Shown here piece by piece: positions 1 to 64,000 of a DNA stretch of 64,000 bases. The DNA comes from Fidelibacterota bacterium. GTDB lineage: Bacteria > Fidelibacterota > Fidelibacteria > Fidelibacterales > Fidelibacteraceae. The stretch is from assembly GCA_028716785.1 (NCBI GenBank), contig JAQUPD010000005.1, forward strand, positions 1-64,000. Direction: 5' to 3'. The notes under the pieces were generated by a model that did no database searches, was not told where the DNA came from, and saw nothing but the letters and a program-made list of their open reading frames with translations. The first letter of the stretch is position 1, and every line of letters begins with the position of its first letter. Both the position numbers and the translations under genes were made by a program.

Positions 1-8090: not shown

Positions 8091-11000
8091 ATGAAATGTA
8101 AAAGTTGGAGATTTGCGTGCTTGCTTTTGTTTGGGATATTTCTTGTAGGAGAGCTTCACGCTGCATCAGGTAAGCTTTCGGGCAGGGTTTATGACAAGCA
8201 AACAGGTGAGCCATTACCGGGTGCCAATGTGATGATTACCCATCTTGAAATAAACGAGAAAATGGTTCCATTAGATGATATTATGGGAGCGGCATGCGGA
8301 GAAGATGGTTATTATTTTATTTTAAATATTCCTCCGGGAACGTACACCGTTTCAGCAAGTATGGTAGGCTATGCCGAGCTGAAAAAAGAAGGTGTTCGGG
8401 TCAATATTGACAGGACGATTACGGTGGATTTTCCCCTGGAACAAACCGTGCTGGAAATGCAATCTGTGACAGTGATGGCAGAGCGGGAAGTTATTCGTCA
8501 TGATGTTGCTTCCAGCCAGGAAATTATTAGTGCCGATCGTATTGATGCTGTGCCTGTCATGCGGATGGATGAATTTATTGGTACCATGAAAGGGATCGAA
8601 TTAGTAGCAAGTGATGAAGGAACAGGACTCAGTATTCGTGGCGGTGAGATTCGGGAGACAGATGTTCAAATTGATGGGATCAGTTCAAGAGATCCCCGGT
8701 CAGGGAATGCCTATCTTTCTATTAATGCCTCATCCGTGGAAGAAATGCAGGTGTTAACAGGTGGTTTTGAGGCAAAATATGGTGGTTTTCGAAGCGGACT
8801 TGTAAATATTGTTACAAAGGAAGGTTCCCGAGACCGCTATTCTTTTGCAGGAAATTTCAACCTTACACCCGCTGGACAAAAACGGTATTTCGGTCAAAAT
8901 CCCTGGGATGAGGATTTTATTATTTATCGGATTTTTGCCGATACAACAGAAAATGGGTGGGCTTATATAGGTACCAGAGGTGATACAACAGGTTTGGTTC
9001 CTCCTGAATTCCAAACATTTAGAGGATGGAATAATTCACGCGAAGGAAATGCAAACTATGAAATTATTGGCTTAAATAAAAAAAAGTTAACTCCAGAACA
9101 AAAACAGCGCTTGTGGCTTATTCAACATCCCACAAACGAACTATTCAATGAGCCTGATTTTTACTTGGAAGGGACACTGACTGGCCCTGTCCCCGGTGCT
9201 TGGATTCCTATCCTTGGCGATGTTTTAGAGCGTTCAACCTTTATGCTAGCAGGAAAATATGAGCAATCACAGTTTGCATACCCTATTGGTCCTCGCGATA
9301 CGTATGTCGATTGGAATACGCATTTAAAAATTACAACACGTTTAACCCAGAAGACAAAAGTCTCTGTAAATGCCATGTATGCCCGTGTAGAAACAAATAG
9401 TAGTAACAGGCCTTCTACTGCTGGCGGCGTGCTTCAAGATAATACTCTCCGCTATGGCTACCTGAATAACAATAATGAGTCCACAAACCAACAAGCTCGT
9501 ATTTTGGGAAGCAATTTGGAAAATATGTTTAACCGCAGTCGGTTGATGTATTTAGACCAAAATTGGTTTTTAGGGGGTGTAAAAATAAATCATACCCTTT
9601 CACCCCGTTCCTTTTTTACCCTTGAAGCACAAGTAACTTACCAAGATCATGATGTTTACAGTATGAGTGCAGATACAACAGATTCAGGTTCTTGGGTTGA
9701 ACTTGATTCGGGTTTGTATGTTTTAAATTTTCCCTCCATTGGGACACCCAATGCTTCAACAAATTGGGGTAAAGATATTACGGATTATTTTTGGATTTTT
9801 GGTGGATTGCAAAATGTGGATTCCTCCTATTCAATTAACACTTCTATAAAGGGAGACTATAAGGCTCAACTTGGCAGAAATCATGAGCTGGAAACAGGAT
9901 TTCTTTTCAACTATACGTATTCAAAAGTCTATGCAGGCACTTGGCTTCAATCCAAAAAGATGTACACGCCGGATACCTGGCAGTATTATACGATTACTCC
10001 CATCGAAGCGGCTGTATATATTCAGGATAAAATGGAATTTGAGGGATTGATTGCCATGTTTGGCCTTCGGGGAGATTATTTTAACCCTATGCGAAAATCT
10101 TATCAATTATCTCATCCTTTTGATCTCGATTATCCCGCATTTTATAATGTTGTGTATGAAAGTATCCCCGGCGAATGGGGCTCTTATGAACGGTGGAAGG
10201 TCTTTCGGGATATGTTGAAAGAGCCGCCAGGATGGCCAACAACAGATGTGAAATCTCAGTTTAAAGTATCGCCCCGTTTAGGTGTTTCTTATCCGATAGC
10301 TGTTGGCAGCAAGATGTATTTTAATTATGGACATTTTTATCAACGGCCTGCCTATTCGTTTCTCTATAATCAATCTATTGCTGTTGATTATGCTAATATT
10401 CCTTCGCCTGAATTAACTCTCGGAAAAACAGTTTCCTATGAGTTTGGCTATGAACAACAAATGTTCCGTCAATTCCTTTTCAATATTGTTCTTTATTATA
10501 AAGACGTGAAAAATGACCCCCTGCCACGAACGTATGTTAATTACTGGGAAGATTTTGTTATTACTAAATATTACCCTGATGCTTTTTCTGATGCGCGAGG
10601 AATTGAACTCCGTTTTGAAAAGAATTATGGAAAGTGGTTTACCTTTTGGGCAAATTTTGATTACATGCTCAAAAGTTGGGGACAAAGTGGCATGAGGTAT
10701 GTCTATGAAAATCAAGTCACTGCTCGTGAAGCAAGCCGATCAGCAAACATTTCTACCGTGGAATCATATCCTAAATCAGATATCAGCATGACCTTCCATT
10801 CACCTCAAACATTTGGTGTTCCCATGGCAGGTGTTTATCCCTTTGGTGGATGGCATTTGAATTTTCGGTGGAAATGGAGCGATGCTGGAGACGTTGTGAT
10901 TAAACAAGATATGGTAACGGGCGAACAGTTTAAAGCAGACGCTGTTGATTATACTAATCTGGATGCAAAAATTACAAAAGATATTTCTATCGGTGGTGTA

Positions 11001-11246
11001 ACTTGTAATTTTGGTGTGACAGTGTTTAATGTGTTGAATCAGAAACGTCTTTATATTAGTGGCATGAATAGTGCTCAATATTCCCGGTATCTTGAGTCAC
11101 TAAAATTCTCCTTTGAAGAAGGTGACGAACACGGGAATGATAAATGGGGAGAATGGAATAAAGAACATATTGACACGGGATGGTTTGAAGCTCCCATTTT
11201 CCTGAATCCTCGTAGGATTGTTGCATCATTATCATTCAGTTTTTAA
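8091..11246 (+). CDS. TonB-dependent outer-membrane receptor
   Basis: 1051 residues from the ATG at 8091, chosen because GGGAG lies 5 bases upstream and a clean signal peptide (MKCKSWRFACLLLFGIF...LHA) follows; an ATG at 8073 is also in frame. After the signal comes a carboxypeptidase-regulatory-like domain (about 28-115: SGRVYDKQTGEPLPGANV ... GYYFILNIPPGTYTV). Next are a plug domain (about 135-245: LSIRGGEIRETDVQIDGI ... FEAKYGGFRSGLVNIVT) and a large beta-barrel ending in the outer-membrane signature SLSFSF with terminal Phe. The N-terminal extension and size resemble SusC-type receptors. It is the first gene of an operon with a secreted FnIII protein, a PorV-like barrel and nagA, so the cargo is probably an amino-sugar oligomer (inference). 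Confidence 0.9.
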   Translation: MKCKSWRFACLLLFGIFLVGELHAASGKLSGRVYDKQTGEPLPGANVMITHLEINEKMVPLDDIMGAACGEDGYYFILNIPPGTYTVSASMVGYAELKKEGVRVNIDRTITVDFPLEQTVLEMQSVTVMAEREVIRHDVASSQEIISADRIDAVPVMRMDEFIGTMKGIELVASDEGTGLSIRGGEIRETDVQIDGISSRDPRSGNAYLSINASSVEEMQVLTGGFEAKYGGFRSGLVNIVTKEGSRDRYSFAGNFNLTPAGQKRYFGQNPWDEDFIIYRIFADTTENGWAYIGTRGDTTGLVPPEFQTFRGWNNSREGNANYEIIGLNKKKLTPEQKQRLWLIQHPTNELFNEPDFYLEGTLTGPVPGAWIPILGDVLERSTFMLAGKYEQSQFAYPIGPRDTYVDWNTHLKITTRLTQKTKVSVNAMYARVETNSSNRPSTAGGVLQDNTLRYGYLNNNNESTNQQARILGSNLENMFNRSRLMYLDQNWFLGGVKINHTLSPRSFFTLEAQVTYQDHDVYSMSADTTDSGSWVELDSGLYVLNFPSIGTPNASTNWGKDITDYFWIFGGLQNVDSSYSINTSIKGDYKAQLGRNHELETGFLFNYTYSKVYAGTWLQSKKMYTPDTWQYYTITPIEAAVYIQDKMEFEGLIAMFGLRGDYFNPMRKSYQLSHPFDLDYPAFYNVVYESIPGEWGSYERWKVFRDMLKEPPGWPTTDVKSQFKVSPRLGVSYPIAVGSKMYFNYGHFYQRPAYSFLYNQSIAVDYANIPSPELTLGKTVSYEFGYEQQMFRQFLFNIVLYYKDVKNDPLPRTYVNYWEDFVITKYYPDAFSDARGIELRFEKNYGKWFTFWANFDYMLKSWGQSGMRYVYENQVTAREASRSANISTVESYPKSDISMTFHSPQTFGVPMAGVYPFGGWHLNFRWKWSDAGDVVIKQDMVTGEQFKADAVDYTNLDAKITKDISIGGVTCNFGVTVFNVLNQKRLYISGMNSAQYSRYLESLKFSFEEGDEHGNDKWGEWNKEHIDTGWFEAPIFLNPRRIVASLSFSF

Positions 11247-11261
11247 ACGATTGAGGGTACT

Positions 11262-13385
11262 ATGAAATACGTATTTAAAAAACATTATTATTGCCTGTTT
11301 GTGTTACTTCTCGTATTGCTTTTTGCAGTGCCTGATTTAAATGCACAAAAAAATTATACAGGTCCGCCCATGTTTATTAATGTGAATGCCATTAATCTTA
11401 CCATGAAAAAAGTTAATGGTGAAGGACAATTTACTAATCAATACAGTTGGATGTTAACAGGTGATGCTCGCGAGCAAACGGAGGAGTGGTATTATCCTGC
11501 TGATAGATGGCATTCTCAAATGCTATATCAGATTTTTAATCCTGCTTGCCCTGATGATAATGGATTTATTGATCAGGAAAAAAAGCGCAAAATTATCCCG
11601 GATAAGTGTGTCAATCAGGGTAAAAACGATTATTCATGGGAACGGAGACGGTATCGAACGCCTTATATTACGGTTGATGGTGTTCGCCAAAACCAGGATT
11701 ATACCGGGGAGGTAGATCCCACATTGAAAGCAGATATTGTGGCAGAATGGGAAGATGTTCTAAGAGCGTATGGGATTCGAAGCAAGGTACAAATATATGC
11801 CTTCAGTAATCAAAATCATCAAGATTATATTATTTACAAGGCAACCTATAAATTTACCGGTGAAACTATGCGGCCTCTTGAAAATCCTGATACCTCAGAC
11901 TTTTTCCCTTCTCAAACCATGCGCCTGTGGTGGCCTATTTCTTTTAGCTTTGGACCAACGAAAGCAGGTGAATATATGGCACATTCCTATTTTGCCTATG
12001 AAGGGGAGGATGACCTGGATAGCTGGTTTGCAACACCTGTTACGCTTGCCTCGAATGCACCTCGGGATAGTCTAAAAATTGCCTACTATTGGGATTATAA
12101 GACACCCGGAGGCCGAGTCTATCCCAATGGAAGTAGTGATGATACCGGGGATCCCGATCGCCAGACGGGACATCTTCATTCACCTCAAATTCCCGGCTAT
12201 GCCCTGTTATATTCTTCAAAAAATACCTTTAACCTTACTAGTGATGATATTTCACAACCCTATGCCATTCCACATGCCGATATTGTAAATGATTTGTGGT
12301 CAAGAGCAGATGTGGGTGTAAGAGATACCTATATTGGTAACGATAATCGGGGAAGATTTCCACTGGATCCTATTACAGAAGGATTTATTACCGCCTCTGG
12401 AAAACAAAAGGGACCTATGCGCTTTATAACAATTGGTCCTTATGAATTAACGTTGGATCATGAACAGGGAATTCATGACTCAATTTGTGCTGTGTATGCA
12501 ATTGGTGTAGGATCAATTTCCTGGGATGTTGCCGATAGCATTGGTATGGCTTGGTTTGAAGGAAAAATAACCGATGCTGAAAAAGAAGCTGCAATCCTTA
12601 CCGGCAAAGATTCTCTCGCGAAAGTGATGGATAGGGCTTATTGGGCATATACGAATGGACTCAATGTCCCAGATCCGCCGCCTCCTCCTGACATTGAAGT
12701 TACTAGTGATGCTGATAGGATTATTGTTGAATGGTCTTATCCCGATGAGAGCTACTTCAAAGATCCCGATACAGGAGTTGATGACTGGTATGCCTGGCGT
12801 GTGTACCGAAAACGTGGAGAAGCAACTGTTGGTGCCCCCACTGAATTGATTTCCAAAGATCAGTGGGAACTAATACATGAAACAACAAATAGATATGAAA
12901 CACAATACATAGATAACGAGGTTATTCGGGGGGTCTCTTATTTTTATGCAGTAACAGCAATAGATGACGGCAGTCAGAATACTTTTGGACTTTATCCGGG
13001 TCAAAAGCTTGAAAGTCCTTACTTTGCAAATCGGTCCCAGATTCCTGCCAGACCCTTTCAAGCAGGTCTTGCAACTACAAAAGAAGTCCGCGTTGTTCCT
13101 AATCCCTATTCTATAAATGCTGGAATTTTGAATTTTCCTGGTGGTTCCAACCAACTTATGTTTGCCAGACTTCCTTATAAATGTACCTTAACGGTTTATA
13201 CAGAAAATGGCGATGAAGTAACGCGTTTTGATCATGTGGGAACCGATCAGGTTATTTGGGATCAAAGGACAAATACAAATCAGTATATTAGCACGGGTAT
13301 TTATATTCTTGCTGTCTGTGATGCTGAAGATGTCGAGGGAAATAAACTGGATAACCAGTATGTTAAATTTGTGGTTATCCGATAA
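11262..13385 (+). CDS. Large secreted FnIII protein with C-terminal sorting-type domain
   Basis: 707 residues, 15 bp after the TonB receptor and with a GAGGG ribosome site. It has a signal peptide (about 1-29, ending DLNAQ). A 430-residue region rich in Trp, Tyr and Asp follows that I do not recognise. A proline hinge (PDPPPPPDIEV) precedes a fibronectin type III-like module (about 465-590: DRIIVEWSYPDESY ... YFYAVTAIDDG). The C-terminus is a FlgD-Ig/type A sorting-like domain (about 600-707) beginning VRVVPNPYSINAG and ending STGIYILAVCD ... YVKFVVIR. Position and topology suggest a surface partner of the receptor, analogous in role but not in sequence to SusD. No catalytic motif is evident. 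Confidence 0.75.
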   Translation: MKYVFKKHYYCLFVLLLVLLFAVPDLNAQKNYTGPPMFINVNAINLTMKKVNGEGQFTNQYSWMLTGDAREQTEEWYYPADRWHSQMLYQIFNPACPDDNGFIDQEKKRKIIPDKCVNQGKNDYSWERRRYRTPYITVDGVRQNQDYTGEVDPTLKADIVAEWEDVLRAYGIRSKVQIYAFSNQNHQDYIIYKATYKFTGETMRPLENPDTSDFFPSQTMRLWWPISFSFGPTKAGEYMAHSYFAYEGEDDLDSWFATPVTLASNAPRDSLKIAYYWDYKTPGGRVYPNGSSDDTGDPDRQTGHLHSPQIPGYALLYSSKNTFNLTSDDISQPYAIPHADIVNDLWSRADVGVRDTYIGNDNRGRFPLDPITEGFITASGKQKGPMRFITIGPYELTLDHEQGIHDSICAVYAIGVGSISWDVADSIGMAWFEGKITDAEKEAAILTGKDSLAKVMDRAYWAYTNGLNVPDPPPPPDIEVTSDADRIIVEWSYPDESYFKDPDTGVDDWYAWRVYRKRGEATVGAPTELISKDQWELIHETTNRYETQYIDNEVIRGVSYFYAVTAIDDGSQNTFGLYPGQKLESPYFANRSQIPARPFQAGLATTKEVRVVPNPYSINAGILNFPGGSNQLMFARLPYKCTLTVYTENGDEVTRFDHVGTDQVIWDQRTNTNQYISTGIYILAVCDAEDVEGNKLDNQYVKFVVIR

Positions 13386-13400
13386 AGGACAGGTGAAACA

Positions 13401-14435
13401 ATGAAAAAAAGAAATGCAATATATCTGTGGTTCGTTAGCATCCTATTTTTCGGCGTTATAACTCCGTTAAGTGTAAAGGCTGTTGAGAAAAAAGCACAAG
13501 TTGGATTTCGTTTCCTTGAAAATCCTGTTTCTGCCGCTGCCCTTGGGCGTGGTGATATGGGTATTTTAGGACTTTCAAGCGCAGAAGGTGTCTATTCGAA
13601 TCCCTCTTCCATTGCCTGGATGTCTGGCCGTGCAGATGTTACCCTCTCTCAAACCCTGTGGATTGCAGATATAAAATACAATGCAATAAGTGGCGCCCTG
13701 AAGGCTCCCTATAATTTTATGTTTGGAGTGGATTATATGGCCATGAATTATGGGGATTTTTACGGGACACGCCGAGCCGATAATGACCAGGGATTTATTG
13801 AAACAGATATTTTTTCTCCTTCAGCTTGGGTTGCTGGAATAACAGTGTCGCAACGGGTGAGTGATCGCTTTTCGTATGGGGTACGCATTAAATATGCCTA
13901 CCATGATTATGGTGCTGCTCATATTGCAACAGAAGGATCAACATTAACCGATTCTTCTCTTGTTATTGTTGAAAAAAAATATACCCTCGGGGCTCCTGCT
14001 ATCGATATTGGAACAACCTATGCCTTTGGTTTTTATGGCATTCGTTTTGGCGCTGTTATCCAAAATTTTTCACAGGAACTTCAAATTGAACGAGAAAAAT
14101 TCCCCATGCCATACCGCGTTGGGTTTAGTGCAGATATGGATTTAATGACACTCATCGCACATGAAAAAGTAGATATGCATACATTGCGTTTGGGGATTGA
14201 AACTATTTATCCTCGCGATTTTCGAGAACGACTGAAAGTTGGTATGGAATATGCGCTGCAAGATATCTTTTTTGTTCGTACGGGCTATCTGATAAATTAC
14301 GACGAGCGCGGTTTTACTGCTGGGATTGGAATTCATACATCCTTAGGGAAAACCCGCTTTATCTTTGATTATGGCTTTCAGGAATTTGGAAATTTTGAAG
14401 GCGTTCATGTTTTTAGTGCTGGTTTTGGTTTTTAA
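13401..14435 (+). CDS. PorV/PorQ-family outer-membrane barrel
   Basis: 344 residues with a signal peptide (to about residue 27) and then the family N-terminus FRFLENPVSAAALGRGDMG ... AEGVYSNPSSIAWM. Amphipathic strands follow, ending in an aromatic VFSAGFGF. The family is FadL-like. In Bacteroidota PorV is the shuttle of the type IX secretion system that carries sorting-domain proteins to the cell surface. Here it follows by 15 bp a secreted protein with a sorting-like C-terminus, so a dedicated surface-delivery role is plausible. It has an AGGACAGG ribosome site and belongs to the same operon as the receptor and nagA. Confidence 0.8.
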   Translation: MKKRNAIYLWFVSILFFGVITPLSVKAVEKKAQVGFRFLENPVSAAALGRGDMGILGLSSAEGVYSNPSSIAWMSGRADVTLSQTLWIADIKYNAISGALKAPYNFMFGVDYMAMNYGDFYGTRRADNDQGFIETDIFSPSAWVAGITVSQRVSDRFSYGVRIKYAYHDYGAAHIATEGSTLTDSSLVIVEKKYTLGAPAIDIGTTYAFGFYGIRFGAVIQNFSQELQIEREKFPMPYRVGFSADMDLMTLIAHEKVDMHTLRLGIETIYPRDFRERLKVGMEYALQDIFFVRTGYLINYDERGFTAGIGIHTSLGKTRFIFDYGFQEFGNFEGVHVFSAGFGF

Positions 14436-14465
14436 CTATAATTCTCCGCTCAAAAAGGGGTGAAA

Positions 14466-15593
14466 ATGCTCATCCGCAATGTTCATCTGTTATCGAACAA
14501 AGACCTTGTTGATGTTTTTGTAGATTCAGGAAAGATTCTTCGCATTGAACAAGCGGACCCCTTCAAAAAAGGAGGGGTAGACGGAAAGGGACTTTTTCTG
14601 GTTTCAGGGTTTACAGATCTTCATGTCCATGGAGCAGGCGGGACAGATTTTAGCTGTGGCGATTCAGAAAAGATTATTCAAGCAGATCGTATGTTGACAC
14701 GCTTGGGGACAACGTCGTATCTTGCCACAACCTTTTATCTGCCCCATCAACCTAATACCCACCTTGAGGTCCTTCGGCAACTTTATGCATCTGGCCAATG
14801 TCTCGGCATGAAAGGCATTCACCTAGAAGGTCCCTTTATTTCACCCCAAAAAAGAGGTGGCATTTTACCAGATCGAATTTCTCCTTACAAAAAGGAAATT
14901 CTCGAGGATATCTTTCATGTGTGTGGTAATGCATTAAGAATGATGACACTTGCTCCTGAACAAGAACCAACGGGAGTATTAATCAACGCTTTAAAAACGA
15001 GAAATGTCATTCCATCTTTTGGACATAGTGATGCCACCGATAAGCAAACCCGTCAATCTCTTGACCAGGGGATAGAGCATGTAACACACCTTTGTAATGC
15101 TATGCGACCAATTCATCACCGAGATCCTGGACCAATCCCTGAAATTGTTGAATCCAATGTAATAGCACAAATAATTGCCGATGGTGCCCATTTAGTACCT
15201 CGTATGGTAAAGTTTTTGGCTTCTATTATGGGCGTTGATCGGTGTGTTTGTATTACCGATGGCATGCTGAGTACCGGGTTGCCAGATGGTGACTATCTCT
15301 ATCAAGGGAAGCCTTTCAAAGCAAAAAATGGAGAAGCCCGATATCTTCACAATAATGAACTCATAGGGACCTCATTAAGTGTACAACAAATTGCACAACG
15401 TTTTATGAACTTTACGACATGTTCCTTGGAAAAAGCTGTTAAAACAGTGACCGAAAATCCTTGCCGTGTTCTTGGAACACAGCCCTTGTATTCTACTATT
15501 CAGGAAGGAGCTATCGCCGATCTCTTGCTTATCGATAAGGCACTGAATCTTCATCGTGTATGGAAAAACGGCGAAGATATTTCGTCAGACTAA
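14466..15593 (+). CDS. nagA: N-acetylglucosamine-6-phosphate deacetylase
   Basis: Converts GlcNAc-6-phosphate to glucosamine-6-phosphate plus acetate in the cytoplasm. 375 residues of amidohydrolase fold. The metal and catalytic set is visible: DLHVHGAGG, HLEGPFIS (metal Glu), FGHSDA, HVTHLCNAM (His ligands) and the catalytic Asp in CITDGM. I prefer the ATG at 14466, 5 bases after AAAGGGG; a GTG at 14460 is in frame. It is the last gene of the TonB-receptor operon, which is the strongest evidence that this operon imports GlcNAc-containing glycans. No nagB follows. Confidence 0.93.
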   Translation: MLIRNVHLLSNKDLVDVFVDSGKILRIEQADPFKKGGVDGKGLFLVSGFTDLHVHGAGGTDFSCGDSEKIIQADRMLTRLGTTSYLATTFYLPHQPNTHLEVLRQLYASGQCLGMKGIHLEGPFISPQKRGGILPDRISPYKKEILEDIFHVCGNALRMMTLAPEQEPTGVLINALKTRNVIPSFGHSDATDKQTRQSLDQGIEHVTHLCNAMRPIHHRDPGPIPEIVESNVIAQIIADGAHLVPRMVKFLASIMGVDRCVCITDGMLSTGLPDGDYLYQGKPFKAKNGEARYLHNNELIGTSLSVQQIAQRFMNFTTCSLEKAVKTVTENPCRVLGTQPLYSTIQEGAIADLLLIDKALNLHRVWKNGEDISSD

Positions 15594-15654
15594 AATCATT
15601 ATACATATATTTTAAAAATAAGTTATTTTAGAAAATTTAATTTTGTTTAATTGT

Positions 15655-16518
15655 TCATCCTGACATAGAAAGATTTGAGTGATGGTGTTCATTTTTTAAA
15701 AAACACGCATAACCACCTACATGGTAGATTATAGCATTATTGTTCTTTTGTTTCATTGTTACAAAAATTTCAGAGGGGCGATTTAATGCATCCCCTTGAC
15801 GGAAAAGAAATGAAGAAGGGCAGTCAGAGCAATGGGCATACAAATAGGCACTTAAAGCACAGCTTGCCGTTCCCGTTGCAGCTTCTTCTGGGATTCTTAC
15901 TGCTGGGGAAAAATTCCGACAAAAGGCGGTATATACAGAATCTCCTGGCGCAAAAACATGATATCCCGTTGCTTTATGGAGCGTGCTGATTTTTTGTATG
16001 TGATCCATTTTTGGCGTGAGGGTCATCAATACATGACGACTTTTTACAGGGATAATGATATCCCATAAACCACAGCAGACGCGTTGAATTGGCAAATCTG
16101 ACATGAGGTTATCAGAGGTAATTCCCAAAGAATCAATAATTTCTTCAGAGTCAAGGAATGACCCTAAGATGGGAGAAGGCATCTGAAAAAAAATTGATCC
16201 GATATCCGTATTAACCGTATAGGGAAACTTTCCGCCAGCTGTCTCAAAGATCCCTGTGGGAATTGCTAATTGTCCAGAATCTTTAAGGTAGGTCAACCCT
16301 GCAAGCGTTGCATGACCACAAGGCTCAACTTCAACACGGGGTGTAAAATAGCGAAAAGAAAAAGACTTCTTGTCAAAAGGTTGAATAAACACCGTTTCAG
16401 AGTAGTTTGCAAGGGAAGCAATTTTTTGCATTTCTTGAGGATTTAGGGGGCTAGGAGGAACGACAATACCTGCTAGATTCCCTCCTTGGGGCGTTTTGGA
16501 AAAGGCTGTATTAAACAT
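15655..16518 (-). CDS. PhzF-family isomerase-like protein
   Basis: 287 residues with the two-lobed PhzF fold. The N-terminus FNTAFSKTPQGGNLAGIVV matches the family, the conserved catalytic Glu is in NYSETVFIQ, and the second-lobe motif is EEAATGTASCALSAYL. Family members are mostly of unknown substrate, with phenazine biosynthesis a special case. The start is fixed: an in-frame TGA (the stop of the upstream gene) lies five codons before this ATG. There is no clear ribosome site, so translation is probably coupled to the UPF0316 gene 12 bp upstream. Confidence 0.82.
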   Translation of the reverse strand: MFNTAFSKTPQGGNLAGIVVPPSPLNPQEMQKIASLANYSETVFIQPFDKKSFSFRYFTPRVEVEPCGHATLAGLTYLKDSGQLAIPTGIFETAGGKFPYTVNTDIGSIFFQMPSPILGSFLDSEEIIDSLGITSDNLMSDLPIQRVCCGLWDIIIPVKSRHVLMTLTPKMDHIQKISTLHKATGYHVFAPGDSVYTAFCRNFSPAVRIPEEAATGTASCALSAYLYAHCSDCPSSFLFRQGDALNRPSEIFVTMKQKNNNAIIYHVGGYACFLKNEHHHSNLSMSG

Positions 16519-16530
16519 GAAGCGAAAGAA

Positions 16531-17130
16531 TCATTTTCGTTTCAGACTGGTATTCATAAGGCGACTAAAAGGTGTTTTTTCGGGGGCAGCTTTAGGGAAA
16601 TATCCTTCTTTTACCGTTCGCACATCACTAATTGAAACAAACGCTCCTGGATTATATTTTCGGACAAGATCCAAAATAAGTTCCTGATCTTTTCGTTTGA
16701 TAATAGAAAAAATTAAGCGGACATCCCCTTTCATGCCCCTTGCGGCTAAGCTGGTTGTACCAATGTGGTTTTTTTGAATCGCTTCTATAAGCTTATCGGC
16801 ATCATTTTGGGTGATAATTCGAATGACAACCATTCCCATAGCTAATCGTTCTTCCACCATCATCCCAAAATAATTTCCTAAGGCAAACCCTGTTGCATAG
16901 GCAAGGTAATTGACCCAGTTTGATAAATTTTGCATAATTTGACTGATGGCTACAAGCCAAATGAGCACTTCAAAAAAACCTAAAATGGGTGCAAATAGTT
17001 TCATTCCTCTCGAGACAAGAATAATTCGAACTGTACCAATAGAAACATCACAAATTCTTGCAATAACAATAGCAAGGGGCATTAAAACATACATTGTAAG
17101 AAATTGATTGTTTGATAAGAATTCCGTCAT
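16531..17130 (-). CDS. UPF0316 (DUF2179-containing) membrane protein
   Basis: 199 residues: three hydrophobic segments in the first 100 residues (including VIARICDVSIGTVRIILVSRG, family-typical), then a soluble DUF2179 domain with VVIRIITQNDADKLIEAI and GVRLIFSIIKRK-like strands. The molecular role is unknown. The stop lies 12 bp before the PhzF-like gene, so the two form a leftward pair. Confidence 0.8.
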   Translation of the reverse strand: MTEFLSNNQFLTMYVLMPLAIVIARICDVSIGTVRIILVSRGMKLFAPILGFFEVLIWLVAISQIMQNLSNWVNYLAYATGFALGNYFGMMVEERLAMGMVVIRIITQNDADKLIEAIQKNHIGTTSLAARGMKGDVRLIFSIIKRKDQELILDLVRKYNPGAFVSISDVRTVKEGYFPKAAPEKTPFSRLMNTSLKRK

Positions 17131-17272
17131 TTTACTACCTCCCCCTAAAATTAGTAATCTTTATGATAAGGGAAAATAGACATTTATGTAATTTAACATG
17201 TTTATAGACGTTATTTATTTTGAATTCAGCGTGTGGACATGTTAGATTTCCTTTGTAACATGGGGAGACACA

Positions 17273-17533
17273 ATGAAGAATAATGATTCAGAAAATGATA
17301 TAATGATTCCCGTTTACCGGTTTACCAATGAAATTGAAGCCCAGGTTTTAAGCCAGGTCCTAGATGAAGAAGGCATACCCTATCGTGTTCGTTCTTTTCG
17401 AGATTCTGCCTACAACGGTATTTATCAAATGCAAAAGGGATGGGGACAATTGGAATCACACGAAAAATTCCGAAAGAAAATTGAGAACCTGGCAAAAATT
17501 GTCCTGACGAACAACAATATTAATGAACCTTAA
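17273..17533 (+). CDS. Small DUF2007-like protein
   Basis: 86 residues, starting after GGGGAGA. The core VYRFTNEIEAQVLSQVLDEE-GIPYRVRSF resembles the DUF2007 (putative signal-transducing, PII-like fold) pattern in which a protein reads 'source of data, residue pair, shorter isoform'. The second half (SAYNGIYQMQKGWGQLESHE) is a separately conserved-looking patch. It stands alone, with no operon partners. The function is unknown. Confidence 0.65.
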   Translation: MKNNDSENDIMIPVYRFTNEIEAQVLSQVLDEEGIPYRVRSFRDSAYNGIYQMQKGWGQLESHEKFRKKIENLAKIVLTNNNINEP

Positions 17534-17828
17534 ATTTGATTATTTATTCTATTGATTATGAGGTACTTATATATCTTGTGAATAAAGTATTCTATAACTC
17601 TAAAATTTTAATATAAACGTATTTTATCGTTAAAATAAAGAGATATAGAATGTTTAAACATATCGACGCATTTTAGAGGTTAAAAGGGGAAATTGATTAT
17701 ATTCTTTTGAAGATGGATGTTGATTTTGTTTGTGGAGATATAAAATTTGGTTTCTGTTTTTAAAAAGGGGTATTTTCTTAAAGAATGGGTATAATTATCT
17801 TTTTAAGGGGAGGTAATGGATTGAAAAG
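17534..17828 (+). other. AT-rich spacer with two-codon ORF before macro-domain gene
   Basis: About 295 bp with no gene. Near its end the strong ribosome site GGGGAGG (17807-17813) is positioned for an ATG at 17816 that reads only ATG-GAT-TGA. The macro-domain ATG lies five bases after that stop. Initiation at the mini-ORF followed by reinitiation could tune expression of the operon. This is a sequence observation with an inferred role. Confidence 0.4.
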
Positions 17829-18350
17829 ATGATAGATCAGGTAACGATAGAAATTATTCAGGGGGATATTGCCAATCAGAAGGATATAGATGCTGTTGTA
17901 AATGCTGCGAATGCGTCTCTTATGCCAGGTGGCGGGGTTGCAGGTGCTATTCATCGTGTAGCAGGTCCCCAGCTTGCTGAGGCGTGTAAACCGTTAGCAC
18001 CAATAAAACCAGGTGAAGCTATCATTACACCCGCGTTTCATTTACCTAACAAATATGTCATTCATTGTTTAGGTCCTGTTTACGGGGTGGATAAACCAGA
18101 AAGAACGTTGTTGGCACAATGCTATAAAAATGCGCTGAATCTCGCAGAAAAATATGCTATTTCCTCCATCGCCTTTCCAGCCATATCTACCGGTTACTTT
18201 GGTTATCCCTTCCAAGAGGCTGCCAAAATCACGTTTGAAACAATTTCTCACGCTGTTAAGGAATTGAAACACGTAAAAAAAATTCGATTCGTCCTTTATA
18301 GCAAAAAAGATTTAGAAGTCTACAAAAAAATAAGTAAGAGTTATTTATGA
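17829..18350 (+). CDS. Macro-domain ADP-ribose-processing protein
   Basis: 173 residues forming a single macro domain. The ADP-ribose-binding signature is complete: VVNAANASLMPGGGVAGAIHR near residues 23-43, a VIHCLGPVYG strand, and a second loop AFPAISTGYFGYP. It resembles YmdB-type O-acetyl-ADP-ribose deacetylases and ADP-ribosyl hydrolases. The stop overlaps the pncB start by 4 bases (TTATGA). Coupling to nicotinate salvage suggests it clears ADP-ribose derivatives produced by NAD consumption. Confidence 0.88.
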   Translation: MIDQVTIEIIQGDIANQKDIDAVVNAANASLMPGGGVAGAIHRVAGPQLAEACKPLAPIKPGEAIITPAFHLPNKYVIHCLGPVYGVDKPERTLLAQCYKNALNLAEKYAISSIAFPAISTGYFGYPFQEAAKITFETISHAVKELKHVKKIRFVLYSKKDLEVYKKISKSYL

Positions 18351-19768
18351 ATTACTACACGGGGTCATTTACTGATTTTTATGAATTGACAATGGCACAA
18401 ATCTATTTTTTAGAGGGATTGGATAAGAAAAAGGCTGTATTTGATTATTTTTTTCGAACGCTTCCCTTTAAGGGGGGATATGCTATTTATGCAGGCCTTG
18501 AAACGTTGCTGGATACGCTGGAATCCTTGAAATTTCAGCCAGAAGATTGTGATTATTTACTCCATCAAGGGTTTGATCCTCGTTTTGTAAGTTATTTGCA
18601 AGATTTTCACTTTCAAGGAAATATATACAGTCAGCCAGAAGGTGACCTTGTTTTTCCTCACAGACCTGTTTTACAGGTGGAAGGGAATTTGGTAGAGACT
18701 CAGTTAATAGAGACATTGTTACTAAACATCTTGAATTTTCAAACGCTAGTAGCAACCAAAGCCCGGCGAATTTGGAGTGTGTCGGAAGGGAAAAGGCTAG
18801 TTGATTTTGGCTTACGGCGTGCTCAAGGTCCCGGTGGCTATTATGCTTCCCGCGCTGCATTTATTGGGGGTGTTGATGCAACCAGCAATGTAAAAGCAGG
18901 AATGGATTTTAAGATCCCTGTTTCAGGAACTATGGCACACTCGTTTATCCAGAGTTTTGATGACGAACTAACCGCCTTTCGACTTTATGCTCACTATTAT
19001 CCAGATAATTGTGTTCTTTTGCTGGATACTTATAACACCTTAAAAAGTGGCTTACCTAATGCAATTCGTGTGGCACAGGAAATGGAAAAAAGAGGGCATC
19101 ACCTGAAAGGAATTCGACTGGATAGCGGTGATTTGGCATGGCTTTCTAAACAATGTCGCAAATACTTGGATGCTGCAGGATTTAAAGATGTTCAAATTGC
19201 AGTATCCAATCAACTTGATGAAATTATCATTAAAAGCCTTCTTGAGCAAAAGGCACCTATCGATTTGTTTGGTGTGGGCACACGTCTTGTCACTGGTGAA
19301 CCTGATGCAGCTCTTGATGGCGTATATAAACTTTCAGAATATGAGAATCAGCCTCGAATAAAATTTTCTGAATCACTTGGCAAAACAACCCTTCCTCATA
19401 AAAAGCAAGTATATCGCATTCGTAATCATAGAAATTCTTTTCTGGGCGCTGAAGTGATAACCCTACGGGATGAAAATCCCGAAAAAGTTTGTCAGATGTA
19501 TCATCTCTTTGAACCCAATACCCATATGTCATTTGCATTGTGCAAAAAAGAACCTCTTCTTCATCCCGTGATGGAAAGAGGGAAACGCTTAATGCCCTCA
19601 AAAACTGTTCAGGAGATTCGCAAATACAGTTTGACCTTGTTTCAAGACCTTCCGGAAGAATATAAACGATTTGTCAATCCTCATATTTACAAAATTGGAA
19701 TGAGCGATTCTTTAAAAGAAATACGTGATCGCTTGTTTCGCATCGAAATGCAGGAGAATAAGAAATGA
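18347..19768 (+). CDS. pncB: Nicotinate phosphoribosyltransferase
   Basis: 473 residues. Makes nicotinate mononucleotide from nicotinate and PRPP, the committed step of NAD salvage. Recognisable segments are YTGSFTDFYELTMAQIYF at the N-terminus, DFGLRRAQGPGG, the phosphorylatable His in SGTMAHSFI, IRLDSGDLA, and the phosphate site FGVGTRLVTG. It overlaps the macro gene (4 bases) and pncA (4 bases), making a tight three-gene salvage operon. Confidence 0.95.
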   Translation: MNYYTGSFTDFYELTMAQIYFLEGLDKKKAVFDYFFRTLPFKGGYAIYAGLETLLDTLESLKFQPEDCDYLLHQGFDPRFVSYLQDFHFQGNIYSQPEGDLVFPHRPVLQVEGNLVETQLIETLLLNILNFQTLVATKARRIWSVSEGKRLVDFGLRRAQGPGGYYASRAAFIGGVDATSNVKAGMDFKIPVSGTMAHSFIQSFDDELTAFRLYAHYYPDNCVLLLDTYNTLKSGLPNAIRVAQEMEKRGHHLKGIRLDSGDLAWLSKQCRKYLDAAGFKDVQIAVSNQLDEIIIKSLLEQKAPIDLFGVGTRLVTGEPDAALDGVYKLSEYENQPRIKFSESLGKTTLPHKKQVYRIRNHRNSFLGAEVITLRDENPEKVCQMYHLFEPNTHMSFALCKKEPLLHPVMERGKRLMPSKTVQEIRKYSLTLFQDLPEEYKRFVNPHIYKIGMSDSLKEIRDRLFRIEMQENKK

Positions 19769-20355
19769 AAACACTCTTAATTGTCGATCCCCAACAAGAT
19801 TTTATGCCCGGTGGCTCTTTGGAAGTTCCTAAGGGTGATGAAATTATTCCAATCATTCATCGAATTATGAAAAAGTATGATACGTGTGTCGTGACACAAG
19901 ATTGGCATCCCAAAAATCATGTAAGTTTTGCATCAAATCATGCTCAAAAAAAGCCATTTGATATCATTGATCTCAAGGGTTTGCAACAAATATTATGGCC
20001 AGACCACTGTGTGCAAGGAACAAAAGGAGCTGATTTTCATCCTGCTCTAAATATGAAGCCCATTTCTGCAATAATTCGTAAAGGCACAGATCCCCATATT
20101 GATAGTTACAGTGGGTTTTATGATAATGGTCATTTAAAAAAGACAGGCCTTGCAGGATATCTTCGGGATATTTCTTGCAAAGAAGTGCATATTTGTGGAT
20201 TGGCTGCTGACGTATGCGTCTATTACACCATTTTAGATGCTTTAAAAGAAGGATTTTCTGTTTCACTTCTTCAAGATGCTGTAAGAGCGTTAGATTCTGA
20301 TACTTTTGAGAAGATGAAAAAAGATTTAATAGAAATGGGTGTAAAAATAATTTAA
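19765..20355 (+). CDS. pncA: Nicotinamidase
   Basis: 196 residues of isochorismatase-like fold. Hydrolyses nicotinamide to nicotinate, feeding PncB directly. The catalytic triad is visible as Asp8 (IVDPQQDF), Lys106 (IIRKGTDP) and Cys151 (GLAADVCVYY). The metal site is Asp46, His48 (TQDWHP) and His81 (DHCVQGT). It overlaps pncB by 4 bases. Confidence 0.95.
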   Translation: MKTLLIVDPQQDFMPGGSLEVPKGDEIIPIIHRIMKKYDTCVVTQDWHPKNHVSFASNHAQKKPFDIIDLKGLQQILWPDHCVQGTKGADFHPALNMKPISAIIRKGTDPHIDSYSGFYDNGHLKKTGLAGYLRDISCKEVHICGLAADVCVYYTILDALKEGFSVSLLQDAVRALDSDTFEKMKKDLIEMGVKII

Positions 20356-20379
20356 CGTAATAAAACGTCTTAGGGATTC

Positions 20380-20898
20380 ATGATGGAAAGAATTACATGT
20401 GAAGAAGCTTATAACCGGTTTAAACCTGAACCGTGTGTGTTGGTTCTATCGGTTGACAAAAATGGAAAGCCAAGTGGCATGACCGCTGGATGGGTCATGA
20501 AAACCTCTATTGATCCTCCATTATTAGCGGTTTCCTTGCAGAAAAAAGGATATACCCACCACCTTATCAGAGAAAGTAAAGCCTTTGTAATTGCTGTGCC
20601 CAATAAAGCCTTAGAAGATGTCGTTCTCTTTTTTGGAACAACCCATGGTAACGAGATAGATAAATTTTCCTATCCGGGATTGGAAACTGTTCCTGGTTCG
20701 GTTGTACCCATCCCCCTTATAAAAAATGCCACCCTCAATTTTGAATGTACCCTTTTAAAAGAAATTGAAGCAGGAGATCACTTTTTATATCTTGGAGAAA
20801 TTTGTGCTGTTCATGCTAATCGCGATAAAAAGGTGCTGATGAATATGGGAAAAAGAAACGGGAAGCGAATCTTTAAGGAATTCGAACCGTTGTTTTAA
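20380..20898 (+). CDS. Flavin reductase-like FMN-binding protein
   Basis: 172 residues of split-barrel flavin-binding fold: CVLVLSVDKNGKPSGMTAGWVM near the N-terminus, PPLLAVSLQKKGYTHHLI, and FECTLLKEIEAGDHFLYLGEI. The family supplies reduced flavin or serves as an electron carrier; the partner is unknown. It lies 24 bp after pncA and may be cotranscribed. It converges with lpxK, the two stops overlapping by 4 bases. Confidence 0.82.
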   Translation: MMERITCEEAYNRFKPEPCVLVLSVDKNGKPSGMTAGWVMKTSIDPPLLAVSLQKKGYTHHLIRESKAFVIAVPNKALEDVVLFFGTTHGNEIDKFSYPGLETVPGSVVPIPLIKNATLNFECTLLKEIEAGDHFLYLGEICAVHANRDKKVLMNMGKRNGKRIFKEFEPLF

Positions 20899-21842
20899 GC
20901 AGCAAGGATTTTTAATATTTCTGTTGTTAATGGCTCTGGGATGGTGAGTTCCATGTGAACAACAGAAATGCGATGGGATTTAAGGAAGGCAGGGGGAAGT
21001 TTAACATAATCTTTGTGGGTAGTCACATAGTGGGTGGATTTTTGTTTTTCAAGGAAATGCATTTTTCGTGGTGTATAAGTCACATGATCTCGAAAGGCAA
21101 CTTTTTTTTGAGGAGTTATCCCCATTGTTACAAGTGTTTCAAAAAATCGGTGAGGATTGGCAATACCACAAAACGCACATACGGATTTATGGTTCTCTAA
21201 AGGGGGAGAGAGAGTAAAGGTTAGATGATAGGGAATAACTGGTGCAAATCCCTGAAGATAAGCGTACACTTTAGGGGCTGCACTTTCTTCTAAAAAAATA
21301 AGTGAGGCATCCTTCAATCTGCTTAAAGAATCCCTTAAATCGCCAAAAGGAAAATATTTTGCGTTGGGACCTTTAAACTCTTTTTTAAAAATTACAATAT
21401 TTTTATCAGAAACAAGATTTCGATGTTGAAAGCCATCATCCAAAATAATCATGGTAGGCTGGTGATATTTTTCAAGGTAGCAAGCGCCTTGATACCGATT
21501 TTCACTGACAACAAGAGGGATATCTGGCAAAAGAGATTTAAGCATTACAGGTTCATCACCATAGTGAAGGGAACTTTTTGAAAGATCTTCTGAAAGGATA
21601 ACCTCCTGAATTCCTTTGGATTTTCTGCCATAACCCCTGCTAAGAATCGCGGGTTTATATCCCTCGTTGTAAAATAAGCGCGTCATAAAGTGGGTAAGAG
21701 GAGTTTTTCCAGCACCACCGATGGTTAAACTTCCTGTGGAAAAAATGGGTGTGCTCACCTGGAAAGAGGCCTTTTTTCCCGAATCGTATGCAGAATGACG
21801 TTTTTTGACTAACACATCCACAAGGCGAGAATAAAGATTCAT
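20895..21842 (-). CDS. lpxK: Tetraacyldisaccharide 4'-kinase
   Basis: 315 residues. Phosphorylates the 4' position of the lipid A disaccharide at the inner membrane. The P-loop segment STGSLTIGGAGKTPL (near residue 37), SRGYGRKSKG and the GDEPVML and ILDDGFQHR motifs are present. It is two bases downstream of lpxB, so both belong to one leftward lipid A operon. It proves a diderm lifestyle together with lpxB. Confidence 0.93.
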   Translation of the reverse strand: MNLYSRLVDVLVKKRHSAYDSGKKASFQVSTPIFSTGSLTIGGAGKTPLTHFMTRLFYNEGYKPAILSRGYGRKSKGIQEVILSEDLSKSSLHYGDEPVMLKSLLPDIPLVVSENRYQGACYLEKYHQPTMIILDDGFQHRNLVSDKNIVIFKKEFKGPNAKYFPFGDLRDSLSRLKDASLIFLEESAAPKVYAYLQGFAPVIPYHLTFTLSPPLENHKSVCAFCGIANPHRFFETLVTMGITPQKKVAFRDHVTYTPRKMHFLEKQKSTHYVTTHKDYVKLPPAFLKSHRISVVHMELTIPEPLTTEILKILAA

Positions 21843-21844
21843 CT

Positions 21845-22996
21845 CTAAATATCCTGAAGCATAAGGTCAATAATTTTTTCGCTTCCATGATCAACGTTAA
21901 GATGTTGAATATGGCGCTCAATTTGTGTCCGTTTGATGGTATGATGTGAAAAAGTAAGCATTTGAGTTTGAATTTCGCGGGCAAGGCGTTCTGGCGTGAA
22001 ATCCTGCTGAAGCAATTCAGGGACTAAGGGTTGTCCAGCTAAAATATTAATCATACCAATAAAACGCATCTTTGTTAGTTTACGTCCCAGATAGTAGGTG
22101 AGTCCTGCCGTTTTATAAAAAATAACCATAGGCTTATTATGAAGAGCTGCCTGTAAGCTTGCAGTGCCAGAACACACGGCAATTACTGTGGAATTTGCCA
22201 TCAGATTATTGACATCGCCTGTATAAACTGGAATACTAAAATCCCTATAAACCGTATCCCATAATGTATCATCAATCGATGGAGCTTTAGAAATAACATA
22301 TTGCCATGTTGGAAATTTGTCATGTAAAATTTTCACCGTTTCTTTTAAAATTGGAATGTGTCGCTGAAGCTCTTGTTTTCTGCTACCTGGAAAAAAACTC
22401 ACAACGGGAAGCGTTGAATCAAGAGGCAGATTTAACGCCTCAAGAGGTGGATAGGTTGTTGATAAAATTTTATTCGCCAGAGGATGTCCTACAAAGGTTG
22501 TTTTTATCCCAAACTGTTTAAAATAGCGTTCTTCAAAGGGGAAAATAGTAAAAAGATGGGTGACATATTTTTTTATTTTTTTGTTACGTTTTGCTTTCCA
22601 AGCCCATGTTTGAGGTGCAATGTAGTAGAAAACAGGAATTTTCCGGTGATAGGCCCATTTTGCAATTTTTAAATTAAATCCTGGATAATCAATGAGAAGA
22701 ATACAATCAGGCTTTCGGGTCCGAATTGCCTTTTTCACAGTTTTAAACATTTTTCGCACAAAGGGTAAATTGATGAGTATTTCATAAAATCCCATAAAGC
22801 CAGTATCACGAGAGTGAAAAAGGAGTTCAGTTCCTGCTGCTGCTATGTTATCTCCGCCAATCCCAAAAACATCACATGCTGGAAAAATCTTTTTTAAGGA
22901 TTGAATAATACGTGCCCCAGGTTCATCAGCAGAATGATCACCTGCAAGAATACATAAGGACTGGATCTTTTTAGAGGATATATCTTTCTTCGCCAT
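21845..22996 (-). CDS. lpxB: Lipid-A-disaccharide synthase
   Basis: 383 residues, GT19 fold. Condenses UDP-diacylglucosamine with lipid X. Family landmarks are CILAGDHSADEPGARI at the N-terminus, DVFGIGGDNIAAAG, LIDYPGFNLKIAK, YYIAPQTWAWK, FVGHPL, FFPGSRKQEL and VCSGTASLQAAL. It starts 2 bp after the Gfo/Idh dehydrogenase gene and runs into lpxK. Confidence 0.95.
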   Translation of the reverse strand: MAKKDISSKKIQSLCILAGDHSADEPGARIIQSLKKIFPACDVFGIGGDNIAAAGTELLFHSRDTGFMGFYEILINLPFVRKMFKTVKKAIRTRKPDCILLIDYPGFNLKIAKWAYHRKIPVFYYIAPQTWAWKAKRNKKIKKYVTHLFTIFPFEERYFKQFGIKTTFVGHPLANKILSTTYPPLEALNLPLDSTLPVVSFFPGSRKQELQRHIPILKETVKILHDKFPTWQYVISKAPSIDDTLWDTVYRDFSIPVYTGDVNNLMANSTVIAVCSGTASLQAALHNKPMVIFYKTAGLTYYLGRKLTKMRFIGMINILAGQPLVPELLQQDFTPERLAREIQTQMLTFSHHTIKRTQIERHIQHLNVDHGSEKIIDLMLQDI

Positions 22997-22998
22997 TT

Positions 22999-24018
22999 TT
23001 ATGGAGTAGACGTAAACTTATTGTGATGAATCATGACGGCATTTTGAATATCAATGGCCAATTGTAGCGCTTTATAGCCATCTAAACCACTTACAACGGG
23101 CGGTATTTCTTTTAAACATGAACAGGCAAATTCTCGAAGCTCTGCTTGTAAGGCATTTTCTTTTTTTGTTGATAGGTTTTGATAGCGAAATCCCTTTTCA
23201 AAATCTTCGGGAATTGTTACCATGATGCGTTCACTATCTTTTGAAAGATCACCCTCGTTTTTTTGAAGCTGGTATAAATCAGCCGTTTGATTTAAAAAAT
23301 CGACAGAAGCATAGCCATTTGGCTGGAAAAAACGCATCTTTCGCATCTTTTTAGGGGATATTCGACTCGAGGTAAGATTGGCAACAGTCCCATTTTTAAA
23401 TTCAATGCGAGCATTGACTATATCGGTCTGCGAGGAAAGAACGGGTGAACCTGACGCATGAATAGCTTCAATAGGACTCTGAACGATGTGAAGTAAAATA
23501 TCGATATCATGAATCAGAAGTTCCATAACCACTGGGACATCTGTTCCGCGATAAGGATTAAATTGTCCCAAGCGATGAGATTCAATAAAAACAGGATTTA
23601 ACGGAAAGACTTCCAAAACCTTTTTAAAGATGGGATTAAAGCGTTCGATAAATCCTACTGTTAAAAAAGGACCTTTTTGATTGTTAGCCAAAGAAAGCAG
23701 TTCTTTTGCCTGTTCCACCGTTTCTGTAAAGGGCTTTTCGACAAAAGTGTGTTTACCAGCTTGTAATGCTTTTTTAGCAATTTCATAGTGAGAAATAGTA
23801 GGGACAACAATATCAGCGATGTCACACCGTTCAATCAAAGCATCATGGAAAAAGTGGGGAATGCCATATTTTTCAGGAATTATTTTTTGTTTTTCAGGAT
23901 CAATATCACAAAATCCTACGACTGATACTTCAGGAATAGCAAGCCAGTTCTCAAGATGACGTGTACCAAATTTTCCAACACCAAAAATACCAACCTGTAT
24001 TTTTTCTTTTCTGTTCAC
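22999..24018 (-). CDS. Gfo/Idh/MocA dehydrogenase, candidate GnnA
   Basis: 339 residues with an N-terminal Rossmann domain (VGIFGVGKFGTRHLENW) and the family EKPFTETVEQAKEL motif. The conserved catalytic-region residues are in LIHDIDILLHIV. It begins with GTG and lies directly ahead of lpxB-lpxK. In several phyla the neighbour of lpxB in this family is GnnA, a UDP-GlcNAc 3-dehydrogenase that (with aminotransferase GnnB) makes the 3-amino sugar for amide-linked lipid A. GnnB is not in this window, so that assignment is inference. Confidence 0.8.
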   Translation of the reverse strand: MNRKEKIQVGIFGVGKFGTRHLENWLAIPEVSVVGFCDIDPEKQKIIPEKYGIPHFFHDALIERCDIADIVVPTISHYEIAKKALQAGKHTFVEKPFTETVEQAKELLSLANNQKGPFLTVGFIERFNPIFKKVLEVFPLNPVFIESHRLGQFNPYRGTDVPVVMELLIHDIDILLHIVQSPIEAIHASGSPVLSSQTDIVNARIEFKNGTVANLTSSRISPKKMRKMRFFQPNGYASVDFLNQTADLYQLQKNEGDLSKDSERIMVTIPEDFEKGFRYQNLSTKKENALQAELREFACSCLKEIPPVVSGLDGYKALQLAIDIQNAVMIHHNKFTSTP

Positions 24019-24069
24019 GAGGGGAATTTATAATAAAGGGGGAATAAAACAAATTTGAAAAGGGCTCAA

Positions 24070-24582
24070 TTACGGGAGCTTCGAAAGATCAGATTTTAAA
24101 TGATCCATCATTGATAATTGAAAGGGAACATATTTTTGAAGCAGCGTGCCACTCGGTTCGTAAATGACAATTCCGGGTCCAAATCTCAGGTCATCCGATG
24201 ACACATCTAAAAGATTTGCACACACATTAAACACATCCATATAAAGAGGGGCAGAAAGATTACACGTATTTTGAAAAGTATTTAAGCGTTCTACATCCTG
24301 ACTGGTTGCAATAAAGAAAAACTTGCGGTTTGAGGATTTGAAGTCTTTAATCAGCGCATTCAGAGGAGGTAACCAAGATTCCAATGAAACATCCTCAAGA
24401 TGGAAAAAAATGAGAATTACGCCACAACGGGGGGCATCGGGACGAAGAAGGCGGGGTTCACCCACATAATCGTGGAGATAAATATTTTTATTATTCAACG
24501 TTTTAAAGACAACATCTGGTACTTCCGCAAAAGCGAAGGTAGAGACAACAAGCAGAAAGATAAGAATACGTTTTTTTTGCAT
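24070..24582 (-). CDS. Exported thioredoxin-fold protein lacking CxxC
   Basis: 170 residues with a signal peptide (MQKKRILIFLLVVSTFAFA). The remainder follows the peroxiredoxin/TlpA layout: GVILIFFHLEDVSLESWLPP, then a FFFIATSQDVERLNTF strand-helix and YEPSGTLLQKYVP. The redox CxxC that should follow the first strand is absent; the equivalent place reads EDVSLE. A thiol-disulfide reductase role is therefore unlikely, and a binding or scaffold role in the envelope is possible. No operon partner is obvious. Confidence 0.6.
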   Translation of the reverse strand: MQKKRILIFLLVVSTFAFAEVPDVVFKTLNNKNIYLHDYVGEPRLLRPDAPRCGVILIFFHLEDVSLESWLPPLNALIKDFKSSNRKFFFIATSQDVERLNTFQNTCNLSAPLYMDVFNVCANLLDVSSDDLRFGPGIVIYEPSGTLLQKYVPFQLSMMDHLKSDLSKLP

Positions 24583-24616
24583 CGTTATAGGTTACTTTTT
24601 TGAATTTACAACAGGT

Positions 24617-25975
24617 TTAAAGAGAGGTCAAATGATTTTGGCCACGGGATTTTTGTTGGTAATGGAAATAAAGAAAAACAGGTACCCCTGTTACAATTAA
24701 CACCAATGCTGCCAAAATACCACTCACTGGATATGCTTTGAATGTCCCATACACCAAAAGTATTTGGAAAAGAATAGATAAACTTGCCATCAGTTTCCAG
24801 GAAGGGGCATGATAAGAAGGGTTGTAATCGTCTCTCTTTTTTAGCCAAAAAATAGAGGCATAGACCAGCAAATTCTGTAGAACATACGAGAGAGTAAAAT
24901 ATCCCAAAAGATTTCCTATACCTCCTGGCATAAAAATTAAAAGAATTGCGATAGCCGATTGAAGGATAATAGACATATAAGGAGTTCCAAATGTTGGATG
25001 GAGTTTCCCAAAAACACGAAAAAAGAGTCCATCGCGTGCCATGGCATATTGAATTCGCGGTTGAACCATAATGCAGGCATTGGTTGCGCCAACCATTGAA
25101 ATAAATGCAGCAATGGCCAAAAATCCTCCTGCAAACGAAGCAAAAAGAGGCAAGTAGCAAAAAGGATTTGCAAATCCCCCGGAAATAGAAATCAACGTTT
25201 CGTGGGGAATAATGGCGCCTGTGGCAAAAGCAACAGCAGTATAGGTAAGGGTAACAAAAATTGTACTTCCTAAAAGGGCACGAGGAAGCGTTTTTTGAGG
25301 ATTTTTAACTTCCCCTGCCATGTATAGGATATTGGGAAATCCTGCATAACTCCAAATAGTGCCCGATATTCCGGCCATCAGACAAGCAAACCAGGCCATG
25401 GGTGTGTTTGTAGACATGTTTTTTGGGACAAAAAAGAGATTATCAGATGTCAAAAATCCTAGGCCAATAAAGGCAAGGAGAATAAGTGGGGAGATTTTCA
25501 GAATAGTTAAAACAAATTGAAGTCGGCCTCCCTGGCGGACACTTTTTATATGAACTGACGTGAGGATAAGAATAATAAGCGTTGCTAAAATTTTTTGCCA
25601 GTATGACTCTGTTAAAATCGGGAAAAAAATATCAAGAGCGGCTACAGCAGAAAGTGCTAAAATTGTTATGGAGGGTGTATCACTGGTCCAAAAAACAGTC
25701 CAGACATACAAAAAAGCCAAAAAAGGACTTCCAGCTTTTTGTAAATATAAATACCCGAAGCCTTGTTCTGGATAAGCCGTTCCCATTTCACTCAAGATAA
25801 ATATCTGAGGGAGCCAAATAAGTCCACCAATAAACCAGGCTAATACAGCCAAAAGAGGGGCGCCTGTTGCTTGCTGAACAATGGGCAAATTAATAAACAC
25901 TCCTGATCCAATCACAGTACCAATAATGATTGCCAATACATGGCTCATGCTTAGTTCACGTCGGATTTCACTCAT
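24617..25975 (-). CDS. APC-family amino acid permease
   Basis: 452 residues with about twelve membrane segments. The first contains IIIGTVIGSGVFINLPIVQQ, the unwound substrate-binding helix motif of APC/LAT-type carriers. GTIWSYAGFPNILYMAGEVKNP is the matching helix-6 region. Substrate cannot be read from the sequence. The start is supported by AAGGGGAAAC just upstream. Confidence 0.87.
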   Translation of the reverse strand: MSEIRRELSMSHVLAIIIGTVIGSGVFINLPIVQQATGAPLLAVLAWFIGGLIWLPQIFILSEMGTAYPEQGFGYLYLQKAGSPFLAFLYVWTVFWTSDTPSITILALSAVAALDIFFPILTESYWQKILATLIILILTSVHIKSVRQGGRLQFVLTILKISPLILLAFIGLGFLTSDNLFFVPKNMSTNTPMAWFACLMAGISGTIWSYAGFPNILYMAGEVKNPQKTLPRALLGSTIFVTLTYTAVAFATGAIIPHETLISISGGFANPFCYLPLFASFAGGFLAIAAFISMVGATNACIMVQPRIQYAMARDGLFFRVFGKLHPTFGTPYMSIILQSAIAILLIFMPGGIGNLLGYFTLSYVLQNLLVYASIFWLKKRDDYNPSYHAPSWKLMASLSILFQILLVYGTFKAYPVSGILAALVLIVTGVPVFLYFHYQQKSRGQNHLTSL

Positions 25976-26135
25976 GTTTCCCCTTTGCTAGGAAAACGTT
26001 TCTCTTTAAGGATTTATGATTGTAATAAAGTGATTAAAAGGTATAAATAAAATAAAAGGAATAAAAGATGAAACAATGGGAAGATTCTATTAAATCCTTT
26101 TATGAAAGGAGAAGGGAGATGTGTAAATTTAATGC

Positions 26136-28034
26136 ATGCATGCCTTGGAGAGTGAACGTAACTGGATTGAAATTTCGTTAGATCATTTTATTGAAAATCT
26201 TCGCGAACTTCGCCGCTTCATGCCAAAAGAGGCTTCTTTTATGCAAATTGTAAAAGCCGATGCGTATGGACATGGGGCTGTAGAAATTGCCCAGGTAGCT
26301 ATCCAAGAGGGAGCAAGCATGGTGGGCGTTGCAAATGCTGAAGAGGGGAAATTGCTACGTCTTCATGGAATTGATGTCCCTATTTTAATTCTTTCGCCTT
26401 CCCTTCTCGAAGAAATTCCAAGCCTTTTGAAATATGATTTAATGCCAACGGTAACAGAACGACGTTTTGGAAAAATTTTAGGAGATGTGGCAAAAGAAAA
26501 AGGAAAATGTGTCCCCATACACGTAAATATTGATACCGGCATGGGTCGCAGTGGCGTGAATTATGAAGATTCTGAATCGTTTATTGCCGATATTCAAAAA
26601 ATTGAGGGCATTTATTTAGATGGAATTTTTACTCACTATGCAGCGAGTGAAAATGATCCAGCCTATTCAAGCGTACAATTAACAAGATTTAAGGAATTTT
26701 TATCGCGTCTTTCAGAACTTCCCAGGTGGATACATATTGCCAATAGCTCAGGATTGCTAAATTGTCCTGATGATGTAAGTAATTTATTTCGGATAGGACT
26801 TCTTTCGTATGGTGTTTATACCGATGTATCCCTAAGTGAAAAAGTTCATGTAAAACCTGTTATGACGTTCAAAAGTAGAGTCTCTTATGTAAATCTGGTC
26901 CGAAAAGGTGAATCAGTGGGATACAATCGGACATATATAGCTCCAAAAGAGACACGTTATGCAATTGTTCCTGTGGGATATGCGGATGGCTATGATTATT
27001 TACTATCCAACAAAGGAACCATGCTTGTTCACAATATTTTGTGTCCTGTTATTGGAAAAGTAAGTATGGATATGACGGCCATTGATGTTTCATCGGTGAC
27101 GGGGATCCAGCCTGGGGATGAGGTGATTGTTTTTGGGAATGACCATCGAGAAATTCGAGTAGATACACTATGTCAGACTTATGGGGGATCGCCCTATGAA
27201 TTGTTATGTCAAACAGGGCGTAGAGCCCGTCGGTTTTATTTTCAAAAAGAGAGAATTATAAAAGCACGTCCCCTTGCCAGACGGGAATTTGTCTCAAGTG
27301 ATTATGATTCTGGGGAGTTATCTAAGGTTATTGAAGGGGCTATCGGAGAAAAAATAGGGAATCGTGAAATTGCCAGGCTGATTTTCAGTACCGTTTTACA
27401 GCGCCTTTTTCAAGAAGAATCACGCCCGCTTTTTCACAGACATGAATTTTATCACCGTCTTTCCTTTTCTCAACCAAAAGACGAGAAACTTGCAGAGGAA
27501 TATTTTCAGATTGATACCGAGCTCTCTTTTAAAAAACACCTTCAAAATGATTATTTTATCATTGCATGTGCGAGTAATGAAAAGGAGCTTGAAGCATATT
27601 TTCGCAGAGAGGATGTGGAATATCGATGGCTATTGGATGGCTCTCTTCATCTTAATGATCAGACCTTTGCTATTCGATCTGTTCGGGTGGATGATTTGGA
27701 TTTGAACTACGAAAGCAGAGTATCAGAAACGTGTTTAGAACTGACGTGTACTCATGAAAAATTGCATCAGTTAGTAGGAAAACACGTCAGTTTTACCATT
27801 AACACCCGGACCTATTATCCCAAAGCGTCGCATCAACTGACGGTTTATATTACAGGACTTACACAAGGAGCAGAAATATCTGTTGATTATCATCAGGTAG
27901 TTCCTTCTATGGATGTAATTCCCTTTTTTCTGAGTGGGCAGCCCAACATTTACCGTGAAGAAGGTGCCATTCATTTGATTACACCAGCAAATGAATGGCT
28001 TTTGCCAGGAAGTGGTGTTGTCTTTGTCTTTTAA
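26136..28034 (+). CDS. alr: Alanine racemase with unknown C-terminal extension
   Basis: 632 residues. Residues 1-370 are a complete PLP alanine racemase, supplying D-alanine for peptidoglycan: PLP lysine Lys40 in VKADAYGHGA, the NIDTGMGRSG barrel motif, catalytic Tyr263 in SVGYNRTY, and MDMTAIDVS. Residues 371-632 form an extra domain with no family I recognise. Its first part is helical (LSKVIEGAIGEKIGNREIARL), followed by beta-rich sequence that ends LLPGSGVVFVF. Alanine racemases are normally about 370 residues. The start is bounded by an in-frame TAA two codons upstream; AAGGAG lies rather far upstream. Confidence 0.88.
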   Translation: MHALESERNWIEISLDHFIENLRELRRFMPKEASFMQIVKADAYGHGAVEIAQVAIQEGASMVGVANAEEGKLLRLHGIDVPILILSPSLLEEIPSLLKYDLMPTVTERRFGKILGDVAKEKGKCVPIHVNIDTGMGRSGVNYEDSESFIADIQKIEGIYLDGIFTHYAASENDPAYSSVQLTRFKEFLSRLSELPRWIHIANSSGLLNCPDDVSNLFRIGLLSYGVYTDVSLSEKVHVKPVMTFKSRVSYVNLVRKGESVGYNRTYIAPKETRYAIVPVGYADGYDYLLSNKGTMLVHNILCPVIGKVSMDMTAIDVSSVTGIQPGDEVIVFGNDHREIRVDTLCQTYGGSPYELLCQTGRRARRFYFQKERIIKARPLARREFVSSDYDSGELSKVIEGAIGEKIGNREIARLIFSTVLQRLFQEESRPLFHRHEFYHRLSFSQPKDEKLAEEYFQIDTELSFKKHLQNDYFIIACASNEKELEAYFRREDVEYRWLLDGSLHLNDQTFAIRSVRVDDLDLNYESRVSETCLELTCTHEKLHQLVGKHVSFTINTRTYYPKASHQLTVYITGLTQGAEISVDYHQVVPSMDVIPFFLSGQPNIYREEGAIHLITPANEWLLPGSGVVFVF

Positions 28035-28056
28035 AGCACTATCTTTATTACCCGGT

Positions 28057-28435
28057 TTCAACGATTACGTGCACCACGTGACACCTCATAAAGTCGGGAG
28101 ATGGAGGAGGGAAGATAGGATGATTAATAGGTTTGAAGACATTGATGCTTGGAAAGGGAGATGATGCTTGCCACGGATGTGTTTAGAGACCTCAGAGTGT
28201 GGAGATTTTGGATTTCGTGACCAAATTTATCGTTCAGCTGTGTCTATCCCCCAAAGATTGCCGAAAAATATGACAGAGGACGTCATAAAGGCTATATCAG
28301 ATCTTATCCATGGCGAGAGGATCATGTGCTGAACTCAGAACTCAATGATATCTTGCCAAAGAATTAAAAGAGTTGAGTGAAACAGATGCAGATGGTTTAT
28401 CGATAAAACTAGGAGATATCTGCAATGCTGTACAC
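28057..28435 (+). pseudogene. Decayed four-helix-bundle (S23/IVS-type) gene, copy 2
   Basis: An inverted, diverged twin of 50..383, and slightly longer. It keeps a start-like segment (MINRFEDIDAWKGR then stop), the core DFGFRDQIYRSAVSIPQ, and in another frame IAEKYDRGRHKGYI, which together spell the family order FEDIxAW ... FRDQIRRAAVSI ... NIAEGFxRGxxKEYI. At least two frameshifts separate them. Similarity between the copies starts at TTCAACGATTACGTGCA and ends at GCTGTACAC. Confidence 0.8.
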
Positions 28436-28516
28436 TCTGATTCAAACCAGAATTAGGAACGTTGATAAATGATTTTCCGTCCTCCGTTCCCCGTCTTTGT
28501 TTGAGGTACACTTATG

Positions 28517-28530
28517 ACGTGAATTCACGT
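28517..28530. repeat. 14-bp palindrome downstream of mntP
   Basis: ACGTGAATTCACGT is a perfect palindrome just after the mntP stop codon and 80 bp beyond the edge of the decayed repeat. There is no T-run, so it is not a convincing terminator. It may be a protein-binding site or chance. Confidence 0.35.
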
Positions 28531-28536
28531 TATCAA

Positions 28537-29100
28537 TTAATGTATTATAAGATGATCAAGGAGGATGTGGATTCCAATGCTCATGAGAATCACTCCGCCA
28601 ATCACATCTGCCCACTGACTGAAATGATATCCCAGTCGGAAACCGACAAGTACACCCGAAAAAGAGATCAAAAAAGTAGTTATGCCAATCATCAAAACAG
28701 CTGTAAAGAGTTGAATATCCAACAGAGCAAAGCTAATTCCCACAGCCAGTGCATCAATACTTGTTGCGATGGCTAACAAAAGAAGTGTTCGCGTCTCAAA
28801 ATAATCAATTTTTTTACATTGGAAGGAAGAATGAAAAGCTTCCCAGATCATTTTCAAGCCAATTCCAAGTAGAAGGCCAAAAGCAATCCAATGATCAACG
28901 TTTTTAATATAGGTTCTAAAGGCTGTTGTAGCATGATAGCCAATAATTGGCATGCCTGCTTGAAAAATCCCAAAAACAGTCGCCATCTTTAAGGCCTTTG
29001 AAAAATTTCGTTTTACTAGTCGTAATCCTGCTGAAACCGAGACAGCGAGAGCATCCATGGCTAATCCTACAGCAATAGCAAAAAGAGTAAATAATGACAT
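28537..29100 (-). CDS. mntP: Manganese efflux pump MntP-like
   Basis: 187 residues with six hydrophobic segments arranged as two repeats. Each carries the family aspartate motif: GLAMDALAVSVSAG near residue 16 and TSIDALAVGISFAL near residue 113. MntP exports Mn(II) and prevents toxicity. GGAG lies 5 bases before the ATG. I saw no yybP-ykoY-type Mn riboswitch in the 156-bp upstream spacer. Confidence 0.85.
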   Translation of the reverse strand: MSLFTLFAIAVGLAMDALAVSVSAGLRLVKRNFSKALKMATVFGIFQAGMPIIGYHATTAFRTYIKNVDHWIAFGLLLGIGLKMIWEAFHSSFQCKKIDYFETRTLLLLAIATSIDALAVGISFALLDIQLFTAVLMIGITTFLISFSGVLVGFRLGYHFSQWADVIGGVILMSIGIHILLDHLIIH

Positions 29101-29256
29101 TCAGGCTCCAAATTTATCGAAAATGTAAAAGAAAAAAGAGAAAACTCAAAGGTTCCTTCAAGATTTAACGATCTTTTAGATACGAACTCTTTTGACGTTT
29201 ATGGTGGAAGGATGTAAACTATGCAGGAGGGACACTTTATTTAGAAAGGGAAGGAT

Positions 29257-29916
29257 ATGTGTGGACGTTTTGCTTTAGCATTTACCCGAGAAGTAATAGA
29301 TGAAGAATTGAATGGAGCCGATTGGTTTGATTATCGATATCCATTACCACTTCCGCGCTACAACATAGCACCTCTGCAATTTGCACCGTTCATGTGGAAA
29401 GAAGAAAAGCGGATAATCGTTGATGCTTTTCGTTGGGGACTTGTGCCAAGGTGGGCAAAAGATGAAGGTTTTGCTTCAAAAATGATTAATGCCAGAGTAG
29501 AGACGCTTCATGAAAAACCGGCATACAAAAATCTTTTAGCCCATCATCGTGGCGTAGTATTAACCAGTGGCTATTTTGAGTGGCAAAAAACATCTACCAT
29601 AAAACAGCCTTGGTACATTACCTCTGCGAAAGGTCGTCTTTTACCCCTGGCTGGCTTATGGGATGTTTGGAACACGCCGGAGAATTCTCCCCTTTTTACG
29701 TTTACCATCATAACAACTCCTGCATCTAAAGACCTTTCTTTACTCCATAACAGAATGCCTGCCTGTTTATCTTATGATCAGCTTAAATTGTGGATTGAAG
29801 GACACTTATCGCCAGAAGAGCTAAAAAATTCCACTTTACCCACACGTTGTTACAAAGTATCAACTTTTGTGAATAATGTAAAAAATGACTCCCCGCAATG
29901 CATTCAAGAAATTTGA
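29257..29916 (+). CDS. SRAP/HMCES-type abasic-site protein (YedK-like)
   Basis: 219 residues. Forms a thiazolidine DNA-protein crosslink at abasic sites in single-stranded DNA. Catalytic Cys2 follows the initiator Met (MCGRFAL). The other active-site residues are recognisable: INARVETLHEKPAYK, the Glu in SGYFEWQ, and the His in LLHNRMPACL. The ribosome site AGGGAAGGA is immediately upstream. Confidence 0.93.
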   Translation: MCGRFALAFTREVIDEELNGADWFDYRYPLPLPRYNIAPLQFAPFMWKEEKRIIVDAFRWGLVPRWAKDEGFASKMINARVETLHEKPAYKNLLAHHRGVVLTSGYFEWQKTSTIKQPWYITSAKGRLLPLAGLWDVWNTPENSPLFTFTIITTPASKDLSLLHNRMPACLSYDQLKLWIEGHLSPEELKNSTLPTRCYKVSTFVNNVKNDSPQCIQEI

Positions 29917-30118
29917 GAGATAGATAAAGGTTGCTCCGTGATGAATAATTTTATTTATAAACATGGAAGAAAATCTTTTGAGATAATGAGGGATTGAAAG
30001 GAAGGTATTTAGCGGAATGAAAAGAAATGGGGATGAAAATGGGGAGGGGAAGGAGAGAAAGATAATAGCCACATAACTAGAAAGTATGGTGAAAGAGTTC
30101 AAAAGTATCCTTTAGATT

Positions 30119-30985
30119 TTCAAGAGGTTTCTGTGATAGACTTGAAAGAGAATGAATTGGAACGTACCATGGAAGTGATAAAGAAAAGATTTTATTTTAC
30201 GGTGTTTATCCACGATGTGGTGAGATTATTTAAGATCACCAATATTAGTAAGGTCAATTGCTGATGTATCCATAAAAAGCAAAAGATGAAAGGTAAACCA
30301 TACAACTCTATGGATATTATGATTTCTGTATGTTAAATAGGTAGAGGATAATCGGTCTTTTCAATATACGAGAAAGATTTGTCAGTTGACGAATTGATGC
30401 GTTTAGTTTGCCAAGTGTCATACGTATTGAACGGTGCTAACTGATGATTTAGAAAATCACGGTGTTGTAACAATCTAAAATACCAGGATAGTGCTGATTA
30501 AAGGGATTATTTACAGATCCTTGATGAAAAAGGTGTCCTGAACTTTTTGGTGTTGACATCAGGGAAGAATACATAAGTACGATTTGTGAGGTTTTTGCTG
30601 AGTCGGTAATTGTTGCGAAAAAATTGAAGGTAAATTTTGCCTGGATTTCACGCATTTGGCTATTCTGTAACAAACAAAGAGGGTGAGAAGAAGATTAGTT
30701 ATTGAGAGAAGCATCTGCTTTTAAATGTGCATGAGTGGCTGTCTCTGAAAGAGCACGATCGGCTTTTGGCTTTATTTAAGGGTTCTCCGATATTGGGTGA
30801 TGCTTATGGGTTAAAGGAGTTATTGAGGTAGATTTATGGACTAAAGGATTATGATTCCGTTTGTGGTTTATTACGATGTAGGTGTCGTATGGCTTATGGC
30901 TATGGGAACTTTTCAACCAGTATTTTCAGATATTAGCAACATCTCTTTGAATTTATTTTAGGGCCAAACAGCCTGAGAAAATTTT
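30119..30985 (+). pseudogene. Heavily decayed ISL3-like transposase
   Basis: No frame is open, but in-order fragments on the plus strand match an ISL3-type DDE transposase. A YISTICEVFAESVIVAKKL piece (about 30569-30625) resembles the segment before the second catalytic Asp (Y..v...fp.A.iv.D.FHv). WLSLKEHDRLLALFKGSPIL and GDAYGLKELLR (about 30735-30830) match the 'LK...L..ll..nP.L..aY.lKe.lr' helix, followed by IYGLKDYDS. Upstream, about 30119-30240, VIDLKENELERTMEVIKK and a PRCGE-like zinc remnant fit the N-terminus. Terminal inverted repeats are not visible. The element is dead. Confidence 0.6.
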
Positions 30986-31283
30986 GCAAAAATGTTCTTG
31001 ACTTTTTAATTTTACTTATAATAATATGATATAGCTATTTTAAAAATTCTTATTCTCCAATTTGTTAGGAGGTTATGAGTTTAAAATTGATTTGAGAACC
31101 TGAAGAAAAAAAGAAATTGGAGCTTATCATATTAAGGGCGCTATGGAATTAAAAAATGTGAAAGATGAGATCTATGGTATTGATTATCTTTCCTGTCTAC
31201 CTTATGCACAAGAAGGCAAGAATAATGACAAAGAGCCAAAATAATGCCGATAAGCACAACTGTATATATAAATTATTATTAGA
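30986..31283 (+). other. AT-rich remnant with intact RBS but broken reading frame
   Basis: TTGACT (near 31013) and an AT-rich -10-like region are followed by TAGGAGG and an ATG that stops after six codons (MSLKLI). Sequence continuing in shifted frames (EPEEKKKLELIILRALWN, then GAYHIKGAMELKNVKDEIYG) looks like formerly coding DNA of unknown identity. It is probably a second gene relic next to the transposase remnant. Confidence 0.35.
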
Positions 31284-31334
31284 ATGGGATTTTTCCATTT
31301 TTTGGTACAATCCCATGAAGGGGGGGGGGTAATT
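31284..31334 (+). promoter_or_regulatory. Hairpin plus G10 tract at the ribosome site
   Basis: ATGGGATT (31284-31291) pairs with AATCCCAT (31309-31316). Immediately after comes a run of ten G (31320-31329) that serves as the Shine-Dalgarno sequence, five bases before the ATG at 31335. Such a G run is exceptional in this AT-rich DNA. Length changes by slipped-strand mispairing would alter ribosome-site spacing, so phase-variable expression of the secreted protein is plausible. Confidence 0.5.
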
Positions 31335-32822
31335 ATGAAACTAAAAAGCTCATCGATATTTCTTTCTTTTATCATTTTACTTTTTTCAACAACTAATACA
31401 CTTGCTCAAGTAGGGAATGAATTCCCAATTGAAATTAGTGATGAACAAACTTTTACAACGAGCTTTGCTGAGGATGCAGATAAATACTTAATTGTGATGC
31501 GAAGAGAAAGCGAAACATCAGGCGCCGATATCGTCGCTCAATTTCATTCTAAAACGGATCACTCGTTGATTGGCAATCCAATTGTTCTTGGTTCAACTGT
31601 CATTTCACCTGAAGATTTTGATCTCGGACTTATTCAAGCTGCTTTTGATGGAGAAAGATTTTTAGTTGTTTGGACTCATGGTGAAAATGGTGGAATTCAA
31701 TATAGGTTTATTCATGCTCAAACATATGAACTAAGTAATACTTTTTCTGATGCGACTTTACCTGCTTGTTTAAGTATCAATGCTTTGCATTTTAATCCCT
31801 CAGTAAATAAGTATTTACTTATTTCTTCAATTAGACAACCCTCGGGGCATTACATAATAAAAAATTTCATTCATAGTGATGGATTTTTAGAATCCAGTTC
31901 CCCAATCTTTTCATTTTCAACAAGAAAAGAGAATTGTACAGCATTTGGTGATTCGAAGTATTTGATTGTTTCAATTAAAGAAGCTGAAGATTATGATTAT
32001 GAAGTGTGGGGAAGATTTATTCATCAAGATGGTTCTAACATAGGTTCAGAATTTTTAATTGATGGTAGTGATTACCCGAGCGACAATCCAATTTTTGTTA
32101 TGTATGTTGATGGTAAATTCATTTGTATTTTTCCTGAGCAAGAATCAACAGGATGGAAATTATATGCAAGAATAGTAAACACTGACGGAACAGTTCAACC
32201 GGAACGATATGTGATTTCTAATTCTGGTTGGCTTTCACCTTTTATGATTTTAGGTGATAATTCAATGCTGGTTACAAGCACATCAGTAAATCCAAATCCT
32301 GATTCTTGTTTTGTTTTAGGAAAATTTTTCGATTTTAGTCTAAATCCTATAGGTGATGAGTTTATAATTTATGATCAATTAAATGGTAAGGTTCCTGTTA
32401 GTGGAGTTGGTTCTTATGGAAATAATAAATTCTATGTATATACTAATAGAGTGGATATTGCGTTTACACCGGATTCAAGTATATATTTTTCAAATGGGGA
32501 TGTGTATGGTGTCTCAGTTGATGCCCTAACTGGAGTTGATGATTATGTGATTATTCCTGAGAAAATTGAATTATATCAAAATTTCCCTAATCCATTTAAT
32601 CCAAGCACAAAAATAAGTTGGCAGTCGTCAGTAAACAGTCATCAAACTTTAAAGGTTTATGATGTACTTGGAAATGAAGTAGCTACATTAGTTGATGAAT
32701 ATCGTTTAGCTGGAAACTATGAAATTGATTTTGATGCTTCAAACCTTTCCTCCGGTATTTATTTCTATTGTTTGAAGACAGGAAATCTTATCGAAGCGAG
32801 AAAGATGATTTTATTTAAGTAG
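31335..32822 (+). CDS. Secreted protein with type A (T9SS-like) sorting domain
   Basis: 495 residues from the ATG at 31335, which starts a typical signal peptide (MKLKSSSIFLSFIILLF ... LAQ). The body (about 25-405) consists of repeated beta strands of the type 'YLIVMRRES', 'FLVVWTHGENGG' and 'FICIFPEQEST', suggesting a beta-propeller-like array of about 50-70-residue repeats. Residues from about 408 (IELYQNFPNPFNPSTKISW) to the end (SGIYFYCLKTGNLIEARKMI) form the secretion-system C-terminal sorting domain. Composition is more AT-rich than its neighbours, and it is flanked by relics and gene-free DNA. Recent acquisition or relocation is likely. The function is unknown, probably surface adhesion or binding. 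Confidence 0.82.
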   Translation: MKLKSSSIFLSFIILLFSTTNTLAQVGNEFPIEISDEQTFTTSFAEDADKYLIVMRRESETSGADIVAQFHSKTDHSLIGNPIVLGSTVISPEDFDLGLIQAAFDGERFLVVWTHGENGGIQYRFIHAQTYELSNTFSDATLPACLSINALHFNPSVNKYLLISSIRQPSGHYIIKNFIHSDGFLESSSPIFSFSTRKENCTAFGDSKYLIVSIKEAEDYDYEVWGRFIHQDGSNIGSEFLIDGSDYPSDNPIFVMYVDGKFICIFPEQESTGWKLYARIVNTDGTVQPERYVISNSGWLSPFMILGDNSMLVTSTSVNPNPDSCFVLGKFFDFSLNPIGDEFIIYDQLNGKVPVSGVGSYGNNKFYVYTNRVDIAFTPDSSIYFSNGDVYGVSVDALTGVDDYVIIPEKIELYQNFPNPFNPSTKISWQSSVNSHQTLKVYDVLGNEVATLVDEYRLAGNYEIDFDASNLSSGIYFYCLKTGNLIEARKMILFK

Positions 32823-33639
32823 TAATATCAAAATATCCAAAATCTTAAGCGGGTTCTAGCTTGCTTTTTTTCAGTCTTATAACAACATGAATTATTTCAT
32901 AATTTTCTTAACAGTACCACTTATTTTATAAACATGACAATAACACTTATTTTAGTTAGCAATACAAATACTTGTGCATTTCTATCTAAGATTAATCAAC
33001 AATTTTTCTGTAGAAGGCATAGACTTGTTTTTTGCCTCACATTCATTAATATTAATGTTTTAGTCTATTCGTCCTGAGATCCATGTTTCATGCTGTTCCA
33101 TAAGGATACTGGGAATGTATTTCTAAAGTAACTATGGAGTACGCTGGTCCCGCAGCGAAGCGTGGCGGGATAACTGCACTTCAAAATATCCCCGGAAGGC
33201 TTTTCCTCTTTGCTGTCTGTATTAAAATAGCTCTACTGCCTATTTGCGCTTATAAAGGTGAGCATGGAGAACTTCACGTCCTCTCTCTGCATCACCTGAT
33301 TATAAATAAGCTCCAGACTGTCATAAACCTTCCTACCCGTATTCAATTGAGCGTTTTACAGAAAGAAAATGACACGACACTAAGAACCTATTTTTTATGA
33401 TAAGAAGAAAATGGGAATTCCCAAAAGAATTATATAATATAAGCAAAAAATATATACTTACATATAATCTTAAATGATGATATTCTTCACAGTGAGTGAG
33501 TAAAAATATTATTACATAACTAACAGAATATTTCCCATAATTTTTATGTGAAAATCTTAGAATGAATTTATTTTATTCCAAAAATCCGGTTATAGCGATA
33601 TTGCAATGGGATAAAAAATTTCCCTGGATTCTTTAAGAT
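32823..33639. other. Gene-free 0.8-kb stretch with GC-rich inverted repeat
   Basis: No supportable gene. Near 33150 the sequence is abruptly GC-rich: CCCGCAGCGAAGCGTGGCGGG forms a CCCGC/GCGGG stem and looks like a dispersed repeat or element end. An open stretch at 33134-33400 has no ribosome site and no recognisable protein similarity, and I do not call it. The rest is AT-rich. Confidence 0.4.
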
Positions 33640-34677
33640 TTATTTCTCCCATGGTAACAATTCGGGTTCGAGGGGGCGGAGAAATTTTAATCCATAAAAA
33701 TAGGGAAGGGGAATTAGATAAGATTTTGGTTTGCAAAAAAACTTGAATTTTTTTTCGTCCAATGAAACATTGTAAGCATGTATTTTAGGATTTTCAATTT
33801 TTGCCAACTCGTTGTGTTTTCTGTTTTTTTCATTGGTTACTAATGATTGGTTTACATATTCCATTAGCGGTTGTTTAATAACTTTAGGGGGCGTAGAATG
33901 AAGAATATTTACGAGTCCATCATCATCGACGATAATCAGACCATAATGACCAATCCAACGGTTTTTCTCATCGCCTCGGACTACATAAACCAAATCACCT
34001 GTCTGCAAAAAATTTGATGCTTGCTCAATATTTTCAGCGGGTATATAACTGAATAAAAGGGAATCTTTTGGGAAATCTGTTTCTAAAAAGTATCGTTCAG
34101 CAAAAAATTTCTGCTTATCATATCGGATCGTATCCAGATTTGTCGGAACATCTAAACTATCTGTAATGTCATAGACAAGCCAATCGTTATTGGTTTTCCA
34201 GTCATAAAGAGCGTAATGATTCCGGGTTAAAACACTAATTTCCCCATTCTTATATCGTAAATGCATTAAAGTCTTCATAAAGGAGGTCCAATCATAAGAA
34301 AGAGCCATAGCATACATGTGTTCGACAAAAACTACACAATCACTTTTATTTAGGACATAGAGGGGTTGAGAATCATATAATTCAAATGGGAATTCCCCTA
34401 AGAGATAAAGTTCATAAGGCTGATTGATATTTTTTTCTGCCAGATGACGTAAACGATCATAAAAATTTTCTTCTGTCTGAGACAGCCATTTGAGATAAAT
34501 ATCTATTTCATATTCATTAAAAGAATAAAGAGGGCGTGATTTCAAATCCTCAAGAACGATATTTTGCAGGGAGTCAGGCGTCAAATTTCCCCGCCATGTT
34601 TCACGATTTAAGGATACCTTTGTACTGCAAGACATTAGAAAAATTAAAGAGATTATAAATATTAGGGTTTTTTGCAT
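33640..34677 (-). CDS. DUF1460 lipoprotein, NlpC/P60-like amidase
   Basis: 345 residues. The lipobox LMSC puts the lipid-modified Cys at residue 17, so it is probably anchored in the outer or inner membrane facing the periplasm. The DUF1460 domain (N-acetylmuramoyl-L-alanine amidase-like) shows the catalytic Cys114 in NKSDCVVFVEH, the LRYKNGEISVLTRNHY segment with His154, and GDLVYVVRG with a distal GHYGLII His. It is likely to cut peptidoglycan or recycled muropeptides. It is monocistronic with AAAGGAG upstream and divergent from the CDF transporter. Confidence 0.8.
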   Translation of the reverse strand: MQKTLIFIISLIFLMSCSTKVSLNRETWRGNLTPDSLQNIVLEDLKSRPLYSFNEYEIDIYLKWLSQTEENFYDRLRHLAEKNINQPYELYLLGEFPFELYDSQPLYVLNKSDCVVFVEHMYAMALSYDWTSFMKTLMHLRYKNGEISVLTRNHYALYDWKTNNDWLVYDITDSLDVPTNLDTIRYDKQKFFAERYFLETDFPKDSLLFSYIPAENIEQASNFLQTGDLVYVVRGDEKNRWIGHYGLIIVDDDGLVNILHSTPPKVIKQPLMEYVNQSLVTNEKNRKHNELAKIENPKIHAYNVSLDEKKFKFFCKPKSYLIPLPYFYGLKFLRPLEPELLPWEK

Positions 34678-34747
34678 TATTATCTCCTTTTTCGTAAAAT
34701 ATCATTTAATTTTACGTAAAATTATCAATGGTGGAAATGAAATTACT

Positions 34748-35644
34748 ATGATAGCATCTCGTAAATCTCTTATTAATCAATCTGCTTATGTTTCTATCAT
34801 AGGGAATATTTTTCTTTTTGTCATTAAATATTGGGGAGGAATAGTTAGTGGTTCTATTGCGATCCTTGCAGATGCATGGCATACATTATCGGATACTCTT
34901 AGCTCAGTGGTTGTTTTAATTGGATCAAAAATTTCTGTCCGCCCAGCCGATAAAGAACATCCTTTTGGTCACGGTCGGGCTGAGCTTATTGCTGCTATTC
35001 TCATTGGGATGATGTTAGTGGGAGTTTCTGTGGAATTTTTCACGAAAGCATATAATAATTTCATAAATCATCAATCGGTTATCTATACTTGGCAAGCAAT
35101 TTTTGTTGTTTCTTTATCAATTATCTCAAAAGAACTCATGGCACAATATGCCTTTCGCATTTCTCACAAGACAGATTCTAAGTCGGTTCGCGCTGATGCA
35201 TGGCACCATCGGAGTGATGCTCTTTCCTCTGTTATTATTCTCGCTGGTATTTTTATTGGAAAATATTTTTGGTGGATTGATAGTCTACTTACCGTGCTTG
35301 TTGCCCTTTTGATTCTTTATTCCGCTTATGATATTATTCGAGATGCGTCTTCTCGACTTATGGGTAATCCACCTTCACAAAAAGTTATTGATCAAGTTAT
35401 GGAAATTGGCAAAACAGTGTCTAATAAAGAATTAAACATTCATCATGTTCACATGCATGAATATGGAACACATCGAGAGATGACCCTTCATATCAATCTC
35501 CCGAATAATTGGACCCTTGAGCGAGGTCACGATATTGCCAATGAATTAGAAAATCGTATTCGGGAAGAAATGGATATTGAAACAACTGTCCATATAGAAC
35601 CCCTTAATAAAAATAAAGATACCCAAAAGAAAACGCCATCGTAA
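34748..35644 (+). CDS. Cation diffusion facilitator transporter
   Basis: 298 residues. A CDF-type divalent metal/proton antiporter of the inner membrane: six hydrophobic segments, with metal site A formed by ADAWHTLSD (helix 2) and ADAWHHRSD (helix 5). HPFGHGRAE follows helix 2, and a cytoplasmic domain from about residue 205 includes HHVHMHEYGTH. The likely metal is Zn, Fe or Mn; the HxxxD pattern in both sites favours zinc. Confidence 0.9.
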   Translation: MIASRKSLINQSAYVSIIGNIFLFVIKYWGGIVSGSIAILADAWHTLSDTLSSVVVLIGSKISVRPADKEHPFGHGRAELIAAILIGMMLVGVSVEFFTKAYNNFINHQSVIYTWQAIFVVSLSIISKELMAQYAFRISHKTDSKSVRADAWHHRSDALSSVIILAGIFIGKYFWWIDSLLTVLVALLILYSAYDIIRDASSRLMGNPPSQKVIDQVMEIGKTVSNKELNIHHVHMHEYGTHREMTLHINLPNNWTLERGHDIANELENRIREEMDIETTVHIEPLNKNKDTQKKTPS

Positions 35645-35746
35645 TTCATGACACGTTAAGGTAATCCGTAATACTATATCTTTTTATGAGTATCCCTTGT
35701 TTGCAATAGCTATATTGTGTGATGTTTAACCAAAAAGATAACGATG

Positions 35747-35770
35747 ATAAGTGTGCTAATTCGCACTTAT
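35747..35770. promoter_or_regulatory. Inverted repeat upstream of DAHP synthase
   Basis: ATAAGTG (35747-35753) and CACTTAT (35764-35770) form a symmetrical site 60 bp before aroF. With no T-run it is not a terminator, so an operator (for example for an aromatic amino acid repressor) or mRNA leader stem are the alternatives. Confidence 0.4.
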
Positions 35771-35831
35771 TGTTAAATAGTCGGAAAATTTCTGTTTTTT
35801 TTGTTAAATTTAAAAAAATAGAGAGGATTTA

Positions 35832-36869
35832 ATGGCGTTTCATATTATTCGCGAGCTTCCAAGCTCCGATGAAATTCTTGAAGAACTCCCTCTTCCCGAG
35901 GAGCTGAAAGCTGTCAAAAAAGAGAGAGATAAAACTATTTCTGCAGTTATTCGGGGGGAATCATCGATTTTTTTAGTCATTGTTGGTCCTTGCTCTGCCC
36001 ATGATGTCGATGCTGTGTGTGAGTATGTTTCACGTCTTTCTCGTGTTCAGGAAAAAGTAAAAGATACTTTGTTGCTTATTCCTCGTATTTATACCAATAA
36101 ACCACGGACTCTAGGTACAGGCTATAAGGGAATGTTGCATCAACCAAATCCTATGGAAAAACCAAATATTGTGGAGGGAATTAAATCCCTCCGAAAAATG
36201 CATATTCGTGCGCTGAAAGAATCACACCTCTCTGCTGCTGATGAAATGCTCTATCCCAATAATTATCCCTATGTAGAAGATTTGCTTTCTTACGTTGCTA
36301 TTGGAGCACGATCTGTTGCCAATCAACAACACCGTCTTACGGTGAGCGGACTGGATATTCCTGTGGGTATGAAAAATCCAACCTCTGGAGAAATCTTTGT
36401 GATGTTGGAATCAATTTATGCGGCTCAACATCCTCATGTGTTTATCTATAATAATTATGAAGTAAAAACCGATGGGAATCCCCTTGCCCATGGTACTCTT
36501 CGTGGTGCTGTTAATCATTCTGGCATGCGCGTCCCCAATTATCACTATGAAGATTTACTTCGAATAAGTTCCCTCTATCTTAAAAAAGAACTTAAAAATC
36601 CCTCTCTCATTGTAGATGTAAACCACGATAATTCAAATAAACACTATGAAGAACAACCCCGAATTGCTATGGAAATAATGAAAAGTCGAGCACATAATGA
36701 GATGCTGAAAAAAGTAATTAAAGGACTCATGATTGAAAGTTACCTAGTGGCAGGGCGACAAGAACCCGATGGGACTGTTTTTGGACAGTCTATAACCGAT
36801 CCTTGTTTAGGATGGGATGATACAGAACACCTTCTTTTTAGGATTGCGGAAGAAGTGGCTCGATCTTGA
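35832..36869 (+). CDS. aroF: 3-deoxy-7-phosphoheptulonate (DAHP) synthase, type I
   Basis: 345 residues. Condenses PEP and erythrose-4-phosphate, the first step to chorismate and aromatic amino acids. Metal and substrate residues are present: VGPCSAHD, PRIYTNKPRTLGTGYKGM, KNPTSGEI, DVNHDNSNKH, and ESYLVAGRQ near the C-terminus. Length and the full N-terminal arm match the AroFGH class, which is usually feedback-inhibited; which amino acid inhibits cannot be read. The start follows AGAGAGGA. The isozyme letter is uncertain. Confidence 0.9.
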   Translation: MAFHIIRELPSSDEILEELPLPEELKAVKKERDKTISAVIRGESSIFLVIVGPCSAHDVDAVCEYVSRLSRVQEKVKDTLLLIPRIYTNKPRTLGTGYKGMLHQPNPMEKPNIVEGIKSLRKMHIRALKESHLSAADEMLYPNNYPYVEDLLSYVAIGARSVANQQHRLTVSGLDIPVGMKNPTSGEIFVMLESIYAAQHPHVFIYNNYEVKTDGNPLAHGTLRGAVNHSGMRVPNYHYEDLLRISSLYLKKELKNPSLIVDVNHDNSNKHYEEQPRIAMEIMKSRAHNEMLKKVIKGLMIESYLVAGRQEPDGTVFGQSITDPCLGWDDTEHLLFRIAEEVARS

Positions 36870-36934
36870 TCGATTCTTTCAATGTGTTTGTAAAAATAAT
36901 TTCATGAAATGCTTTTTACGGTTTTTCCAGTTCA

Positions 36935-37405
36935 GAAGTACTCCCTTCGCCTTTTTCTCAATAAAAATGAATGTGATGACATCATAACTATCAGGAATAT
37001 TTAATAAATTTTGGGTCTTTTTAGGACTGAATCCCGCAATGGGATGTGCAACTCATCTTAATTCAGTAGCTTGCAAAAGGAGCTGACTAACCGATATCCT
37101 CGTATCAAAGTGATAGTAAAAACGGGATCCAATTACACAATCATCTTCTTGTTTAGCGATAATTGCAATAACCATGGATACCTGCTGAGCCCATTCATTG
37201 CCCTTGGAATATACAGGATAAAGATTTTCTAACTGCTCTTCGTCGGTAACAAAAATGTAATGCCACGGCTTATTGTTAGGCAAGACGGTGCTAAGTGAAC
37301 CGCTCAGCTCAGCTTTTCCTGCACTCCTGGGTGAGTGTGATTTTTTCTAAATGCCGATAGAATCGTCGCTTTTTATAGCTTCTTCAATGGTCACATCTGC
37401 TCCTT
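36935..37405 (-). pseudogene. Nitroreductase-family pseudogene
   Basis: Minus-strand fragments in correct order but in different frames. TIEEAIKSDDSI (family DVLEAIKKRRSIR) is followed after stops by LPNNKPWHYIFVTDEEQ and YYHFDTRISVSQLLLQATEL. After an in-frame stop come AHPIAGFSPKKTQNLLNIPD and SYDVITFIFI, the family C-terminus. The arginine of the FMN site and part of the N-terminus are lost. A frameshift plus nonsense mutations make a functional flavoprotein unlikely. Promoter or regulatory DNA for purM probably overlaps its 5' side. Confidence 0.8.
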
Positions 37406-37588
37406 TACACAATGAGGCCTATCTTTTATCCAGATTCTTTATAGAATTTTTACCCTTCTATGAAGAGAAGTAGATACACGATATGGGAATAAAACTCATT
37501 GCTTTTTAAGAAAAAAAAAGAGAATTTCCTGCCGTGAAGTCAAAGAGATGCACAACAAAAAAATTTCCCAATTAACATAAAGGTTTGT

Positions 37589-38677
37589 ATGGATAAATCC
37601 AGAAAAAGTGGCATTGATATCGATCTTGGTAATCAATGCTCCCGCACCGCTTATTGTTGGGCAAAAAAGACCTTTTCGCATCGACCAGAAGGATCAGGGA
37701 ATCCTTTAATGACAGTTGATGGTGCGTTTTCCAATGTGATGAATTACCATGGCGTTAAAATTGGCATCACCTCTGATGGCATTGGGACGAAAATAGAGAT
37801 TGCCGAACGAACGGGCATTTATGATACGTTGGGGTTTGATTTAGTTGCTATGACGGCAGATGACCTCGTTGCAAATGGTATTGAGCCAGTGAATCTCTCC
37901 AATATTTTGGATGTAGATTATTTGGATCATGAGATTGTGGATGCGCTTATGCGAGGCCTTTATCGTGCTGCAAAAGAAGCACGTATTACTGTAACTGGTG
38001 GAGAAATTGCAGAATTGGGCAATCGAATCCAAGGCTATGGCGATCGTATGCACTTTAACTGGTGCTCTACTGCCGTGGGACTTATTCCTGAAAATGCTGA
38101 TCTCATCGAAGGGACAACAATTCAACCAGGAAATATTGTCATTGCCTTAGCATCGCGAGGCTTTCGAAGCAATGGATTTTCTCTTATCCGCCAGGTGATG
38201 GAAAAGGCTTTTGGAAACGAGTGGCACACCGCAACCTATTCCCACGAACAAACATGGGGAGAGATTCTCCTTACTCCTTCTCGTATTTATACGCCCCTCA
38301 TTGTGGATATCCTTCATGCCAATATCCCTCTTTATGGTCTTGCACATATTACTGGTGGGGGTATTGGCGATAATTTTGCCCGTGTGTTAAAAAGCTCAGG
38401 ATATGGTGCTAATTTAAATACTCTGTTTAAATCCCATCCTGTTATGCTTACCCTTCAACAAATGGGGGATATTCCCGAACAAACAGCCTATCGCCTCTGG
38501 AATATGGGAAATGGTATGCTGCTTGTTACAGAAAAAGAAGCTTTAAAATCTATTCTTGATCTGGCAAATACATATCACTATCCCGCCCAACTCGCTGGCG
38601 TGATTACCCCCGAACCCTATATCCTCTTGTCTACGTCAGGATGTTTCCCACAAAGACTCGAATTTCCTTTAGAATAA
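37589..38677 (+). CDS. purM: Phosphoribosylformylglycinamidine cyclo-ligase
   Basis: 362 residues; closes the imidazole ring to give AIR (purine step 5). PurM signatures: GITSDGIGTKIEIAER, FDLVAMTADDLVANGIEP, GGEIAEL, ASRGFRSNGFSL, LAHITGGGIGDNFARV and NMGNGMLLV. The N-terminus lacks the usual GGFGG stretch and reads GNPLMTVDGAFSN, so it belongs to a divergent branch. It is the first gene of the 16-gene purine/pyrimidine operon; purL follows after 13 bp. Confidence 0.92.
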   Translation: MDKSRKSGIDIDLGNQCSRTAYCWAKKTFSHRPEGSGNPLMTVDGAFSNVMNYHGVKIGITSDGIGTKIEIAERTGIYDTLGFDLVAMTADDLVANGIEPVNLSNILDVDYLDHEIVDALMRGLYRAAKEARITVTGGEIAELGNRIQGYGDRMHFNWCSTAVGLIPENADLIEGTTIQPGNIVIALASRGFRSNGFSLIRQVMEKAFGNEWHTATYSHEQTWGEILLTPSRIYTPLIVDILHANIPLYGLAHITGGGIGDNFARVLKSSGYGANLNTLFKSHPVMLTLQQMGDIPEQTAYRLWNMGNGMLLVTEKEALKSILDLANTYHYPAQLAGVITPEPYILLSTSGCFPQRLEFPLE

Positions 38678-38690
38678 GGGAGACACACCT

Positions 38691-41684
38691 GTGTCACAGA
38701 ATTTTTTTATACAACTCGTGCTGAAAAATCATCTCCGAGATGTTGCGGGAGAACAAGTAAAACAATCGGCAGCGCGATATCTTAACCTCGAGACAGGGAA
38801 GGTGAAATCATCAAAAGTTTTTACCCTAACCCTCGATATTTCTCTAGATGAAGTTCGTTTTTTTGCTGAAAATGTTCTCCGAGATCCCATTATACAGGAT
38901 GTTTATATTCAGTCCTTTTATCCCGCTAAAGAGTTTGCTCGAAAACTTTTTATCTCTAAGTTGCCCGGGGTGACAGATGATGAGGGAATCTCTGCTCAAA
39001 AAGCATTGGCCGATACCATGCATCGAGAATTTCCAACCCATATTCAGCAGATTTATACAGCAGATCTTTTTTATTTTGAAAATCCCCTGAAATCTCAGGA
39101 TTTAATCCGATTGGGAAAGGATCTTTTAGGAAATCCTTTGATTCACCACGTGGAAGCTGGCCCAACGAATGAACCCGTTACCTATATTCCTCGTGTGAAT
39201 CTTGAGACAAAGATAGCGATAAAAACTATTCCCCTTCAGTGTGATGATGAATCCCTTCTTAAATTGTCTGAGGATATGTTGCTCTCCTTAAACAAGGAAG
39301 AGATGAAGGCTATTCAGGCATATTATTTTCGGGAGGATGTTCAGGCTGCCAGAAAAAAAGCAGGTCTTGACATCAATCCTACGGATTGTGAATTGGAAAT
39401 TTTTGGTCAAACATGGTCTGAACACTGTAAGCATAAAGAATTCAATGCTGTTATTCATTATCATGATGAGGAAACGGGAAACGATGAAATGATCGACTCG
39501 CTTTTTAAAACATACATCTACAAATCGACAGATATTATCCAAAAGCGTTTTGAAAGAAAGGGGAACCCCTGGCTTTTAAAAGTTTTTTCTGATAACGCTG
39601 GTGTGGTGCGTATTAACGATGATCTTTGCTTTATTTGGAAAGTTGAAACCCACAATTCTCCCTCTGCTTTGGATCCCTATGGGGGCGCCCTTACCGGAAT
39701 TGTCGGTGTTAATCGGGATCTCCTTGGGACTGGCATTGGAGGGGCAAAACTCCTTTTTAATACGGATGTGCTCTGTTTTGGGAATCCTTATTTTACCGGC
39801 GAACTCTTGCCTGGTCAGCTTCATCCCCGACGGATTATGACAGGTGTTGTTGATGGAATTAAGGATGGTGGCAATAAGTCTGGCATTCCTACTCTTAATG
39901 GAGCCGTAATTTTTGACGATCGGTTTCAGGGTAAACCCCTTGTCTTTTGTGGCACCGGTGCCCTTATGCCCTTAAAATATGGCGATCGCCTTACTTGGAT
40001 TAAATCCATTGACCCGGGGGACAGAATTTTTATGGCTGGTGGACGTGTTGGGAAGGATGGAATCCATGGGGCAACCTTCTCTTCCCAAGAAATTGATGAA
40101 TCCTCTCCTCGATCGGCTGTCCAAATTGGATCTCCCATTACCCAAAAAAATTTAGCCGATTTTATGGTGGATGCCGCCCAAAAAGGACTTATAAAATGCT
40201 CAACGGATAATGGTGCAGGTGGACTCTCATCGTCTATTGGTGAACTTGCTCAACTCTCCGGAGGCGCAGAGGTCTACCTCCATAAAGTTCCTCTGAAATA
40301 TTCAGGCCTTCAACCCTGGGAAATTTTTCTCTCTGAATCCCAAGAACGAATGACACTGGTCATTGAACCCGATAAAACAGAAAAAGTATATGACCTTGCT
40401 AAATTGTATGAAGTAGAAGTGACCGATATTGGAGTCTTTACCGATTCTGGCATGTTAAAAGTTTTTTATGAAGAACACCTCGCAGCCCTTTTGAATTTGA
40501 ATTTTCTTCATAAGGGTGTGCCTCGAAAACATCTTGAAGCCGTATGGAAAAAATCTCCGGTTAGCGAACCCACCTTAAAAGAAAGTCCCGATCTCAAAAA
40601 AACGATTCTTTCTCTTTTAGGAAGCTTGAATATCTGTTCACGAGAAAGTATCATTCGTCGCTATGATCATGAAGTGAAGGGACGCACTGTGATAAAGCCC
40701 TTGATGGGAGAATTGGGCAACGGTCCACAAGATGCTGGCGTGATACGCCTTTCTTTTAATTCGTGGGAAGGGATTGCCGTATCCAATGGTATTATGCCGA
40801 AATTTGGAGATATCGATCCCTATGAAGCGTCGGCAGGAGCCTTTGATGAAGCGGTCCGCCAGATTATTTCTGTTGGTGGTCGCCTGCCAGACCCCGATGA
40901 TAATACCAGTCCTTTTTGGTCTGTCAATGATAATTTTTGCGTTCCCGATTCTGTCTATGATCCTCAAACGAATCCCGATGGAAAATTTAAATTGGCTCAA
41001 CTCGTCCGAATGAATCAAGCCCTCTATGATATGGCTCTTACCTTTAATATCCCCATGACATCGGGAAAAGACAGCATGAAAAATGATTTTCGCAAAGGAG
41101 ATATAAAAATTTCTGTGCCCCCCACTGTTTTATATTCCGTAACTGCTAAAATTGATGATATTCGAACTCTTACTACCAGCGATTTTAAAAATCCAGGAGA
41201 TGCCATCTATTTGGTTGGAGAAACAAAAGATGAATTGGGCGGCTCTGAATTCTATCGCCTGTTGGGATTTTTAGGCGCAAATGTTCCAAGGGTACGAAAA
41301 AAACATGCCCTGAATCTTTACCGAAAAATAGCATGTGCTCACCGAGAAGGATTCCTTGCATCTTCCCATGATCTCTCCGATGGAGGATTCGCCATTGCTC
41401 TGGCAGAATGCATTATGGGAGGGCATTTTGGGGGAATGGTCGATCTGGGATATGGTAATTTACCAATTTATGGTGAACTTTTTTCAGAGTCTCATTCACG
41501 CTTTGTTGTGACAGTTCCTAAAAAATTTCAGACAGCCTTTGAAAATCTTATGGGTCCAGATGCTCGGTTTTTAGGGAATGTCCTGGATGAACCCTCTTTA
41601 ATACTTGTCTATAAAGGCGAGAAACTGATAGAACTTTCTAAAAAAGAAATGCTTGAAACGTGGAGAAATGGCCTTGTTTTCTAA
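38691..41684 (+). CDS. purL: FGAM synthase, PurS-PurL fused large subunit
   Basis: 997 residues, GTG start after AAGGGAGA. The synthetase half of FGAR amidotransferase (purine step 4). Residues 1 to about 165 contain two PurS-like beta-alpha-beta repeats (first: LVLKNHLRDVAGEQVKQSA; second: KLFISKLPGVTDDEG ... HHVEAG). A linker helix with EIFGQTWSEHCKHKEF and the two PurL half-domains follow (KVETHNSPSALDPYGGA; STDNGAGGLSS; later TSGKDSMKND and SHDLSDGGFAIALAE). The glutaminase half is encoded separately by the overlapping purQ. Fused PurS duplication replaces the independent purS of Bacillus-type operons. Confidence 0.93.
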   Translation: MSQNFFIQLVLKNHLRDVAGEQVKQSAARYLNLETGKVKSSKVFTLTLDISLDEVRFFAENVLRDPIIQDVYIQSFYPAKEFARKLFISKLPGVTDDEGISAQKALADTMHREFPTHIQQIYTADLFYFENPLKSQDLIRLGKDLLGNPLIHHVEAGPTNEPVTYIPRVNLETKIAIKTIPLQCDDESLLKLSEDMLLSLNKEEMKAIQAYYFREDVQAARKKAGLDINPTDCELEIFGQTWSEHCKHKEFNAVIHYHDEETGNDEMIDSLFKTYIYKSTDIIQKRFERKGNPWLLKVFSDNAGVVRINDDLCFIWKVETHNSPSALDPYGGALTGIVGVNRDLLGTGIGGAKLLFNTDVLCFGNPYFTGELLPGQLHPRRIMTGVVDGIKDGGNKSGIPTLNGAVIFDDRFQGKPLVFCGTGALMPLKYGDRLTWIKSIDPGDRIFMAGGRVGKDGIHGATFSSQEIDESSPRSAVQIGSPITQKNLADFMVDAAQKGLIKCSTDNGAGGLSSSIGELAQLSGGAEVYLHKVPLKYSGLQPWEIFLSESQERMTLVIEPDKTEKVYDLAKLYEVEVTDIGVFTDSGMLKVFYEEHLAALLNLNFLHKGVPRKHLEAVWKKSPVSEPTLKESPDLKKTILSLLGSLNICSRESIIRRYDHEVKGRTVIKPLMGELGNGPQDAGVIRLSFNSWEGIAVSNGIMPKFGDIDPYEASAGAFDEAVRQIISVGGRLPDPDDNTSPFWSVNDNFCVPDSVYDPQTNPDGKFKLAQLVRMNQALYDMALTFNIPMTSGKDSMKNDFRKGDIKISVPPTVLYSVTAKIDDIRTLTTSDFKNPGDAIYLVGETKDELGGSEFYRLLGFLGANVPRVRKKHALNLYRKIACAHREGFLASSHDLSDGGFAIALAECIMGGHFGGMVDLGYGNLPIYGELFSESHSRFVVTVPKKFQTAFENLMGPDARFLGNVLDEPSLILVYKGEKLIELSKKEMLETWRNGLVF

Positions 41685-42534
41685 AACGGTAATCCACGAG
41701 AAAAAACCAAAGGCATTGGTTCTTACGGGTTTTGGAATTAATTGTGAGGAGGAAATGGCAGCTGCCTGTCGCTACGCTGGTGCCGATGCCCATATTGTTC
41801 ATCTGAATCATGTGTTTCAAGGCCATGTCTCTATTCATAACTACGATGTGTTAAATCTTCCAGGAGGATTTTCCTTTGGTGATGATTTGGGATCAGCAAA
41901 GGTGTTAGCTAACCAACTGAAAGTTCGCCACCTTGCCTCCGGTAAACCCTTTATGGAAGAAATTCTTCAATTCTTACATGAGGGAAAATATATCCTTGGC
42001 GTGTGTAATGGCTTCCAAACACTGGTTAAAATGGGACTTCTTCCCAATACGGGGGGAAATTATGAACAAGAAGCAACTCTTACCTTTAACGATTCCGGAA
42101 AATTTGAAGACCGATGGGTCACATGTGCCATTTTACCCAGTAATCCAACGCCTTTTTTAAATAAAATGGATCAAATTGACTTGCCTGTTCGTCACGGTGA
42201 AGGGAAACTTATTTTTAAAGATGACTCTATCCGAAAAGAAGTTATTCGACAAAAATTAAATGTCCTTACATATATTGATCGAGATGGACATCCTACCGAT
42301 CGTTATCCTTGGAATCCTAATGGCTCAGAATTGAATTGTGCCGGCCTTTGTGATCCCACAGGACATGTTTTTGGACTTATGCCCCATCCTGAAGCCTATT
42401 CGATGCTCTATAACCATCCTGATTGGAATTGGATGAGAAAAAGAGGAATGATTTATCATGACAACGGAGAAGGACTAAAAATATTCAGGAATATTGTTGA
42501 AACTGTGATGGTAAGGAACTACAAAATTTCATAA
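41668..42534 (+). CDS. purQ: FGAM synthase glutaminase subunit
   Basis: 288 residues of class I glutamine amidotransferase supplying ammonia to PurL. Visible are LTGFGINCEEEMA, LPGGFSFGDDLGSAK, the nucleophile Cys in LGVCNGFQTLVKMG, the VRHGEGKLIF segment, and the His-Glu dyad in MPHPEAYSML. Longer than Bacillus PurQ (about 227), it resembles the glutaminase end of single-chain PurL proteins. The ATG at 41668 overlaps purL by 17 bases; TTG at 41653 is an alternative start. Confidence 0.92.
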   Translation: MALFSKTVIHEKKPKALVLTGFGINCEEEMAAACRYAGADAHIVHLNHVFQGHVSIHNYDVLNLPGGFSFGDDLGSAKVLANQLKVRHLASGKPFMEEILQFLHEGKYILGVCNGFQTLVKMGLLPNTGGNYEQEATLTFNDSGKFEDRWVTCAILPSNPTPFLNKMDQIDLPVRHGEGKLIFKDDSIRKEVIRQKLNVLTYIDRDGHPTDRYPWNPNGSELNCAGLCDPTGHVFGLMPHPEAYSMLYNHPDWNWMRKRGMIYHDNGEGLKIFRNIVETVMVRNYKIS

Positions 42535-42595
42535 TGCCTGATATAGAAGAGATTTTGTAATTTTTTGATAGAGGAGGGATAGGTAAAGGAGTAAT

Positions 42596-44212
42596 ATGAA
42601 AGGCCAAAAGAAAATTGAACGTGTTTTAATGAGTGTCACTGACAAGCGGGGGCTTCCGGAATTTGGGAAATTTCTCCACGATGCAGGATGTGAAATTATT
42701 TCAACAGGGGGAACTCGTCACGTTTTAATGGATGCTGGAATTCCCGTGACAGAGATTCAGACGGTGACCGGCAATCCCGAAGCTTTTGGTGGACGGATGA
42801 AAACGATTTCTTTTGCAATTGAATCAGCTCTTCTTTTTGATCGGGAAAAGGATAAAGTAGAAGCAGAAGCATTAGGGATTCAACCCATTGATTTAGTTGT
42901 CTGCAATCTTTATCCCTTTGAAATGGTTAAAAAAAGGGGGGCAGACATACAAGAATTGATTGAAAATATTGATATTGGCGGCCCCACCATGATCCGCGCA
43001 GCAGCGAAAAATTATCAATGGGTTACAACGGTTGTAGATCCTGATGATTATCCTATGGTTATGGAAAATATTTCAAAAAGGGGTGGAAATACGGATATAG
43101 AAACTCGCTTTAAACTCATGCGAAAAGCTTTTAATTATACAGCCGATTATGACAGCTTGATTGCCGTTACCATGGATGAACGTGCTGGCGAACCCACTCT
43201 CCGCTTTGCCTATGAGAAGCCCGAAGTTTTACGTTATGGAGAAAACAGTCACCAAAAAGGCATGATTTACCGCCTTCGTAACGCACCTGATTCACTCTAC
43301 GATATGGAAATCCTCCATGGGAAAAAGATTTCTTACAACAATATGGTAGACCTTTATGGTGCGTTAGAAACAGTTCGGGATTTAAAAAGAACGGGATGCG
43401 CCATTATCAAACATGCTAATCCTTGTGGACTCTGTGATGGTAGCGATCAGCGGGAGGTATTTGAAAAGGCATGGGCAGGTGACCCGGTTTCAGCCTTTGG
43501 CTCTGTGATTGCTTTTAATAAGCCTGTGACACTGGAAACAACCAAATTTTTACATCTCGATGCAAAAGATAAAAGTCAACGCAAATTTGTTGAAATTCTT
43601 GCTGCTCCCGCTTTTGATGAACCGGCTCTGGATTATTTAAAACAGCATAAAAATCTGCGCATTGTTCTCTTTGATCCGGCACGAATACAACCTACCTATG
43701 ATATGAAATTTATTTACAATACGCTTCTTTATCAGGATACTGACCGACAATTGCTGGAAAAAGTAGAGTATGTAAGTCAGAAAAAAGCACCGGTGGATGA
43801 AGGCCTGATGCAGTTTGGACTCATAGCTGTTCGACAGCTGAAATCAAATGCGATATGTATCGCCCGTAGGTGTGAAAATGGCGATTATCAGTTATTGGGA
43901 ATGGGATGTGGTCAGCCTAATCGGGTGAATTCAACTCAATTAAGCATTGCCCGTTGCCGTGAAAATCTAAAAGCGGAATATCAGGGGAATCCCCAATATC
44001 TTGAGGCTTATATCCAACAAAAGATGGGTGAAGCTGTTCTTTTTTCTGATGCTTTTTTCCCATTTCCAGATAATGTAGAAATTAGCTACGAAGCTGGCAT
44101 CCGAATGATTGTCCAACCTGGCGGATCAATTCGCGATATGGATGTAATTAAAAAAGTAGATGAATTGGAGATGACGCTAATTTTTACAGGATTGCGCCAT
44201 TTTAAACATTAA
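42596..44212 (+). CDS. purH: Bifunctional AICAR transformylase / IMP cyclohydrolase
   Basis: 538 residues, purine steps 9 and 10. The N-terminal MGS-like cyclohydrolase domain (1 to about 195) has STGGTRHVLMDAGIPV and NLYPFE. Its catalytic loop reads GGRMKTISFAIESAL (from Gly65) where most PurH have RVKTLHPxIHGG, so Lys-Thr is kept but the His-Pro and His are lost. The transformylase domain is orthodox: LRYGENSHQKG, SYNNMVDLYGAL, IIKHANPCG, SAFGSVIAF, SDAFFPFPDNVE, VQPGGSIRD and FTGLRHFKH. It follows purQ after 61 bp with AAAGGAG. Confidence 0.92.
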   Translation: MKGQKKIERVLMSVTDKRGLPEFGKFLHDAGCEIISTGGTRHVLMDAGIPVTEIQTVTGNPEAFGGRMKTISFAIESALLFDREKDKVEAEALGIQPIDLVVCNLYPFEMVKKRGADIQELIENIDIGGPTMIRAAAKNYQWVTTVVDPDDYPMVMENISKRGGNTDIETRFKLMRKAFNYTADYDSLIAVTMDERAGEPTLRFAYEKPEVLRYGENSHQKGMIYRLRNAPDSLYDMEILHGKKISYNNMVDLYGALETVRDLKRTGCAIIKHANPCGLCDGSDQREVFEKAWAGDPVSAFGSVIAFNKPVTLETTKFLHLDAKDKSQRKFVEILAAPAFDEPALDYLKQHKNLRIVLFDPARIQPTYDMKFIYNTLLYQDTDRQLLEKVEYVSQKKAPVDEGLMQFGLIAVRQLKSNAICIARRCENGDYQLLGMGCGQPNRVNSTQLSIARCRENLKAEYQGNPQYLEAYIQQKMGEAVLFSDAFFPFPDNVEISYEAGIRMIVQPGGSIRDMDVIKKVDELEMTLIFTGLRHFKH

Positions 44213-44227
44213 GTTTGGAGAAAAGTG

Positions 44228-45622
44228 ATGGAGTGTCTCACGCGATTTGATTCGCCACAATTAAAAAAATGTCACAGTGGGAAAGTGCGAGAAAGTTTTA
44301 AGGCCGATGAACAGCATCGATTGTTTCTTGCAACTGATCGCATTTCTTGTTTTGATAAGGTCCTGAAAACGCCTATTCCGTCAAAAGGTGCGGTCCTTAA
44401 TTTGTTGTCCGCATGGTGGTTTGAAAAAACACGCGATATCTGTCCCAACCATTTTGTAAAAATTATCGATCCATCCATTAGCTTAGTCCGCGAAGCAAAA
44501 CCTATCCATCTTGAAATGGTTGTCCGTGCCTATCTTACAGGCTCTGCTTGGCGAAATTATCAAAAAGGTGAGCGACAAATTTCGGGTGTATCAATCCCCA
44601 ATGGACTTACAAAAAATGCTCCTTTTCCAGAGCCGATTGTAACGCCCACGACAAAAGAAACTTCGGATCGGTCTATTACAGCAAAAGAAATTATTCAAGA
44701 AGGATGGGCAACAGAAACACAGTATCAACAAATACACGATATTGCACTCAACCTTTTTAAAAAAGGAAGTGCCATTCTCGAAGAACGAGGAATTATTCTC
44801 GTAGATACAAAATATGAATTTGGAATGATTAACGATGAATTGGTTCTTATCGATGAAATTCATACACCAGATTCATCCCGATTTTGGCTGAAAGAAGATT
44901 ATCGAAACAATCCAGAAACTGTTGAACAATTGGATAAAGAATTTGTGCGGGCTTATTTGATGGAGCATAAAAAGGGGGGAGTATATCCAGAAATCCTTCC
45001 TGATGAGATAGTTCAAGAAACCAGTCGGCGCTATCTTGAATTGTATGAACGAATTACAGGCACTTCCCTTAAATTACCAGAGATATCTCCCGGGGAACGC
45101 ATTGTTAAAAATCTTGTTCGTGAAGGATTTATGAAAGAGGGGTGCGTCATTCTTGTGATGGGTTCTCCATCCGATAAGGGACATGCTGAAAAAATTGCTG
45201 AACGCATTAAAAAGTATGATATTGCTGTAACATTACGAATTGTGTCTGCTCATAAAAATGGTGAAAAAATTCCAACCATCATGGAAGATGTTATATGGTG
45301 TTATGAACCCGCGGCTATTATTGCCATAGCGGGGCGTTCCAATGGACTCGGTGGCGCCTTGTCGGCAAATGTGCCCGTTCCTGTGATTAATTGTCCACCC
45401 TTTCAAGATAAACTCGATTTTCTTGTCAATATCAATTCTTCCTTGTTAATGCCCTCAGAGACCCCCGCTATGACGGTTGTGGATCCCAAAAATGCTGCCG
45501 ATGCAGCGATGCTTTGTTTGAATCTCCCCACAATAAAAGAAAAATTTCGAGAAAAAATTGGTTCAGTAAAAAAAACATTGGATCAAGCCAATGCTCAATT
45601 ACAGGAGCAGCAGGATGTTTAA
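44228..45622 (+). CDS. purC: SAICAR synthetase fused to class II PurE (PAICS-like)
   Basis: 464 residues with two domains. Residues 1 to about 290 are a long-form PurC: HSGKVRESF, LATDRISCFDKVL, EMVVRAYLTGSAWRNYQ, LPEPI-like PFPEPIVTPTTK, and LVDTKYEFGM. Residues 306-464 are PurE: VMGSPSDKGHAEK (310-322), SAHKNGE (340-346), AGRSNGLGGALS (368-379), VINCPP (386-391). SAHK and AGRSNGLG are the class II (animal AIR carboxylase) versions; class I has SAHRTP and AGGAAHLPG. So one protein should carry out purine steps 6 and 7 directly with CO2, with no PurK. The ATG follows GGAGAAAAGTG. Confidence 0.92.
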   Translation: MECLTRFDSPQLKKCHSGKVRESFKADEQHRLFLATDRISCFDKVLKTPIPSKGAVLNLLSAWWFEKTRDICPNHFVKIIDPSISLVREAKPIHLEMVVRAYLTGSAWRNYQKGERQISGVSIPNGLTKNAPFPEPIVTPTTKETSDRSITAKEIIQEGWATETQYQQIHDIALNLFKKGSAILEERGIILVDTKYEFGMINDELVLIDEIHTPDSSRFWLKEDYRNNPETVEQLDKEFVRAYLMEHKKGGVYPEILPDEIVQETSRRYLELYERITGTSLKLPEISPGERIVKNLVREGFMKEGCVILVMGSPSDKGHAEKIAERIKKYDIAVTLRIVSAHKNGEKIPTIMEDVIWCYEPAAIIAIAGRSNGLGGALSANVPVPVINCPPFQDKLDFLVNINSSLLMPSETPAMTVVDPKNAADAAMLCLNLPTIKEKFREKIGSVKKTLDQANAQLQEQQDV

Positions 45623-46982
45623 TGCCCTTTCTCCACTCGATGGACGATATGCCGATCGCGTGGATGTGTTGAGGAATTATTTTTCGGAATTTGCACTGAT
45701 GCGGATGCGCATTATAACAGAAATTCGCTACGTTAAAGCCCTTGATCACTGTTCTTGCTTTTCCCCCCTTACTCACGAGGAAGTAAAACAATTGGATAAT
45801 GTGATGGCATCCTTTAGTGAAATAGACTATGAAACGATAAAATCAATCGAAAAAGAGATTAATCACGATGTAAAAGCTTGTGAGATTTTTTTAAGAAAAA
45901 AAGTAAGGCTCAGGGAACCTAATCGCATTCATTTTGGACTCACTTCGGAAGATGTAAATAATCTTGCTTGGACCTTTCTTTTAAAGGAATTTCGCGAGAC
46001 AGTTCAGCTGCCGCAAGTAAAGACATTCTTGTTAATATTGTGTGAGATGGCTGAAAAGTGGGCAGAGACCATTTTTCCTGCTAGAACTCATGGCCAAATA
46101 GCTTCTCCAACAACTTATGGGAAAGAACTTGCCGTCGTGATAAATCGACTTTTTACCCAATATAAAAAGGTAAAAGATCTACCCTTTAAAGCAAAGCTTA
46201 ATGGTGCAACAGGGAATTATTCTGCCCTTGTCGTCGCTTGTCCCTCCGTTGATTGGCCTTCCTTTGCAAAAAAATTTGTGGAAAAATATGGCGTGACATT
46301 CAATCCTGTCACAACACAAATTGAAGACCATGATTCCTGGGCTGAATATTTTGATGCATCCCGACGGATTAATCAAATTATTCGTGATTTTGATCAAGAT
46401 ACCTGGATCTATCTGATGCAAGGGGAATTATTATTGTCTTCGGAGAAACAGGAAGTGGGGTCTTCAACCATGCCCCACAAGGTGAATCCCATTAACTTTG
46501 AAAATAGCGAAGGAAATTTGAAAATCTCTAACGCATTATTTACTGCTTTATCAGAAAGTCTTACAACATCCCGACTCCAACGGGATTTATCCGATAGTAC
46601 TGTTTCACGAAATATTGGTACAGCCTTCGGTTATGCCTATCTGGCAATATCGGAAACCTTGAAAGGACTATCCAAAATTCAGGTGAATGAACCCTATTGT
46701 CGGAAAGTGGTTTCCTCACATCCTGAGCTTTTAGCTGAACCCATTCAAACAGTTTTAAGAAAATATGGCATGTCTGATCCTTATGAGAAAATGAAAGCAC
46801 TTACTCGTGGTCGACACATTACCTTGGATGAGCTTCACACTTTTTTGGATTCTCTGGACCTTGATTCCCAAGTAATTCAATTCTTGAAATCTCTCCGGCC
46901 AGAATCTTATCTTGGTTTGGCACCGCAAATAACCCATGCCATGATATTGGAAGTCCAAGATTATTTTAAGGAAGAATCATGA
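45615..46982 (+). CDS. purB: Adenylosuccinate lyase
   Basis: 455 residues from the ATG at 45615 (AGGAGCAGCAGG upstream); it overlaps purCE by 8 bases. Cleaves SAICAR (step 8) and adenylosuccinate. It is the E. coli-type enzyme: NALSPLDGRYADRVD, INHDVKACEIFLRKK, HFGLTSEDVNNLAW, ARTHGQIASPTTYGKE, and the signature loop VGSSTMPHKVNPINFENSEGN-like stretch with the catalytic Ser near residue 289. The fumarase/aspartase signature is unbroken. It overlaps purD by 4 bases. Confidence 0.95.
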   Translation: MFNALSPLDGRYADRVDVLRNYFSEFALMRMRIITEIRYVKALDHCSCFSPLTHEEVKQLDNVMASFSEIDYETIKSIEKEINHDVKACEIFLRKKVRLREPNRIHFGLTSEDVNNLAWTFLLKEFRETVQLPQVKTFLLILCEMAEKWAETIFPARTHGQIASPTTYGKELAVVINRLFTQYKKVKDLPFKAKLNGATGNYSALVVACPSVDWPSFAKKFVEKYGVTFNPVTTQIEDHDSWAEYFDASRRINQIIRDFDQDTWIYLMQGELLLSSEKQEVGSSTMPHKVNPINFENSEGNLKISNALFTALSESLTTSRLQRDLSDSTVSRNIGTAFGYAYLAISETLKGLSKIQVNEPYCRKVVSSHPELLAEPIQTVLRKYGMSDPYEKMKALTRGRHITLDELHTFLDSLDLDSQVIQFLKSLRPESYLGLAPQITHAMILEVQDYFKEES

Positions 46983-48229
46983 CAAAAATTGTGATTCTTG
47001 GCTCGGGAGGACGTGAACACGCATTAGCCTGGAAACTTGGTAAAGAAGTGGGGGAAGAAAATATTTATATGCTTCCCGGAAATGGTGGAACGTGGAACAA
47101 TTATCCCATCAATCCCCTAAATTTTAAGGCTGTAAAATCCTTTTGTGAAGACAAAAATATTCAATGGTTGATTGTTGGCCCTGAAGATCCTCTTGCTCAG
47201 GGAATTTATGATTATTTTTATGATTCATCTACTCAAGTGTTAGGGCCTTCGAAACAAGCAGCTCGCCTTGAAGCTTCAAAAATTTGGTCTAAACACTTTA
47301 TGATAACGTATGGTGTAGCAACTGGTAGAGCCGTTTTTTCAACCGATGGAAACTCTTTGGATGCCTTTATTCATGAGTTGGATGGAAAAGTTGTTGTAAA
47401 ATATGACGGACTTGCCGCTGGAAAAGGAGTAAAAGTCTGCGAATCGTCCCTAGAAGCCTGGGAAGCAATAACTGACATTCGAAAAAAATATGGAAACAAT
47501 GCACTCTTTTTGGTCGAAGAACGTCTGGTTGGACGAGAAATGTCTGTGATAGGCTTGACAGATGGGAAATCCATTCGACTGTTTTTACCTTCACAAGATC
47601 ACAAGCAAGCCTATGAAGGTGATAAAGGTCCCAATACCGGTGGTATGGGTGCCTATTGTCCCGTTCCCTGGTATACACCAACACATGCAAAAGCTATCCA
47701 AAAAAAGATTATTGAACCTACCTTGCAAGGTATTTGTGATGAACATTTAGACTACAAGGGTATTCTTTATTTTGGTTTGATGATTACAACAGAAGGGCCT
47801 CGTGTTTTGGAGTATAATGTGCGTTTTGGAGACCCTGAAACTGAAGTGATTCTGCCTGCTTTGAAATCATCTTTGACAGGTTTGATTGAAAATACCTTGA
47901 ATGGAAGCCTTGAAAAAACTTCACCCGAATTTTATCCTGAGACTTTTATTGATGTTGTTTTAGCATCAGGAGGATATCCAGGCGCTTATGAAAAAGGTTA
48001 TGAAATTACAGGACTTGAAAAGATTTCACCGGACACGCTTCTCTTTCATGCAGGAACAAAACGGGAGGGAGAAAAACTCGTCACCAATGGAGGACGGGTA
48101 CTCAATGTTGTTGCTCGAGGTCGTAATTTGCAAGAGGCAATAGAAAAAGTTTATCCAGAAGTTGAAAAAATTCATTTTAAAAATAAAACTTTCCGTCGGG
48201 ATATTGGTCGGCGAGAGGGAATTGTATGA
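46979..48229 (+). CDS. purD: Phosphoribosylamine-glycine ligase
   Basis: 416 residues, ATP-grasp; makes GAR (step 2). Motifs: ILGSGGREHALAWKLG, WLIVGPEDPLAQGIYD, VKYDGLAAGKGVKVC, SQDHKQAYEGDKGPNTGG, MGAYCPVPWYTP, and EYNVRFGDPETEVILP with the Mg ligands. It overlaps both neighbours by 4 bases (ATGA and similar), implying strict translational coupling. Confidence 0.95.
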   Translation: MTKIVILGSGGREHALAWKLGKEVGEENIYMLPGNGGTWNNYPINPLNFKAVKSFCEDKNIQWLIVGPEDPLAQGIYDYFYDSSTQVLGPSKQAARLEASKIWSKHFMITYGVATGRAVFSTDGNSLDAFIHELDGKVVVKYDGLAAGKGVKVCESSLEAWEAITDIRKKYGNNALFLVEERLVGREMSVIGLTDGKSIRLFLPSQDHKQAYEGDKGPNTGGMGAYCPVPWYTPTHAKAIQKKIIEPTLQGICDEHLDYKGILYFGLMITTEGPRVLEYNVRFGDPETEVILPALKSSLTGLIENTLNGSLEKTSPEFYPETFIDVVLASGGYPGAYEKGYEITGLEKISPDTLLFHAGTKREGEKLVTNGGRVLNVVARGRNLQEAIEKVYPEVEKIHFKNKTFRRDIGRREGIV

Positions 48230-48825
48230 CAGCTCGCTTAGCCATTCTCATTAGCGGGAGAGGCTCTAATATGTCGGCAATCCTCCATGAAACACAAGAA
48301 GGAATATTGAAAAACCTTGCTGAAATCGTTGTGGTTGTATCAAATGTCTGTTCTGCCCCTGGATTGGATATTGCCAGGGCTGCTGGAATTCCTGCGCTTT
48401 GCGTTCCCTCAGAAGGGAAAAAACGCCAGGAATTTGAAAAAGAACTCCTGAATGCCTTAGCTTCTTACCATCCTGATTATATTATTTTGGCTGGTTTTAT
48501 GAGAATTCTTACACCTTATGTTGTCCACCATTATCCTAATCGAATAGTAAATATTCATCCTGCTGATACTTCCCAGTTTAAAGGGATAGGAGCTTATAAA
48601 TGGGCTTTTGAGGAGGGGCTTGAAGAGACAAAAATTACAGTTCATCTGATTGATGAGGGTGTGGATACAGGGCCGGTGCTCGCTCAAAAGACGGTAGACC
48701 TTCGAGGAGCCACGACTCTGGAGGATGTTGAAGAACGAGGACTCGCAGTGGAGCATACGTTTTATAGTGAAGTGATTCGCGATATGCTGACGGGTAAAAT
48801 AAATATACAGGAGATAAAATCATAA
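48226..48825 (+). CDS. purN: Phosphoribosylglycinamide formyltransferase
   Basis: 199 residues; transfers the formyl group from 10-formyl-THF to GAR (step 3). The catalytic Asn and His are in VNIHPADTSQF and the Asp in IDEGVDTGPVLAQ. N-terminal ILISGRGSNMSAIL binds the phosphoribosyl group. The middle reads GIGAYKWAFEEGLEETKITVH instead of the common GlnAH/ALAAGV form, a mild divergence. The stop is directly followed by the purF ATG with no gap. Confidence 0.92.
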   Translation: MTARLAILISGRGSNMSAILHETQEGILKNLAEIVVVVSNVCSAPGLDIARAAGIPALCVPSEGKKRQEFEKELLNALASYHPDYIILAGFMRILTPYVVHHYPNRIVNIHPADTSQFKGIGAYKWAFEEGLEETKITVHLIDEGVDTGPVLAQKTVDLRGATTLEDVEERGLAVEHTFYSEVIRDMLTGKINIQEIKS

Positions 48826-50262
48826 ATGTGTGGTATCATTGGTATTATAGGCCGTGAGGATATTTCTGAGGAACTTATCAATGGCTTAACGGTGATTCAA
48901 CATCGGGGACAGGATGCTGCAGGCATTGTCACCTTGAATAGCCGTTTTAGAATGAAAAAAGGACAAGGACACGTTGATAAAGTTTTTCAGAATTTTGATA
49001 TTGAACAGTTTAGAGGGAAATGTGGACTTGGACATGTCCGCTATGCCACAATGGGATCAACCTTAGAAGTTGATGCCCAACCAATTGCAGTAAATTATCC
49101 CTATGGATTGGCAATGGTTCATAATGGAAATGTGATAAATTTTAAGGAAGTACGACAAAGGCTTTATGATGAAAATATGCGCCTTTTGGATACATCTAAT
49201 GATGTGGCGCTCATTCTCTATACCTTTGCAGCTCAACTGGAAAAGAAAGATCTGAAACATTTACACGTTGACGATATCTTTGATGTAGTTTTAGATGTCC
49301 AAAATTTGATTAAAGGGGCTTATTCTGCCTTAACCATTATTGCCAATAAAGGATTTTTAGCCTTTACCGATCCCTATGGTATTCGTCCTCTGGTGATGGG
49401 ACGCAAACTTACAGATCAAGGCGTTGTATATGCCTTTGCGTCAGAAACGGTTGTTTTTGATTATTTGGGATATGAAATGGTTCGAGACTTGCAAGCTGGT
49501 GAAGCAATTTTTATTGATAATGAGATGAATGTCCACTCGAAAATTTTAAAACAGGAAAAACAAGCATTTTGCGTATTTGAATATATTTATTTTGCTCGAG
49601 AAGATTCGGTCTTCCATCATCGTTTGGTGGCAAGTGAACGGGTTAAAATGGGGAAAAAATTAGCAAAATCTTTCAAAGAAGCTCATATTGATCCCGATAT
49701 TATCATTGATGTACCAAGTTCAGCCTATTTTTTTGCTTCCGGCTTAGCAGAAGAAGTCAAAATTCCTTATCGAAGGGGACTTGCAAAAAATCAGTTTGTT
49801 GGTCGTAGTTTTATCACTCCAACTCAAAAAGAACGTGAAAATGTGGTTAAACAAAAACTAAATCCCATTAAAGATATTATTAAAGGGCGGAAAGTTGCTG
49901 TTGTGGATGATTCTATTGTTCGTGGCACAACATCCAGACACATTATTCATCTTTTACAGGAATATGGTGCAGATAAAGTCTATTTTATTTCTGCGTCACC
50001 TCCCATAAAATTTCCTTGTATTTATGGCATTGATATGTCCGTTCGAAAAGAAATGGTTGCATCTCATTATGATGATCCTCAAGAAATTGCCCGTGTTATT
50101 GGAGCGGATGCTGTGGTTTATCAAAAATTAGAGGATCTCCAAGAACTTTATCATGATTTACCCATTTGTGATGCCTGTTTTTCAGGGAATTATCCCACAG
50201 GCATTACTCCCGATATTCTCAAACACATTGAACTAGAAAAGATAAATTCGGACCGAAATTAA
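48826..50262 (+). CDS. purF: Amidophosphoribosyltransferase
   Basis: 478 residues, first committed purine step. Catalytic Cys2 follows the initiator Met directly (MCGIIGIIG), so there is no propeptide to remove. The class II glutaminase domain (QHRGQDAAGI, LGHVRYATMG, MVHNGNV) is followed by the PRTase domain with VAVVDDSIVRGTTSRHI. Cysteines in FCVFEYIYFARED, FPCIYGIDM and CDACFSGNYP match the four [4Fe-4S] ligands of the Bacillus-type enzyme, suggesting an oxygen-sensitive cluster. It is the last purine gene before the pyr half, 4 bp ahead of pyrC. Confidence 0.95.
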   Translation: MCGIIGIIGREDISEELINGLTVIQHRGQDAAGIVTLNSRFRMKKGQGHVDKVFQNFDIEQFRGKCGLGHVRYATMGSTLEVDAQPIAVNYPYGLAMVHNGNVINFKEVRQRLYDENMRLLDTSNDVALILYTFAAQLEKKDLKHLHVDDIFDVVLDVQNLIKGAYSALTIIANKGFLAFTDPYGIRPLVMGRKLTDQGVVYAFASETVVFDYLGYEMVRDLQAGEAIFIDNEMNVHSKILKQEKQAFCVFEYIYFAREDSVFHHRLVASERVKMGKKLAKSFKEAHIDPDIIIDVPSSAYFFASGLAEEVKIPYRRGLAKNQFVGRSFITPTQKERENVVKQKLNPIKDIIKGRKVAVVDDSIVRGTTSRHIIHLLQEYGADKVYFISASPPIKFPCIYGIDMSVRKEMVASHYDDPQEIARVIGADAVVYQKLEDLQELYHDLPICDACFSGNYPTGITPDILKHIELEKINSDRN

Positions 50263-50266
50263 GGCG

Positions 50267-51550
50267 ATGCATCAGAAAATTCTCTTGAAAAATGGAACAC
50301 TTCTTTATCCTCATGGCGCCATGAAGAAAGAGGATTTGATGATTGAAAATGGGAAAATTAGAGAAATAGATAACTCCCTTTCTGTTTATTCAGGTATTCA
50401 TGAGATTGATGTTACAGGTGGATTGCTTTTACCGGGAATGATAGACCCCCATGTCCATTTTCGGGAACCGGGTTTTCTTGAAAAAGAAGGGATTGACAAT
50501 GGTTCTAAAGCAGCTATAAAGGGGGGTGTAACAACAGTTTTTGATATGCCAAATACGAATCCTCCTTGCGATAATTTACAAGCGTTTGAGGAAAAACGGA
50601 GCCTTTTTCAGGAAAAGTCATTTGTAAATTGGGGACTCCATTATATGGCGTCACCCACGATGGGAATGCTTCCAGAAAAAGCACTTTCTGCAAAAATATA
50701 TATGGCTCGTTCATCATCACAATCTGCCTGGAATGATTTCAATTCCTTAAAAACTATTTTTCAAAAATCTCCGTGTGTCACCATTCATGGGGAAGATGAA
50801 AAATATTTTATCCATAATCCCTGTCATTCTCATCGGCGTCCCCGAAAAGCAATTCAAGAAGCACTAAAAACTATCAAAGATGTCTTAATAAATCTTTCAG
50901 AGGATGAACGTCCCCGTGTGATTTTATGTCATGCTTCAACAGTGGATGATGTTTCTTGGCTAAAGGAGATGAAAGCAAAGGGATTTGATGTGTGGGGAGA
51001 AACAGCTCCCCATTATCTGTGGTTTACAGCCGACGATGAAGAAAAATATGGGGCGAAGTATCAGGTGAATCCCCCTTTAAGAAATTCTCAAGATCGAGAA
51101 GCTCTTCGTCAGGCAGTTAAAGAGGGGATTCTTGATTTTATTGGGACGGATCATGCCCCCCATACACCAGCTGAAAAAGCAAGTTCAAATCCTCCTTCTG
51201 GAATCCCTGGTATCGAATGGGCTATGCCCGCCATTTTGGAACTGGCAGAACAGCAAATAATACCCTGGTCTCGCATTATTCCCTTGATTTATTCAAAAAG
51301 TTGCCAATGCTATAAGTTGTCAGGTTATTCTGGCCTTAATTCAGGTGGATGGGCAAACGTGGTGGTTTTGAAAAAAACCAAAAAATTTTCAGATACACTT
51401 GTTACGAAAGCAGGGTATAATCCGTATGAACATCTCAGGTTAACGTATTCTGTTGATAAAGTTTTTGTAAATGGTAATCTTGTGTATGATGAAGGGCAGT
51501 TTAAAAATCTTGAGAAAGGGAAGGAGATTGTGCGTGCTTTCAGCGACTAA
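50267..51550 (+). CDS. pyrC: Dihydroorotase
   Basis: 427 residues of amidohydrolase fold; closes carbamoyl aspartate to dihydroorotate. Metal ligands are visible: DPHVHFREPG, a lysine in AKIYMARSS as the candidate carboxylated bridging residue, THGEDE and LCHASTVDD. The catalytic Asp is in GTDHAPHTPAEK. N-terminal LLKNGTLLYP and a C-terminal VFVNGNLVYDEG are typical. It overlaps pyrE by 17 bases. Confidence 0.93.
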   Translation: MHQKILLKNGTLLYPHGAMKKEDLMIENGKIREIDNSLSVYSGIHEIDVTGGLLLPGMIDPHVHFREPGFLEKEGIDNGSKAAIKGGVTTVFDMPNTNPPCDNLQAFEEKRSLFQEKSFVNWGLHYMASPTMGMLPEKALSAKIYMARSSSQSAWNDFNSLKTIFQKSPCVTIHGEDEKYFIHNPCHSHRRPRKAIQEALKTIKDVLINLSEDERPRVILCHASTVDDVSWLKEMKAKGFDVWGETAPHYLWFTADDEEKYGAKYQVNPPLRNSQDREALRQAVKEGILDFIGTDHAPHTPAEKASSNPPSGIPGIEWAMPAILELAEQQIIPWSRIIPLIYSKSCQCYKLSGYSGLNSGGWANVVVLKKTKKFSDTLVTKAGYNPYEHLRLTYSVDKVFVNGNLVYDEGQFKNLEKGKEIVRAFSD

Positions 51551-52148
51551 AAGTCAATTTATCGATTGTTTGATACAAGAAAAAGTTCTGAAATTTGGAG
51601 ATTATATTTTGAAATCGGGGATGAGATCCCCCTTTTTTTTAAACTTTGGTAATATTGCTTCGTCGGAAGCACTCAAAAGAACAGGGAAACTTTTTGCAAC
51701 CACCCTTTCTGATTTTTTTCCCAAGGCAACCCATGTGTATGGGCCACCCTATAAAGGAATTTCTTTAGCAACCGCCACAGTGATAATGCATCAAAATCCC
51801 AATCTCGCCATGTTTTATAGTCGTAAAGAGGAAAAAGGTCATGGCGAAAAGGGAATTTTTATTGGAAACACACCCGATGTAAACAGTACTGTTGTTATGA
51901 TTGATGATGTTATGACCACGGGAGAAACAAAACTTCAAGCCATAACACTTCTTGAAGAAACATTTCCAATAAAGGTAGCAGGGATTATCGTCGCGGTAGA
52001 CCGACGTCGTGAACAAGAGAGGGAAGAATTCTCCATTCCCCTTAAAGCAATTCTTGATCTTGTTGATTTCATAGACTATTTAAAAATAAAAGACCCAGCA
52101 CAGGCAGACATACTCAATGCGTTTTATAAGGGGGTAAATCATGGATAA
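51534..52148 (+). CDS. pyrE: Orotate phosphoribosyltransferase
   Basis: 204 residues from the GTG at 51534, chosen because AAGGAG lies 7 bases upstream and the protein then begins in the usual helix (SQFIDCLIQEKVLKFGDYILKSG). Converts orotate plus PRPP to OMP. Motifs: SPFFLNFGNI, YGPPYKGISLA, FYSRKEEKGHGEKG and the PRPP loop VVMIDDVMTTGETK. It overlaps pyrC (17 bases) and pyrF (8 bases). Confidence 0.93.
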   Translation: MLSATKSQFIDCLIQEKVLKFGDYILKSGMRSPFFLNFGNIASSEALKRTGKLFATTLSDFFPKATHVYGPPYKGISLATATVIMHQNPNLAMFYSRKEEKGHGEKGIFIGNTPDVNSTVVMIDDVMTTGETKLQAITLLEETFPIKVAGIIVAVDRRREQEREEFSIPLKAILDLVDFIDYLKIKDPAQADILNAFYKGVNHG

Positions 52149-52866
52149 AACTTTTAAAGTTATTCCTGCTTTAGATTTAATTGACCTTGATAAACTTGAG
52201 TCTCTTATCCAGGCGATTGATGATCATCCACTGATATATGGTTATAAGATTGGTTTTTCCCTTGGACTTACGTATGGTTTAATTCGCGTGTGTAAATTAC
52301 TCCAAAAACATACGGCAAAGCCCCTTATCTATGACCATCAAAAAGCGGCGACAGATATTCCTGAAACAGGCGAGCTTTTTGCAGATGTCATGAAATTTTC
52401 GGGGATTACCGAAGTGATTATTTTCCCTTTGGCTGGCCCTGAAACTTTAAAGGCATGGATTGATGCCTTGCAGGATAAAGCCTTGAAAGTAATTGTCGGC
52501 GGCATTATGACTCATCCGGGATTTTTGGAATCAGAAGGGGGATTTATTCGAGATTTAGCGGCAATCAAAATCTATCAACAAGCTTTTGATAAAAATGTCC
52601 GTGATTTTGTAGTTCCCCTCACAAAACCTGAGATAACCAAAAAGATATATTCTGAGGTAGGATTGGATGATACTTGTACCTTTTATTCTCCAGGATATGG
52701 TAAACAGGGTGGTAACCTGGCAAATTTTAGCTATATCAAAAGCCATTATTTAATAATTGGACGCTCCTTGTTAAATGTAGAAGATCCTGCGTTATATTTG
52801 GATGAGGTATCGAAGCAAATAAATTTGTTAAATAAATTCAACAGGGGTAAAAATGAAAAAGCATGA
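52141..52866 (+). CDS. pyrF: Orotidine 5'-phosphate decarboxylase
   Basis: 241 residues of TIM barrel producing UMP. The catalytic Asp-Lys-Asp array reads YDHQKAATDIPETG instead of the usual DxKxxDIP spacing. This places it in the divergent OMPDC branch with one extra residue between Lys and the second Asp. The phosphate end has a YSPGYGKQGG loop and YLIIGRSLL. It overlaps pyrE by 8 bases and pyrB by 14. Confidence 0.85.
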   Translation: MDKTFKVIPALDLIDLDKLESLIQAIDDHPLIYGYKIGFSLGLTYGLIRVCKLLQKHTAKPLIYDHQKAATDIPETGELFADVMKFSGITEVIIFPLAGPETLKAWIDALQDKALKVIVGGIMTHPGFLESEGGFIRDLAAIKIYQQAFDKNVRDFVVPLTKPEITKKIYSEVGLDDTCTFYSPGYGKQGGNLANFSYIKSHYLIIGRSLLNVEDPALYLDEVSKQINLLNKFNRGKNEKA

Positions 52867-53776
52867 CCTAATTTCAATGCATGATTTAACGGTAGATGAT
52901 ATTCAAATCTATTTGAATACTGCTGCCCGTGTGGAAGAAATTCCCCTAAAAGATCGGTTCACCTTGTTGCAAGGAAAAATTATGGCCTCGCTTTTTTTTG
53001 AAGCAAGCACACGAACTCGGTTGAGCTTTGAAGCAGCAATGTATCGTTTAGGAGGAAATGTCATTGGCTTTGCGGAACAAGCAGCAACTTCTATCTCAAA
53101 AGGTGAATCGTTTTCAGATACAATCCATACGGTTGAAAATTATGCCGATGTCATTGTAATTCGTCACCCCAAAGAGGGAACATCCCGTCATGCCGCTCAA
53201 ATCAGTTATTTGCCTGTCATTAATGCTGGCGATGGGACCAATCAACATCCTACACAAACACTTCTTGATCTTTATACGATTGTTAAAAGTTTTAAAAAAA
53301 TTGAAGGATTAAGAATTGCTTTTGTAGGGGATTTAAAATACTCACGGACAGTTCATTCACTGCTTCAAGCATTGATAAAATTCCGTGTGAATGAATTTAT
53401 GTTGGTATCTCCTGATTCTTTATGTCTTCCGGAATATTTAAAGCGTATTGAGACGGATTTTCCTGTGACATTTGTTGAAACCCGGCATCTTGAAGATGCA
53501 ATTCCCTATGCAGATATTATTTATATGACGCGCATTCAACGGGAACGCTTTCCCGATCAAATCGAATATGAAAAGGTTAAAGATTCTTATTGCTTAAATG
53601 CCAAAATGCTAAAGGTTGCCCAGAATACGTTAAAAATCCTCCATCCCTTACCACGCGTGAATGAAATTGCTCCAGATGTAGATGAAACGCCCCATGCGGA
53701 ATATTTTCAGCAGGTCAAAAATGGACTTATTATGCGGCAAGCAATTTTATTATATGTTTTTGAGGTACAACTATGA
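52853..53776 (+). CDS. pyrB: Aspartate carbamoyltransferase catalytic subunit
   Basis: 307 residues. Motifs for carbamoyl phosphate (FEASTRTRLSFEAAM), the incoming active-site loop (HPKEGTSRHAAQ) and aspartate (GDGTNQHPTQTLLDL, FVGDLKYSRTVHSL, ILHPLPRVNEI) are all present. With the pyrI gene overlapping its end by 4 bases, it should form the allosteric dodecamer of the enterobacterial/archaeal type. Confidence 0.95.
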   Translation: MKKHDLISMHDLTVDDIQIYLNTAARVEEIPLKDRFTLLQGKIMASLFFEASTRTRLSFEAAMYRLGGNVIGFAEQAATSISKGESFSDTIHTVENYADVIVIRHPKEGTSRHAAQISYLPVINAGDGTNQHPTQTLLDLYTIVKSFKKIEGLRIAFVGDLKYSRTVHSLLQALIKFRVNEFMLVSPDSLCLPEYLKRIETDFPVTFVETRHLEDAIPYADIIYMTRIQRERFPDQIEYEKVKDSYCLNAKMLKVAQNTLKILHPLPRVNEIAPDVDETPHAEYFQQVKNGLIMRQAILLYVFEVQL

Positions 53777-54243
53777 GCAATAAAAAAATTCAAATGATTC
53801 CGAAAATTGAATGTGGAATCGTAATAGATCATATTCCTGCAGGGGATGGGATACGTATTTTGGAAATTCTTCAACGCGATCCGGGACTAAAAAATGTCCC
53901 CATTACCTTTGGAATGAACTATCAGAGCAATAAACTGGGTACAAAGGATATGCTCAAGATTCAAAAAGAGGATTTATGTGAACGAACAATCCAACACATT
54001 TCCTTAGTCTCGCCAGGTGTTACTATCAAAAGAATCCGAAATTTTGAAGTAGTGGAAAAAGTGTCTATTCAACCGCCAATAGACTTAATCAATCTTCTTA
54101 AATGTTTAAATCCTGGATGTATTTCCCAAAATGAACCAGGATTAAAGACTCATTTTGTCTTGAGTGATCCTGAAAACAAGCGCGTAACCTGTGTATATTG
54201 TGAACGAGAATTTTTTATTAACGAATTATCCCCTATTATATGA
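53773..54243 (+). CDS. pyrI: Aspartate carbamoyltransferase regulatory chain
   Basis: 156 residues. The N-terminal nucleotide-binding domain (GIVIDHIPAGDGIRILEIL, then the MNYQSNKLGTKDML segment) is followed by a zinc domain with four Cys: CLNPGC and CVYCERE. Confers CTP/ATP control on PyrB. Its presence shows pyrimidine flux is allosterically regulated. pyrD follows 7 bp downstream. Confidence 0.95.
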   Translation: MSNKKIQMIPKIECGIVIDHIPAGDGIRILEILQRDPGLKNVPITFGMNYQSNKLGTKDMLKIQKEDLCERTIQHISLVSPGVTIKRIRNFEVVEKVSIQPPIDLINLLKCLNPGCISQNEPGLKTHFVLSDPENKRVTCVYCEREFFINELSPII

Positions 54244-54250
54244 GAGCACA

Positions 54251-55174
54251 ATGTCAGATCTTCTTGAAACTCTTTTCCTTTCCAAGATATATCAATCACC
54301 GCTTGTTTTAGCATCGGGAGTTTTAGGACTGACGGCAGATTCTATGAGGCGAGTGTTAGAAGCGGGTGCAGGTGCCGTTACAACAAAATCTTTTGGACTT
54401 GAACCCCGAAAGGGGCATGCGTGTCCTGTTATTTTGCCCTACCATAGCGGTTTGCTGAATGCAGTGGGTCTTTCCAATCCTGGTGTAGATGAGATGGTAA
54501 AAGAGATAAAAAAACTTCATCAAGAAAGCAAAGGTGGAATTTTTGCATCTGTTTTTGGCAAAACCCCTGAAGATTTTGGAGAGGTCACGAAAAAAGCATG
54601 TGAAGCCACTCCGGATTTGATTGAAGTCAATGTGTCATGCCCAAATGTTGCCTCTGAATTTGGTGCTCCTTTTGGTGCTGATGAGTTTAGTGTGGCTAAC
54701 ATTACACGTATCGTAAAAAAGGCTGCGGGGGATGTTCCCATAAGTATAAAATTGACCATTCATTGTCCTTCAATAGAAAAAATGGCACGCGTATGTGAAG
54801 AAAATGGTGCCGATGCCCTTACTGCTATTAATACAGTTGGTCCGGGGATGTTGATTGATACAGGGGTGATGAAACCGATTTTAGCCAATAAAGTGGGCGG
54901 TGTATCAGGCCCAGCTATTTTCCCTTTGGCGTTAAAAGCGGTTTGGGAAATTTGTGCAAATTCTTCTTTACCTATCATTGCTACAGGAGGTGTAAGAACC
55001 GCTGATGAAGCACTTCAAATGATCATGGCAGGAGCAACAATGGTGAGTATAGGTTCTGGCATTTATTACAAGGATATTGAAATCTTCACTCATATCAATC
55101 AAGACCTCACAGCGTGGATGGAAGCCAGACATATTCACTCACTTGAAACCATCCGAGGTGCAGCTCTTGAGTGA
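54251..55174 (+). CDS. pyrD: Dihydroorotate dehydrogenase, class 1B catalytic subunit
   Basis: 307 residues from the ATG at 54251 (GAGAG upstream). FMN-dependent TIM barrel: VLASGVLGLTADSMRRV, TTKSFGLEPRKGH and the catalytic Cys base in VNVSCPNVASEFG. FMN phosphate loops are GVRTADEALQMIMAGATMV and related strands. With pyrK next door it is the cytosolic NAD-linked heterotetramer (1B), fitting an anaerobic or facultative organism. Confidence 0.93.
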   Translation: MSDLLETLFLSKIYQSPLVLASGVLGLTADSMRRVLEAGAGAVTTKSFGLEPRKGHACPVILPYHSGLLNAVGLSNPGVDEMVKEIKKLHQESKGGIFASVFGKTPEDFGEVTKKACEATPDLIEVNVSCPNVASEFGAPFGADEFSVANITRIVKKAAGDVPISIKLTIHCPSIEKMARVCEENGADALTAINTVGPGMLIDTGVMKPILANKVGGVSGPAIFPLALKAVWEICANSSLPIIATGGVRTADEALQMIMAGATMVSIGSGIYYKDIEIFTHINQDLTAWMEARHIHSLETIRGAALE

Positions 55175-55178
55175 TTTT

Positions 55179-55952
55179 ATGAAAACATTTCCTGTGATTG
55201 ATATAAAACATCACTCAGCTGAGATAAAAAGTATCTATTTTAAACAGATTGAACCGGATATTTATCCAGGACAATTTTTTAATGTGTGGCTTCCTGGTGT
55301 TGATGAAAAGCCTTTTTCTATTTCTGATGTCTTTCAGGGGATTATGGAAATTACGGTAAAAGCTGTTGGACCTTTTACTCGGGCTTTAGTCGCTGTTGAG
55401 CGAGGTGATTTTATTGGTCTGCGAGGACCCTTTGGAACACACTTTACCTTTCATCATCATGCGTTACTTGTCGGCGGAGGTATGGGAATCGTTCCCCTTC
55501 GGTATTTGGCAAGGATGCTTCGTCAACAAGGATTTCATTTTGAAATTTTATTAGGGGCTCGTTGCGAAAAGGAAATTCCCTTTCAAAATGATTTTTCTGA
55601 ATGGGCTCCCACCACCTTTGTTACAGAAGATGGATCGCTTGGTTATCAAGGACAGGTAACCGAGTATATACACGAGAAAATTCGGGAAAGTAAGTTGTCT
55701 TTTATTTATTCAGCTGGGCCAGAAGCAATGCTAATTCGTGTGATGGAAGAAGCAAAAAAAGCTGGGTTGAATTATGAAATTAGTTTCGAGCGCTATATGA
55801 AGTGTGGTATTGGTATTTGTGGCCAATGTGTTGTGAATGGGTCAGGAATCCGCCTTTGTAAAGAAGGCCCTGTTTTATCACGGAATATGGCAGAAACGGT
55901 GACGGAATGGGGCATACCACATAGGGATGCTACAGGTAAACGAAAGGTTTGA
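55179..55952 (+). CDS. pyrK: Dihydroorotate dehydrogenase electron-transfer subunit
   Basis: 257 residues. FAD/NAD(H) reductase fold with a 2Fe-2S centre: GQFFNVWLPG, KPFSISDV and LRGPFGTHF for FAD, LVGGGMGIVPLRYLA for NAD. Cluster cysteines are in KCGIGICGQCVV and IRLC. The ATG at 55179 is preferred; TTG at 55170 is in frame. It is the last gene of the operon. About 200 bp of spacer follows before the convergent spm genes, with no strong plus-strand terminator. Confidence 0.92.
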   Translation: MKTFPVIDIKHHSAEIKSIYFKQIEPDIYPGQFFNVWLPGVDEKPFSISDVFQGIMEITVKAVGPFTRALVAVERGDFIGLRGPFGTHFTFHHHALLVGGGMGIVPLRYLARMLRQQGFHFEILLGARCEKEIPFQNDFSEWAPTTFVTEDGSLGYQGQVTEYIHEKIRESKLSFIYSAGPEAMLIRVMEEAKKAGLNYEISFERYMKCGIGICGQCVVNGSGIRLCKEGPVLSRNMAETVTEWGIPHRDATGKRKV

Positions 55953-56081
55953 CTAAGTGGTGCACATGAGAGAACGTTCTCCTTTTATAAGATCGATGTT
56001 TAAATTTAAAAAAATTGACCCTTAGCTTTCAAAATCTTCTTTTCATAGCTAATTGTTCAACTTTTATCAGTATAAAAAGGC

Positions 56082-56102
56082 ATCCCTCTGTGTAAGAGGG
56101 AT
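56082..56102 (-). terminator. Rho-independent terminator of the spmA-spmB pair
   Basis: ATCCCTCT and AGAGGGAT form an 8-bp perfect stem with a 5-nt loop. On the minus strand it is followed by GCCTTTTTATA, a good T-run. It lies 63 bp beyond the spmB stop and faces the end of the pur-pyr operon, which it may also help to end. Confidence 0.75.
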
Positions 56103-56164
56103 ACCCGATGATACAAAAGTTTATTTTACCACTTAAGGGTTTAACAAAAGTTTATATCTGGCTA

Positions 56165-56701
56165 TTAACCAAAAATAATGTTTGTTATAATAACAGAAGA
56201 GATAATACCAGCCAAATCTGCTGTTAGGCCAGCAGGTACGGCATGGCGGGAATTTGTGACAGAAACTGAGCCAAAATAAACAGCAAGGATGTAGAAGGTT
56301 GTTTCTGTAGATCCCATCATAATTGATGCCATCCTACCAATGGTAGAATCGGGTCCATGGGTTGTCACTAGTTCAGTAAGGATTCCTAATGCCCCACTTC
56401 CAGAAAGGGGACGCATAAATGCCAAGGGGAGAACTTCGGCGGGCATGCCAATAAGATTGGTAAGAGGACTTACAATCCATGATAAAACTTGCATAGCACC
56501 AGAGGTACGGAAAATACTAATAGCTGCAAAAATAGCGACGAGAAAGGGAATAATATGAATTGCAACATCAAATCCTTCTTTTGCTCCTACGGTAAAGACT
56601 TCATAGACTTTAACACCTTTGCGATAACCATAAAGGGGAATTAAGACAATAATGACTGGAATAGCAAGGGTTGAAATAACATTTAATATGGTTTCAAACA
56701 T
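56165..56701 (-). CDS. spmB: SpmB-like membrane protein (nucleoside recognition domain)
   Basis: 178 residues, four to five hydrophobic segments, Gate/nucleoside-recognition fold with GSGALGILTELVTTHGPDS and MGSTETTFYILAVYFG as family landmarks. The start follows AGGAG and overlaps spmA by 8 bases. In Bacilli SpmA/SpmB affect spore core dehydration. The pair is widespread in non-spore-formers, where the role is unknown, so the name denotes family, not sporulation. Confidence 0.85.
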   Translation of the reverse strand: MFETILNVISTLAIPVIIVLIPLYGYRKGVKVYEVFTVGAKEGFDVAIHIIPFLVAIFAAISIFRTSGAMQVLSWIVSPLTNLIGMPAEVLPLAFMRPLSGSGALGILTELVTTHGPDSTIGRMASIMMGSTETTFYILAVYFGSVSVTNSRHAVPAGLTADLAGIISSVIITNIIFG

Positions 56702-57419
56702 GGGTTATCTCCTTATCATTTTCTGAGTTTTTAGCATCCATTTTTTCGTCTATTTCTCGTTTATCATTTTCTTCGGGGCTTTCCGGATACCGATAGCGTG
56801 GGAGTTTTTCAAGAATCTTTGTCATGATAATAGCAACAGTTGTGGAAATACCCGTTGCTAAAATAACTGGTGCAATAATTTCGGCAGGATTTTTTGAATT
56901 TGCAGCAGCACGAATTCCAATGATTGTGGCAGGAATAATGGTAACACTGGATGTACTTATGGCCATTAACATACACATTGCGTTAGATGCCGTATTTTTA
57001 ATTTTATTTAATGTCTGCAACTCACGCATTGCTTTAAGCCCCAAAGGTGTTGCAGAATTTCCAAGCCCCAACATGCTTGCAGCAATCGCCATGATAATTG
57101 CTCCCATCGCTGGATGATCGGGAGGAACCTCCGGAAAAAGACGAATCGTAATGGGTTTTACAGCCCGCGCAATAATTTTTATAAGTCCGGATTCTTCGGC
57201 AATTTTCATAATTCCAAGCCATAAAGTCATAATCCCAATGAGTCCAAAGGCCATGGTTACAGCAAATTTCACCGAATCGAAAACACCAGATGTTAAAACA
57301 TTAAGGGGTTCTAATGTGGGGTTCCAAAGAATTGATCCATCAACAAAATCGACAAGACAATCAACCGATGCAATAACGATGCCGATGATTATCATGGCAA
57401 GCCAAATGACATTAATCAA
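56694..57419 (-). CDS. spmA: SpmA-like membrane protein (nucleoside recognition domain)
   Basis: 241 residues, TTG start after AAAGGAG. Gate-domain membrane protein with WLGIMKIAEESGLI, PAMGAIIMAIAASMLGLGNSATPLGLKAM and TASNAMCMLMAISTSSVTIIP as characteristic segments. A charged cytoplasmic tail (about 210-241) ends the protein. It forms an overlapping pair with spmB and is convergent with the nucleotide biosynthesis operon. Confidence 0.85.
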   Translation of the reverse strand: MINVIWLAMIIIGIVIASVDCLVDFVDGSILWNPTLEPLNVLTSGVFDSVKFAVTMAFGLIGIMTLWLGIMKIAEESGLIKIIARAVKPITIRLFPEVPPDHPAMGAIIMAIAASMLGLGNSATPLGLKAMRELQTLNKIKNTASNAMCMLMAISTSSVTIIPATIIGIRAAANSKNPAEIIAPVILATGISTTVAIIMTKILEKLPRYRYPESPEENDKREIDEKMDAKNSENDKEITHV

Positions 57420-57858
57420 GAGTAGTCTCCTTTAGTTATGATTGGTTAATTTTATTTCAATTCTAACTAATTTAAAAATAAATCATCCGATTATCTTCCA
57501 TTTATTCTGTTCCTGGCCTAAACTGTTATTTAATATTTTTGCAAAAATGTAGTAATTTTGTAGTAAAGAATTTGAAAAATATTTTTTTAAATTCTTTAGA
57601 TAAAATTAGCGCTTTCATGAACCACTATACAGAAAATAACACATCTCAATTCAAACGTTTAACGAAACTGTTACGATATCTTTTTATTTTAGTTGAACAA
57701 CGACAAAACATTTTTTAGTCAAAGTACGTTTTCCTTTCCAGAAAAGAGCCCCTGTACAGGGGCTCTTTTTGGTATGTCGAAAATTTTTTAATATAACACA
57801 GTACACTCACCCTTTTTCTTATTCTTTATGGATTAAAAATTTTATTCCAAAAATGATT
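57420..57858. other. Intergenic region between spmA and uvrA
   Basis: 439 bp with no gene. It holds the uvrA terminator (57742-57769) and presumably the leftward spmA promoter in the AT-rich part near 57480-57600. Nothing else recognisable was seen. Confidence 0.5.
57742..57769 (-). terminator. Palindromic terminator of uvrA
   Basis: AAAAGAGCCCCTGT with its exact complement ACAGGGGCTCTTTT forms a 28-bp perfect palindrome with a GC-rich core, A-run on one side and T-run on the other, so it can terminate in either direction. It lies 90 bp after the uvrA stop and is the strongest hairpin in the window. Confidence 0.85.
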
Positions 57859-60684
57859 CTATTGGATTAAAATTTTTCTTAAATACTCTGCTGTGTAGGA
57901 AATAGGATGTTTGATGATTTCTTCTGGCTCTCCAGCTACCACAACTTGCCCCCCGTCGTCTCCCCCGTCAAGACCGAGATCAATAATATAATCAGCCGTT
58001 TTAATTACATCTAAATTGTGTTCAATAACAAGAACTGTGTTTCCCTTTTTTACTAATTTATGAAGAACGTTTAAAAGCATTTCCACATCAGCAAAATGGA
58101 GGCCTGTTGTGGGTTCGTCCAAAATGTAGATTGTTCGCCCTGTTCCAATACGGCTCAATTCAGTGGCAAGTTTAATTCTCTGAGCTTCACCTCCTGAAAG
58201 CGTTGTTGCTTGCTGACCCAGATGAATATATCCCAATCCAACCTCGTAAAGTGTTTTAAGTTTTCGTTTTATAGAGGGATGGTTTTTAAAAAATTCAAGG
58301 GCTTCTACTACCGTCATATCTAAAATGTCAGCAATAGTTTTTCCCCGATATTTAATTTGTAATGTTTCGCGATTATACCGTTTCCCCTTGCATTCTTCAC
58401 ATCGGACATAAACATCTGGCAAAAAATGCATTTCAATTTTTTTAATTCCATCGCCATTGCATGATTCACATCGGCCACCTTTAACATTAAAACTAAATCG
58501 TCCCGGAGAATATCCTCGTAGTTTAGAATCAGGAAGTGATGCAAAAAGTTGCCGAATATGGGTGAAAACTCCCGTATAGGTTGCTGGATTTGAACGAGGT
58601 GTGCGTCCAATTGGTGCCTGAGTAATATTGATGATTTTATCAAGATACTCAATCCCTGAAATAGAATCGTAAGGAAGTCCTGCTGTGTTCGAATGCATGA
58701 GATGCCGGTTTAAAATTGGGACAAGTGTTTCATTGATCAAGGTACTTTTTCCTGAGCCACTGACTCCAGTGACGCAAATCATTCTTCCTAAAGGAAAAGA
58801 AACTGTGATAGATTTAAGGTTGTTACCCCGTGCACCATACAATGTGAGATGTTTCCCATTTCCTTTGTTTCGTTTTTCAGGGACTGGTATTTTTCGTTTG
58901 CCACATAAGTATAGACCGGTAAGACTTTCAGGACAGTGAATGATGTCATCAAGAACCCCATTGGCAACAATTTCTCCCCCCTTTATTCCTGCACCTGGCC
59001 CCATATCTACAATCCAATCTGCAGCTTCCATGGTTTCTTGATCATGCTCAATCACAATAATTGAATTTCCTAAATCCCGAAGTTTCTTTAACGTGTCTAA
59101 AAGCTTCCCATTGTCTTTTTGATGCAAGCCAATGCTGGGTTCATCCAGAATGTATAAAACGCCTGTAAGTTGAGACCCAATTTGTGTTGCAAGTCGAATG
59201 CGCTGTGCTTCACCCCCTGAAAGAGTCCCTGCACTCCGATTTAAGGTCAAATATCCCAACCCTACATTTACTAAAAATCCATACCGTTGATAAATTTCAT
59301 TCAGAATTTGTCCTGCTATCTGTTTATCTATTGTGTCCAAAGGAAGCGTTTTAAAAAATTCAAGGCCTGACTGGATAGACATTTTAGAAATATCATCAAT
59401 ATTTTTATCATGAATATAAACACTCAAGCTGGAATGTTTGAGGCGACTTCCCTGACAAACATGACACAGTTCTACACGCATAAATTTTTCTATCCATGCA
59501 CGAATTCCAGGACTCTGAGTCTGACGGTATCGCCGCTTAAGATTATTCACAACACCTTCCCAAGCACCTTTATACTGCCCAGACCACCGATCACTTTCAT
59601 ACGAAATGGTTATTTCTTCATTTCCTGTTCCATATAAAAGAACTTTCTGGACTTCTGGCGGTAATTTGTTCCAAGGTGTTGTAAACTTAAAATGATATTC
59701 TTCAGCTAATCCTTTTAAAATACTCGAATAGTAGTTTCCCCGGGGTTGCTCCCCTAAGGGAACAATTGCGCCTCCCAGTAAACTGAGTTTTTTATTGGGA
59801 ACCAAAAGATCAGGAGAAATTTCCATCATAGTTCCTAAGCCAGAACATGCTGGACAGGCACCTAAAGGATTATTAAAGGAAAACATCCGTGGCGAGAGCT
59901 CTTCATAATTTACTTCTGGATGATTAGGACAGGCAAAGTGCTCACTATAACGATATTCCTTTCCTTCACTGTCTTCGATGAGGACATTCCCATTCCCCAT
60001 TTTTAAAGCAAGCTCAATGCTGTCTGTTAATCGGGAAACAATATCTTTTTGAATAACCAGCCGATCAATAACAAGCTCTATAGTGTGCTTTTGGTTTTTC
60101 GATAAAGATAAATCCTGAGAAAGGGGAATAATTTTGCCATCTATCCGGGCTCTGACAAATCCTTCATGACGCATTTCCCGAAAAAGTTCCCGAAACTCTC
60201 CCTTTCGCTCCCGCATAAGAGGCGCTAAAATTTGAATCTTTGTCCCCTCCGGAAAAGCTAAAATCGAATCTACAATCTGTTGAACCGTCATTTTTGTTAC
60301 AGGAGTTCCACAAATGTAACAGCGCGGTTTGCCTATCCGTGCAAAAAGAAGACGCAAGTAATCATAAATTTCTGTTACCGTTCCCACAGTAGAACGAGGA
60401 TTTCTGTGCGTTGTCTTTTGCTCAATAGAAATGGCTGGCGATAACCCTTCTATGTAATCAACATCGGGTTTTTCCATGAGACCTAAAAACTGACGAGCAT
60501 AAGAGGATAACGATTCTACATATCGTCGCTGACCTTCAGCATATAAGGTATCAAAAGCTAAAGAAGATTTTCCACTGCCCGATAAACCAGTAATTACAAC
60601 AAGCTGATTCCGGGGAATGCTTACGGTGATGTTCTTTAAATTGTGCTCACGCGCTCCCCCAATTCGAATGATGTCATTACTCAT
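57859..60684 (-). CDS. uvrA: Excinuclease ABC subunit A
   Basis: 941 residues from the ATG at 60684, which follows AGGAGC; an upstream in-frame ATG at 60705 lacks a ribosome site. DNA damage recognition ATPase of nucleotide excision repair. Both ABC modules are complete: Walker [13 protein letters not shown] (near residue 32) and [12 protein letters not shown] (near 640), signatures [13 protein letters not shown] and [13 protein letters not shown], and Walker B YILDEPS/YILDEPT. Zinc sites include [17 protein letters not shown] and CESCNGDG ... CEECKGKR. It is monocistronic. Confidence 0.97.
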
Positions 60685-60849
60685 GAAGCTCCTAATTTTA
60701 ATCAACTAAAAATTTACAAAATCTTTTTTTGAGTATGTCGAATCTTTCTATCTTTTTTATAAGGATTTAAGATGCCACCCACTAAAGCATCCTTGCTTTA
60801 TCCTTTTCTAAGAGTTTGGTATATTTTCAGAAATTTGGAAAGGAGTGCT

Positions 60850-62001
60850 GTGGACCTTTTGACATTAATGAAAAAAAAGGGAATGATTCGAACGGCAGGA
60901 CTCATGACCGGGACATCTATGGACGGATTGGATATTTGTGTCGCAGATGTGGATCTTACTCCAAAAGGATTAAACTACTCAGTTCTTTATTCCGAATCTG
61001 TCCCCTTTCCCCATGAGTTAAAAAACCGTATTCAACAAAATTTAACAGGATCTGTCCCCCAAATGTGTGCCCTGAATTATGATTTGGGACGTTTTTATGC
61101 TGAGGAAGTAGATAAAAGTTTGAAAAAGCATCATGTTTTGTCTCTTGATTTAATAGGAACCCATGGACAGACATTACACCATATCAGTGGTCATTCAACC
61201 TTACAAATTGGTGAACCCGCTTTTTTGGCTGAACGACTGCGTGTTCCTGTTGTTTCTGATTTTCGAGCAGCAGATATTGCTGCAGGAGGAACCGGTGCAC
61301 CCTTGATTCCCGCTGTGGATATGTGGCTTTTTCAGCAGGAGAAGAGGGGGAGAGTGCTCCTCAATATTGGAGGCGTTGCAAATATTACTCTTCTTCCGCC
61401 AGCTTCTTCTCATCTCCCTGTTTTAGGATTTGATACCGGCCCTGGCATGGGACTCCTGGATGAACGATTTCAACAACTTTTTGATGGCTCTTATGATAAA
61501 GATGGTAACATTGCTTCTCAAGGAACAATTAATACAGAGGTCTTAAATCAATGGGAAAAGCATCCCTTCATCCAGAAGAATCCTCCAAAATCTACCGGTC
61601 GAGATGAATTTGGGTTACAATGGCTGGCGGAACATAAAAACGATTTGGAAAAAATGGATCCGCCGTCGCAACTAGCTACCCTGGCGGCGTTTACTGCAGA
61701 TACCATTGCTAACTCGATTCTTAATCATAAAAATGTTTATGAAATTTCCGAACTTTTAGCAAGTGGCGGCGGCAGTAAACATCCCCTTGTTATGAAAATT
61801 TTAGTCGAAAAATTGCAAAGCATTCACATTCGTTCAGTAAAAGAGATGGGTGTGGATCCCGATTCTAAAGAGGCTTTGGGCTTTGCTATCCTTGCTGTTG
61901 CATGTATTCGGAACATCCCTGGAAATATTCCCTCCGTTACAGGGGCAAAAAGAAGAGTCGTGCTGGGGAAAATTACACCCGTATCACATGAAGATAAATA
62001 G
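60850..62001 (+). CDS. anmK: Anhydro-N-acetylmuramic acid kinase
   Basis: 383 residues from the GTG at 60850, chosen for AAAGGAG just upstream; an ATG at 60868 would trim six residues and a longer form from 60772 adds an unlikely extension. Opens and phosphorylates 1,6-anhydroMurNAc to MurNAc-6-phosphate in wall recycling. Motifs: AGLMTGTSMDGLDIC, IGTHGQTLHH, VSDFRAADIAAGGTGAPL, LLNIGGVANITLL, FDTGPGMGLLD and LLASGGGSKHP. The next enzyme (MurQ) is not annotated here; the SIS protein at 1630..2388 is a distant possibility. Confidence 0.92.
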   Translation: MDLLTLMKKKGMIRTAGLMTGTSMDGLDICVADVDLTPKGLNYSVLYSESVPFPHELKNRIQQNLTGSVPQMCALNYDLGRFYAEEVDKSLKKHHVLSLDLIGTHGQTLHHISGHSTLQIGEPAFLAERLRVPVVSDFRAADIAAGGTGAPLIPAVDMWLFQQEKRGRVLLNIGGVANITLLPPASSHLPVLGFDTGPGMGLLDERFQQLFDGSYDKDGNIASQGTINTEVLNQWEKHPFIQKNPPKSTGRDEFGLQWLAEHKNDLEKMDPPSQLATLAAFTADTIANSILNHKNVYEISELLASGGGSKHPLVMKILVEKLQSIHIRSVKEMGVDPDSKEALGFAILAVACIRNIPGNIPSVTGAKRRVVLGKITPVSHEDK

Positions 62002-62117
62002 CGAAAATTCTATCCAGAACAACGTTTAAATATCTAAGAAACAAGAGATTTGAGGGAATTAATTCTTAAAACAAGTGCTGTCTTTTTCATAAATTTATAC
62101 CATAAGAGGGAAAGTGG

Positions 62118-63053
62118 ATGAAAATCAGTGGTTTTTCTTTCGTAAGAAATGGAATCAGTTTGTATTACCCTGTTGTAGAGTCGATTCAGTCTATACTGCC
62201 CATCGTGGATGAATTTGTAGTGGTTGTTGGACAATCTGATGACAACACACGAGAAGCCATTGAAGAAATTGGGGATCCAAAAATTCGGATTATTGATACG
62301 GTGTGGGATGAAAAATATTTTAAGAAAGGTATCATTAATGCTCTTCAGACGGACATAGCTAAAGAGCACTGCACGGGGGACTGGCTTTTTTACCTTCAGG
62401 CGGATGAAGTGGTACATGAAAAGTATTTGCCTGTTGTAAAAGCGCGGTGTGAAGCTTTGCTTTCCAATCCTGACGTTGAAGGTCTACTCTTTAAATATCG
62501 CCATTTTTGGGGGGATTACGATCATTATCATATCAGTCATGGCTGGTATCCTTATGAAATTCGTATTATTCGAAATCGGCCAGATATTCATTCTTATGAA
62601 AGCGCCCAGTCCTTTCGGTCTTTTGAGTATTATGATAATCCCCGTCAACCCGGAGGAACCCGAAAATTAAAAGTAGCCCTGGTTGATGCTTGGATTTATC
62701 ACTATGGCTGGGTCCGCCCTCCCCATTTAATGCAGTCCAAAAGCAAAGCATTGTCTTCTCTCCACTGGGGATTACGGCGAGCAAATGATTATTATGAAAA
62801 AGCCCCCAAAGAGTTTGACTATGGTCCCCTTCAAAAACTTGGTCGTTTTAAAGAGACGCATCCAAAGGTTATGGAGGCAAGGATTAAAAGTATAGATTGG
62901 CAAAAATCCCTTCAATATTCTGGGAAACCCAATCCATCCCGAAAAAAACATAAACATGAAACAGTTAAATATCGGTTTGTTACATTTATAGAACGACTCT
63001 TTCGGCATCCGATTGGCGAATTTAAAAATTATATTCTGTTGCGTGATGTCTGA
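62118..63053 (+). CDS. Family 2 glycosyltransferase
   Basis: 311 residues, GT-A fold at the N-terminus: ISGFSFVRNGISLYYPVVESIQ, VDEFVVVVGQSDDNTREAIE, and a DxD-like metal site in WLFYLQADEVVHE (QADE). The C-terminal half (SYESAQSFRSFEYYDN ... HYGWVRPP) occurs in glycosyltransferases of surface polysaccharide clusters. It starts after GAGGGAAAG. It is the first of at least three consecutive transferases. Confidence 0.85.
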   Translation: MKISGFSFVRNGISLYYPVVESIQSILPIVDEFVVVVGQSDDNTREAIEEIGDPKIRIIDTVWDEKYFKKGIINALQTDIAKEHCTGDWLFYLQADEVVHEKYLPVVKARCEALLSNPDVEGLLFKYRHFWGDYDHYHISHGWYPYEIRIIRNRPDIHSYESAQSFRSFEYYDNPRQPGGTRKLKVALVDAWIYHYGWVRPPHLMQSKSKALSSLHWGLRRANDYYEKAPKEFDYGPLQKLGRFKETHPKVMEARIKSIDWQKSLQYSGKPNPSRKKHKHETVKYRFVTFIERLFRHPIGEFKNYILLRDV

Positions 63054-63816
63054 GATTTCAACATATCCTTTATCGGCTGCTATCATTGTGAAAAATGAGG
63101 CACATAATATTCAACGATGCCTCGAATCGATTCGTTGGATTGAAGATATTGTTGTGTTTGATACAGGCAGTACCGATGAGACGGTTGATCTGTGTCAGAA
63201 ATTTGGATGCCGGGTTTTTGAGGGAGAATGGAAAGGCTTTGGACCCGCTAAACAATTTGCTGTTTCACAAACAAAATATGACTGGGTTTTTGTGATTGAT
63301 GCCGATGAAGTGGCATCCCCTGAGCTTTCTGAAACCATTCGTACCGTTATCATGTCTCCTCAGGCTCATGGTTACCGAATTCGACGATTATCCTATTATT
63401 TAGGAAAACAGATACGTCATAGTGGATGGAATCGAGATTATACCCTGCGACTTTTTCACAAAGCGCATGGGTTTTTTAACGATAAATTGGTCCATGAATT
63501 CGTTCAAATTCCTTCTGGGAAAATTGAAAAAATTGAGTCACCTCTTTATCATTTTACCTATCCTGATGTGAATACTCACATTCGTAAAATCATGCGTTAT
63601 ACTGATCTCGCTGCCGAATCAGCGATCCAACAAGGTTCACGAGCTACTTTAGCCGGTGCATTTTTTAGGGGAATTTTTAAATTTTTAAAAATGTATTTAT
63701 TTCAAGCTGGTTTTTTGGATGGGGAGGAGGGGTTTATCTTGAGTTCTGTCTCTTCTTTTGGCGTTTTCATGAAATATGTAAAAATTGCGCGAAGAAGCCA
63801 GCAGAAAACGATATAA
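63046..63816 (+). CDS. Family 2 glycosyltransferase (LPS core type)
   Basis: 256 residues from the ATG at 63046; overlaps the previous gene by 8 bases. GT-A domain with AAIIVKNEAHNIQRCLESI, FDTGSTDETVDLC and the metal site VFVIDADEV, then SGWNRDYTLRLFHK and a YHFTYPDVNTHI segment typical of WaaE/KdtX-like lipopolysaccharide core beta-glucosyltransferases. A role in LPS core assembly is inferred from this family likeness and the lipid A genes elsewhere in the window. Confidence 0.85.
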   Translation: MSEISTYPLSAAIIVKNEAHNIQRCLESIRWIEDIVVFDTGSTDETVDLCQKFGCRVFEGEWKGFGPAKQFAVSQTKYDWVFVIDADEVASPELSETIRTVIMSPQAHGYRIRRLSYYLGKQIRHSGWNRDYTLRLFHKAHGFFNDKLVHEFVQIPSGKIEKIESPLYHFTYPDVNTHIRKIMRYTDLAAESAIQQGSRATLAGAFFRGIFKFLKMYLFQAGFLDGEEGFILSSVSSFGVFMKYVKIARRSQQKTI

Positions 63817-64000
63817 TGTATTACATCATTCATATTGATACAGCGAAAACATGGCGAGGTGGCCAGCAGCAAGTGGCCTATTTACATGAAGGACTTATTG
63901 ACAAGGGGATCAAATCTCTTGTGGTTTGTCCGCCTGAATCACGTTTAAAAAAATGGTGTGTTGATCATCAACTACCTTATACATCTCTTCCTCTTAAAGG
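63816..64000 (+). CDS. Glycosyltransferase, GT4/GT1-like, partial
   Basis: The first 61 residues before the window edge. The start codon overlaps the preceding stop (TAATG). The N-terminal IIHIDTAKTWRGGQQQVAYLHEGL motif is the GG(Q/A)Q-type acceptor loop of GT-B glycosyltransferases, followed by VVCPPESRLKKW. It continues the LPS/polysaccharide cluster to the right. Confidence 0.75.
   Translation, partial: MYYIIHIDTAKTWRGGQQQVAYLHEGLIDKGIKSLVVCPPESRLKKWCVDHQLPYTSLPLK

Follow-up and report, generated by a model that had tools for sequence, protein, structure and literature searches.

The locus raises the question of whether a TonB-dependent receptor (TBDR), a secreted protein and a PorV-type barrel encoded side by side form a Sus-like glycan-capture system without SusD, as proposed in the original prediction for a 64,000-nucleotide stretch of DNA (the window) from a 2.2 Mb Neomarinimicrobiota genome. 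The predicted trio was confirmed by open reading frames and domain matches, the three genes lying on the + strand with two gaps of 15 bp each (ORF calls): a SusC-sized TBDR of 1057 aa (8073..11246) with an N-terminal carboxypeptidase-regulatory domain (CarboxypepD_reg, 3.6e-16) and a plug (Plug, 2.8e-9) in Pfam; MID, as the 707-aa secreted middle protein of the trio is named here (11262..13385), a putative capture protein; and an outer-membrane barrel of 344 aa (13401..14435), the proposed anchor or shuttle of MID, scoring over the PorV/PorQ-family cut-off (NF033709 PorV_fam, 129.8 bits vs 90). The likely start of the TBDR is 8091, the seventh codon of the ORF from 8073, an ATG with a better signal-peptide fit. 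The gene of NagA, N-acetylglucosamine-6-phosphate deacetylase (14460..15593, + strand; TIGR00221, 230.4 bits vs cut-off 225.65), begins only 24 bp after the barrel gene, indicating that the operon probably comprises four genes.

The trio is a conserved, reusable module. The complete TBDR-MID-PorV order was found at 50 of 67 MID genes (the other 17 lie mostly at contig ends or in re-ordered modules), and among the loci of a separate draw of 30 genomes 24 were full trios. This linkage is far beyond chance, and conservation of the trio, set beforehand as a refutation test of the prediction, holds. The module was also found across Neomarinimicrobiota and Ignavibacteriota, where a MAG named Melioribacter roseus has an orthologous trio, and the host genome carries around ten copies: all its 11 strong PorZ-like C-terminal domain (CTD) proteins sit within ten TBDR/PorV-family modules, to which 10 of the 11 PorV-family genes over the cut-off belong. 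No description of the trio (a PorV-TonB-Marinimicrobia/Ignavibacteria link) was found in the open-access literature searched.

The receptor is outside the SusC/RagA family and MID is not a SusD. In the NCBIfam scan, the window TBDR showed no match to the SusC/RagA model TIGR04056 at E<=1; the 17 host-genome matches to this model were all partial and far under the cut-off (best 88.8 vs 368 bits), and true SusC genes over the cut-off are present in 3 relatives. The secreted protein lacks SusD features, as had been claimed: MID has no match to SusD_RagB (PF07980) or any other Pfam family, a lipobox-like motif occurs in 0/67 MID family members, and the confident MID model consists largely of beta structure, with supersandwich, FnIII and CTD, compared to the alpha-helical TPR fold of SusD. 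MID occupies the SusD position, also as predicted, and neither the host genome nor the host family yielded a SusD gene (SusD over the cut-off is present in 10 of 61 relatives of the phylum). The broader proposal, an alternative machine of non-Bacteroidota FCB bacteria, stands in part: the trio is conserved, the window copy lies in a sugar locus and the host has no SusD, but 27 of the 60 genomes with the MID N-domain in the second phylum sample, about half, also have 1-5 SusD genes. Mutual exclusion of MID and SusD was rejected (27 shared genomes vs 29 expected); the MID N-domain occurred in 0/59 SusD-rich genomes (six or more SusD). Moreover, GTDB may place Ignavibacteria inside Bacteroidota, and whether "non-Bacteroidota" applies is a matter of the taxonomy chosen.

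MID alone has no Pfam or NCBIfam match; its N-terminus is hydrophobic, of the signal-peptide type, and profile searches with the family revealed FnIII and a T9SS-type CTD, bearing out the predicted FnIII and sorting-type C-terminus of a secreted 707-residue protein. Its parts are, approximately: signal peptide (residues 1-29), supersandwich N-domain (32-470), FnIII (474-600) and PorZ-like T9SS CTD (604-707). The N-domain (11355..12677, + strand) was modelled separately, because Foldseek with the full MID was swamped by FnIII matches. The AF2 model (pLDDT 89.6, pTM 0.91) is a predicted mutarotase-like beta-supersandwich with linker helices, comparable to the N-domains of GH94, GH65, GH15 and GH116 (VIA Z about 17; identity 6-10%); Foldseek alone gave low TM-scores, with matches including copper amine oxidases, another supersandwich fold. 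The 430-residue region predicted to be novel is new in sequence, but its predicted fold is known. Fold likeness does not in itself establish sugar binding by MID, which is taken to be a probable sugar-binding surface protein.

The MID CTD (13071..13382, + strand; about 100 residues) is, judged from the family profile, PorZ-like rather than of the ordinary cargo type. PorZ (5m11, E 4.3e-4) was the only PDB entry matched by this profile, from which the PorZ likeness comes, the window CTD by itself giving no family match; NCBIfam PorZ was matched in 20 of 26 family members. In the MID family the PorZ model NF052228 is matched by the CTD alone, far under the cut-off of 260 bits, and neither beta-propellers nor a sortase domain were matched in MID. 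The family CTD matches the type A and PorU models as well (type A in 19/60 members). Besides the PorZ-like CTD proteins, 51 other host-genome proteins carry an ordinary type-A sorting domain, indicating that two CTD classes coexist in this genome. The host encodes SprA (SprA_N 3.4e-39, in a 2041-aa frame) and is one of 57 genomes, out of 61, that do. PorZ is anchored by PorQ and PorU by PorV, and PorV acts as a shuttle in P. gingivalis (PMC5562754); the PorZ and PorU CTDs (96 and 108 residues) are not cleaved off, and cleaved CTDs measure 67-88 (PMC11285876). The PorV/PorQ family was matched by all 36 trio barrels scanned, and the trio-barrel family profile matched F. johnsoniae PorV (6h3i, E 1.3e-30) and also TodX. 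The trio barrels are not assignable as PorV or PorQ equivalogs, and the window barrel scores far under the NF033710 and NF033711 cut-offs (48.7 vs 250 and 54.2 vs 220 bits). Partial distance correlations across 39 dereplicated trios were 0.76 for N-domain and TBDR and 0.39 for CTD and PorV (N-domain and PorV, -0.03; CTD and TBDR, 0.22; FnIII and PorV, 0.00); this is suggestive of an N-domain tracking the receptor and a CTD tracking the barrel, because distances are non-independent observations. The PorV relative had been proposed as the export shuttle of MID; given a PorZ-like rather than ordinary cargo CTD, a permanent anchor, perhaps with a shuttle role as well, is the better reading.

The window trio lies in an amino-sugar locus, which encodes, besides NagA: a GH9 glycoside hydrolase with a CelD_N Ig domain (4838..6706, + strand; PF00759, 2.6e-65), possibly an exo-acting glucosaminidase/glucosidase; and, on the - strand, two ROK-family sugar kinases (3568..4536, PF00480, 9.9e-46, a candidate GlcNAc kinase; and 6759..7724, PF00480, 1.5e-33), an MFS transporter (2393..3571; PF07690, 5.3e-35), candidate inner-membrane amino-sugar permease, a SIS-domain sugar isomerase-like protein (1630..2388; NF002805, 224 bits, over the cut-off) and a HGSNAT/NagX-like transmembrane protein (392..1549; PF07786, 9.9e-8; 29 bits with the NagX model NF046061, far under its cut-off of 480), candidate periplasmic glucosamine N-acetyltransferase. 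No operator-like word of more than 10 bp is common to the two divergent intergenic regions. NagX, NagA, NagP and NagK cooperate in glucosamine use (PMC9007349). Amino-sugar genes were found near 16 of 22 orthologues of the window trio (absent at the other 6), compared to 1 of 22 paralogous modules, and gene content makes an amino-sugar oligosaccharide, of the chitin or chitosan type, the most likely ligand of the window copy. A Sus-like module might instead take up another ligand here (cello-oligosaccharides, cell-wall fragments), NagA and ROK serving for recycling, an alternative compatible with the module mechanism and competing on the ligand only. Among PDB entries, the GH9 has cellulases and BoGH9A-like enzymes as its nearest relatives and matches the exo-GH9 glucosaminidases 6gdt/5dgq more weakly; it is not assignable by sequence to the exo-glucosaminidase subgroup. 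Likewise, no chitinase was seen in the annotated parts of the window. However, GH9 exo-glucosaminidases of chitin operons are known (PMC6096475), and NagA, ROK, SIS, MFS and NagX-like genes repeatedly cluster with the orthologues of the window trio, not with the paralogous modules; a different ligand is conceivable but rather doubtful.

The other alternatives concern the module itself. MID could be ordinary cargo of the T9SS that loses its CTD to the sortase and is then linked to LPS or set free, the barrel acting only as shuttle and the trio being loosely coupled. The type A matches noted above fit this, as do the P. gingivalis PorV shuttle and the F. johnsoniae type B cargoes, which depend on cognate PorP/SprF shuttles (PMC12618676); but the MID CTDs are nearer to PorZ, whose CTD stays uncleaved, their length is within the PorZ/PorU range and not that of cleaved CTDs, and 51 type-A cargoes against 11 PorV-family genes, ten of them in modules, means that ordinary cargoes do not each have a barrel of their own, all of which makes this unlikely. 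That the TBDR exports MID, the trio being a secretion rather than an uptake unit, has a precedent in Oar, a TonB-dependent transporter required for PopC secretion in Myxococcus (PMC6434023), and a CarboxypepD-type TBDR does lie immediately upstream of the secreted protein; given the T9SS-type CTD of MID, the SprA of the host and the catabolic gene neighbourhood, it is very unlikely. Distant FadL/TodX likeness of the barrel family (Toluene_X, 0.0035; TodX profile matches) would suit a FadL-like channel importing a hydrophobic or lipid-linked ligand, which MID would deliver to TBDR and barrel. This is highly improbable, as every barrel scanned belongs to the PorV/PorQ family, the best solved relative is a T9SS PorV, the barrel co-varies with the CTD and not the N-domain, and the window locus is one of sugar catabolism.

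We favour, with a probability of about 60%, a Sus-like importer of amino-sugar oligosaccharides whose capture subunit is T9SS-exported and held by a PorV-type barrel of its own. MID would enter the periplasm by Sec and leave it by type IX export via its CTD, which, from homology and co-variation, would stay uncleaved and dock on the PorV/PorQ-type barrel of its own trio, like PorZ on PorQ, so that MID would need no lipid anchor to remain on the surface. The supersandwich domain would sit on the receptor, catching the ligand in the place of SusD, and the receptor would take it in using TonB energy; TonB-energised ligand import is the established biology of this receptor family. GH9 would trim the oligosaccharide in the periplasm, where free glucosamine may be re-acetylated by the NagX-like protein, and the route of the amino sugar into catabolism would run through the MFS permease, both ROK kinases, NagA and perhaps the SIS protein. 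It is an even bet whether this extends to a widespread TonB uptake class with a capture subunit unrelated to SusCD, a T9SS-exported supersandwich held permanently by a PorV/PorQ-like barrel via an uncleaved CTD, in which nutrient importers are built by T9SS and one constant FnIII-CTD-barrel chassis can take different capture domains. If true, this would account for large-nutrient capture by FCB bacteria that have little or no SusD, and PorV/PorQ-family proteins would have a function beyond the T9SS core. In many genomes, proteins beside TonB receptors that are annotated as "hypothetical", FnIII or sorting-domain would become predicted importer subunits. Both the assembly of nutrient importers by T9SS and a repeated origin of SusD-type capture become testable questions.

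Among known systems, the SusCD (RagAB) of Bacteroidota shares with the trio a TonB receptor of ~1000 aa with a CarboxypepD domain, a partner encoded immediately downstream, numerous paralogous copies in a single genome and adjacent glycan catabolism genes; it differs in its receptor family, in its lipoprotein partner, replaced here by a predicted beta-supersandwich with FnIII and T9SS CTD, and in lacking the additional PorV-family barrel. The catabolic logic is probably that of nag/chitin loci with NagX, NagP, NagK and NagA, but the window locus uses the trio for outer-membrane entry, and a SIS-type protein was seen, NagB not. Compared to the GH94, GH65, GH15 and GH116 enzymes, whose N-domain fold it is predicted to share without a family match by sequence, MID has FnIII and CTD in place of the catalytic (alpha/alpha)6 barrel, according to the model. 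The F. johnsoniae type B cargoes with PorP/SprF are also secreted proteins with a dedicated outer-membrane partner fixing their final location, whereas the MID CTD is type A/PorZ-like, its partner is of the PorV/PorQ family and a TonB receptor is linked. The PorZ-PorQ and PorU-PorV pairs of the T9SS attachment complex likewise couple a surface protein, with a CTD of the PorZ class, to a PorV/PorQ-family barrel, and PorZ has been proposed to bind sugar; MID differs from PorZ and PorU in matching neither their beta-propellers nor their sortase domain, and its pair is present many times over, every copy having a separate barrel and a TonB receptor.

The module comprises three genes on the + strand, separated by 15-bp gaps and located where the original prediction had placed them: a TonB-dependent receptor (1057 aa, 8073-11246, with the ATG at 8091 as the likelier start), a secreted 707-aa protein, hereafter MID (11262-13385; N-domain, FnIII and C-terminal domain, CTD), and a PorV/PorQ-family barrel (344 aa, 13401-14435). 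The operon probably consists of four genes, the trio plus NagA, since the NagA gene begins only 24 bp past the barrel gene.

MID-family matches were present in 58 of the 61 genomes analysed (host and relatives), and profiles of all three proteins gave the full order receptor-MID-barrel at 50 of 67 MID genes, most of the rest lying at the end of a contig or in modules that are re-ordered or in tandem. A second, separate sample covered 247 genomes in the phylum of the Ignavibacteria genome G061; full trios stood at 24 of the 30 loci taken from it, whose 30 genomes included two known beforehand (G061 and G067). The module is real, abundant and conserved. Near matches were in Neomarinimicrobiota MAGs; remoter orthologues (44-53%) belonged to records labelled Ignavibacteriales, Ignavibacteriae, Melioribacter or, more loosely, 'Bacteroidetes'. 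Some Ignavibacteria trios carry an additional 470-515-aa protein with a T9SS-type tail between receptor and MID (L017:8495-9988, L023:8366-9913, L024:6289-7695).

The 2.2-Mb host genome encodes about ten modules (three on contig C1; one each on the window contig C5 and on C2, C3, C7, C8, C13 and C32), which include 10 of its 11 PorV-family genes over the cut-off and about 10 of its 18 TonB receptors, among them nearly all of SusC size. The top PorV-family match of the genome (C10:18230-19489, L109; 277 bits, 453-aa frame) is outside any module, and is possibly a core T9SS protein. In the C13 module, a 516-aa FadL/Toluene_X-like protein (L103:7200-8750) follows the PorV-family gene as a second barrel.

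The MID region regarded as novel in the original prediction was modelled confidently, its predicted fold not being new. The AlphaFold model of MID (60 family members) reached pLDDT 87.4 and pTM 0.83, and the N-domain alone (residues 32-472) was better (89.6 and 0.91). The N-domain resembles GH94 phosphorylases, GH65, GH15 glucoamylase and GH116: across 234-280 residues it aligns with their N-terminal supersandwich and linker helices (Z about 17, identity 6-10%, rmsd 3.1-4.8 A). These enzymes continue into a catalytic (alpha/alpha)6 barrel, whereas MID continues into FnIII and the CTD. The modelled fold suggests, rather than proves, a sugar-binding role for the N-domain.

Among solved structures the CTD profile matched only P. 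gingivalis PorZ (5m11, E 4.3e-4), and NCBIfam models on 26 MID-family members gave PorZ in 20, the type A sorting tail in 14 and PorU in 13. In P. gingivalis, PorQ holds PorZ at the surface and PorV holds PorU (PMC5562754); the CTDs of PorZ and PorU (96 and 108 residues) are kept on, and cleaved CTDs are shorter, 67-88 residues (PMC11285876). The CTD of MID is about 100 residues long. The host encodes SprA, ordinary type A tails on 51 other proteins, and 11 strong PorZ-like CTDs, all within receptor-barrel modules. We infer type IX export and barrel anchoring of MID. An ordinary T9SS cargo (512 aa, Por_Secre_tail) is encoded in the window at 31284-32822, with no TonB-dependent receptor nearby.

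Partial correlations of pairwise distances in 39 dereplicated trios were 0.76 for N-domain and receptor (bootstrap 0.62 to 0.84), 0.39 for CTD and barrel (0.21 to 0.53), 0.22 for CTD and receptor, -0.03 for N-domain and barrel, and 0.00 for FnIII and barrel. This pattern fits putative contacts in which the N-domain would sit on the receptor and the CTD on the barrel, as support rather than proof, because the distances are not independent.

The neighbours of the window trio include GH9, two ROK kinases, NagA, a SIS-domain protein, an MFS permease and a NagX/HGSNAT-like protein. One or more of them lay near 16/22 orthologous trios, versus 1/22 paralogous modules. In other bacteria, NagX, NagA and NagP/NagK are jointly required to use glucosamine (PMC9007349), and Vibrio chitin loci include GH9 exo-glucosaminidases (PMC6096475). 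The recurrence of amino-sugar neighbours at orthologues, together with these precedents, favours chitin- or chitosan-type oligosaccharides as the candidate ligand imported by the window copy; a caveat is that the window GH9 is closer to cellulases. Elsewhere in the window, a 997-aa protein with PurS, FGAR-AT linker and AIRS domains (38691-41684) is apparently a PurS-PurL fusion.

Other modules have different neighbours, for example GHL10-type hydrolases on C1 and, adjoining the PorV-family gene on C2, a T9SS cargo that has a CBM56 match (L106:6284-9256), hinting at a link to beta-1,3-glucan. The CTD-bearing proteins of the C2 and C32 modules (1090, 1030 and 1301 aa; L106:10518-13790 and L107:7111-14118; one with a P-proprotein convertase domain) scarcely match the supersandwich model, suggesting that capture domains are exchangeable. 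Many 1000-1250-aa proteins of the Ignavibacteria genomes G061-G070 share with MID only the FnIII and/or the PorZ-like CTD.

The original prediction of a Sus-like system without SusD held for the conserved module and the missing SusD; the module is not a member of the SusCD family. The window receptor had no SusC/RagA match and all host matches to that model were partial and far under the cut-off; true SusC genes were present in three relatives from the same phylum. No SusD was found in the host or its family, and it is uncommon in the phylum. MID lacks SusD features, as predicted: the lipobox was found in 0/67 family members and the predicted structure is mainly beta. The two systems are not mutually exclusive, as 27/60 genomes with the MID N-domain also have SusD genes (second sample), but only one to five each. 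The N-domain was found in 0/59 genomes carrying at least six SusD genes (14.3 expected), an absence that phylogeny may explain.

All parts of the module belong to known families, and no description of their combination was found in the open literature searched. The module most likely pairs a TonB receptor with a T9SS-type capture protein that would dock on a PorV/PorQ-type barrel of its own; it would work like SusCD, yet is not a member of the SusCD family.
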